A stretch of 39,479 bases of DNA, from assembly GCA_017454215.1 (NCBI GenBank), contig JAFTDL010000077.1:1-39479 (forward strand), in the 5' to 3' direction. The notes under the pieces were generated by a model that saw only the letters and a list, made by a program, of their open reading frames with translations, ran no database searches and was not told where the DNA came from. The stretch is from Lentisphaeria bacterium (GTDB lineage Bacteria > Verrucomicrobiota > Lentisphaeria > Victivallales > Victivallaceae). A program made the position numbers and the translations under genes. Positions 1-39,479 of the stretch are shown piece after piece (within the stretch, counting starts at the first letter, position 1; every line of letters starts with the position of its first letter).

Positions 1-1737
1 GTACCCGAGAAACATGTGACTGCCGGGAAAGAAGGAGATGCTGCCCTTTTCCATGGGCACGTTTTTTGCGATGAGGACTTCGGTGTTGGGGTGAAAATCA
101 TATCCGGCCCGGCCGATCTGAACGCGGTAGCGCGTCTTGCGGTCGGGAACGGCGACGATCATGTCGGTGGGGCGGCTGGCGATGCGCAGACCCAGATACA
201 CGTCGTAACTGCCCTTCAATCCGGGCGCGTAAGAGAGGATGTCCACGTCGTCGGGATCCGCGGGGGCAAAGAGGGCGCCCTCGCTCAGGGGCTTGAAGAA
301 GGGGCATTTGCGCCAGCTCCAGCCGTAGAGGGGGGCGTATCCCGTGATCACCCGCGGACGGGGAGAAAATTTGCCGAAATCCGCGATGAGCACGGTCCCT
401 TGCGGATCCACGATGTGGGGCTGGGGCTTGATCTCGTCCCCGGGGTAAAGCTGTTTCGCGGAGCCGCTCTTCTGCGCCGAGAACAGGTCCCCGGGGCTGA
501 ACGGGGCGACCGAACAGGAATAGATGTTTCCGAAGAAGGTCCTTGCGCCGACGCTTCCCAGATAGAGGGTCGCGTTTTTGTCCGGCTCTCTGACTTTGCC
601 TTTCGACGCGTAGTCGGCGATCAGCTTGCCGTTGAGGATGACTTGCACGCGCCCCTGTCCGCGGACGACTTTGAGGTCATAATCGCGCCTGTCCTGAATG
701 TTGGCGGGAAGGAGATTGTACCAGTTGGTCGCGCCGGGAAAGTTCACCATCAGCTGAACGGTTTTGCGCACCCAGACGGAATACCCCTTGTCGTAGTTCC
801 CCGCTGTGAGCAGGGGCAGCCATTCGTTCGTCGCCTTTTTGATGTCGGCCGAAAAATGGATGCGGATCACCTGACCGTCGGGATAGTGGAGCCGCCTGTC
901 CATGGGGCGCGAGACCGTGCCGCCGGAGAAAGAGAGAAAAAATCCCCGGTCGTCCTCGCGCGCCCAGTCCACTTTGTCCGGCGTGCGGATGGTCAGGTCG
1001 AGGCCGCCGGGATTTGCGTCTTTCACGCGTCTGCTTCCCGTGCCGTCCTTGCATTTCCAGTCCGCGCCCGCAGCCTTGACGGGGGCCTTTTCCGCCGCGG
1101 CGGACGCGCTTCGGGAAAACGGCTTCACCGAGCAGAAATAAATTTTCCCGAAAAAGGTGCGGTTCCCGAGGGTCCCCAGATAGAAGTGGTCGTTTTTTCC
1201 CGGCTCTTTGACTTTGCCCCTCGATGCGTAGTCGGCGATCACCTTGCCGTCGAGGACGACCCGAACGCGGCCTTCGCCGCGGATGACTTGAAGATCGTAC
1301 TCCTTCATGCTTTCGATCCTGGCGGGAAGGAGTTTGTACCAGTTGGACGCGCCGGGAAAGGCGACCAGCAGACTGCCGTCGTTCCTGAGCCAGACGGAGG
1401 CCCCTTTTTCATAGTTCTGCGAGGTCACCAGCGGCATCCACGTCCCCGCCGTTCTGGTGAGATCGGCGGCAAAGCGGACGCGGATCGTCATGCCGTCGGG
1501 GAAGTACAGTTCCGGCCCCAGCGGACGCGAAATGATGCCGCCGCTGATGGAGAGGAACGGAGCGTTTTTGCCGTCCCGCGACCAGACGACTTTGTCCGGC
1601 GTGCGGATCATGAGACTCAAATTTTCCGCGCCGGAATCCTGCAGAATTTGCCCGGAGCCCTCTTCACATTTCCACTCCGCCGCGTGAACGAGCGGCAGGA
1701 GCGCGGCGCAGAAAACGACCGCAATGCTTTTTTTCAT
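1..1737 (-). CDS. Secreted GH123-like protein with two tandem LamG-like domains, 3' end outside window
   Basis: The frame is open for 579 codons from the ATG at 1737 to the left edge. A purine-rich Shine-Dalgarno (GGGGGAAAGAG) precedes the ATG. Residues 1-19 are a signal peptide (MKKSIAVVFCAALLPLVHA), so the product is exported. Residues 20-224 and 225 to about 413 are two copies of a concanavalin/LamG-like domain, period about 205 residues, each opening with (A)EWKC or ADWKC. The rest matches the middle of the 974-residue protein encoded at 12003-14927, including the shared MFLGY at the window edge, so the missing part is probably also GH123-like. Role inferred: surface or periplasmic glycan binding and cleavage. 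The catalytic region is not visible here. Confidence 0.8.
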   Translation of the reverse strand, partial: MKKSIAVVFCAALLPLVHAAEWKCEEGSGQILQDSGAENLSLMIRTPDKVVWSRDGKNAPFLSISGGIISRPLGPELYFPDGMTIRVRFAADLTRTAGTWMPLVTSQNYEKGASVWLRNDGSLLVAFPGASNWYKLLPARIESMKEYDLQVIRGEGRVRVVLDGKVIADYASRGKVKEPGKNDHFYLGTLGNRTFFGKIYFCSVKPFSRSASAAAEKAPVKAAGADWKCKDGTGSRRVKDANPGGLDLTIRTPDKVDWAREDDRGFFLSFSGGTVSRPMDRRLHYPDGQVIRIHFSADIKKATNEWLPLLTAGNYDKGYSVWVRKTVQLMVNFPGATNWYNLLPANIQDRRDYDLKVVRGQGRVQVILNGKLIADYASKGKVREPDKNATLYLGSVGARTFFGNIYSCSVAPFSPGDLFSAQKSGSAKQLYPGDEIKPQPHIVDPQGTVLIADFGKFSPRPRVITGYAPLYGWSWRKCPFFKPLSEGALFAPADPDDVDILSYAPGLKGSYDVYLGLRIASRPTDMIVAVPDRKTRYRVQIGRAGYDFHPNTEVLIAKNVPMEKGSISFFPGSHMFLGY

Positions 1738-1770
1738 CTCTTTCCCCCTGTTTTTATTTTTTTGGGCGCA

Positions 1771-1808
1771 TATTGTCCGACAATACCGACAATCTAAGAT
1801 AGCATCAA
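1771..1808 (-). promoter_or_regulatory. Promoter with palindromic operator for the left-edge GH123-like gene
   Basis: On the minus strand TTGATG (1803-1808) and TATTGT (1780-1785) are 17 bases apart. The -10 is the left half of a perfect 15-base palindrome, TATTGTC-C-GACAATA (1771-1785). A repressor bound there would cover the -10 box. The same layout occurs upstream of the paralog at 14974-15011. Confidence 0.6.
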
Positions 1809-1866
1809 ATATTTCAATTTCAAGAGAATGCCGCAAAAAACGGGAAATCGTTCGCCGACAGTCCTT

Positions 1867-3039
1867 TCATTTTATTTCGGCGACCGTCGCGAAGATCCCT
1901 CCCGAACCGTCCCAGCCGGGGCGGTTGAGATAATAGACGATCATGTACCGGCCGTTTCCCAGAGCCGTGACCCACGGGTAGCCGCAGTCCGGGCGTCCGC
2001 CGTCGTCGCGGATGACGAATTCTTCGGCATCGGCGATGTCGGTCAGTTCGGCATTGCAGATCCGTCCGCGGACGCCGTAAGGTTCGACGCGGTAACCGTA
2101 GACCAGCAGGATCCTGCCGTCGTCCATGGGACAGGCGGCCGCGGGTTCCCCGTGGATGCCCAGATCGGCGGGCTTGCTCCACGTGCGTCCGCCGTCGGAG
2201 GATTCGCATTTCCACAGCATGGCCCGTCTGGCGCCCTTTTCGTCGGGCAGACGGTACTCCCTGCCATCGGGGGTCTTGTGGGTGCGGATGATGAGGACGA
2301 GTTTCCCGCTTTTCGTGAGGACGAGACAGGGCTCCTCGAAGACCGCGTTCCCCCCGTCGGGCGCGGGCGCGGCAAGGTACTGCCACGTGGCGCCGTCATC
2401 GGAACTTGCGAACAGAACCACGCTTGAACGGTACCGGGGCCGGTAGCGCAGGGCCTGACCGGGGTACAGCAGTCTGCCGTCGGGCATCCGCACGATGTTG
2501 GCGCGGTTGTGCATCAGCAGCGGTCTGCCGGGCAGAGACTCCGGGTATCCCGGGATCGGATCGGGAAAGAAGGGCCCCTCCCAGCTTTTGCCCTTGTCTT
2601 TGCTGCGCAGGGCGAAGGAGCCGACGTGGGTCGCCACGTTGGAGCCGCCGTAGGCGGAGTAGATGTATTCGTCCTGACCGCTTTCGCGCAGAGCCTTGAT
2701 GACCGCGTCGGGCAGATTGCCCCAGATGAAGCTGTTGACGAAAAGCATTTTCCCGTCGAACATCACGCCGCCGTCCTGAGAACCGCCTGCATCGGGGGCA
2801 AAGAGCATCTGCGGCTTGCTCCATGTTCTGCCGTTGTCGCGGGAACGCACGCTTACGAGTTTCGAGTTGCGGTCGAGATGGACGTGCCAGTCCTCCGGCA
2901 GTCCCGGCAGGCCGCGGTAGCGCGGAGCCCGGCGGAAGACCGCAAAAATTTCACCGTTTCCCAGATTGGCGACGCCGGGAAAGGAACTGTAAAAATCCGG
3001 ATCGCGGTAGATCTGATTTTCGTAAAGTTTTCTGAACAT
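1867..3039 (-). CDS. Sialidase-family (BNR repeat) protein
   Basis: This 390-residue protein has four Asp-boxes (S-x-D-x-G-x-x-W) at about residues 66-73, 146-153, 212-219 and 280-287, the repeat signature of six-bladed sialidase propellers. An FRRAP stretch near residue 35 is where sialidases carry an arginine of the acid-binding triad. By family it would hydrolyse terminal sialic acid or a related sugar from host glycans. I see no signal peptide, so it may be cytoplasmic or exported another way. The start at 3039 has a GGAGG Shine-Dalgarno 9 bases upstream. It lies 42 bases downstream of a pseudopilin gene on the same strand and may share its transcript. Exact substrate is not determinable here. 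Confidence 0.8.
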   Translation of the reverse strand: MFRKLYENQIYRDPDFYSSFPGVANLGNGEIFAVFRRAPRYRGLPGLPEDWHVHLDRNSKLVSVRSRDNGRTWSKPQMLFAPDAGGSQDGGVMFDGKMLFVNSFIWGNLPDAVIKALRESGQDEYIYSAYGGSNVATHVGSFALRSKDKGKSWEGPFFPDPIPGYPESLPGRPLLMHNRANIVRMPDGRLLYPGQALRYRPRYRSSVVLFASSDDGATWQYLAAPAPDGGNAVFEEPCLVLTKSGKLVLIIRTHKTPDGREYRLPDEKGARRAMLWKCESSDGGRTWSKPADLGIHGEPAAACPMDDGRILLVYGYRVEPYGVRGRICNAELTDIADAEEFVIRDDGGRPDCGYPWVTALGNGRYMIVYYLNRPGWDGSGGIFATVAEIK

Positions 3040-3081
3040 GCTGAAATCCTCCGGCAGAGGGGTGCGGCACGGGGGCCGGGA

Positions 3082-3855
3082 TCACTGGAAATAGGTGTTC
3101 CAGGTGCCGTCCCAGTTGGGGTTGCGGATGAACTCCGTGGGCAGATTCGTCGGGTCCTTCTGCGAAACATGGCCGTCGATGAACATGAAGGACGATCTGC
3201 CCGAGTGGCGGGGCGTACAGGCGTTCAGCGCATGGGCCAGATCCTGCTGGGTGGCGTCCACCCAGCCGTCTGTCGAATCGGTGACCATGAAACGCGAGGA
3301 GGGGAATTTGATCTTGTGGAGCGGCAGCTGCGCCGAGTTGGCCGCGACGCTCGCAGCGCCGTGGATGAGATAGAAGACGTTGATCCCGTAGGTCCACCCG
3401 TAGGTGAGTTCATATCCGCGCCCGGCGGCGATGTGAGGCTTGTTGTTGACCTGAGCGACGATGCCGTCCCAGCTGGACAGGGTCTCGCAGTGGCTGAGAT
3501 AACCGTTGACCTTGGGCTGTTTGGCCTGCCCGGAGGGAATGTTCATGTATTCGCCCAGCGTTCTGTACCAGTGCTTCGTGCCGCCGTTTGCGGGATATTT
3601 GTTCTGTCCGCAGGGCTCCAGCAGAAAACCCCTGTTGTCGTCGGCGTAGCGGATCCACGCGCCGGCCACCTGTTTCAGTTTGTTGACGCAAGTTGCGGAC
3701 TTGCCGCGTTCTCTCGCCTGCTGGAGTGCGGGCATCAGCATCGCCGCCAGAATGGCGATGATGGCTATCACAACCAGGAGTTCGATGAGGGTGAACCGGC
3801 GGAACGCTTTTCGTTTGAGGGCTGAGGCGGCGGAGTTGTTGTGACGTGTCGGCAT
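3082..3855 (-). CDS. Pseudopilin-like protein with H-X9-DG domain
   Basis: The start at ATG 3855 is preceded by GGAAAGGAAAA. The frame extends upstream to 3972, but that would overlap the gene before it. A basic leader (ALKRKAFRR) precedes [12 protein letters not shown], the N-methylated helix of type II secretion pseudopilins and type IV pilins. The C-terminal region has [13 protein letters not shown], matching the prepilin-associated H-X9-DG motif. By family it is processed by a prepilin peptidase and anchored in the inner membrane or a pseudopilus. Lentisphaerota encode many such proteins, usually beside glycosidases, with unknown exact roles. It sits between two sialidase-like genes on the same strand. 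Unlike the two pseudopilins at 9661-11739 it has no invertible segment. Confidence 0.85.
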
Positions 3856-3952
3856 GATCGTTTTCCTTTCCGTGTTTTGGGTTGGCGGCAAACTGAATTT
3901 TACTGTGCTGACAGATTTGCTGTTCGATGTCGTTTTGTCGATAATCTGCACC

Positions 3953-5086
3953 TCATACCTCATGCCTTTCATTCAAGCTGCTGACGGTCAGGGGCATGAA
4001 GGAGCCGGGGGTGACGAGTTCTCCGGATGCGACGTCCTTTTCGGTGAAGCGCGAGAGCAGGATCTGACCGCGGACGAGCCGTTCGCGGTCGTGGACTTCA
4101 TAGATGAAGCCGTCATCACCTTCGGTGAAGTCCGGGTAGGAGACGAGCTGCCGGGCGTCGAGAAGCAGGCGGCCGTACCACGATTTTCCGTCGTCGTCCG
4201 AGAGCCAGACGGTAAGTTTTTCGCGCATCTGATTCGCGGGGGGCTGTTCTCCCGGCAGGAGATGAGGCGACTGGTGATTGACGAGAAGCAGTTTTCCCGA
4301 TCTGAGACGCCTCAGCGCGAACCGGGAGCCCGGTCCGCCCAGACCGCTGTCGCGGGAGGGAGACCAGGTTTTGCCGCCATCGCGGCTGAAGCTCTCGCCG
4401 ATGCCGTATTTTGTCCGGGCCAGGACCCGCAGGGAGCCGTCCAGCTTCTGCACGATCACGTGTTCGTCGAAGGTCCTGCCCGCGATATTCGGACCGGGGA
4501 TCAGGGTGAAAGTCCTGCCGCGGTCTTTGGTGACCAGCAGATTCGGACGGGCGAAGGGCTTCTGCGCTTTCGTGAGTTTCTCCGGATAGTTCGACCACAG
4601 GGCGACGGGCAGGGCCCACGAGCCGTCTTTCAGCACTTCGGGTTTGTTCATCATCACGCCGTCGGCGAGGCGGCGGGGGGCGCTCCAGCGCAGACTTGCG
4701 GCGCCGGGAGCCCGGCAGACGGCGGCCCACACGCCCGCGCGGCCGTCGAAACAGTCCCAGAGTTTTTCGCTGCGGCACTGGGCCCAGAAGAGCCACAACC
4801 GCCCTTCGGGATCGCGCCAGAGCACGGGATCGTAGACCCGGCTTTCCGGATCCGGCGGCAGGACGTGCAGGATCTCTTTCCAGCTCCTTCCGCCGTCGCC
4901 GCTGACGAGAAGAACGGCGTAATTGCCCGGACCTTCTCCCGGAATGTCGTTGGCGTAATGCGAGACGAACAGCCGCTTGCCTGCGGCCTCCACGCCGGGA
5001 ATGCCCTGGAAACTCCGCTGCGCCGCCCTTCGCCCCGCCGGACGTTTCAGCGCGGCCGGGCGCATGGAAAATTTTTCCGGATCCAT
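3953..5086 (-). CDS. BNR-repeat sialidase-like protein
   Basis: This 377-residue protein has Asp-box motifs at about residues 62-69 (SGDGGRSW), 186-193 (degenerate TKDRGRTF), 234-241 (SRDGGKTW) and 296-303 (SDDDGKSW). The middle ([10 protein letters not shown], then [14 protein letters not shown]) is typical of the BNR_2 sialidase-like family. There is no signal peptide. Members include true exo-sialidases and relatives of unknown specificity, so the substrate is open. The start at 5086 has a GGGAGAA Shine-Dalgarno. It is only distantly similar to the sialidase at 1867-3039. A pseudopilin follows 97 bases downstream. Confidence 0.75.
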
Positions 5087-5269
5087 ACAGTGTTCTCCCG
5101 AATGATTTTGTGTTTCATCCGTAATTTACACCGTATGCGGATAAAATCTTCCTCCCTGTTGCGAAAAAAATCCTCTGTGGTGATATTTCGGCTGTTTTGA
5201 CGGCTCCGTTTCCTCCCGGCGCTCCGCACTTCTCCTCCTCAAAACACGCCGCTTTTTTTGAAAAGGAAA

Positions 5270-5362
5270 GGGGGCCCGGGGGGAAGGGAAAACTTTTTTT
5301 CACGTGAAAAAAAGTTCTTCCCGTCCCCCCGGATACCCCTGTTTCCTTCTTCCAAAAGAAGG
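5270..5362 (-). terminator. Long inverted repeat downstream of the glycosidase gene, possible terminator or repeat element
   Basis: Directly after the stop codon at 5364 a 7-bp stem with a 4-base loop (5345-5362) is followed by a much longer imperfect inverted repeat spanning about 5270-5336. Its core, 5291-5316, is a perfect 26-base palindrome centred on CACGTG and flanked by seven A/T pairs, and G-run and C-run arms extend the pairing outward. The arms are A/T then G/C, unlike a normal terminator, so it may instead be a dispersed intergenic repeat. The rest of 5087-5363 shows no supported gene. Confidence 0.5.
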
Positions 5363-5363
5363 G

Positions 5364-7466
5364 TCAGCGGTGGAGCCGGAGCATGCGGCGGTAGGCAGCG
5401 GTCTCGCGGAGGGCGCTTTCCACCTGGCGGAGTTTCCACTCGAGGTGCCACCTGTCGCAGACGTATTCCATGCTGGGTTCCCAGCCGAGGCGGGAATCGA
5501 ATTCGACGGCGGGGATGGTGTCGCGGACGTTTTCCATTTCCGCGCGGGCGATGGACTCGATCTCGTCGAGATATTTTTCGGCCTCTTCGGCGGTGGAACA
5601 GGTCTGCATGGCCATGTTGGCGCGCCACCACTTCTTGATGTTGATGGTGGTGACGACGAAGTTGCGGATGAAGTGCCCGAGAGCTTCGAGGCGGCGGGCT
5701 TCATCTTTTTTGCGGGGCTCGGCCAGTTCCGCGGCGGAACGGGCTTCGTCGAGGCCGGAATTCCACAGCGAGAGCATTTTTTCGAGCGAGCGGATCTCCG
5801 CCGGGTAGCGGAGGAATCCGGGGGACTGCTCGGTGTTCTCGTAGGGGGTGTAGAAGGTCTTGACGATCTGGTACCCGAAGTGGGCGTGGGGAGCCGTGGG
5901 GAATTTGATCTCCTTGTTTGTCATGGTCCGGGAGATGTTGGGCTGAAAGATGAAGGGATAGGCCGGTCCCACGCGCCACGGACCGTACTGGTCCTCGTTG
6001 CTGGCGGTGTAGTGGCTCATGGCCTCGCTCCAGAGGCGCCATGCGTTCCTGACGTGCGGTGCGGCCTCCCTGCCGTAGTCGCGGACGGCGATCTTTGTGA
6101 GGAGCCGGTCGTAGTCGGGTTCGAAGTCCTCCCAGCCGGTCCATTTGCCCAGATCGGCGGCAACGCCGTTCCACCAGCCGTAATGGTGGGTGCAGTAGTG
6201 ATCGCGCACGTCCCATTTTTTTGCGGCTTCGCGCAGACGCCTGTCGCGGTGCAGGACTTTTTCGGGGGCGGGGACCATGGGCACGCAGCCGAAGTCCCAG
6301 GCGATCCCGGCGGTGTTGACGTTGCCGGTGAGTTTGATGCCGTGCCTGTGGGCCTCTTCGCACTCGCTGGTGAAATAATATCCCGGCTCTTCGGCGGACA
6401 TGGTATAGTCCATGACGGGGGTGCGGAGAGCCCCCAGTTTGCGCTGTGAAAAGATCTCGTAGCACACCGAAAGGCTGACCCTTTCGGGGAAGTGCTCGAG
6501 GAATTTTTTGCGCAGTTCGAAGGGGGCGTAACCCCAGTTGTAGGTGCTGAAACTCACATTGGCGTCGGGCTTGAACTTGTGCACGGCGCGTTCGATGCAC
6601 TGGATATAGGCGGGGTAGTCCTCGCAGGGATACCAGCCGGGACTGGGCCGGGTGTCGGGAATGCCGTCCACGACGCTTTCGGTGAAGGGCTTGCCCGTGG
6701 TCGCGGGATCGCGGCTGGGAAATTCGAGACATTCGCCGCAGAGGCCGATGGAGTCCACTCCGGGATAGCGGCGGAATATCTCGCCGTAGACGGCGTCGAA
6801 GCGCTCCTGAGCGCCGGCTTCATCGGGATGGATCCGGGTCTGGATGTAGTTGTGAAAGACCGTCTTTATGCCGTAGCGGGAGGCGCGGTTGATGACGTCG
6901 TTGAAGTCGCAGTAGCCCAATCTGTTGCGGTCGATGCCGATGAGAAAGAGGTCGATGCAGTCGTATCCGGCGTGGAGCAGGGCCAGCAGTTCCTGATCGG
7001 GGTAGGCGTCGAGTCCGGTGCCGGAGTGGACGGTCCGGGTGTGGTACAGGGGCCTGCGGACGAGACGGCCCCGCGGCAGGACGGGGGCCTCTTCGAGATT
7101 CATCAGGTCTTCCAGATGGATGGTGCCGCGGAAGGTCATGGCGTCGCTTGAGGCCGAGACGGTCACGTGGTCATCCGTCACGTCGACGGTGAAGCCCTTT
7201 CCGACCTTGGGCGAGACCTCGATCCAGAGGGTCCGGGGCCCGTCGGTACGGGTGAGGGGGACCGATACGCCCATGCTCTTTTCGAGATACTCCTGAAAGT
7301 CGTTGGCGGCGATCTCGGCGATGGGGCCGGAAGCGGGGTCAAAGCCGATCTTCCAGTCTCCGGTCAGCAGGATTTCACCGGCTTCCGGCCTGCGGCCGGG
7401 GTCCCTGCGGCCGGGCTTGTGGTATTCCCAATGACGCTTTCTGAAATCGTAGTTCCTCTCGCTCAT
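5364..7466 (-). CDS. Two-domain glycoside hydrolase-like protein
   Basis: This 700-residue protein has no signal peptide. Residues about 30-125 (GDWKIGFDP..., NDFQEYLEKSMGVSVP) resemble the alpha/beta N-terminal domain preceding the catalytic barrel in GH67 glucuronidases and GH20 hexosaminidases. From about residue 140 the pattern suggests a TIM barrel: ALLHAGYDCIDLFLIGID, then YGIKTVFHNYI, then DSIGLCGECLEF, where the glutamate is a plausible catalytic acid. I cannot assign a family. The start at 7466 has a strong AGGAGGTGAG Shine-Dalgarno. It lies 20 bases after a creatininase-family gene, so the two are probably co-transcribed from the promoter shared with the divergent regulator at 8413. 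Confidence 0.65.
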   Translation of the reverse strand: MSERNYDFRKRHWEYHKPGRRDPGRRPEAGEILLTGDWKIGFDPASGPIAEIAANDFQEYLEKSMGVSVPLTRTDGPRTLWIEVSPKVGKGFTVDVTDDHVTVSASSDAMTFRGTIHLEDLMNLEEAPVLPRGRLVRRPLYHTRTVHSGTGLDAYPDQELLALLHAGYDCIDLFLIGIDRNRLGYCDFNDVINRASRYGIKTVFHNYIQTRIHPDEAGAQERFDAVYGEIFRRYPGVDSIGLCGECLEFPSRDPATTGKPFTESVVDGIPDTRPSPGWYPCEDYPAYIQCIERAVHKFKPDANVSFSTYNWGYAPFELRKKFLEHFPERVSLSVCYEIFSQRKLGALRTPVMDYTMSAEEPGYYFTSECEEAHRHGIKLTGNVNTAGIAWDFGCVPMVPAPEKVLHRDRRLREAAKKWDVRDHYCTHHYGWWNGVAADLGKWTGWEDFEPDYDRLLTKIAVRDYGREAAPHVRNAWRLWSEAMSHYTASNEDQYGPWRVGPAYPFIFQPNISRTMTNKEIKFPTAPHAHFGYQIVKTFYTPYENTEQSPGFLRYPAEIRSLEKMLSLWNSGLDEARSAAELAEPRKKDEARRLEALGHFIRNFVVTTINIKKWWRANMAMQTCSTAEEAEKYLDEIESIARAEMENVRDTIPAVEFDSRLGWEPSMEYVCDRWHLEWKLRQVESALRETAAYRRMLRLHR

Positions 7467-7486
7467 GTCTCACCTCCTGGCGGAAA

Positions 7487-8239
7487 TCATTTTCCGGGAA
7501 AGAGCGTGAGTTCCACGTCGTCGGCCGCGGCTTCGAGGGCGGCGTCGCCGTGGGCGGCCGAGGCTTCTCTGCCCGAACGGGCGTACCAGAGCGAACCGTC
7601 GATGCGGTCGAGTTCGACCAGATCGGGATAGATGCACATGGTCTCGGAGGTCTCGAGTTTGCCCGCGTGGTCGCCGGGGAAGAGTCTGGCGTGCTCTCCG
7701 TTGAAGTCGTTCTCGCGCAGGGTGTGGATCCTGATCCAGTTGAAGGGATTGTTTTCGCCGGAGTAATAGTTGCAGAACTTCTCCGTTCCCCACCAGCCTT
7801 CGCCGCTCTCCTGTTCCAGCCACTGAAAGATCGTGTGACGGGCGGCCATCCTGAAGGCGAGATCGGTGGGCATGCCCTGATGAAATTCCTCGGTCTGGTG
7901 GGCGATGAAGCCGTGGATGTTGCGGAACCCGACCCGGAGCAGGCCGCGGAAGATCTCTTCCGCCACGGGAATGATCTTTTCGGCATCCACGTGGACCGTT
8001 CCGTTGCGCTCGGGCTTGGCCACGGCGAGGGAGGCCGCGCCGTAATAGAAGGGCGGCAGAACGACGATCTCGGGATGACGTTTCTCCACCCGTTCGATGG
8101 TGTTGATGCACGTGAAGCAGTCCACCCCCAGCGGAAGATGTTCCGCGTGGTACTCGATGACGCCCAGCGGCAGAACCACCGGCACTTTGTCGTCGATGGC
8201 TTTTCTGATCTGATACGGAAGCATTTTCAGGTACTGCAT
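7487..8239 (-). CDS. Creatininase-family protein
   Basis: This 250-residue protein has PLGVIEYHAEHLPLGVD (residues 24-40), matching the creatinine amidohydrolase/formamide hydrolase signature. E29, H31 or H34 and D40 are candidate metal ligands. Further family features are HGFIAHQTEEF near residue 108 and GKLETSETM towards the C-terminus. Family members hydrolyse cyclic or linear amides using zinc or manganese; this one's substrate is unknown. Operon position with a glycosidase-like gene suggests it acts on an amide-bearing sugar derivative, which is inference. The start at 8239 has an AGGAG Shine-Dalgarno. It is the first gene after the divergent promoter region. Confidence 0.8.
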   Translation of the reverse strand: MQYLKMLPYQIRKAIDDKVPVVLPLGVIEYHAEHLPLGVDCFTCINTIERVEKRHPEIVVLPPFYYGAASLAVAKPERNGTVHVDAEKIIPVAEEIFRGLLRVGFRNIHGFIAHQTEEFHQGMPTDLAFRMAARHTIFQWLEQESGEGWWGTEKFCNYYSGENNPFNWIRIHTLRENDFNGEHARLFPGDHAGKLETSETMCIYPDLVELDRIDGSLWYARSGREASAAHGDAALEAAADDVELTLFPGK

Positions 8240-8269
8240 GCTGATCTCCTGTTCCGGATGTTGATGTTT

Positions 8270-8301
8270 GTATCATACACATTTTGCGGTTCCGATTAAA
8301 T
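8270..8301 (-). promoter_or_regulatory. Promoter and candidate operator of the creatininase-glycosidase operon
   Basis: On the minus strand TTTAAT (8296-8301) and TATGAT (8273-8278) are 17 bases apart. The -10 lies inside an 11-base palindrome, TGTAT-C-ATACA (8270-8280). The half-sequence TGATACAC recurs at 8360-8367 inside the divergent regulator promoter, consistent with control of both by the regulator. Confidence 0.5.
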
Positions 8302-8354
8302 TACCACAGCGTTCTCCTTTTTTCAACATAAAGTGAAAAATTTTTCAAAAAATC

Positions 8355-8383
8355 TTGACTGATACACTTTTTTGTGATATAGT
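8355..8383 (+). promoter_or_regulatory. Promoter of the GntR/LacI-type regulator gene
   Basis: TTGACT (8355-8360) and TATAGT (8378-8383) are separated by exactly 17 bases. The spacer contains TGATACAC, half of the palindrome found in the divergent promoter, which suggests autoregulation. Confidence 0.7.
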
Positions 8384-8412
8384 ATGGTCCTGAAATGAAA
8401 AGGAGCGTTGTC

Positions 8413-9450
8413 ATGGGTGTGACGGAACACATTTGCAATGAACTCAAGCAGCGGCGGGAAAACGGCGTTTATCCGCCGGGTTCGCGCTTCCCCTCCGAAA
8501 GCGTCCTCGCGGACGAGTTCGGGGTCAACAAGATGACCATGAACAAGATCGTTTCCCTGCTGGCGGAACAGCGGTATCTCACCCGCGGCGTGCGCGGCGC
8601 GGGGACGAAAGTCGCCGATCCGCAGACCCGTGCGAGGGGCGCCATCGCCTTTCTTGCCCCGCTGACGCCTTACACGGTCCGGATCCTGAACGGCGTCTAC
8701 GGCGAGGCGGTCCGGCATAATTTCTCCGTGCTGGTGGAGTCCCCGCCTGTCGGGGTCCTCCGGCAGCGTCTGCAGATGCTCCGGTCCGGCGGCATTCGCG
8801 GTGTGGTCAGCGTTTCCTACGGATCTTCGATCCTGCCGGAGGGCATGTGTCAGTTTTGTGTGGACAGCGATCCGTATCCGGTCGTGCCGGACCGGGAGGT
8901 GCATTTTATCGACAGCGACAATTTTCAGGGCGGCGTGCAGATGATGAACGAAATTTTCCGGCGGGGACACCGCGATATCCTGATTTTCAGTGCGGAACGT
9001 TCCCGCGGCTTGCCCGATGCGCCGAAGACGCCCCGGCTCTGCGGATTCCATCAGGTCATGCGGGAAAACGGGATCGCGGATTTCGAGGAACGCACGTTTC
9101 ATCTTGCGCCGAATTCTCCTGCCGATGCCAAGCGCTTCCTGCACGCCGGCCTTGAAAAATACCCGCAGACGACCCTGATCGCGGCGGATTCGGACGGAAT
9201 CACGGAGATGATCCATACTGCCGCGCTCCAACTGGGAGTTGACTGCCCCGGCAAGATCACGCTGACCGGTTTCGGCAATGTGACGCCGCTGCCGATCGCC
9301 AATGTCAATCAGAATCCCGAGCGTCAGGGGGAACTGGCCGCCAGATATCTGATCGATTATGCCTTGACCGGAAAAATGTCCGCACCGCTTTGCGAGCGGG
9401 TGGAGACCAGTCTGACCGGGGTGGAATACATACCGATCCGGCTGCGGTGA
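8413..9450 (+). CDS. GntR-type DNA-binding / LacI-type sugar-sensing transcriptional regulator
   Basis: The N-terminal 65 residues are a GntR winged helix (GVYPPGSRFPSESVLADEFG, then the recognition-helix region VNKMTMNKIVSLLAEQ and the RGVRGAGTKV wing). The remaining 280 residues resemble the LacI/periplasmic-binding sensor domain (GAIAFLAP, IFRRGHRDILIFS, ITLTGFGN). This architecture is known from the arabinose repressor AraR, where sugar binding releases DNA. I chose ATG 8413 because AAAAGGAG ends 7 bases upstream; the in-frame ATG at 8395 overlaps that site. The effector is probably a sugar released by the divergent operon products, which is inference. Confidence 0.88.
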   Translation: MGVTEHICNELKQRRENGVYPPGSRFPSESVLADEFGVNKMTMNKIVSLLAEQRYLTRGVRGAGTKVADPQTRARGAIAFLAPLTPYTVRILNGVYGEAVRHNFSVLVESPPVGVLRQRLQMLRSGGIRGVVSVSYGSSILPEGMCQFCVDSDPYPVVPDREVHFIDSDNFQGGVQMMNEIFRRGHRDILIFSAERSRGLPDAPKTPRLCGFHQVMRENGIADFEERTFHLAPNSPADAKRFLHAGLEKYPQTTLIAADSDGITEMIHTAALQLGVDCPGKITLTGFGNVTPLPIANVNQNPERQGELAARYLIDYALTGKMSAPLCERVETSLTGVEYIPIRLR

Positions 9451-9660
9451 AAAGACGCCGCGCCGTTGCCGAAACGAGTCATCCGCGCCGAATGGTGCGA
9501 GCAAAGGGCATTTCGGGCAGTGCAGTACGGAGAAGAGGCTTCCGCAGCTTTCCTCCGTTTTCCTCCGTTTCACTCCGTCCCCGTCCGTACGAAAAGAGAG
9601 GCCGCCGCAAAACGGTAAAGTCTTGCAACGGCCCCTCGGGTGGAGTCGAATTCCGGCGGA
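9451..9660. other. Convergent intergenic region, no gene seen
   Basis: This lies between the end of the regulator and the end of the first invertible-locus pseudopilin. It holds imperfect direct repeats of TCCGTTT near 9550-9580. I see no convincing terminator or gene. Confidence 0.4.
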
Positions 9661-10386
9661 CTACTGCAGGAAGTGGGCGTATTGCGGGGTCATATGAACG
9701 GCCTGGCTGTACGTGTAGGCGCCCCAGATGGAGGCGGGCATGGTGTAGGGGTCGTTGGTGCCGGTGTGGCCGTCGAAGAACAGGAAATTGGCCCGCCCGC
9801 TGTGCCGGACGCTGGGCCACCGCGCCGGTTCCGACGGCCAGTTGGCGAGATAGGTCGAGTAGGCCCCGTCTGCAAGGAAATAGTGGGAGGAAGGTCTCTT
9901 GATATCGCTCCACTTGATGGGCTTGGCGCTGTACTGCAGCACGAAAGCGAAGTTGATGCTGTAGTTCCAGCCGTAGTCGCCGTCGAACCCCGTCGACAGG
10001 CAACCGATATCCGCATACTGCTTGATGGAGCTTCCCTGCAGAAGATCGATGCCGCCGAGTACGGGACAATGGGAAATATAGCCGGATTTGTCCTGCTTGC
10101 TCGTGCCTTTCTTCTGTTTCAGGTGGACGGAGAACGATCTAAACCAACTCTCCTTCATGGCATCGCCGTAGGGCCCGCCGCCCGGTTTGACCGGATTCAT
10201 GAAAAGTCCGTCATAGTCGTCGGTGTAGTTGACGGCTCCGTGTCCCAGCTGTTTGAGCTTGTTGATGCACGAACTGCTCTTGGCCGCGTCCCGGGCCTGC
10301 TGCAGAGCGGGCATGAGCATGGCGGCAAGGATCGCAATGATGGCGATGACCACCAGCAGCTCGATCAGCGTGAAATAACGTCGCGT
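9661..10386 (-). CDS. Pseudopilin-like protein, apparently switched OFF (no start codon in this orientation)
   Basis: The frame encodes [15 protein letters not shown], the pseudopilin helix, and ends with the H-X9-DG motif ([13 protein letters not shown]). Upstream of the helix the frame has no ATG back to a stop near 10542. The only conventional start is a GTG at 10353 inside the hydrophobic helix, which would destroy the processing site. At the position where the paralog at 10945-11739 has its leader, this gene has the inverted form of the same segment. If 10389-10501 were flipped, a Shine-Dalgarno and ATGATG now facing away (10459, plus strand) would join the gene, giving [20 protein letters not shown] and about 256 residues. 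A minus-strand promoter at 10601-10629 would still transcribe it. Confidence 0.8.
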
Positions 10387-10405
10387 AATACTCCTTATGT
10401 GGAGC
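10378..10405 (+). repeat. dif-like recombination site 1L (gene side)
   Basis: Outer arm ACGTCGCGTAA (10378-10388), centre TACTCC (10389-10394), inner arm TTATGTGGAGC (10395-10405). The 11-6-11 layout and the TAA/TTATGT cores match Xer sites such as E. coli dif (arms GGTGCGCATAA and TTATGTTAAAT). It is inverted relative to site 1R and shares its centre. Confidence 0.8.
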
Positions 10406-10501
10406 GGACTTGCGAAATCGAGCAGGAAAAATCTTGTAAATGAGAGGGAGACAGGGGAATGATGGGGAAAAATGAACGGGAACGAAACGACATAAGGAGT
10501 A
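10389..10501. other. Invertible segment 1, translation start facing away from the pseudopilin (OFF)
   Basis: The segment lies between inverted 22-base repeats (10379-10400 and 10490-10511, one mismatch) with an 89-base loop. On the plus strand it carries GGGAGACAGGGG followed by ATGATG at 10459, opening [15 protein letters not shown], which is homologous to the true N-terminus of the paralog ([15 protein letters not shown]). It therefore points away from the gene it should start. The core 10432-10461 matches 26 of 30 bases with the minus strand of segment 2 (11766 down to 11737). Confidence 0.8.
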
Positions 10502-10512
10502 TTATGCGACGC
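10485..10512 (-). repeat. dif-like recombination site 1R (promoter side)
   Basis: Read on the minus strand: outer arm GCGTCGCATAA, centre TACTCC (10496-10501), inner arm TTATGTCGTTT. The outer arm has ATAA where the gene-side site has GTAA; the same difference separates the two sites of locus 2. Confidence 0.8.
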
Positions 10513-10600
10513 ACGAAGACGCTTGCTGTCAATGATTTCTCACTGTCCTTCGGGGGCGTCTCCGATGCTGTCGGCACTGCGTTTTGTCCTACAGTTGCAT

Positions 10601-10629
10601 ATTATACCCGGCGATACGGGCCGTGTCAA
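10601..10629 (-). promoter_or_regulatory. Promoter of invertible locus 1, outside the invertible segment
   Basis: On the minus strand consensus TTGACA (10624-10629) and TATAAT (10601-10606) are 17 bases apart. CTGTAGGACAAAA (10582-10594) follows at the likely transcription start and matches the operator-like motif of neighbouring promoters. The promoter is about 90 bases upstream of site 1R, so inversion does not move it. Confidence 0.8.
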
Positions 10630-10803
10630 GGAAAAAACGCCAAGATTGCAAAATGGTAATGTTTAAAAATTTCGGGGCCGCCAAACCGTGTTTATTTCAA
10701 AATGCCGACAGATTCACCGTTTCATGTTGTTTTTATCGGTACGCCCGGCCGCCGTCCCGTCGATCACCATGCATCAAGGGGGGCAGAGCCTGCCGATATG
10801 TCT

Positions 10804-10857
10804 TATAGGTCCTATAGGTCCTTTTCGCCCGCGTCGCGGGCGATACCTCATACCTCA
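10804..10857. repeat. Compact tandem repeat plus hairpin element
   Basis: Three motifs sit side by side: two perfect copies of TATAGGTCC (10804-10821), a perfect 8-bp stem with a 3-base loop, TCGCCCGC/GCGGGCGA (10825-10843), and two perfect copies of TACCTCA (10844-10857). It lies downstream of the second pseudopilin's stop. The rest of 10660-10944 shows no supported gene. Confidence 0.65.
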
Positions 10858-10944
10858 TTGTCAGCAACGCGTCGAGTTCGACAATCTCGGAGGCTTTTTT
10901 TTGCCCCGGGAGGGGATATACAAAAGCTTGAAATTCGTTTTGTT

Positions 10945-11739
10945 TCAGAAATTCCAGCTTCCGGGATCCGTAGACAGCCAGGACCAATGGTAATCGGGCA
11001 TCTGAAGCGGAACCGCATTGCCGGTGTGCCCGTCGATGAAAAGCAGATTGCCCTTCTCATTGTGCCGCCCGCTGAGCGTAGCCCACGGCGTTCCGGCGTT
11101 TATCCATGCGGCTGTCGGATTGACGCGGTACTGCGAACCGTCTCCCAGGTGAAACACCTTGCCGGGACGACGGATACTTTCGCGCTTGATGGGGTTGCCC
11201 GCTTTGAACGTTGTCGGTTGGGCGGGATAGGTGGTGTTCGGGGAATAATGCTGCAGCAGCTGGTAATTTACGCCGTATTTCCAACCGTAGTCCGCCTCCC
11301 AGCCGCCGCTGGGGTCCGAAATAAGCTGCTGATTGGAGGTCCCGGGAATCGTATCGTTTCCGCCTCGGGCCAAACAGAAAACGGGACTCTTCGACTTGTC
11401 CGCGCCGTCGATCTTGGCAATATTGAGATGCTTTACCAGAACTCCCCACCAACTGTTTGCCGCAGTATTGTCATAACCGTTTCGGGAATTGTTCTTCTCC
11501 CAAGGCATGAAAAATCCCTGATTCTGGTCAGTATAACTGGCTGTGCCGAATCCCAGCTGTTTGAGCTTCGAAACGCAGTCGGCGCTCTTGGCCGCCTCCC
11601 GGGCCTGCTGCAGAGCGGGCATGAGCATGGCGGCAAGGATCGCAATGATGGCGATGACCACCAGCAGCTCGATCAGAGTGAAATAACGTCGCGTAATGAT
11701 CGTTATGTCATGCCGGGACCGATTGTTTTCTCTCATCAT
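10945..11739 (-). CDS. Pseudopilin-like protein, switched ON orientation
   Basis: This 264-residue protein begins [18 protein letters not shown], followed by [13 protein letters not shown], the pseudopilin helix, and ends with [13 protein letters not shown], the H-X9-DG motif. The start at 11739 is preceded by a purine-rich AGGAAGACAGGGAA. The start and Shine-Dalgarno lie inside an invertible segment. The gene-side recombination site is translated as residues of the leader (about 10-17), which prepilin peptidase should remove, so the mature protein would not carry the recombination scar. It is a paralog of the gene at 9661-10386, with near-identical helix-coding DNA. Its promoter is at 11910-11937. 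Function beyond surface or secretion-associated pseudopilin is unknown. Confidence 0.88.
11686..11713 (+). repeat. dif-like recombination site 2L (gene side)
   Basis: Outer arm ACGTCGCGTAA, identical to that of site 1L, centre TGATCG (11697-11702), inner arm TTATGTCATGC. It forms an inverted pair with site 2R. Its centre differs from that of locus 1. Confidence 0.8.
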
Positions 11740-11810
11740 TTCCCTGTCTTCCTTTCATTTGCAAGACCGTTTCCGCCCGATTCTTCGATCCGACTTTCAC
11801 ATAACGATCA
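11697..11810. other. Invertible segment 2, translation start facing the pseudopilin (ON)
   Basis: The segment lies between inverted 22-base repeats (11687-11708 and 11799-11820, one mismatch) with a 90-base loop. On the minus strand it supplies the Shine-Dalgarno and ATGATG (11739) of the downstream pseudopilin. It is homologous to segment 1 but in the opposite orientation relative to its gene. If flipped, the frame would stay open from an upstream ATG at 11865 through the loop into the pseudopilin, so the alternative state might give a different, longer leader rather than silence. Confidence 0.8.
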
Positions 11811-11821
11811 TTATGCGACGG
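11794..11821 (-). repeat. dif-like recombination site 2R (promoter side)
   Basis: Read on the minus strand: CCGTCGCATAA, centre TGATCG (11805-11810), TTATGTGAAAG. Against E. coli dif the first arm shares its last seven bases (CGCATAA) and the second arm matches at 9 of 11. It is the most dif-like of the four sites. Confidence 0.8.
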
Positions 11822-11865
11822 TTCGGAAAGTTGAACCGCAGGCGGTTGCGCTTCTTTTTCCCCAT
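11797..11865 (-). CDS. Possible 22-residue leader peptide upstream of invertible locus 2
   Basis: An ATG at 11865 follows GGGGAGG closely (the spacing is short) and opens MGKKKRNRLRFNFPNRR followed by IMIVM and a TGA that lies just inside the invertible segment. Read through the site into the flipped segment, the same frame would fuse to the pseudopilin. Translation is uncertain. Confidence 0.3.
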   Translation of the reverse strand: MGKKKRNRLRFNFPNRRIMIVM

Positions 11866-11867
11866 AT

Positions 11868-11897
11868 CCTCCCCGATTTCGAGAGGGGAGGTTTTTT
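11868..11897 (+). terminator. Plus-strand intrinsic terminator-like hairpin
   Basis: CCTCCCC (11868-11874) pairs with GGGGAGG (11885-11891) across a 10-base loop, followed by six T (11892-11897). It faces plus-strand transcription coming out of the invertible segment. On the minus strand it is a hairpin in the pseudopilin 5' untranslated region. Confidence 0.5.
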
Positions 11898-11909
11898 GTC
11901 CTACTTTAT

Positions 11910-11937
11910 ATTATACCCACGATATTCGCCGTGTCAA
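11910..11937 (-). promoter_or_regulatory. Promoter of invertible locus 2, outside the invertible segment
   Basis: On the minus strand TTGACA (11932-11937) and TATAAT (11910-11915) are 16 bases apart, followed by GTAGGACAAAA (11894-11904), the shared operator-like motif. It resembles the promoter of locus 1 over most of its length, so both loci derive from one duplication. Confidence 0.8.
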
Positions 11938-12002
11938 GAGAAAGTTGATGAAAATTGCCAAAAAGTAATGTTTGTCCGTCTCCTGCCATCTGTCTCATGC
12001 CT

Positions 12003-14927
12003 TTATTGCAGCAGGGCGTCGAGCCGGGCGATCTCCGCGGCGATCTTTTCTCTGGCGGCGTGGTAGTCCTCGAACTTCCAGCCGCCGGGCAGGTTGAAGC
12101 GCCCCGAGCAGAAGCGCTTGCCGTCCTTCATCCAGGATCTCTCGAAATGGGAATCGAGGAACACCGAGTTCTTCGTGAAGTTTTCGTCGAAGTCGAAACT
12201 GCTCTTCAGATCCTTGAGGACCTTTTCGGCGGCGGCGGCCTCTTTGACGAGTCCCTTCTTTCCGGCGGAAGCGATGCGGTTTTCGAGCGTCGTGATGTAG
12301 CGCAGATCGTCCACGCCCTCGCGCATGGCCTCGTAGTTGATGATGAAACCGCCCTTGTGCCTGGGATCCGGCGGCAGGTTGTAGCACCAGTCAACGGATT
12401 CCCCGGTCCCCCCGTCAAGCTCGGTGTAGGGCGAGCCGTCGATGAAGAAGTAGCAGTGGACCATCTGCCCGATGGCTCCCCGGCCGATAGTGCGGAAGAA
12501 CCAGCCCATGGCGAAACGCTTCGCGGCGGGCTTCGAAAAGACGATGGCGTTGTCGATGTTGTAACTCCACAGTTCCTTTCCCTCCCGGGCGCAGCGGGCG
12601 GCGATCTCCGGCCACGTGTCGACGTACCAGAGTTTGCGGGTGCTGTAACGCAGACCGTAGGCGTCCACGGCGGGCGCGATCTTGTCCACCACGTCCTGAC
12701 AGGGCCGCGTGGTCTTGTACCAGAGGTGGGAGTTCCAGAGGCGTGCGCCGCATTTCTTGATCAGGGGCACCTCCCACAGCGCCTTCTGCTTGTTGTGCAG
12801 ATTGCTCAGGAGCTCGTCGAAGGTGTAGAAATACACATCGGGCCAGTTTTCTTTTTTCGCGCGGGCCGTGATCTCGCGGATGGTCCTCATGTAGCGGGCC
12901 GCCCCGTCGGGATCCTTGCAGAACGTGTTCGCCAGAGGCTCCGTTTGGATGACCATGGCTTTCATGCCGTACTTCTTCATGTCCCGGGCGATGCCGGGCA
13001 GGGGCGAGCGTTTCCAGTCCACCGCGCCGTTTGAGAGGAAGATGACGTCCGTGCCCATGGTGAGGTGCATGGTGTTGTAGCCGTGCTCGGCCATTTCCCG
13101 CACGAGTCCGGGATAGAGCTGACAGCTGCCGGGGAAACTGAAGAACCCGGTCCGCTCCCGGACCACGGGATCCAGCTTGAAGGGGCGGACGGTGACCGTG
13201 ACCGGGATGACCCGCTTCCCCCTGGCCGAAGTCAGGGCAAGTTCGCACTTGTAGCTGCCGGGCTTCACGTTTTCCCCGACCGCGAAGGTGAGCCAGAACT
13301 GTTTCGTCTTGCCCTTTTCGAGACGGCAGACGTTCGTTCTTTCGAGACACTGGGGGCCGCGGATGAACTCCGAGGGACCGTAGATGTTGGTCGTGCGCTT
13401 GGGGATCTCCAGCACGACCGCGACGTCGCCCCGGATCCCCTTCTTTTCCAGACCGTCGGCTCCGGTGAGGGTGAGCTCCCCGCAGTCCTCGAGGCCGTGG
13501 ACGCTGAAGCTGACCGGCTCGAACTCGCCCTGCGCGGCCTTCACGTCAAGCGTGATCGTCTCGGGCGCGGCGGCCGGTTTGCTGTTTTCGAAGCAGAGAT
13601 CCATCCAGTCCTGCCTGTCGATGATGTACCCCAGTTTGCGCGACAGCGGACCGGGTTCGGGCACGGGACGGTCGTCGACGAACTTGCGCTCCCTGAGGTA
13701 GCCGGAGGCGATCCTCTTCTGAATGAATTCCGGGAGCAGTTCCGAAAACGTCCTGTCGCTCCGGGTCACGCTCACGCATTTCCACTGGGGGTAATCGATT
13801 TTCCGTCTGTTTGCGGAGGGGATGAACTTGATGTAACCGAGGAACATCCAGCCGCCGGGATAGAGGGTGATCTTTCCGCCGTCCATCCTGACGTCCTTCG
13901 CGATCCTGACCTCGGTGTTTGGGTGATAGGTCTTGCTCGCCGCGCCGATTTGGACCCGGTAGAGATGCTCCCGGTCGGGCACGGAGATCATGAAGTCGAT
14001 GGGAATGGTGTTGGCCCGCAGTCCGAGGTAGACGTCATACTTTCCCGTGAGGCCGGGGGCGTAGGTGAGGGGGAACTCCTCGGCGTTGTTGGCGCTCATC
14101 AGCACGCCGGGATATCCGGGGAAGAAGTTCAGTTTGCGGTAGACCCACCGCCAGCGGTGGGGGATCAGCGTGACGAGGGGCTTGGGCGAAAACTTCTCGA
14201 ATTCGCAGAAAACCACCGTCCCCTCCGGATCGGTGACGCCGGGGACCGGCCGGATCTCCGAGGCGGGAAAGGTCTTTTCCGCCTTCTTCCGCGCAAGAAA
14301 CGCCCCCTTGCGGTAGTTCCCGATCTTCGCGGAATAGATGTTGCCGTAATATTTCCACTTTGGCGTGCTTCCCAGACGGAAGAGTTCGCCCGGCTTGTGC
14401 GTCAGCTTGCCGGCGGAGGGGAAGTCCGCGACGACTTTGCCGTTGAGCGTGACCTGCGCCCGGTTTTCGCCGCGGACGACCCGCAGTTCGTAGTCCCGCA
14501 GGTTCTGCAGTTTGGCGTCGATGAGGTTGTAGAAGTTTTTCGTGCCGGGGAAACAGACCAGCAGCTGACCGTTCTTGCGCACCCAGACGGAGTAGCTGCT
14601 GTTGAAGGTATCCCCGCAGGTCACCACCGGCAGCCACTCCCGGCCCCGGGCGAGATCGGGCGCGAAAAAGACCTCCAGCACCATGCCGTCGGGAAAATAG
14701 AGGCCGTCGGCTTTGCATTCGGCCGTGCCGCCCGAGAAATTGAGAAAGAAGCTCCGGTCGTCCTCGCGGGCCCACGAAACTTTGCCTTTGAGGGCAAGAT
14801 GACTTTTACCCTCGGCGTCGCGGGCCAGAGCACTGCCCGTGCCGTCCTTCAGTGCCCAGTCCGCCGCTTCCAGCCCGGTCATGAGGACCGCTGCCGCCAG
14901 AAGAAACAATGACTTGATTCCGTGCAT
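12003..14927 (-). CDS. Secreted GH123-like glycosidase with N-terminal LamG-like domain
   Basis: This 974-residue protein starts at 14927 after AAAGGG. Residues 1 to about 21 are a signal peptide (KSLFLLAAAVLMTGLEA). Residues 22-215 form one concanavalin/LamG-like domain, then a middle region is shared with the left-edge gene. From about residue 470 it resembles GH123/DUF4091: AAQGEFEPVSFSV opens the beta-sandwich, and WPDVYFYTFDELL supplies an adjacent Asp-Glu pair. In GH123 beta-N-acetylgalactosaminidases such a pair serves substrate-assisted catalysis through the N-acetyl group. Activity on N-acetylated galactosides of host glycans is a family-based inference. It has its own promoter with an operator-like motif and stands alone between the pseudopilins and the aldolase gene. 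Confidence 0.75.
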   Translation of the reverse strand: MHGIKSLFLLAAAVLMTGLEAADWALKDGTGSALARDAEGKSHLALKGKVSWAREDDRSFFLNFSGGTAECKADGLYFPDGMVLEVFFAPDLARGREWLPVVTCGDTFNSSYSVWVRKNGQLLVCFPGTKNFYNLIDAKLQNLRDYELRVVRGENRAQVTLNGKVVADFPSAGKLTHKPGELFRLGSTPKWKYYGNIYSAKIGNYRKGAFLARKKAEKTFPASEIRPVPGVTDPEGTVVFCEFEKFSPKPLVTLIPHRWRWVYRKLNFFPGYPGVLMSANNAEEFPLTYAPGLTGKYDVYLGLRANTIPIDFMISVPDREHLYRVQIGAASKTYHPNTEVRIAKDVRMDGGKITLYPGGWMFLGYIKFIPSANRRKIDYPQWKCVSVTRSDRTFSELLPEFIQKRIASGYLRERKFVDDRPVPEPGPLSRKLGYIIDRQDWMDLCFENSKPAAAPETITLDVKAAQGEFEPVSFSVHGLEDCGELTLTGADGLEKKGIRGDVAVVLEIPKRTTNIYGPSEFIRGPQCLERTNVCRLEKGKTKQFWLTFAVGENVKPGSYKCELALTSARGKRVIPVTVTVRPFKLDPVVRERTGFFSFPGSCQLYPGLVREMAEHGYNTMHLTMGTDVIFLSNGAVDWKRSPLPGIARDMKKYGMKAMVIQTEPLANTFCKDPDGAARYMRTIREITARAKKENWPDVYFYTFDELLSNLHNKQKALWEVPLIKKCGARLWNSHLWYKTTRPCQDVVDKIAPAVDAYGLRYSTRKLWYVDTWPEIAARCAREGKELWSYNIDNAIVFSKPAAKRFAMGWFFRTIGRGAIGQMVHCYFFIDGSPYTELDGGTGESVDWCYNLPPDPRHKGGFIINYEAMREGVDDLRYITTLENRIASAGKKGLVKEAAAAEKVLKDLKSSFDFDENFTKNSVFLDSHFERSWMKDGKRFCSGRFNLPGGWKFEDYHAAREKIAAEIARLDALLQ

Positions 14928-14973
14928 GTTGCATCCCTTTCTCTTTTATCCGGTGCGGAATTGCCGAATGTGG

Positions 14974-15011
14974 TTTTGTCCTACAATATCACCAGTGACA
15001 GTTTTTGTCAA
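14974..15011 (-). promoter_or_regulatory. Promoter with operator for the GH123-like gene
   Basis: On the minus strand TTGACA (15006-15011) and TATTGT (14983-14988) are 17 bases apart. TTGT-CCT-ACAA (14976-14986) overlaps the -10, in the same arrangement as at 1771-1785. This is the clearest copy of the shared motif after the left-edge one. Confidence 0.7.
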
Positions 15012-15132
15012 GCCGAGACCTGTCTTTTTTTTCACTCCGTTTCCGATATTGCATGATACTGTTCCGTAAATCACGGCGGCGGAGGGGGCAGGACACTGTC
15101 ACGCTCCCTTGGGGAAAGGAGCCGATGACAAA

Positions 15133-15162
15133 AAAAACGCCCCGGCGCGCCGGGGCGTTTTT
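15133..15162 (-). terminator. Intrinsic terminator of the aldolase/dehydrogenase gene
   Basis: A perfect 30-base palindrome, A-run then CGCCCCGGCG and its complement then T-run, lies 17 bases past the stop codon. The symmetric A and T tails let it work in both directions. Confidence 0.9.
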
Positions 15163-15179
15163 CTGTCTGTACGGAAAGA

Positions 15180-17063
15180 TCAGTTCATCATGACCTGACC
15201 GCCGGTGACGGGGATGGCCTGACCGGTCTCGTACTTCTGCGTGACGGCGTAGACGATGGCGCGGGCCACGTCGGCGGGGAAGCATCCCCGGCCCATGGGC
15301 ACCAGGCCTTCGTAGTGGGCCCGCACGTCCTCCACGGTCTTGGCTCCGGGGACTTTCCCCGCGTGGAGGTACTGCACGAAGAGGCCTCTCACCGGGTCGC
15401 TCCACAGGGGGCCGTCGAGGTAGTTGCCGGGACAGACGGCGTTGACCTTGATCTTGTCCTTTGTGAGTTCGAGAGCGAAACTCTGCACCAGTCCGATGGT
15501 GCCGAACTTGCTGCCCGCGTACGCGCCGTTGTTTTTGGAGCCGACGAGCCCGCTCTTGGAGTTGACCTGAACGATGTCGGTCCAGAGTCCGGTCGCGGCG
15601 TTCTGGCGCGACATGACGCGCGAGAAGTGCTTGGAGCAGAGGAAGAACCCGTTGTAGTTGATGTCGGTGACGAACTTCCAGTCCTTGAACTCGAAATCCT
15701 TGACGGACCCGGCCCGGACGACTCCGGCGTTGGCGACCAGCAGATCCACCCCGCCGTAGGCGGCGACGATCTCCCTGACGAGGGCTTCGACGGTGACTTC
15801 ATCGGAGATATTGACGGCGAAACCGCTTGCGCCCGGTCCCAGTTCTGCGGCGGCCTTGCGCGCGCCCTCGACGTTCATGTCGGCGATGACCACGTCCGCG
15901 CCGAGTTTGTTCAGTTCCTTGGCGATGCCGTAGCCGAAGCCCTGCGCGCCGCCGGTGACCACGGCGACGAGGCCGGTCAACTGCGCGGCGCTGCCCGCGG
16001 CGACCTTCGAACGGTAGGATTCGACTTCCCAGTTTTCGATGAAGTTTCTCTGGGCGTCGGTGAGGTAGTGGACACCGCCGAAGGCGGCTGCCAGCTGTTC
16101 GATGAGCGCTCCGTTGCGGGCGAGGGCGAGAACGGTGTCGGCGGCGGCCTTTCTGGCTCCGGCGCAGAAGACGGCCTTGCCGGGAATTTCGATCATGCGC
16201 GGCAGGTAGCCCCGGGCAGCCTTGAAGGCGTCGATCTCCGCCCTGGCGGGAGAGGCGCTGACCACGCCGAAGGCCTTTGCGTAGACCAGATGATCGGGAG
16301 TGAGGGGACCGCGGGGAATTGCGAAGGGCGCGGCGGAGACCACCGTGACCGTCTTGCCCTGTTCGGCCATATAGCCGCGGAGCACGGGAGCGTACTCCAT
16401 TACCGTATCGCCGTCGGCCGCCGTTCCGGCAAGCTCAAGCGCGACGCCCGCCTCTTTGCAGCGGGCGGCGAGTTTCGCCATGATGGCGGAATAGGCGTCG
16501 TCGATCTCCTTGCGGGTGTTGCCGCCCACGAAAACGCCGTGGTTCTGCAGAAAGATCACGCTGGCGTCGCGGCCGTGGGCCTGCCTGTAGGCCTTGCAGG
16601 TCTCGAATACCTGTTTGGCGAGGAAAAATCCGGGATCGCAGTAATCGACCCAGATGGCCTCGGGGAAAAGTTTTTCACACCACGCCTTGCCGTCGTTGGC
16701 GCAAGTCATGCCGTTGACGAGGGCGGGGTGAAGATGGACCACGTAAGTGAAGGGCATGATCTCGTGCATGGGAGCTTCCACCGAGGGGCGTCTGCCGCCG
16801 TTGACGACGGCGAAAGCCATCATGCGTCTGACCGTTTCTTCCCGTTCATCGGCGGAGGCGAACTCCTTTGCGAAGCAGTCGCGGATGACGCTGCGGTCCA
16901 TTTTGACGAAATCCTCTTCGGTGATGCCGGCAAGGGTGACGCCGCTGGGCTTGACGTAGAGAAAATTTCCGTCTTTGAAGGAGGTGTTGCCGCCTCCCGC
17001 GAGAATGTACGCCGGATCCGCCCCGTAAAAACGGGATATTTCTGTGATTTCCTTCAGTGACAT
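15180..17063 (-). CDS. Bifunctional class II aldolase / short-chain dehydrogenase
   Basis: Residues 1 to about 345 of 627 form a class II aldolase domain: GGGNTSFK at 23-30, HLHP at 110-113 (metal histidines) and QNHGVFVGG at 173-181. Residues about 362-627 form a short-chain dehydrogenase: TGGAQGFGYG (370-379) for NAD(P), NAG at 445, catalytic serine near 502-504 and YAGSK (515-519). Such fusions are annotated as rhamnulose-1-phosphate aldolase/lactaldehyde dehydrogenase-type enzymes. Cleaving a sugar phosphate and oxidising or reducing a product is a family inference. I chose ATG 17063 with GGAAGGAAG upstream; the frame runs further upstream but only over the PHP gene. A terminator follows. 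Confidence 0.85.
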   Translation of the reverse strand: MSLKEITEISRFYGADPAYILAGGGNTSFKDGNFLYVKPSGVTLAGITEEDFVKMDRSVIRDCFAKEFASADEREETVRRMMAFAVVNGGRRPSVEAPMHEIMPFTYVVHLHPALVNGMTCANDGKAWCEKLFPEAIWVDYCDPGFFLAKQVFETCKAYRQAHGRDASVIFLQNHGVFVGGNTRKEIDDAYSAIMAKLAARCKEAGVALELAGTAADGDTVMEYAPVLRGYMAEQGKTVTVVSAAPFAIPRGPLTPDHLVYAKAFGVVSASPARAEIDAFKAARGYLPRMIEIPGKAVFCAGARKAAADTVLALARNGALIEQLAAAFGGVHYLTDAQRNFIENWEVESYRSKVAAGSAAQLTGLVAVVTGGAQGFGYGIAKELNKLGADVVIADMNVEGARKAAAELGPGASGFAVNISDEVTVEALVREIVAAYGGVDLLVANAGVVRAGSVKDFEFKDWKFVTDINYNGFFLCSKHFSRVMSRQNAATGLWTDIVQVNSKSGLVGSKNNGAYAGSKFGTIGLVQSFALELTKDKIKVNAVCPGNYLDGPLWSDPVRGLFVQYLHAGKVPGAKTVEDVRAHYEGLVPMGRGCFPADVARAIVYAVTQKYETGQAIPVTGGQVMMN

Positions 17064-17155
17064 ACCGAACTTCCTTCCTGATTTGCGAGGCTTTCCGCGG
17101 CCTCCTGTTGAAAAATTTTTAACTGTGGTAAACATACACCCCGAAACGCGGCGAA

Positions 17156-18049
17156 TCAAGACGTCGGGCCGGGATATTTCTCTCTTTTTTTCTTCAATCC
17201 CTCCAGCAGGGCGGCCGGAACGCGCAGTCTGCCCATGCCGGAACCGAGGCGGATGTCGGGGGAGTTGGCACCGTGATAATCGCTTCCGCCCGAGAGGGCG
17301 AGACCGTTGACGGCGGCGACTTCGGTGACGAGGGCGGTCTCCGGCGGACCGAAAAGGCTGTAGTAGCCTTCGATGCCGTCCAGTCCGGCGCGGACAAGAT
17401 GCCGGGCCAGCCGGCGCAGCCAGGCCGATTCGTTCCGTTCCCGGCAGATGGGGTGCGCCCACACGGCGACGCCGCCGGAAGCGTGGATGGCGGCAATGGC
17501 TTCCCCGCACGTCCCGAGTTTTCGGGGCACGTAGGCCGGTCTGCTGTGCCCCAGCAGACGGTCGAAGGCCTGCCGGGAGTCGGCAAAGCCGTGCTTGAGA
17601 CACAGATGACGGGCGAAATGAGGACGTCCCACCGTCGACGGCTCCCGGCCCGCAAAGGCTTCGTCGCTCCAGCTGGTCGCATAGCCGAGGATGTTGAGTT
17701 TGGCTCTGATCTCCTCGTTGCGTCTGCGGCGCATTTCGCGCTGTTTCGCCAGAAACGCCGCCAGACCGGCGCTTTGCCAGTCGATGAAAAGGCCGACGAT
17801 ATGCAGTTCCCTGCTGCCGTAAAGCGAAGCCAGTTCGACTCCGGGGATCGTTTCCACGCCGGGATATCCCCCGCCCGCGGCGAGGAATTCCGGGATGCCC
17901 GCCACGGTATCGTGATCGGTGAGCGCCACTGCGGCGAGTCCGGCCACCGAGGCAAGACGGGGCAGGGCGGACGGGGCGTCGCTTCCGTCGGAGGCGGTGC
18001 TGTGAGTGTGCAGATCTATACAGGACTCTCTGGGCCGGTCGCTGTTCAT
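17156..18049 (-). CDS. PHP-domain phosphoesterase (TrpH / nucleoside bisphosphate phosphatase-like)
   Basis: This 297-residue protein opens with DLHTHSTASDGS, the first PHP motif, with metal-binding histidines. It continues with ALTDHDTVAGIPEF and PGVELASLY, then AVWAHP and GGSDYHG near the C-terminus, which supply the remaining PHP metal ligands. E. coli TrpH (YciV/RnaAM) relatives hydrolyse 3',5'-nucleoside bisphosphates and degrade short RNAs; length and motif order fit. The ATG at 18049 overlaps the preceding NUDIX stop as ATGA, so translation is probably coupled. Confidence 0.85.
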   Translation of the reverse strand: MNSDRPRESCIDLHTHSTASDGSDAPSALPRLASVAGLAAVALTDHDTVAGIPEFLAAGGGYPGVETIPGVELASLYGSRELHIVGLFIDWQSAGLAAFLAKQREMRRRRNEEIRAKLNILGYATSWSDEAFAGREPSTVGRPHFARHLCLKHGFADSRQAFDRLLGHSRPAYVPRKLGTCGEAIAAIHASGGVAVWAHPICRERNESAWLRRLARHLVRAGLDGIEGYYSLFGPPETALVTEVAAVNGLALSGGSDYHGANSPDIRLGSGMGRLRVPAALLEGLKKKREKYPGPTS

Positions 18050-18600
18050 AGCATGGCCGCAAACACGGCGATCCTTGCGTCGATGCCGTCGCCCCGGGCG
18101 ATGGCCTGTTCGACGAATTCCGGCAGATCGGCTCTGCTGACGATGAGGGGTTCGATGTCCTCGGAGTCCTCCTGATGGATCTCGGGCATCTCCGGGTATG
18201 CGCTGCGGTCGATGGTCATGAGCACCATCGAGACGGTCTCCCCGGACATGCCGGGAGAGTTGTACGAAGGCGGGATGACCCGGTCGACCGTTCCCCTGTA
18301 ACCGGTCTCCTCGTACAGTTCGCGGACAGCCGTCTCTTCCGGCGTCTCCCCCGGTTCTATGAGACCCGCCGGAAACTCGATCATGAAACGCCCCGAGGGA
18401 GGACGGAACTGGCGCACCAAAACGAGATCCCCCCCCGGTTCGAGGCGGGGAATGATGACCGCCGCGCCCGTGGTGTGGAGCCGGTTGACGCACTCCCAGA
18501 CGCCGGTCCTGCCCCGGCTGTTGGTGAAAGTCACCTTTTCCAGCGCGAGGTATTTGCCCGACGCGATCCGCGTCTTGTCGTGCACGGAAGCCTTCTGCAT
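18046..18600 (-). CDS. NUDIX hydrolase, ADP-ribose pyrophosphatase-like
   Basis: This 184-residue protein contains a complete NUDIX box, GLIEPGETPEETAVREL followed by YEETGY (G-x5-E-x7-REUxEExGU), with the acidic magnesium ligands intact. SYNSPGMSGE after the box is a proline-containing motif typical of ADP-sugar pyrophosphatases, which cleave ADP-ribose to AMP and ribose 5-phosphate. The start at 18600 has GGGAGGGG upstream. It overlaps the PHP gene by 4 bases. A terminator for serC lies between it and serC, so this pair has its own transcript. Confidence 0.88.
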   Translation of the reverse strand: MQKASVHDKTRIASGKYLALEKVTFTNSRGRTGVWECVNRLHTTGAAVIIPRLEPGGDLVLVRQFRPPSGRFMIEFPAGLIEPGETPEETAVRELYEETGYRGTVDRVIPPSYNSPGMSGETVSMVLMTIDRSAYPEMPEIHQEDSEDIEPLIVSRADLPEFVEQAIARGDGIDARIAVFAAML

Positions 18601-18620
18601 ATCTTCCCCTCCCGTATTTC

Positions 18621-18658
18621 AAAAAAGGCCCGAAGACGATCTTTCATCGCTTCGGGCC
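18621..18658 (-). terminator. Intrinsic terminator of serC
   Basis: On the minus strand GGCCCGAAG pairs with CTTCGGGCC, with inner ATCG/CGAT pairing and a one-base bulge, followed by six T. It lies about 20 bases past the serC stop and ends before the NUDIX start. Confidence 0.85.
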
Positions 18659-18677
18659 GGATACTGCGCATTGACCG

Positions 18678-19757
18678 TCAGCGGTTGGCGACCTCGAATT
18701 TCTTCATGAATTCGATCAGCGCTTCGACGCCCTCCATGGGCATGGCGTTGTAGATGCTGGCGCGGCAGCCGCCCACGAGGCGGTGTCCCTTGAGTTCGGT
18801 GAGCCCGTTGGCTTTTGCTTCGGCGATGAATTTCGCGTCCAGTTCGTCGCTGGGCGTGCGGAAGACCACGTTCATGCGCGAACGGTCGGCTTTGGCCACG
18901 GTGCTCTTGAAGAAACTGCTGTCGTCGAGGAACGCGTAAAGTTTGGCGGCCTTGGCGTTGTTGATCTTTTCGATCCCGGCGATGCCGCCCTGTTCCTTGA
19001 GCCAGTCGGTGACCAGCGCCAGCATGTAGACGGAATAGGTCGGCGGCGTGTTGAACATGGAGCCTTCGTCGATGTAGGTGCTGTAGCGCAGCATGGTGGG
19101 AACATTGGCGGGGGTGCGTGCGGCCAGCGCCTTTTTCATGACCACCAGCGTGACGCCGCTGGGGCCGAGGTTCTTCTGGGCTCCGGCGTAGATCATGTCG
19201 AACTTGGAGGCGTCGAAGACCCTCGACATGATGTCGCTGGACATATCGGCGATGAGCGGCACGCCCGCGGGAGCCGTCGGCAGTTTCTGATACTGGGTCC
19301 CGGCGATGGTGTTGTTGCTGGTGATGTGCATATAGGCGGCGCCGGGGGTGAGTTTCCACTCGCTTTCGGCGGGGATGTGGTCGTATTTCGTCTCGGCGCT
19401 GGAGGCGGCGATGTTGACGGTGCCGAAAAGTTTGGCCTCCTTGGCGGCCTTCTTGCTCCAGACGCCGGTCTCGATCACGTCGGCGGTGCCGCCGTTGAGC
19501 AGGTTCATCGGGATCATGGCGAACTGCAGGCTGGCTCCGCCCTGAATGAAGAGCACGCTGTAGTCGTCGGTGAGGTTGAGCAGTTCACGCACGTTGGCCT
19601 CGGCGCGCTCGATCACGGGTTTGAAATATTTGCCGCGGTGGGAAAGCTCCATGAGACCGCTTCCGCTGTCCTGATAGGCGCAGAACTCCGCCTGGGCTTT
19701 CTTCATGACCTCGACCGGCAGCATGGCCGGACCCGCCGCAAAATTGTAGATCTTCAT
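18678..19757 (-). CDS. serC: Phosphoserine aminotransferase
   Basis: This 359-residue class V aminotransferase makes 3-phosphoserine from 3-phosphohydroxypyruvate and glutamate in serine synthesis, and also acts in pyridoxal phosphate synthesis. It begins NFAAGPAMLP, the SerC opening, has SHRGKYF near residue 39 and the PLP lysine in YAGAQKNLGPSG (K195). It ends with KGHRLVGGCRASIYNAMP, the typical C-terminal block. I chose ATG 19757 (CAGGAGAC upstream); the frame extends to 19826 but that would overlap plsY and add a non-homologous stretch. It follows plsY by 65 bases and may be the last gene of that run. Confidence 0.96.
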   Translation of the reverse strand: MKIYNFAAGPAMLPVEVMKKAQAEFCAYQDSGSGLMELSHRGKYFKPVIERAEANVRELLNLTDDYSVLFIQGGASLQFAMIPMNLLNGGTADVIETGVWSKKAAKEAKLFGTVNIAASSAETKYDHIPAESEWKLTPGAAYMHITSNNTIAGTQYQKLPTAPAGVPLIADMSSDIMSRVFDASKFDMIYAGAQKNLGPSGVTLVVMKKALAARTPANVPTMLRYSTYIDEGSMFNTPPTYSVYMLALVTDWLKEQGGIAGIEKINNAKAAKLYAFLDDSSFFKSTVAKADRSRMNVVFRTPSDELDAKFIAEAKANGLTELKGHRLVGGCRASIYNAMPMEGVEALIEFMKKFEVANR

Positions 19758-19822
19758 GATATCATGTCTCCTGAAGGGTTGATGATGACATGTGCTTAAA
19801 ATACACCCGGAACCGGGATTTT

Positions 19823-20449
19823 TCAATTCTTTTTTTCAAATCTGTTCTCGGTCCCGTCCAGCAGACGCCTGATGTTCGATCTGTGCCGGTAGACGGTGAC
19901 CGCGGCGATGACGCAGAAAAAGCACAGCACTGGCAGACTTTTCGCCGAGGCGCTTCCCACACCCGCGAGGCGGAAGATCAGCGTGAACACGGGGAGCGCC
20001 GCCGCCGCGACGATGCTGGCGACCGACACGTAGCGCGTCACGAGAAAGAGTCCCGCCCACAGCGCCAGCGCGCAGAGCAGGGGCAGGGGGGCCAGCGCCA
20101 GCGCGACGCCCGCCCCGGTGCTCACGCCCTTGCCGCCCTTGAACTTGAGATAAATGGGAAACATGTGCCCGAGTATGGCGATCGCGCCCGCGGTCAGGGC
20201 CATTCCCGGTGACTGGGGCATGGCCAGCTGGGAAGCGAGGACCGGGATCGTTCCCTTGAGCAGATCGAGCACGAAACATATTTTTCCCTGCAGCGGACCC
20301 ACGGCGCGGGTCACGTTGGTCGCTCCGACGTTACCCGAGCCGACTTTGCGGATGTCGACCCCGTGAAGTTTGCCGATGATGAGGGCAAAGGGGATCGCTC
20401 CGAACAAGTAGGCGAAGAGACAGAGCGCGGCAACGGTCAGTACGGGCAT
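19823..20449 (-). CDS. plsY: Acyl-phosphate glycerol-3-phosphate acyltransferase PlsY
   Basis: This 208-residue inner-membrane enzyme transfers acyl groups from acyl phosphate to glycerol 3-phosphate, the first step of phospholipid synthesis in most bacteria. It has the family motifs SGNVGATNVTR near residue 38 (glycerol phosphate site) and GHMFPIYLKFKGGKGVSTG near 94. Five or so hydrophobic segments cover the rest. The start at 20449 has AAGGAGG upstream. The gap to metG is 12 bases, so the two are co-transcribed. Confidence 0.96.
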   Translation of the reverse strand: MPVLTVAALCLFAYLFGAIPFALIIGKLHGVDIRKVGSGNVGATNVTRAVGPLQGKICFVLDLLKGTIPVLASQLAMPQSPGMALTAGAIAILGHMFPIYLKFKGGKGVSTGAGVALALAPLPLLCALALWAGLFLVTRYVSVASIVAAAALPVFTLIFRLAGVGSASAKSLPVLCFFCVIAAVTVYRHRSNIRRLLDGTENRFEKKN

Positions 20450-20461
20450 GAGAAAACCTCC

Positions 20462-22384
20462 TTATCCCACGCTGGAACCGGAGGCGATCTCGCCGTCGAC
20501 GGTCACGAGCTTCAGTTCTTTGCCGGATTTCGCCGCCAGCAGCATGCCGCAGGACTCGATGCCCCTGATCTTCGCGGGCTGGAGATTGGCGACGACGACG
20601 ATGGTGCGGCCGACGAGTGAGTCCGGCGTGTAGCTTTTGGCGATGCCCGCCACGATCTGCCGGGGCCTGCCGCCCACGTCGATCTGCAGTTTGAGCAGTT
20701 TGTCCGCGTCCGGAACGGCCTCTGCGGCGAGGATCTTTGCCGTCTTGAGTTCCGCCTTGAAGAACTCGTCGATGCTGATGAGATTGGCCGGTTTTTCCTC
20801 TTTTTCCGCCGGTTTCTTCTCCGGAGCGGGAGCGCAGCAGGCCTTGTCTTCGACGAGGATCCGCGGGAAAAGCGGTTCGGTCTCCTTCATGATGCGTCCG
20901 GCAAGGTCTCCCGGTTTGACGAAGAGATCGCCGATGGTGCCGATCTCACCGGGCGCGTAACCCAGCGTGGCGCTCAGCTGCGCCATTTTTTCGGGCATGA
21001 CCGGAGCCAGCAGCACGGCTGTCTGGCGCAGAAGTTCCGCCGAACAGAAGAGCACGGTGTGCAGCCTTTCGGTCTTCCCCTCCTTTGCGAGGACCCAGGG
21101 AGCGCATTTCTCCATATAGCGGTTGCCGGCGCGGACGGCGTTGAGGACCGCGGCGATTCCCGCATCCAGCTTCATGGTCTTGAGGCTGGAAGCCATGGTT
21201 TCTGCGGCTTTTTTGACGGCTCCGAGAAGTTCCCCGTCCTCCGGTTCCAGTTTGCCGGGAGCCGGAATGGGACCGGAAGTCGCCCGCAGAACCAGTTTGT
21301 TCACCCGCGAGACGAAATTGCCCAGATCGTTGGCCAGATCGCTGTTGTAGCGGGCGATGAAGCCGTCTTCGCTGAAATTGGCGTCGTTGCCCAGCGTCAT
21401 TTCGGCCATGAGGAAATAGCGGAACGCGTCCACGCCCGCGCGGTCGATCATGGCCATGGGATCCACCACGTTGCCGAGGGAGTTGCTCATATTGGTGTTG
21501 CCCGTGAGCCACCAGCCGTGGGCGAAGATGGTCCTTGGCATGGGCAGACCGATGGCTTTGAGCATGGTCGGCCAGTAGACCGAGTGGGTGGTGAGGATGT
21601 CCTTGCCGATCAGCTGGCAGCTGGCGGGCCACCAGCGGGCGAAATTCTTTTCGTCCTGCAGATAGCCCACGCCCGAGATGTAGTTGATGAGCGCGTCGAA
21701 CCAGACGTAGCAGACGTAGTCCTTGTCGAAGGGCAGTTCGATGCCCCAGGCCAGACGCGATTTGGGGCGGCTGATGCACAGGTCTCCCAGTTCCTGACGG
21801 AGAAAGCCCAGCGTCTCGTTGGCCCGGAACTCCGGCAGGATGAACTCGGGATGGTTCCTGATGTAGTCCACCAGCCAGTCCCGGTATTTGCCCATTCTGA
21901 AGAAGTAGTTGGACTCCTGGATGGCCGTGACCTCCCGGCCGCACTCGGGGCATTTGCCGTCCACGAGGTCTTTTTCGGTGAAGAAACGCTCGTCGCCGAC
22001 GCAGTACCAGCCGGTGTATTCCGCCCGGTAGATCTCTCCGCGGTCGTAGAGGTCCTGAAGAACGGCCTGCACGACCTTCTTGTGGAATTCCTGCGTCGTG
22101 CGGATGAAGCGGTCGTTGGTGATGCCCAGACGCTTCCCGAGATCCTGAAAACGCACCACCGTCTCGTCGCAGTGCCGGAGCGGCGGCACGCCCCGCTTTT
22201 CGGCGGCGTTCTGGACTTTCTGTCCGTGTTCGTCGGTGCCGGTGAGGAAAAATGTGTCGTCTCCCAGTGAACGGTGGAATCTGGCCAGCACGTCCGCAAG
22301 GATCGTGGTGTAGGCGTGTCCGATGTGGGGACGGTCGTTGACGTAGTAAATGGGGGTCGTGATGTAAAACTTTCCGGTGCTCAT
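20462..22384 (-). CDS. metG: Methionyl-tRNA synthetase with C-terminal tRNA-binding domain
   Basis: This 640-residue class I synthetase charges tRNA-Met. It has the HIGH-type motif (PHIGHAYT, residues 19-26), LTGTDEHGQK, an insertion with cysteines (YCVGDERFF..CPECG), and WFDALINYISG. The C-terminal ~110 residues (ISIDEFFKAELKTAKIL.., VAGIA, VVVANLQPAKIRGIESCGM) form the EMAP/OB-fold tRNA-binding domain. The position of the second signature, normally KMSKS, reads NMSNS (298-302), so both lysines are replaced. The start at 22384 has GAAGGAACA upstream. It is 66 bases after the D-Ala-D-Ala carboxypeptidase gene. Confidence 0.96.
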   Translation of the reverse strand: MSTGKFYITTPIYYVNDRPHIGHAYTTILADVLARFHRSLGDDTFFLTGTDEHGQKVQNAAEKRGVPPLRHCDETVVRFQDLGKRLGITNDRFIRTTQEFHKKVVQAVLQDLYDRGEIYRAEYTGWYCVGDERFFTEKDLVDGKCPECGREVTAIQESNYFFRMGKYRDWLVDYIRNHPEFILPEFRANETLGFLRQELGDLCISRPKSRLAWGIELPFDKDYVCYVWFDALINYISGVGYLQDEKNFARWWPASCQLIGKDILTTHSVYWPTMLKAIGLPMPRTIFAHGWWLTGNTNMSNSLGNVVDPMAMIDRAGVDAFRYFLMAEMTLGNDANFSEDGFIARYNSDLANDLGNFVSRVNKLVLRATSGPIPAPGKLEPEDGELLGAVKKAAETMASSLKTMKLDAGIAAVLNAVRAGNRYMEKCAPWVLAKEGKTERLHTVLFCSAELLRQTAVLLAPVMPEKMAQLSATLGYAPGEIGTIGDLFVKPGDLAGRIMKETEPLFPRILVEDKACCAPAPEKKPAEKEEKPANLISIDEFFKAELKTAKILAAEAVPDADKLLKLQIDVGGRPRQIVAGIAKSYTPDSLVGRTIVVVANLQPAKIRGIESCGMLLAAKSGKELKLVTVDGEIASGSSVG

Positions 22385-22450
22385 TGCCTGTGTTCCTTCG
22401 TATTTATGCAGTATTTGTGCGGGGCGTTCCGCGAAACCTGCGATCCCCGG

Positions 22451-23638
22451 CTATTTTTTCTGCCGGACGGCGGCCTTTTTCGGCGTCTTCCGGACGACTC
22501 TCTTTTTTCCCGTCGTCACCGTCTTCTGCTTTTTCGCGGGGGCAGAGGGACATCCGGCGAAGGCCCATTCGACGATGCCCTTGCAGAAGCGGTCGCGTTC
22601 CCTGGCCGTCGGAAATCCCGTGACGCAGCCCATGACCCGGCGGCCGTTGCGCCGGACGCTGAACGTCAGGCAGAAACCGGCCTTGCGGGTGAAACCCGTC
22701 TTCATGCCTTCGGCGCTGCAGTAGCTCTGCAGGATCAGCCGGTTGGTGTTTTTCAAAATCAGTTTCTTGTCCCCCTCGCGGATCGACGAACTCAAGGTGC
22801 CGAAATTTTTCATGAGATCGGGGTATTCCAGCATGCGTTCCCCGAGAAGGACCATGTCGTGGGCGCTCGACAGCGACTGATTTCTGTTTTTGTCCGGCAG
22901 ACCGTGGGCGTTGACGAATTTCGTGTGCCTCATGCCCAGCCGGGCGGCTTTTCTGTTCATCATTTCGACGAACGCCGCTTCGCTGCCGGAAACGGTCAGA
23001 GCCAGCTGCAGCGCGGCGTCGTTGGCGCTTTTGATCGCCGCGCATTTGACGAGATCGGAAATGGGGAAGGTCTCCCGCGGGTCGAGCCAGACGATGCCCT
23101 CGCGGCTGGGCAGACGCAGGACCTCCTTCGATATCTGCACCGGCGTCTCAAGCGAAAGCTCCGGGCGGCTGTCAAGATGCTCCATGGTCAGCAGCAGCGT
23201 CATCATCTTGCTCATGGAGGCGACGGGCACCGGCTTGTGACACTCCTTTTCCCAAAGGACCTTGCGGGTGTCGGCGTCGATGAGGATCCCGGTGCGCGAC
23301 GCGTCTCCCGGCACGATGTGGCCGGGAAATTCGCCGCGCCGCGCGTAGACGTGATTGAGCGGCTTGCCGAAGTTCGGCTGCGTCGAGGGCCTGCGGTAGC
23401 GCAGCTGAGGCCGCGTCTGCGGAACGCCCGGCGCGCGCGTTCCGGTCCCGGACGGCTCCGGCTTTTCCCCCGGTTTGCCGGGGGCGGCCTGTTTCGCGGG
23501 ATCGGACGGCGCCGCGGGCTCCGGCTTGGAATTGCCCGAAGAACTGACGACCATCGCAATGACGATCACGTGCAGAAGCACGATCGCCGCCAGAATGGTC
23601 AGAAAGAATTTCAGTCTGGCGATTCCCGCGGGACTCAT
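22451..23638 (-). CDS. D-alanyl-D-alanine carboxypeptidase (S11 / PBP5-6 family)
   Basis: This 395-residue protein has an N-terminal transmembrane anchor (about 10-31), a Pro/Lys-rich linker (35-90), then the serine peptidase S11 domain with all three catalytic motifs: SMSK (141-144), SAN (204-206) and KTG (313-315). It would trim the terminal D-alanine of peptidoglycan stem peptides in the periplasm. The C-terminus is a lysine-rich tail (KKQKTVTTGKKRVVRKTPKK) instead of the amphipathic anchor of E. coli PBP5; it may bind the wall. The ATG overlaps the leuA stop by 4 bases (ATGA), so it is translationally coupled to leuA. Confidence 0.93.
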   Translation of the reverse strand: MSPAGIARLKFFLTILAAIVLLHVIVIAMVVSSSGNSKPEPAAPSDPAKQAAPGKPGEKPEPSGTGTRAPGVPQTRPQLRYRRPSTQPNFGKPLNHVYARRGEFPGHIVPGDASRTGILIDADTRKVLWEKECHKPVPVASMSKMMTLLLTMEHLDSRPELSLETPVQISKEVLRLPSREGIVWLDPRETFPISDLVKCAAIKSANDAALQLALTVSGSEAAFVEMMNRKAARLGMRHTKFVNAHGLPDKNRNQSLSSAHDMVLLGERMLEYPDLMKNFGTLSSSIREGDKKLILKNTNRLILQSYCSAEGMKTGFTRKAGFCLTFSVRRNGRRVMGCVTGFPTARERDRFCKGIVEWAFAGCPSAPAKKQKTVTTGKKRVVRKTPKKAAVRQKK

Positions 23639-25344
23639 TTCGACTGCGCTCCGAAAACGCCGAGGGCATACGCCTGATTGAAGGCGCTGACCATGGCCAT
23701 GATGGCGGCCCGGTCGATATTGGTGTCCTCACCCGCGCCGTAGATCAGTTTTCTGCCGTTGACCGAGCAGCGGAGTCCGACGAAGGCCAGAGCTCTGGCG
23801 TCGGCGTCGGTGCCCAGGGTCCTTTCGGAAAAGTCCTCCACCTTGAAGAAGGGCATGAGTCCGGAGTTTTTGAGCGCGTGGACCACCGCCGAGAGGGGAC
23901 CGTTGCCTTCGCCCGTCAGATGATGGCATTCGCTGTTGATGTGCCAGTCGAATTCCGCGCCGGAGGTGTCGCCGGTCCCGGGGACGCGGTGATAACCGGA
24001 CATGCGGTATCTGCCTTCGACGTTCACGAAGGTGTCGTAGAATATCTCGCGCAGCTTGACCGAATCGATCTCTCCGCCGATGGCGTCGATGTAATTCTGA
24101 ACGGCGATCCCGATGTCGGGATGCATGCTTTTGGGCGGATAGATGCCGAATTCATGCTCCAGCACGTAGACCACGCCGCCTTTGCCCGACTGGCTGTTGA
24201 TGCGGATGAGCCGTTCGTACTGCCGGCCCACGTCGGCCGGATCCAGATGGAGATACGGCACCTTCCAGCCCTGCGAAAAGTAGGCGCTGATCTCTTCGCG
24301 CTTCTCCAGTCCCTTGCGGATGGCGTCCTGATGGGAGCCCGAGAAGGCCGTGAAGGCCAGCGCTCCCGCGTAGGGATGACGGGGATGCACCTCGATACCG
24401 GAGTTGCGCTCGACGATGCGGACGATCTCCGGCATGTTCTTGAAGGAAAGTCCGGTGCTGATGCCGCGGGACTCCATATTGAGCGCCAGCACGGATATGT
24501 CGAGATTTCCGGTGCGTTCCCCGTGACCGAAGATGGTGCCCTCCACCCGGTCCGCTCCGGCGAGCAGGGCAAGCTCGGTGGCCGCCACGGCGCAGCCCTG
24601 ATCGTTGTGGGCGTGGAGACTGATCCGCGTCTCCGCCATGAAGGGGTACTTGCGGCAGAAGAGTTCGATCATGTCCGCGTACTGGTTGGGCGGACGGCGT
24701 TCCACCGTCGCCGGAAGGTTGAGGATGAAAGTCTCGGGCGTCGACGGGCCCCACTCCTGTTTCACGCGGCAGCAGATGTCGACGACGAAATCCAGATCGC
24801 TGTCGGTGAACTCTTCGGGGGAGAATTCGTAGCTGACCTGTTCGGCCAGTCCGGCTTTTTCGATCTCCTCGCGGACGAGGCGCGTTCCCTGCACGGCCAG
24901 ATCCGTGATGTGTTCCCGGCTGTTGCCGAGGACGAATTTGCCGTGCAGATCGCTGGTGGCCACGTAACAGTGGGCGATGGCCTTGCCCTTCAGTCCTTTG
25001 AGCGATTCGATCGTCCTTTTGATGAGGTGCTCTCTGGCCTGGGTGAGGACCGAGATGCGCACGTCGGAGGGGATGAGGTCCTGCTCGATGAGCATGCGGA
25101 CGAAGTTGAAGTCGTCTTCCGAAGCGGAGGGGAACGAGACCTCGATCTCCTTGAATCCGATCTCGCAGAGCATCCTGAAGTATTCGAGTTTCTGCTTGGG
25201 ATTCATGGGGATCGGGAGCGCCTGGTTGCCGTCGCGCAGATCGACCGACGCCCATACGGGGGGGGCGGTGATGATCCTGTCGGGCCATTTGCGGCCGGTT
25301 ATCTTTATCGGTTCGGGGTAAACGTATTTGGGGAAATTTGTCAT
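23635..25344 (-). CDS. leuA: 2-isopropylmalate synthase (long form)
   Basis: This 569-residue enzyme condenses acetyl-CoA with 2-oxoisovalerate, the first committed step of leucine synthesis. The catalytic barrel has WASVDLRDGNQAL (residues 31-43), SLHAHNDQGCAVAATE (metal histidines at 244 and 246) and GHGERTGNLD (273-282). The C-terminal third (TSGAEFDWHINSECHHLTG onward) is the LeuA regulatory domain, where leucine usually gives feedback inhibition. Length and N-terminus (PEPIKITGRKWPDR) match the yeast/actinobacterial long subtype. It starts 18 bases after the larB-like gene; the Shine-Dalgarno is weak (GCAGGCGAT). Confidence 0.96.
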   Translation of the reverse strand: MTNFPKYVYPEPIKITGRKWPDRIITAPPVWASVDLRDGNQALPIPMNPKQKLEYFRMLCEIGFKEIEVSFPSASEDDFNFVRMLIEQDLIPSDVRISVLTQAREHLIKRTIESLKGLKGKAIAHCYVATSDLHGKFVLGNSREHITDLAVQGTRLVREEIEKAGLAEQVSYEFSPEEFTDSDLDFVVDICCRVKQEWGPSTPETFILNLPATVERRPPNQYADMIELFCRKYPFMAETRISLHAHNDQGCAVAATELALLAGADRVEGTIFGHGERTGNLDISVLALNMESRGISTGLSFKNMPEIVRIVERNSGIEVHPRHPYAGALAFTAFSGSHQDAIRKGLEKREEISAYFSQGWKVPYLHLDPADVGRQYERLIRINSQSGKGGVVYVLEHEFGIYPPKSMHPDIGIAVQNYIDAIGGEIDSVKLREIFYDTFVNVEGRYRMSGYHRVPGTGDTSGAEFDWHINSECHHLTGEGNGPLSAVVHALKNSGLMPFFKVEDFSERTLGTDADARALAFVGLRCSVNGRKLIYGAGEDTNIDRAAIMAMVSAFNQAYALGVFGAQSK

Positions 25345-25362
25345 TTTATCGCCTGCTGTTGT

Positions 25363-26064
25363 TCAGTTCTGGTCTTTCATATTCGTTCCGGCGGCCGTTC
25401 CGTTGATGATCCGCGCGGCTGCGAACCCGGCGCCGACGCCGTCGTCGGGGAGCGTCACCGCAAGTCCGGGGGCTCCGGACCTGAGGATGCCCGGCAGAAG
25501 CTCCCATCCTCCGGGACTGTCTCCGGGAACGGACACCGGCAATGCGATGACCGGAGTTCCGACCATTCCCGAGACGGCCGCCGGCAGGGCGCTGTCTGCT
25601 CCCGCGACTGCGATGCACGCAGCCGCGCATCTAAGTCGGTCACCCAGTTCGCGGAGAGTCTCCGGACGGGCGGTCCCTCCGGTCCGCTCCACCGTCGCGG
25701 CTGCGCCGCAGGCGGCCAGCGCGTATCTGGCCCCGAGCGCCGCCGGCAGATCTTCCTCTCCGGCCGTCACGATGAAAACGCCGCTGGTCCGGATCTCCCG
25801 CGGCGGCATGAGAAAAACCTCCGCGACGGGATCGTACTCTCCGCCGGGAAATGCGGCCACGAGGGCTTCTCCGTCTTTTTCGGCAACGCCGGCCGCAATG
25901 ACCGAATCGTATTCCAGAAGCATGCGGCGGACCGCCTTTTTGAGCTGTTCGACGCCCTTTCCGCGCCCCCGCACCCGCCCGGGAAAACGGCAGACGCCCT
26001 CCGCCGCCCCGGCATCTGCTGCCGGCGCGGAAGACTGGGGTGTTTTCTGACTGTCGTTTTCCAT
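25363..26064 (-). CDS. LarB-like / PurE-domain protein
   Basis: This 233-residue protein resembles LarB in its C-terminal two thirds: VFIVTAGEEDLPAAL near residue 96, IAVAGADSALPAAVSGMVGT (151-170), PVIALPVSV (171-179) and GVGAGFAAARIING. LarB carboxylates nicotinate adenine dinucleotide in synthesis of the nickel-pincer cofactor of lactate racemase. The N-terminal third is divergent and alanine/arginine-rich. Neither larC nor larE is in the window, so its role is uncertain. There is no Shine-Dalgarno before ATG 26064; the promoter places the transcript start at or next to the ATG, so the message is probably leaderless. It leads an apparent larB-leuA-carboxypeptidase-metG-plsY run. Confidence 0.7.
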   Translation of the reverse strand: MENDSQKTPQSSAPAADAGAAEGVCRFPGRVRGRGKGVEQLKKAVRRMLLEYDSVIAAGVAEKDGEALVAAFPGGEYDPVAEVFLMPPREIRTSGVFIVTAGEEDLPAALGARYALAACGAAATVERTGGTARPETLRELGDRLRCAAACIAVAGADSALPAAVSGMVGTPVIALPVSVPGDSPGGWELLPGILRSGAPGLAVTLPDDGVGAGFAAARIINGTAAGTNMKDQN

Positions 26065-26070
26065 ACGGTA

Positions 26071-26099
26071 AATATAGCCCGGCTGTGCCCCGATATCAA
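26071..26099 (-). promoter_or_regulatory. Leaderless-type promoter of the larB-like gene
   Basis: On the minus strand TTGATA (26094-26099) and TATATT (26071-26076) are 17 bases apart. The -10 ends only 6 bases before the A of ATG 26064, so +1 should fall at or within a base or two of the start codon. Confidence 0.65.
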
Positions 26100-26130
26100 G
26101 TTTTTACACGATATTTTCGCGTAAAAAATT

Positions 26131-26158
26131 TTGCTTTTGAGAAAAGCGGCGCTATATT
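26131..26158 (+). promoter_or_regulatory. Promoter of the epimerase-yajC-secDF run
   Basis: TTGCTT (26131-26136) and TATATT (26153-26158) are 16 bases apart. It is divergent from the larB-like promoter and lies about 70 bases upstream of ATG 26232. Confidence 0.55.
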
Positions 26159-26231
26159 ATTGGAATCGTAATTCGATCCGGTCGTGTATCCATTACTGAA
26201 TCAGAAGTTGAAAATATGGGAGATTTTTCAG

Positions 26232-27755
26232 ATGAAGACCATTGCTGAAAGCGCCGCGAAACTGCTCGGGAAGAGCGAGGATCAGATCAGAGCCGGTCTG
26301 GTCAAGACGTCCGGAAACGTCTCGGTCTATCCCGATTCCGTCCATAAACTCGGCGACGCGGTCGTCATGCTGGCGCGCGACGACGAAAAGCGTTTCCTCT
26401 GCGTCGTCGCCGACTGCGAAAAGAACATGCCCGAAGGGTTCGAGGGAACGGTCACCCGGCTTGCCGACGGGTCCGCCCTGCTGACGGGCTCCCTCTCCGC
26501 CGCCAACGCTTCCGCGCTGCGCCGCCATTTTCCGTGGTGTGCGCCCAAAAGTCTGCGCAGGGAACGCACCACCGTCGGCTGCGGCGACCGTCTGGGGCTG
26601 GCCACCTACGGTCACCTTCTCGCCGCCCGGCAGTTCAGGCTCAGTCCGGTGCTCGCCCAGCAGTCCGTGCGTGAACTGGTCATGACGCACCGCACGTTCC
26701 GCGAAGTCGTCGATGACGTCGTGTTCAACGTCTTCATGGCCGACTACCGCGAGGGCTACGGCGCCGACGGCGACCACCTCAAGAAGATCGAGGACATCGA
26801 CGTGGCTCTGGCCGCCGGGATGCCCATGATCACCCTCGACCTCTCGGAGGTGATGAACGCCTCCGCCGGCGACTGGAGCGCCGACGAGATCGAAAAGGCT
26901 TTTGCCGCACTGCCCGCGGCGGACCGGGAACGCATTGCCTCCGACTACGCCGACAGGGAGTTCATCGTCGGGAGCGTCTCCGTCAAGGTCGACGCCCTGA
27001 CGGCGAAGCGCTGCGCCGTCATGTACGACGCGGCCATCGCCTTCGCGCTCAAAGTCTATCAGCACCTCCGCGCCAGACGCGGAGAGGAGTTCGACCTCGA
27101 GATCTCCATCGACGAGACCACTTCTCCCACGCTGCCTTCACACCACCTCTACATCGCCCGCGAACTGCGGCGTCTCGGCATCGAATTCTCCTCTCTGGCG
27201 CCCCGTTTCGTCGGCGAATTCCAGAAGGCCGTCGATTACATCGGCGACGTGAAGGAATTCGACCGGCAGTTCGTTGTCCATGCCCAGATCGCCAAGACCT
27301 TCGGAAACTACAAGGTTTCGGTCCACTCCGGCAGCGACAAGTTCTCGGTCTATCCCACCGTGGGACGCGAGACCGGCGGCTATCTCCACCTCAAGACCGC
27401 CGGGACCAGCTGGCTGGTCGCCGTCGAGGTCATCGCCCGCTGCGAACCTCAGCTCTACCGCGACATGCACAAGTGCGCGCTGGCCAATTTCAACGACATG
27501 CTCAAGCTCTACCACATCACCGCCGACCTGTCGCGGATCCCGGCGCTGGACTCCCTGAGCGACGCCGAACTGCCCTCTCTCATGTCGCAGGCCGACGCCC
27601 GCCAGCTGCTCCACATCACCTACGGCCCGATCCTCACCGGCGAACTGCGCGGACGCTTCTTCAAGGCCATGCACAAGTACGAAAAGGAATACGCCGAGGC
27701 CGTCAAACGCCATTTCGAGAAGCACATCTCTCTGCTCGGCGTTCCCAAGAAGTAA
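26232..27755 (+). CDS. Tagaturonate epimerase-family protein (UxaE-like)
   Basis: This 507-residue protein resembles UxaE, which interconverts D-tagaturonate and D-fructuronate in hexuronate use. Supporting stretches include TTVGCGDRLGLATYGH near 112, DEIEKAFAALPAADRERIASDY, LEISIDETTSPT, and the block KTFGNYKVSVHSGSDKFSVYP, with histidines and acidic residues suited to metal binding. I chose ATG 26232 (GGGAG 9 bases upstream); the frame extends to a GTG at 26184 without a ribosome site. It shares direction with yajC, 48 bases away, so it may be co-transcribed with the secretion genes. Substrate assignment rests on family resemblance. Confidence 0.75.
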   Translation: MKTIAESAAKLLGKSEDQIRAGLVKTSGNVSVYPDSVHKLGDAVVMLARDDEKRFLCVVADCEKNMPEGFEGTVTRLADGSALLTGSLSAANASALRRHFPWCAPKSLRRERTTVGCGDRLGLATYGHLLAARQFRLSPVLAQQSVRELVMTHRTFREVVDDVVFNVFMADYREGYGADGDHLKKIEDIDVALAAGMPMITLDLSEVMNASAGDWSADEIEKAFAALPAADRERIASDYADREFIVGSVSVKVDALTAKRCAVMYDAAIAFALKVYQHLRARRGEEFDLEISIDETTSPTLPSHHLYIARELRRLGIEFSSLAPRFVGEFQKAVDYIGDVKEFDRQFVVHAQIAKTFGNYKVSVHSGSDKFSVYPTVGRETGGYLHLKTAGTSWLVAVEVIARCEPQLYRDMHKCALANFNDMLKLYHITADLSRIPALDSLSDAELPSLMSQADARQLLHITYGPILTGELRGRFFKAMHKYEKEYAEAVKRHFEKHISLLGVPKK

Positions 27756-27803
27756 TGATTTCCGACCGTCAAAAAGATAAAAACGTTCAAGGAGAATGGT
27801 AAA

Positions 27804-28154
27804 ATGTTCATTTCAATGCTCGCCGACGCCGCGGCCCAGACCGCGCAGGAGGCCTCGAAGCAGCCTCAGGGCAGTCCGCTGATGAGTTTCATGCCGATCA
27901 TCATCATCATGGTGGTGTTCATGTTCTTCATGAGCCGCTCCCAGAAGAAGCAGCAGCAGAAGAGACAGGAAATGATCGACCACATCGTCAAGGGCACGAA
28001 GGTCCTTCTGACCAGCGGCATCCGCGGCGTCATCGACGAAGTGAAGGAAAACGACTTCATCGTCGAGATCGCTCCCGGCGTGAGGATCTGCGTCGTCAAG
28101 AGCGGCGTCGCCGAAGTCGAAGTCGAAGAAGCCAAGGCAGAGGAAAAGAAATAA
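27804..28154 (+). CDS. yajC: Preprotein translocase accessory subunit YajC
   Basis: This 116-residue protein has one transmembrane segment (about 27-43, MSFMPIIIIMVVFMFFMSR), a basic stretch QKKQQQKRQEM, then the YajC core GTKVLLTSGIRGVIDEVKEND and an acidic tail. It associates with SecDF-YidC at the Sec translocon in the inner membrane. The start at 27804 has CAAGGAGAA upstream. Its stop TAA is immediately followed by the secDF ATG. Confidence 0.95.
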   Translation: MFISMLADAAAQTAQEASKQPQGSPLMSFMPIIIIMVVFMFFMSRSQKKQQQKRQEMIDHIVKGTKVLLTSGIRGVIDEVKENDFIVEIAPGVRICVVKSGVAEVEVEEAKAEEKK

Positions 28155-30740
28155 ATGGAACAGCGTCCCTTACTCCTCAGAACCTTCGTCGTCATCTTCG
28201 TGATGATCCTGTTCGTGCTGGCGATGCATCCTCTGCGCGAGCGCGACTACTATCAGGTCTTCGGCGAGATGCTCAAGGACAGGAACGATCCCGCCATGAA
28301 GACTCTGGTCGAAGACGCCAGAGCCCTCCAGAAGAAGGATCCCCAGCTCTTCCAGTCGCAGGCGCTTCTTCAGGCGGCCGACGCCAAGGGCATCGACCTG
28401 ACTTCCAAAGTCAAGGGCAGCGACCTTCAGGACAACCGCGACGTCATGAGCCTCATCCGCAAGAACGCCTCGGGCACCATCCGCCTCGGTCTGGATCTTG
28501 CCGGCGGCGTGGAGTTCTATCTCGAACTGGTCCCCGATGAAGAACTTCTTGCGAAAATGAAGAAGTCCGCCGGCGGCAGCGGCGAAAGCAGCGAAGAACT
28601 CAAAAGCCGCATGGCCAACGAGTTCGACCGTTACCGCGACGTCGCCATCGAGATCCTCCGCAAACGTCTCGAAGGTCAGAAGATCTTCGAGGCCGAGATC
28701 GCCCCCTCCGGCGGGTCCTACGTCGCGCTGCGCGCCCCCGTCGTCGCCCGGGACGAGAAACTCAAACTGCTCGATCTCATCAAGATGAGCGCCAAGCTCA
28801 ATTTCCGTCTTGTCCACGCGGACAACAACGCGTTGATCCAGCGCTATCTCGCGGATCCTGCCAATTTCAAAGTTCCGCTCGGGTACGAACTCATGTCCAC
28901 CAGCGAGTTCCGTCCCGGACAGGAGCCCCTGCACAGCTATTTCCTCGTTTCCCGCCGCTCCGAAATGGACGGCAAGGGCGTCACCATGGCCATGGCCACC
29001 AAGGATGAATTCGGCCAGCGCAAGATCGTGCTGCGCTTCAACCAGCAGGGCGCGGAGGATTTCGGCCGCGTCACCAGCGCCAACGTGGGACGCATGCTCG
29101 CCATCGTGCTCGACGGCAAACTCTACTGCGCGCCCAACATCAATCAGGGCATCACCGGCGGCAGCGCCGAAATTTCCGGACGCTTCTCCGAAGAAGAGGC
29201 CAAAAACATCGCCGACGCCCTCGTCAGCGGCAGTTTCCCCTTCCAGATCAAGGTCAACGCCGTGTTCGACACCGATCCCAAGCTGGGCGCCGCCAACGTG
29301 GCCAACGGCGTTTGGGTGGGGATCCTCTCGATGGTCTGCGTCGCCATCTTCATGATCATCTACTACCGCCTCAGCGGACTGATCGCCGTCGCGGCTCTCT
29401 GTCTCAACATCGTCCTCATCCTCGGGGCCATGGCGGCCTTCAACTGCACGCTGACCCTGCCCGGCATCGCCGGCATCGTGCTCACCATCGGTATGGCCGT
29501 GGACGCCAACGTGCTGGTGTATGAGCGCATCCGCGAGGAATTGGAGCAGGGCAAGAAGCTCGTCCACGCCGTCAATCTCGGTTTCGAAAAGGCTCTGCCC
29601 GCCGTGCTCGACGCCAACATCACGACTCTGGTCACCTCCATCATCCTCATGTACGTGGGAACGGGCGCGATCAAGGGATTCGCCGTCACGCTGAGCATCG
29701 GCATCCTTTCCAGTCTGTTCACGGCGCTTTTCGTCACGCGGCTCATTTACGACTATCTTTTCCGCTTCACGGGATTCGATCACATCTATATGCTCGAGAT
29801 CTTCCGCCGGACCCACTGGGACTTCTTCGGCATGTGGAAGCGCAGTCTCATCGTTTCCGGCGCTTTCTGTCTGCTGGCCGTCGTCCTGCTGGTCTCGCGG
29901 GGGACCGGCGTGCTGGGCGTGGACTTCACCGGCGGCACCACCGTCACGTTCAATTACGCCAGGCAGATCCCGCAGGACAAGATCGAGGCCGTTCTCCGCG
30001 CCGCGGGCTACAAGGAGCCCAGCGCGGTCTACAAGTTCAATATCGCCTCCCGCGATCAGGAACGCAAACTCGAGATCCTCATCCGCGGCGACCTGACCAA
30101 AGACAATGTCAGTCAGAGTCCCAAGGACGCGCTGGCTTCTCTGCTCAACGCCAAGTTCCCCGAGGCCAAGTTGAGCGGCGGTCTCGAAAGCAGCATCGGC
30201 GGACTCATCGGCTGGGAGTTCACCAAGGCGGCCATCACCGCGATCATTCTCTCGATGATCGGCATCGGCATCTACATCGCGCTGCGCTATGAGTACACCT
30301 ACGCCGTCACCGGCGTGCTGGCGCTGGTCCACGACGTGCTGGTGGTGCTGGGCATCTATCTGCTGATGGGCCGCACCATTTCGCTGACCGTGGTCGCCGC
30401 GCTGCTGACGGTCATCGGGTATTCGATCAACGACAAGGTGGTCATCTTCGACCGCATCCGCGAGAACATGAAACTGAAGAAGGCTCCCACCTTCGCCGAG
30501 ACGATCAACCTTTCGGTCAACCAGACTCTGAGCCGGACGATGCTGACCAGTATCACCACCTTCATCGTGGTGCTGATCCTCTATCTCGGCGGCGGCGTGG
30601 CGATCAACGACTTCGTGCTCATCATGATGCTGGGCGTCATCTTCGGTACGCTGTCCTCGATCTTCGTCGTCGCGCCCACGGTGGCCTGGCTGCAGGACGT
30701 CCGTGCCCGGCATGCCGCCCGCAAGGCGAAGAAAGCCTGA
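28155..30740 (+). CDS. secDF: Fused protein-export protein SecD-SecF
   Basis: This 861-residue protein joins SecD and SecF, which use the proton gradient to pull preproteins through the Sec channel. SecD part: N-terminal transmembrane segment (about 8-24), LGLDLAGGVEFYLEL, P1 periplasmic domain, and GIVLTIGMAVDANVLVYERIREEL with the functional Asp. SecF part begins near residue 570 with a new membrane segment, then GVDFTGGTTVTFNY, and YSINDKVVIFDRIRENM, its counterpart motif. Fused SecDF is common in Gram-positives, Planctomycetes and relatives. It directly follows yajC without an intergenic gap and is 8 bases from the next gene. Confidence 0.97.
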   Translation: MEQRPLLLRTFVVIFVMILFVLAMHPLRERDYYQVFGEMLKDRNDPAMKTLVEDARALQKKDPQLFQSQALLQAADAKGIDLTSKVKGSDLQDNRDVMSLIRKNASGTIRLGLDLAGGVEFYLELVPDEELLAKMKKSAGGSGESSEELKSRMANEFDRYRDVAIEILRKRLEGQKIFEAEIAPSGGSYVALRAPVVARDEKLKLLDLIKMSAKLNFRLVHADNNALIQRYLADPANFKVPLGYELMSTSEFRPGQEPLHSYFLVSRRSEMDGKGVTMAMATKDEFGQRKIVLRFNQQGAEDFGRVTSANVGRMLAIVLDGKLYCAPNINQGITGGSAEISGRFSEEEAKNIADALVSGSFPFQIKVNAVFDTDPKLGAANVANGVWVGILSMVCVAIFMIIYYRLSGLIAVAALCLNIVLILGAMAAFNCTLTLPGIAGIVLTIGMAVDANVLVYERIREELEQGKKLVHAVNLGFEKALPAVLDANITTLVTSIILMYVGTGAIKGFAVTLSIGILSSLFTALFVTRLIYDYLFRFTGFDHIYMLEIFRRTHWDFFGMWKRSLIVSGAFCLLAVVLLVSRGTGVLGVDFTGGTTVTFNYARQIPQDKIEAVLRAAGYKEPSAVYKFNIASRDQERKLEILIRGDLTKDNVSQSPKDALASLLNAKFPEAKLSGGLESSIGGLIGWEFTKAAITAIILSMIGIGIYIALRYEYTYAVTGVLALVHDVLVVLGIYLLMGRTISLTVVAALLTVIGYSINDKVVIFDRIRENMKLKKAPTFAETINLSVNQTLSRTMLTSITTFIVVLILYLGGGVAINDFVLIMMLGVIFGTLSSIFVVAPTVAWLQDVRARHAARKAKKA

Positions 30741-30748
30741 GGTGAAAT

Positions 30749-31066
30749 ATGTTCGGCAATCTGGGTGAAATGGCCAAAATGATGTCCAAAGTCAAGGACA
30801 TCCAGAGCGGGATCAAAAAGCTCAAAAGCGAGCTGGGCACGCTGGAATTCTCCGCCACGTCGGCGGGGGGGCGCGTCAAGGCGACGGTGTCGGGTGATTT
30901 CGTCGTGAAGTCCATCGAGATCGCGCCCGAGGCTCTGAAGGAGGGATGCGACGTGTCCTCCGCGGTGACCGAGGCGGTCAACTCCGCCGTCGCCGCTGCG
31001 AAAATGACGATCCAGACGAAAATGACCGAGATCTCCGGCGGCATCGATCTGCCGGGACTTTTCTGA
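30749..31066 (+). CDS. YbaB/EbfC-family nucleoid-associated protein
   Basis: This 105-residue protein fits the YbaB size and pattern: an N-terminal helix (MFGNLGEMAKMMSKVKDIQS), a beta region with GGRVKATVSGDFVVKSIEIAP, and a C-terminal helix with AAAKMTIQTKMTEISGG. Family members bind DNA as dimers and nearly always lie before recR, as here (15 bases). The Shine-Dalgarno GAGGTG overlaps the end of secDF. Confidence 0.95.
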   Translation: MFGNLGEMAKMMSKVKDIQSGIKKLKSELGTLEFSATSAGGRVKATVSGDFVVKSIEIAPEALKEGCDVSSAVTEAVNSAVAAAKMTIQTKMTEISGGIDLPGLF

Positions 31067-31081
31067 CGGAAAAGGACGGTC

Positions 31082-31693
31082 ATGGCAAGCGGATACCCCG
31101 AGGCGGTGGAGTCCCTCATCGGCGAACTCAAGCAGCTTCCCGGCGTGGGACGGCGCGGCGCCGAGAGAATGGCGCTGGCTCTGCTGGCCCGCTCCGCGCC
31201 GGAACTCGAGGCGCTGGGGAAGCTCATCGGGGCTCTGCCCCGCACTGTGGGGCGCTGTCCCAAATGCGGCGGACTGGCCGAAGCCGGTTCCGAGTGCGGC
31301 ATCTGCGGCGACCCCCGCCGGGACGACGGCGTGCTGTGCGTGGTCGAAAATATGCCTCAGCTCTTCGCCGTGGAGTCCAGCGGTCATTTTCACGGACGCT
31401 ACCTCGTGCTGGGGGGCAAGATCTCTCCTCTGGACTCCGAAAACGGCGAGGGCCTCAATCTGCGGGGACTGTGCGATCTGGTCGAAACGGGAAACGTCAG
31501 AGAGGTGATCCTTGCGCTCAGCAGCGATGTCGAGGGCAGGGCCACCGCCGTATTTCTGGCGGAACTGCTTGAAAAATACCGTGTCAAGGTGTCCCGGCCC
31601 GCGCTGGGACTGCCCGCCGGAGCCAACCTTTCATTTGCCGATGCCGCCACCATCGGCGCCGCGCTGCGGGGCCGGGTGGACGTTCAGGAGTGA
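31082..31693 (+). CDS. recR: Recombination protein RecR
   Basis: This 203-residue protein has the helix-hairpin-helix LPGVGRRGAERMAL (residues 19-32), a four-cysteine zinc motif with the cysteine pairs CPKC and CGIC, and a Toprim domain (VLCVVENMPQLFAVE, LILALSSDVEGRATAVFL). With RecO and RecF it loads RecA at single-strand gaps. Start at 31082 with AAGGACGG upstream. It is coupled to the ybaB-like gene as in most bacteria. Confidence 0.97.
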   Translation: MASGYPEAVESLIGELKQLPGVGRRGAERMALALLARSAPELEALGKLIGALPRTVGRCPKCGGLAEAGSECGICGDPRRDDGVLCVVENMPQLFAVESSGHFHGRYLVLGGKISPLDSENGEGLNLRGLCDLVETGNVREVILALSSDVEGRATAVFLAELLEKYRVKVSRPALGLPAGANLSFADAATIGAALRGRVDVQE

Positions 31694-31715
31694 AACAGAA
31701 ACGGATCATTGAAAA

Positions 31716-33176
31716 ATGTGTTGTTCAAGTGAAAAAAGAGTGAGGACCCGCTTCGCGCCGAGTCCCACGGGATTCATGCATGTCGGAAATCTGCGCACGG
31801 CGCTGTACGCTTATTTGCTGGCCAAGTCCCGGCACGGCGACTTCGTGCTGCGCATCGAGGACACCGATCAGGCCCGTTACGTCGAAGGGGCCGTTCAGGT
31901 GATCTACGACACGCTGGCCCGGGCCGGACTGCGCCATGACGAAGGTCCGGACAGGCCGGGAGCATATGGTCCCTACGTCCAGAGCGAGCGGCGCGAGATC
32001 TACAAAAAATACGCGGAGGAGCTTGTCCGCAAGGGGGCGGCATACTACTGCTTCTGCGGGAAGCACGAGGCGGAGCCGGAGGGCGAAGAGAGCGTCTCCG
32101 ATGCCGCCTGCGTCTGTCCCTGCCGGAGCATGGATCCCGCCGCGGCCGCCGAAATGGCTTCTTCGGGCCGTCCTCACGTGATCCGGCAGAAGATCGACCG
32201 GTCGGGCGTCTCCGTTTTCACAGACGCCGTTTTCGGAGAGATCACCATCGAGAACAAGGTGCTCGACGACCAGATCCTGCTCAAGAGCGACGGCATGCCC
32301 ACCTATAATTTCGCCAATGTGGTGGACGATCACCTGATGTGCATTTCGCACGTGGTCCGCGGTTCGGAGTACCTGTCGTCGACGCCCAAGTACAATCTGC
32401 TCTACCGGGCGTTCGGCTGGGAGATCCCCGTGTACGTGCATCTGCCCCTCATCATGGGCCGCAACGCCGACGGGGAGATATCGAAGCTCTCGAAGCGCCA
32501 CGGTTCGGTGAGTTTCGAAAACCTGCTGGCCGAGGGCTACCTGCCGGAAGCCGTCGTCAACTACATCGCCCTGCTGGGCTGGTCGCCCAAATCGGATCAG
32601 GAGCTTTTCCGGCTGGAGGAGCTGGCCGAAAAATTCGATGTTTCCGGACTCAACAAGTCTCCCGCCGTGTTCGATTACGGCAAACTGCGCTGGATGAACT
32701 CCGAGTACATCAAAATGCTCTCTCCCGAGGCGTTCGCCGAAGTTGCGCGTCCCTTCGCTGCTCTGCCGGAGAAACTCTCTTCCGCGTGGCCGAAGATCGC
32801 CGCCATTCTCCACCAGCGCACCGAACTGCTTTCGGAAATTCCCGGCAAGATCGCGTTTCTTGCCGAAGTGCCCGCGTTCGAAAACGATCTCTTCTTCAAC
32901 AAGAAGAGCAAGTGTTCACCCGAGACGGCCAGAGAAATTCTGACGGAGCTGATCCCCCGTTTCGAGGCCCTCGAAGCGCTGACGCCCGAAGCTGTGGGCG
33001 GCATCATTTCAGCGTATGCCGAATCTCACGGCGTCAAGCTGGGACAGCCCATGTGGGCCGTGCGCATCGCGCTTTCGGGACTGCCCGTCACGCCGGGCGG
33101 TCCCGGGGAGATCATGGACATCATCGGCAAGGATGAGTCTCTGAAACGGCTGAAAGCGGCCCTGGAACGGCTGTGA
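31716..33176 (+). CDS. gltX: Glutamyl-tRNA synthetase
   Basis: This 486-residue class I synthetase charges tRNA-Glu. It has RFAPSPTGFMHVGNLRTAL (HIGH-type motif), LRIEDTDQARY, a Cys-rich insertion (CFCGKHEAE..CVCPCR), and ISKLSKRHG as the KMSKS-type motif. The C-terminal third is the anticodon-binding helical domain. The start is uncertain: ATG 31716 gives MCCSSEKRVRTRFAP, and a GTG at 31740 would start directly before RTRFAPSP; neither has a strong Shine-Dalgarno. Last gene of the run that begins at 26232. Confidence 0.95.
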   Translation: MCCSSEKRVRTRFAPSPTGFMHVGNLRTALYAYLLAKSRHGDFVLRIEDTDQARYVEGAVQVIYDTLARAGLRHDEGPDRPGAYGPYVQSERREIYKKYAEELVRKGAAYYCFCGKHEAEPEGEESVSDAACVCPCRSMDPAAAAEMASSGRPHVIRQKIDRSGVSVFTDAVFGEITIENKVLDDQILLKSDGMPTYNFANVVDDHLMCISHVVRGSEYLSSTPKYNLLYRAFGWEIPVYVHLPLIMGRNADGEISKLSKRHGSVSFENLLAEGYLPEAVVNYIALLGWSPKSDQELFRLEELAEKFDVSGLNKSPAVFDYGKLRWMNSEYIKMLSPEAFAEVARPFAALPEKLSSAWPKIAAILHQRTELLSEIPGKIAFLAEVPAFENDLFFNKKSKCSPETAREILTELIPRFEALEALTPEAVGGIISAYAESHGVKLGQPMWAVRIALSGLPVTPGGPGEIMDIIGKDESLKRLKAALERL

Positions 33177-33220
33177 TGCGATTTTTTTCAAAAAAAGTCC
33201 GAAAAATGTCGATATTCGGT

Positions 33221-33249
33221 TTGACTTTTTTGCGAACAGTAACTAAAGT
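33221..33249 (+). promoter_or_regulatory. Promoter of the unknown membrane-anchored protein gene
   Basis: TTGACT (33221-33226) and TAAAGT (33244-33249) are 17 bases apart, about 60 bases upstream of a strong AAGGAGGT Shine-Dalgarno. Confidence 0.65.
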
Positions 33250-33316
33250 ATAGTGGTGCGGGCGGAGTCATGTCCCGCGCCTGACGTTCAAAGCCATATT
33301 TCAAGGAGGTATAAAC

Positions 33317-34072
33317 ATGGTAGCATTGTGGGTCATCGTTATGGCGGTCGGTCTCATCGGTATGATCGTCTGCAGCAAGAAGCAGAAAACCAATCCGGCT
33401 CTTCAGCCCGTCGGCATTCTTCTCTTTGTCGTCGTGCTCATCGGTGCGGTCATGCTGCTGAAGTCCATGGATGTTTTCGGCGGCGGCAGCTCCTCCGTTC
33501 TCAACAGTGAGATGCGGTTTGCCGAGTCCCGCGGCGCGAAGGTCGCCAAGTACGTTGCCGGTATCGCCGGCGGCAAGGAAGTTCTCTTCATCGCCGACAA
33601 GAACTACGAGCAGGGCGATCTGGGCAAGCGCATCGTCGAGACTCTCAAGAAGAACTGCGGCGGCAGCCTCGTCGTCGACAGCATTCCCGTTCCGGCTGAA
33701 GTCGAGACCAACGGCACCCCCATCGAGGAATACATGAAGGCCGCCCACATGGACGCTCTTCTGGCCAAGCATCCCAACGCCGCCGTTGTCATCAGCAACA
33801 TCGGTCTGCCTCAGGATGCCGGCAAGATGCTCTATTTCAAGGCTCCTGCCGCCGCCCGTCCGAAGCTGGTCCTCATGAATGCCGGTTTCAGCGCCAACTT
33901 CGATTTCCACAAGGCTCTGCAGAAGGGTGACATCGAGGCCGTCATCGTCACCAGTCCTTCCGCCAAGTACGACATCAAGGCCCCCGGCGACCTCGACAAG
34001 GCGTTCGATATCCGTTACGTCCTGGTCACCAAGGCCAACGCCGACAAGTACAAGGATCAGCTTCCCCGCTGA
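33317..34072 (+). CDS. Unknown membrane-anchored protein, probably well expressed
   Basis: I do not recognise this 251-residue protein. Residues 3-19 and 32-48 are two transmembrane helices separated by a short polar loop with KKQK, followed by a Gly/Ser linker (DVFGGGSSS) and a roughly 190-residue soluble domain. Alternating hydrophobic strands and helices (GKEVLFIADKNY, GGSLVVDSIPVP, AAVVISNIGLPQ, PKLVLMNAGFSAN, IEAVIVTSPS) suggest an alpha/beta fold, perhaps periplasmic-binding-like. Both short loops make the domain's side of the membrane uncertain. It has an optimal Shine-Dalgarno (AAGGAGGT), its own promoter and its own terminator, so it is monocistronic and likely abundant. Confidence 0.75.
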   Translation: MVALWVIVMAVGLIGMIVCSKKQKTNPALQPVGILLFVVVLIGAVMLLKSMDVFGGGSSSVLNSEMRFAESRGAKVAKYVAGIAGGKEVLFIADKNYEQGDLGKRIVETLKKNCGGSLVVDSIPVPAEVETNGTPIEEYMKAAHMDALLAKHPNAAVVISNIGLPQDAGKMLYFKAPAAARPKLVLMNAGFSANFDFHKALQKGDIEAVIVTSPSAKYDIKAPGDLDKAFDIRYVLVTKANADKYKDQLPR

Positions 34073-34102
34073 CCGCGTTTCGGCGACATCAGAAATCGGA
34101 AG

Positions 34103-34131
34103 ACTCCCGGCTTTGCGCCGGGAGTTTTTTT
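34103..34131 (+). terminator. Intrinsic terminator after the unknown membrane-anchored protein
   Basis: A perfect 9-bp stem, ACTCCCGGC/GCCGGGAGT with a 5-base loop, is followed by seven T. It starts about 30 bases past the stop. Confidence 0.92.
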
Positions 34132-34303
34132 GTCTCCGTTTTCCGGCGCATGATCGCTTCGGGGGACTTTTTCGGCACGATATGCGTTAAAAAAAGGTTA
34201 TCCGTCTTGAAAAAACGGCTTCGCGGGTGCATATTATACGGATATCTTCCGGGTGAGTAAAATTCATCAACGCAGTCAAATTTTGAGAAAGGAGGGTGCG
34301 GTC

Positions 34304-35599
34304 ATGAGCGCGGAACCGACGGATTTTGCGACTTTGAAGTTCAAGGGCAAGGAAGTTGTGCTGCCGGTCGTCACGGGAACTGAAGGCGAAAAGGGATTGG
34401 ATATCACCGGATTGCGAAAAGCCACGGGACTGGTGGCGCTGGATCCGGGGTTCGTGAACACGGCCTCCTGTTACAGCCAGATCACCTATATCGACGGAGA
34501 AAAGGGTATTCTGCGCTACCGGGGGATCCCCATCGAGGAACTGGTCCAGAGGGTCATGTTCATCGACGTGGCTTACCTTCTGGTCCACGGGGAACTGCCG
34601 GACGAGGAGCGGCGCAGGGAGTTTTCAAGTCTGCTCAACACCAGTTCTCTCATCCACGAGGACATGCGGCACTTTTTCGACCACTTTCCCAAGGGCGCCC
34701 ACCCGATGCATATTCTTTCGACCATGATCAACGCGATGGCCGCGTTCTATCCCAACGTGGATATCAAGTCCATGGCCGACAACATCGACCAGTCCTGCGC
34801 ACGGGTGATCTCGATCGTCCGCACCATGGCGGCCTTCGCCTACAAGAAATCCATCGGCGAGCCTGTGGTGTATCCGCGCTACGATCTTTCGTACTGCGCG
34901 AACTTTCTCAACATGATGTTCGATTCTCCGGTGAAGCCCTATCAGACGCGTCCCGAGATCGTGCGGCTGCTCAATATCCTTTTCATCATCCACGCCGACC
35001 ACGAGCAGAACTGCTCCACCTCGGCCGTGCGCGTCATCGGCAGCGCCCAGGTCAATCTTTACGCGACGATCTCCGCCGGCATTTCGGCTCTGTCCGGTCC
35101 TCTGCACGGCGGCGCCAATCAGGCCGTCATCGAGATGCTGCGCACCATTCAGGAAGACGGCGACATCAATAAATTCATCCGCATGGCCAAGGACAAGGAC
35201 AATCCTTTCCGCCTCATGGGCTTCGGCCACCGGGTGTACAAGACCTACGATCCCCGGGCCGCCATCGTCCGCGGCGAGTGCGAAAAGTTTTTCCATCAGA
35301 ACAAATATACCGACCCCCTGCTGGATGTCGCCCGCAAGGTGGAGGAGATCGCGCTGACCGATCCCTATTTCATCGACCGTCATCTCTATCCCAACGTGGA
35401 CTTCTACACTGGCATCCTCTACCGGGCCATCGGGATCCCCGAAAACATGTTCACCGTGATGTTCGCTCTGGCGCGTCTGCCCGGATGGGTGGCCCACTGG
35501 CGCGAAATGATCGGAGACGCCACCAAACTTGTGCGTCCCCGCCAGATCTACAACGGCCGCACGCTGCGTCATATTTCCTCCTCGGAGTCGAGGGACTGA
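34304..35599 (+). CDS. gltA: Citrate synthase
   Basis: This 431-residue enzyme condenses oxaloacetate and acetyl-CoA at the entry of the citric acid cycle. It has LRYRGIPIEEL, HADHEQNCSTSAVRVIGS (active-site His), SGPLHGGANQ (His), and LMGFGHRVYKTYDPRA with the substrate-binding arginine and catalytic His region; PNVDFYTGILYRAIG follows near the end. I chose ATG 34304 (AAAGGAGGG upstream) over an in-frame GTG at 34253. The length fits the bacterial type II (GltA) group. An hpt gene follows 28 bases downstream. A possible promoter (TTGAAA at 34207, TATTAT at 34232) has a 19-base spacer and is weak. Confidence 0.96.
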   Translation: MSAEPTDFATLKFKGKEVVLPVVTGTEGEKGLDITGLRKATGLVALDPGFVNTASCYSQITYIDGEKGILRYRGIPIEELVQRVMFIDVAYLLVHGELPDEERRREFSSLLNTSSLIHEDMRHFFDHFPKGAHPMHILSTMINAMAAFYPNVDIKSMADNIDQSCARVISIVRTMAAFAYKKSIGEPVVYPRYDLSYCANFLNMMFDSPVKPYQTRPEIVRLLNILFIIHADHEQNCSTSAVRVIGSAQVNLYATISAGISALSGPLHGGANQAVIEMLRTIQEDGDINKFIRMAKDKDNPFRLMGFGHRVYKTYDPRAAIVRGECEKFFHQNKYTDPLLDVARKVEEIALTDPYFIDRHLYPNVDFYTGILYRAIGIPENMFTVMFALARLPGWVAHWREMIGDATKLVRPRQIYNGRTLRHISSSESRD

Positions 35600-35627
35600 C
35601 AAACATGGGTATTTAAGGAGAATTGCC

Positions 35628-36134
35628 GTGGAAGTTCTGTATTCTAAGGAAAAGATCGCCGACCGGGTTCGGGAAATGGGGGCCGAGATAACCCGTTTCT
35701 ACGAAGGCAAGCCCCTTACCGTCGTCATCATCGCCACGGGGGGCGTTTTTTTCGCCGCCGACCTTTTGCGCGAGATCAAACTGCCGATGTGGGTCGATAC
35801 CATCGCCGCGGCCAGTTACATCGACGACAGAAGCTGCGGCCGTCTCACTCTCAGGACGAAGTTGAAGCTCGATTGCACCGGACGGCACGTTCTGCTGGTC
35901 GACGAGATGCTCGACACGGGGGTCACGCTCCGCGAACTCCGGCACTACATCCTCGGACGGGGAGCGTTGAGCGTCCGCAGCGCGGTCATCGTCGAGAAGG
36001 ACATCGACCGTCCCGCTGTGACCGGTCTGGGCGATTGGATCGGGTTCGTCGCTCCGAACCGGTTCCTCGTCGGTTACGGGCTGGACTTCAAAGAGGATTA
36101 CCGCAATCTGCCCTACATCGCCGCGATGGATTGA
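35628..36134 (+). CDS. hpt: Hypoxanthine phosphoribosyltransferase
   Basis: This 168-residue enzyme converts hypoxanthine or guanine plus PRPP to IMP or GMP in purine salvage. Motifs are LTVVIIATGGVFFAADLLRE (an early PRPP-contact loop), ASYIDDRS and HVLLVDEMLDTGVTL, the PRPP-binding signature. VGYGLDFKEDYRNLPYI is the typical C-terminus. The start is GTG 35628 with AAGGAG 7 bases upstream; reading further upstream gives unrelated sequence overlapping gltA. It lies 28 bases after gltA. Confidence 0.93.
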   Translation: MEVLYSKEKIADRVREMGAEITRFYEGKPLTVVIIATGGVFFAADLLREIKLPMWVDTIAAASYIDDRSCGRLTLRTKLKLDCTGRHVLLVDEMLDTGVTLRELRHYILGRGALSVRSAVIVEKDIDRPAVTGLGDWIGFVAPNRFLVGYGLDFKEDYRNLPYIAAMD

Positions 36135-36148
36135 GTTTCGGAGGCGCG

Positions 36149-38042
36149 ATGAAGAGGAACGGCGCCGTCAAAAGGCGGACAGGCTTTTTTCTCTGCTTCC
36201 TCTTTCTTCTGCCGCTTGCAGGGAGTCCCGTCGCGGTCTTCGAGAAGCCGGAGCCCGGGGCGCGGGGCATGATCGTCGACTCTTCCCGTCTGAGTTCTTC
36301 CGGCAGGACTGTGCGCAGATTCGTCCCCTTTCATCCGCTGGCCCGCATGTACACTTTTTCCGAGGTGAAGGCGGGAAATCTGACAGGGTATCTCCGGCGG
36401 GGCGTCGTCGTCAAAAGCGACGGCCGCAGTCTCAAGTATTCTCCGCCGGCTCCCGTATGGCATATCGCAGTGGGAATATTTCTCGCCGCCGCGCTGGCCG
36501 TTTTGCTTGCCGCGGGGCGGAAATGGGGCTTCTCCGATGCGATCCTGCCGCTGATCCCCGTTCTGGTGCGTCAGCTTCTCGTTGTCGCCGCCACGGGGCC
36601 GCTGGCCGGAGATCGTCACCGCCGCGGCGGACGAACCGGGATACTTCGCCGTGATCAGGGACATGCTCGACGGCGTGTGGACCTCTCCGTGGAGTTTTAC
36701 CGCCGGTCTGGGATTTCTCTATCTGCCCTTCGTCCTGATTTCGGGCGCGAAGGAATTTTACGATATCGTTCCCGCCTTCAATTATTTTTCCGCTCTCGTC
36801 TGCGGTCCGGGCATCCTGTTGCTGGGATACCTCATTTTACGCAAGCTGGGCGTGTCCGGGAAAAGATCCTGCGCCGCCATGCTGTGTTACGCCGTCTGGC
36901 CCTTTGTCGCGTTTCACTATGAAAAGATCGACACCGGTCTGGTGCAGGCGTTTTTTCTTCTTCCCGCCTGGCTGGTGAAGTTCAACGACTGGTTTTACTA
37001 CGCCGTCTGCATCAACTCCGGATTCAACGCCATGAGCGACACGCCCGGTCTTCTGGCCGTCATGGGGTGTTTGTATTTTGCGCTTGCCATGCCGCCGAAA
37101 ACGCGTTACGCCGCCCTGTTCGGCGTATTGTACGGTTTTGCCTGTCTTGTCAGGATCAACTACATCCTTCTTGCGCCGCTGTTCGCGTTTCTTCTGTTCC
37201 GCAGGTTCCGGGAAAGCCGGGGACTGCTGATCGCCGCGTGTCTTGCGAGTACGGGGGCTTTCATCGCCGCCTTTGCCGTTCAGTTCGTCTGCAATGCGCT
37301 GCAGTACGGTTCCCCGTTCACGTTCGGCTACGTCCGGCATTATCCGGATATGGCTCCCCTTGACCGCCCCGCGGCGGGATTCACCTGGCACACCTTTGCG
37401 AAACTTGTCGCCCTCCGCGGTCTCATGCGTGTCAATCTGCCTGTTTTCGCCGTCGGGACCGCGGCGCTGTGGCTGATGAAGGACCGTTTCCGTCAGGCCG
37501 TGCTGGTGCTGCTGAGCGTTCCCGTCGTGCTCTTTTTCTGCGGATACAGTCACACGTTCTGCGACCTCAGGCGCTTTGTATTTCCGGCCTTCTGCGGTCT
37601 GCTCATGGCGGCGGCCGCCGTGGAAGTCTGGAGCACACTTTCGAAACGAATGAAATTTGCAGTTGTTTTGCTTCTTGTCTGCATGGTTGCTCTGACATTG
37701 CCTTACCGCGCGCCCTGGCGGGGAGTGCCCTTCATGCTGGGGGACTGCCTCTTCCTGCGTCTTGCCGGAGCCGTCGTTCCCGTGGCGCTCTTTTGCGCGG
37801 TCTTTCTGCTGATCCGGAGAAAAAAGTATCCTGCCGCGGGATTCGTCTTTCTGAGCGCGTTCTTTCATTACACGCCGCCCGAGGTCCTTGCCGCGGGCAT
37901 GTTTCTGCTGCTGCCGTGGATCGCAGTCAGGCCCTTTTTACCGCAGATCGAGCGCGTGGTCGAGTTTTCCGCGGGCGGCAAGGATCTCGCCCGCGAGAAA
38001 GAGGGAACCGGAGACGAGAACGCGCCGGGAACTCGAAGCTAA
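36149..38042 (+). pseudogene. Membrane glycosyltransferase-like (GT-C) gene interrupted by a frameshift
   Basis: From ATG 36149 (GGAGG upstream) the frame encodes a signal-anchor-like N-terminus, a soluble loop and a membrane segment, up to VVAATGPLAG near 36610. It then becomes arginine-rich and unlike protein. The following part, DEPGYFAVIRDMLDGVW onward, lies in the next frame to 38042. Removing one G in the GCCGG at about 36608 restores one reading frame (PLAEIVTAAADEPGYF) of about 630 residues with roughly a dozen membrane helices. EPGYFAVIRDMLDG resembles the first catalytic-loop region of GT39-like GT-C enzymes. It may be a true mutation, a sequencing or assembly error, or a recoding event. 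The C-terminal tail overlaps folC. Confidence 0.6.
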
Positions 38043-39233
38043 GGCCAGTTCCACGGCTTCGCTTCCGGAAGGCGCCGTCCGGGCGGCGAACCCCAGCGCC
38101 CGGGCTGCGGCGGCGAGTTCTTCGGGCGGATGGCATTCCCGTCCGGTCTCGGCGTTGGGGATCATGATGAACTCCGCCGCGATGTCCCGGTAAAGCGGAA
38201 GACAGCCGGAGGCGTCCTTGTCCTTGAAAGCTCCGTAGACGACGGTGAACTTTTCGCCGGGGAGCAGTTCCCGCAGGGACTCCGTCAGCGCCCGGATGCC
38301 GTCGGGATTGTGTCCGCCGTCGACGAACACGCGTTCCTCGATCTTGTCCAGCCGCGCCGGCCAGCGCACATGATCGAGGCTTGCCAGCGCCCGGTCGAAG
38401 TCGAAGTGAAGTTTCTGCGCGAGATACGCAAGAACATTGAATACGATGCGGAAGTTTTCGCGCTGCATGCGGCCGGGGAGGCCGAGCTCTATTTTTTTGC
38501 CGCGCCAGAGAAATTTCTGGACGAAGCCGCAGGGCGATTCGACGCTTTTGAGACAGGGCGGCACTTCGTCTCCCGGTCCGGTCACGGGTACGTCCAGTTC
38601 GCCGGCGCGGGCGAGGATGACCCGTTTCGCCTCGGGAACGAGTTCGCCGTGAAAGAGAGGCACGCCCGGCTTGAGGATCCCCGCCTTTTCGCCCGCGATC
38701 GCGGCGAGGGTGCTGCCGAGATGTTTCTGATGGTCCAGCGCGATATTGGTGATGACCGTGACGGCGGGCAAAACGGCGTTGGTGGCGTCCAGACGGCCTC
38801 CCATGCCCGTTTCCCAGACGACGATGTCGCAGTGCGCCGCCTCGAAAAGCATGGCGGCGAGGACCGTGGTGAATTCGAAATAGGTGGCCGGAAGCCCCTT
38901 GCTTTTTTCCGCAAGCTCCCGTACGGCGGCGTCGAAAGTTTTCCGGTCCGCGGCGCGCCCGTCGATGCGGAAACGTTCCCTGATGTCGATCAGGTGAGGA
39001 GAAGAATAAAATCCCGTTTTGAGTCCGGCGTTCCGCAGGGCGCACTCCAGCATGGCTCCCGTGGAGCCCTTGCCGTTGGTTCCCGCGATGTGGATGAACC
39101 GCAGTTTTTTCTGCGGGTCGCCGGCGGCGGAAAAAAGTTTCCTCACATTGTCCAGCCCGAGGCGGATGCCGAACATGTTGAGGCCCGAAATATAGGCGTC
39201 GCCGTCGAAACCGGCGCAGGTGTCTTCTTTCAT
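37938..39233 (-). CDS. folC: Folylpolyglutamate synthase / dihydrofolate synthase
   Basis: This 431-residue Mur-ligase-family enzyme adds glutamate to folates. It has the ATP loop HIAGTNGKGST (residues 48-58), FYSSPHLIDIRERFRI, WETGMGGRLDATN, NIALDHQKHLG and VDGGHNPDG, all in family order. The C-terminus SGSLFLAGEI is conserved, so its end at 37938 is reliable; the convergent gene, not this one, is the odd one in the 105-base overlap. The ATG at 39233 is 4 bases after the tolB stop. Confidence 0.95.
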   Translation of the reverse strand: MKEDTCAGFDGDAYISGLNMFGIRLGLDNVRKLFSAAGDPQKKLRFIHIAGTNGKGSTGAMLECALRNAGLKTGFYSSPHLIDIRERFRIDGRAADRKTFDAAVRELAEKSKGLPATYFEFTTVLAAMLFEAAHCDIVVWETGMGGRLDATNAVLPAVTVITNIALDHQKHLGSTLAAIAGEKAGILKPGVPLFHGELVPEAKRVILARAGELDVPVTGPGDEVPPCLKSVESPCGFVQKFLWRGKKIELGLPGRMQRENFRIVFNVLAYLAQKLHFDFDRALASLDHVRWPARLDKIEERVFVDGGHNPDGIRALTESLRELLPGEKFTVVYGAFKDKDASGCLPLYRDIAAEFIMIPNAETGRECHPPEELAAAARALGFAARTAPSGSEAVELALASSSRRVLVSGSLFLAGEILAARGKLDHALDLR

Positions 39234-39237
39234 GATG

Positions 39238-39479
39238 TCAGGGCCTGACCGGACAGGGGGACCAGACCGGCATGGAGAGCGGATAACTGGTCGAGAGCAG
39301 CCGTCTGACTTTGCCGGTCCACGTGTCGATCACGCACAGTTCCGACTGGCGGCCGCTGCTGCGTTTGCAGACGATCTGGCGGTTGTCCGCCGCCCAGGTG
39401 GGAGACTCGTAGTTGCCGGGGACCTCGGTGGCCCGGGTGTTCCTGCCTGTCTTGAGGTCGAGGACGGCGATGGTGTAAC
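39238..39479 (-). CDS. tolB: TolB-like protein, C-terminal end only
   Basis: Eighty codons, including the stop, are visible before the right edge. The product reads IAVLDLKTGRNTRATEVPGN, then ESPTWAADNRQIVCKRSSG and SELCVIDTWTGKVRRL, ending in PVWSP, with the repeating W-A/S-x-D/P blade pattern of TolB beta-propellers. TolB is the periplasmic component of the Tol-Pal system. Only about two blades are visible, so another PD40-type propeller is possible. It runs into folC with a 4-base gap, so the two are co-transcribed. Confidence 0.65.
   Translation of the reverse strand, partial: YTIAVLDLKTGRNTRATEVPGNYESPTWAADNRQIVCKRSSGRQSELCVIDTWTGKVRRLLSTSYPLSMPVWSPCPVRP

Follow-up and report, generated by a model that had tools for sequence, protein, structure and literature searches.

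A membrane-anchored C-terminal lobe of a sugar-type periplasmic binding protein is conserved in Lentisphaeria

Here we describe a protein family of Lentisphaeria that is half a sugar-binding protein: it joins a conserved membrane hairpin to a lobe that corresponds to the C-terminal half of sugar-type periplasmic binding proteins, while the first lobe is absent. We put the probability of this identity, a membrane-anchored C-terminal lobe, at about 0.85. Taken jointly with a location of the lobe outside the cytoplasmic membrane, the reading is still likely. The member analysed here is encoded by a gut bacterium of Lentisphaeria, on a 39,479-nucleotide stretch of DNA that we refer to as the window. 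Its product had been annotated in a first pass as a two-helix membrane protein matching no recognised family.

Results

The family is spread through most of the class

The family is real and conserved, and the window gene is not an orphan. An initial search matched 26 of 40 genomes, the window's own genome counted in, and a scan of GTDB contigs yielded 47 loci that encode relatives. By title, 44 of these loci belong to Lentisphaerae, Lentisphaeria, Victivallis-type bacteria or Lentisphaera, one to Kiritimatiellota and two to an "uncultured bacterium". Members are present in Victivallis vadensis DSM 14823 and in strain zth2, and the closest relative, 90% identical, stems from a goat-rumen MAG (L054). 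Across the phylum, the family profile matches 95 of 288 genomes, which divide into 85 of the 98 genomes in the window's own class and 10 of the 190 others (counted from rows sorted by kinship). The 13 misses within the class comprise five genomes of the same genus, two of the same family and six of the same order. The taxonomic spread, which the first-pass annotation had proposed to survey, covers most of the class. No description of the family was found in the literature searched, the coverage of which was partial.

The gene is probably monocistronic and carries recurrent expression signals

The features of the gene and its product are collected in Table 1.

Table 1. Coordinates of the gene, its expression signals and the parts of its product in the window.
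Feature	Position	Strand	Basis
Coding sequence, 251 aa, ATG start; membrane-anchored half periplasmic binding protein	33317..34072	+	ORF call
Sigma-70-type promoter, TTGACT-17-TAAAGT	33221..33249	+	Exact hexamers and spacing before orthologs in 8 distinct genomes
Shine-Dalgarno site AAGGAGGT (perfect)	33303..33310	+	Strong sites recur in orthologs
Intrinsic terminator	34098..34131	+	Stem 34098-34130, T-tract to 34131
Membrane helix 1, residues 2-22	33320..33382	+	Model and hydropathy
Inter-helix loop C19-P31 (C, K, K, Q, P), most conserved stretch	33371..33409	+	3.47 bits/residue
Membrane helix 2, residues 29-50	33401..33466	+	Model and hydropathy
Soluble lobe, residues 57-251, homologous to C-terminal lobe of Peripla_BP_4 proteins	33485..34069	+	Model, structure matches, profile-profile comparison

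The gene had been credited with its own promoter, a strong ribosome-binding site and a strong terminator, and all three are borne out by comparison with its relatives. By score alone the promoter is weak: it attains 9 of 12 consensus matches, which is equalled by 34% of shuffled upstream regions and reached by 32 of the 47 family upstream regions. However, 16 of the 165 fetched loci share the exact hexamers with the 17-base spacer, always 5' of the family gene, and these loci reduce to the eight genomes of Table 1 once duplicate copies of the same place are merged by hand. This recurrence is stronger evidence than the score. The sequence AAGGAGGT is found four times in the window, where 0.86 occurrences are expected, and Shine-Dalgarno matches of at least five bases precede 30 of the 47 family genes, as opposed to 2% in shuffles. 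The terminator, which did not appear in the list of the automatic scan, has a folding energy of -22.8 kcal/mol (z -4.5; 0 of 200 shuffles equally good), and similar stems follow 33 of the 47 family genes (0 of 940 shuffles, which preserve base composition only). Separate transcription combined with a strong ribosome-binding site is therefore a recurrent trait of the family, and the gene is probably monocistronic.

Codon preference places the window gene above 18 of the 21 other ORFs. Across 44 loci the family gene has a mean rank of 0.66, with the top position in eight loci and the bottom position in three. Judged from these sequence-derived signals, high expression of the family gene is only moderately supported, and the earlier suggestion of an abundant product only weakly. 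The further suggestion of a structural or stress protein finds no support in the present analysis.

The soluble domain has the fold of a single binding-protein lobe

An AlphaFold2 model built from 46 sequences (pLDDT 91.1, pTM 0.76) shows one lobe preceded by the two helices, which agree with hydropathy windows at residues 1-22 and 25-57. Both N-terminal helices of the first-pass annotation are thereby recovered, as is its alpha/beta domain of about 190 residues, which measures 195. Structure comparison, a check suggested in that annotation, identified this domain as a lobe of a type I sugar-binding protein. Foldseek returned 46 chains at E ≤ 0.001. Of these, 45 were classed as binding proteins of the sugar type or designs based on them, by title or, for chains with uninformative titles such as 1dbp, 6hbm and 5xss, by the known identity of the protein; the lone exception is 7e7g. 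In VIA, the best 50 rows extend from Z 12.4 (rmsd 3.8, 164 residues aligned) down to Z 10.1, and in 49 of these 50 the alignment starts at model residue 55-68 and covers the later part of the matched chain. The type I alpha/beta lobe fold is hence found by model, Foldseek and VIA alike. Two hinge-joined lobes are not: the model is single-lobed, and the profile of an N-terminal lobe fails to align.

Profile comparison groups the lobe with the sugar class

The family was compared with 16 Peripla_BP_4 proteins (two of them identical), taken from 20 loci in 31 genomes of the same bacterial family; all E-values refer to a single comparison. A profile of 101 family sequences, redundant and distant members included, matched this set with 95.3% probability (E 2.2e-8, 168 columns) and its C-terminal part alone with 96.0% (E 3.9e-9), in a collinear alignment that reaches the end of the protein. 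The N-terminal part alone gave 0.2%. Among the controls, the reversed profile gave 1.1%, and 40 column shuffles scored at most 16.4, as opposed to 61.8 for the real comparison. This is on par with the score of 62.0 between Peripla_BP_4 and Peripla_BP_6. The narrower profile of 46 sequences reached 52% (E 1.4e-4) and, with the C-terminal part alone, 29%. Sequence homology to Peripla_BP_4 was thus found through a subgroup: five of the 16 proteins carry the signal (95.0%), while the remaining 11 give 19.8% (E 0.0012). Scoring with single sequences gives a weaker signal, with E 1.5e-5 for the best Peripla_BP_4 protein among 40.

Against 19 Peripla_BP_6 stretches the 101-sequence profile gave 1.3%. 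ABC_sub_bind, which we take to be the class of the single-domain protein RmSBP discussed below, gave 0.3% in a set of just five stretches, three from a single ORF. Peripla_BP_4, for its part, matches the Peripla_BP_6 and ABC_sub_bind sets with 94.7% and 91.0%. These comparisons group the lobe with the sugar class, and specifically with its C-terminal lobe.

The statement that the product matches no recognised family holds for the curated libraries, in which neither Pfam (hmmscan, best E 0.097) nor NCBIfam contains a family over its cut-off for the window protein. It no longer holds once fold and profile are compared, by which the lobe is assigned to sugar-type periplasmic binding proteins; the Peripla_BP_4 relationship is missed by Pfam hmmscan and emerges in profile-profile comparison. 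Curated matches such as Tetraspanin, in five of 19 members, and DUF1516 are weak and far from convincing. Sequence searches of the PDB likewise gave no convincing relative; one search had a single match, to a D-ribose binding protein with E 1.9.

The lobe probably lies outside the cytoplasmic membrane

The loop between the two helices is basic and the N-terminus is very short. By the positive-inside rule, this suggests a cytoplasmic loop and a lobe that is, with high probability, located outside the cytoplasmic membrane. Independent hints come from distant relatives. Three of them (L105, L106 and L110) start, by eye, with lipoprotein-like or single-anchor signals, and a 1403-aa ORF (L101:752-4960) ends in a half-lobe and has a signal-like start, again by eye. 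The latter ORF also has a weak glycoside hydrolase 2 match below the cut-off. Further lobe matches lie within long ORFs of 789 aa (G324) and 572 aa (G341).

The hairpin was also considered as a module of other proteins, and this idea was rejected. In 118 genomes of the class, 48 of 52 hairpin matches coincide with family matches (41 with those of the first family profile search and seven with later ones), and the other four, with E-values of 0.003 to 0.007, are weak and seem to be chance hits.

Gene neighbourhoods vary

In the window, the gene is preceded by ybaB, recR and gltX and followed by genes for citrate synthase and a phosphoribosyltransferase. A shared operon with gltX or gltA was rejected, since the arrangement is kept no farther than the goat-rumen MAG, which preserves the upstream order only. 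In 15 of 46 loci, a same-strand gene of one cluster ends 98-144 bases upstream of the family gene; the one member tested is a Peptidase_M28 with glutaminyl-cyclase relatives in the PDB. Five of these 15 loci have ftsA- and ftsZ-like genes farther upstream, and downstream of the family gene a dapF-like gene is found in six of the 46 loci and a dapA-like gene in five (all names by reading). The full order, with ftsA-like and ftsZ-like genes, an M28/glutaminyl-cyclase-like lipoprotein and the family gene, in some cases continued by dapF- and dapA-like genes, is seen in L085, L088, L089, L094 and L100. The window does not have this order of ftsA, ftsZ and M28 genes. The family gene may have had its earlier home in this cluster of cell-division and lysine genes.

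In six of the 46 loci (L067, L068, L069, L070, L078 and L084), a gene that reads as ClpC-like follows 119-458 bases after the family gene. By eye, no ABC importer, kinase or chemoreceptor was recognised among the 40 listed neighbour clusters that occur in at least four of the 46 loci.

Discussion

The C-terminal lobe of type I proteins of the Peripla_BP_4 class (PF13407), such as the ribose-binding protein, has the same fold and order of elements as the lobe described here. In contrast to these proteins, the family does not have the N-terminal lobe, and hence no two-lobed cleft, and it carries a membrane hairpin where the signal peptide would stand; no ABC operon was recognised among its recurrent neighbours. 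A natural single-domain substrate-binding protein, RmSBP from Rhodothermus marinus, has been described. In the accessible part of its description, RmSBP is likened to tryptophan- and phenylalanine-binding proteins, genes of this kind are placed near chemoreceptor genes, and the need of single-domain binding proteins for a partner is left open (PMC10805632). As far as that part of the source goes, RmSBP shares with the family a natural single alpha/beta domain that resembles the C-terminal domain of a binding protein, whereas a membrane hairpin is not mentioned there. We regard the family as a further form of single-lobe binding protein.

Isolated lobes of the ribose-binding protein fold alone (PMC10601554; PMC9815098), and the separated halves of the Thermotoga maritima ribose-binding protein reassemble to a heterodimer that binds ribose (PMC10601554), as the available portions of these reports have it. 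These halves are engineered, soluble constructs, whereas the Lentisphaeria family is natural and membrane-anchored. With the present assignment, a protein shared by most of the genomes sampled from a little-studied class, to which the cultured Victivallis vadensis belongs, acquires a fold and an ancestry. The assignment also adds a single-lobe family of the sugar-binding type that is natural and widespread. The function of half binding proteins, which in the source material available has so far been approached through engineered halves and RmSBP, could thus be tested in living bacteria.

How might such a half protein act? We tentatively propose, at less than even odds, that the exposed cleft face binds a partner, which may be a second half-lobe, a complete binding protein or a receptor, rather than closing on a solute alone. 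The conserved hairpin and its loop would then dock at the membrane, or relay the partner-bound state there, and the protein would act as a half-receptor or adaptor instead of a solute-capturing subunit of an ABC importer. In favour of a partner are family genes that lie side by side in several genomes. Adjacent pairs occur in G041, G050, G100, G224, G241, G325 and G341, and also in L055 and L063, which may repeat some of the former genomes. Such tandem family genes are possibly partners. A more specific and rather improbable version is that Lentisphaeria evolved their half binding proteins as a class-wide family whose members pair into a two-polypeptide, two-lobed receptor, which would signal via the conserved cytoplasmic hairpin loop. 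If true, this pairing would be the natural counterpart of the laboratory split ribose-binding protein. Tandem family genes are also seen at L118:4500-6075 and L111:3650-5473, and the second copy in L118 has a different anchor.

Alternatively, the protein could be an abundant housekeeping protein of the membrane or envelope, in which the lobe is merely a scaffold and has no ligand or receptor role. We regard this as unlikely, although several observations fit it. The ribosome-binding sites and terminators are conserved, the gene is found in 85 of 98 genomes of the class, and conservation is highest in the hairpin and loop, with 3.47 bits per residue in the loop against 2.3 in the soluble part after residue 87. 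On the strands, positions facing the cleft are conserved no more strongly than those on the opposite side (p 0.61), and binding thus finds no proof in the conservation of this face. On the other hand, codon bias is only mildly raised and 13 class genomes are without the gene. In addition, L164, P165, F230, R233 and N241 are invariant in 46 sequences and G163 and P214 nearly so, and these loop residues suggest more than a scaffold.

The single lobe could also be a true solute receptor, which would capture a small molecule on behalf of a sensor or importer encoded elsewhere. This possibility draws on the fold and homology of the lobe and on one Peripla_BP_4 relative (L122) that adjoins an ABC ATPase gene. 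It is made improbable by the model, in which half of the ligand cleft is absent, by the recurrent neighbours in the 46 loci, among which no importer or sensor gene was recognised, and by the absence of a candidate contact residue from the window gene. This residue, an arginine aligned by eye to a ribose contact of the ribose-binding protein, is present in 24 of 46 sequences and replaced by leucine in the window gene.

An accessory role for the M28/glutaminyl-cyclase-like lipoprotein, for instance in binding its product, would account for the 15 of 46 loci in which a gene of M28 type (one tested) immediately precedes the family gene on the same strand, but is highly improbable, as no such gene is adjacent in the window or the other 31 loci and the two genes, some 100-140 bases apart, are seemingly transcribed separately. 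Least probable of all is a convergent resemblance to the lobe in a domain with a flavodoxin-like or another Rossmann-type fold: such folds are common and the narrower profile gives only moderate probability, yet the alignment is collinear with the C-terminal and not the N-terminal lobe, the controls are low and the structure matches are overwhelmingly binding proteins.

Farther upstream in the window, yajC precedes secD and secF, which are seemingly fused in a single 861-aa ORF (28155-30740; names by reading the translations). An 847-aa ORF antisense to this fusion (28170-30713, minus strand) is likely an artefact of high GC content.
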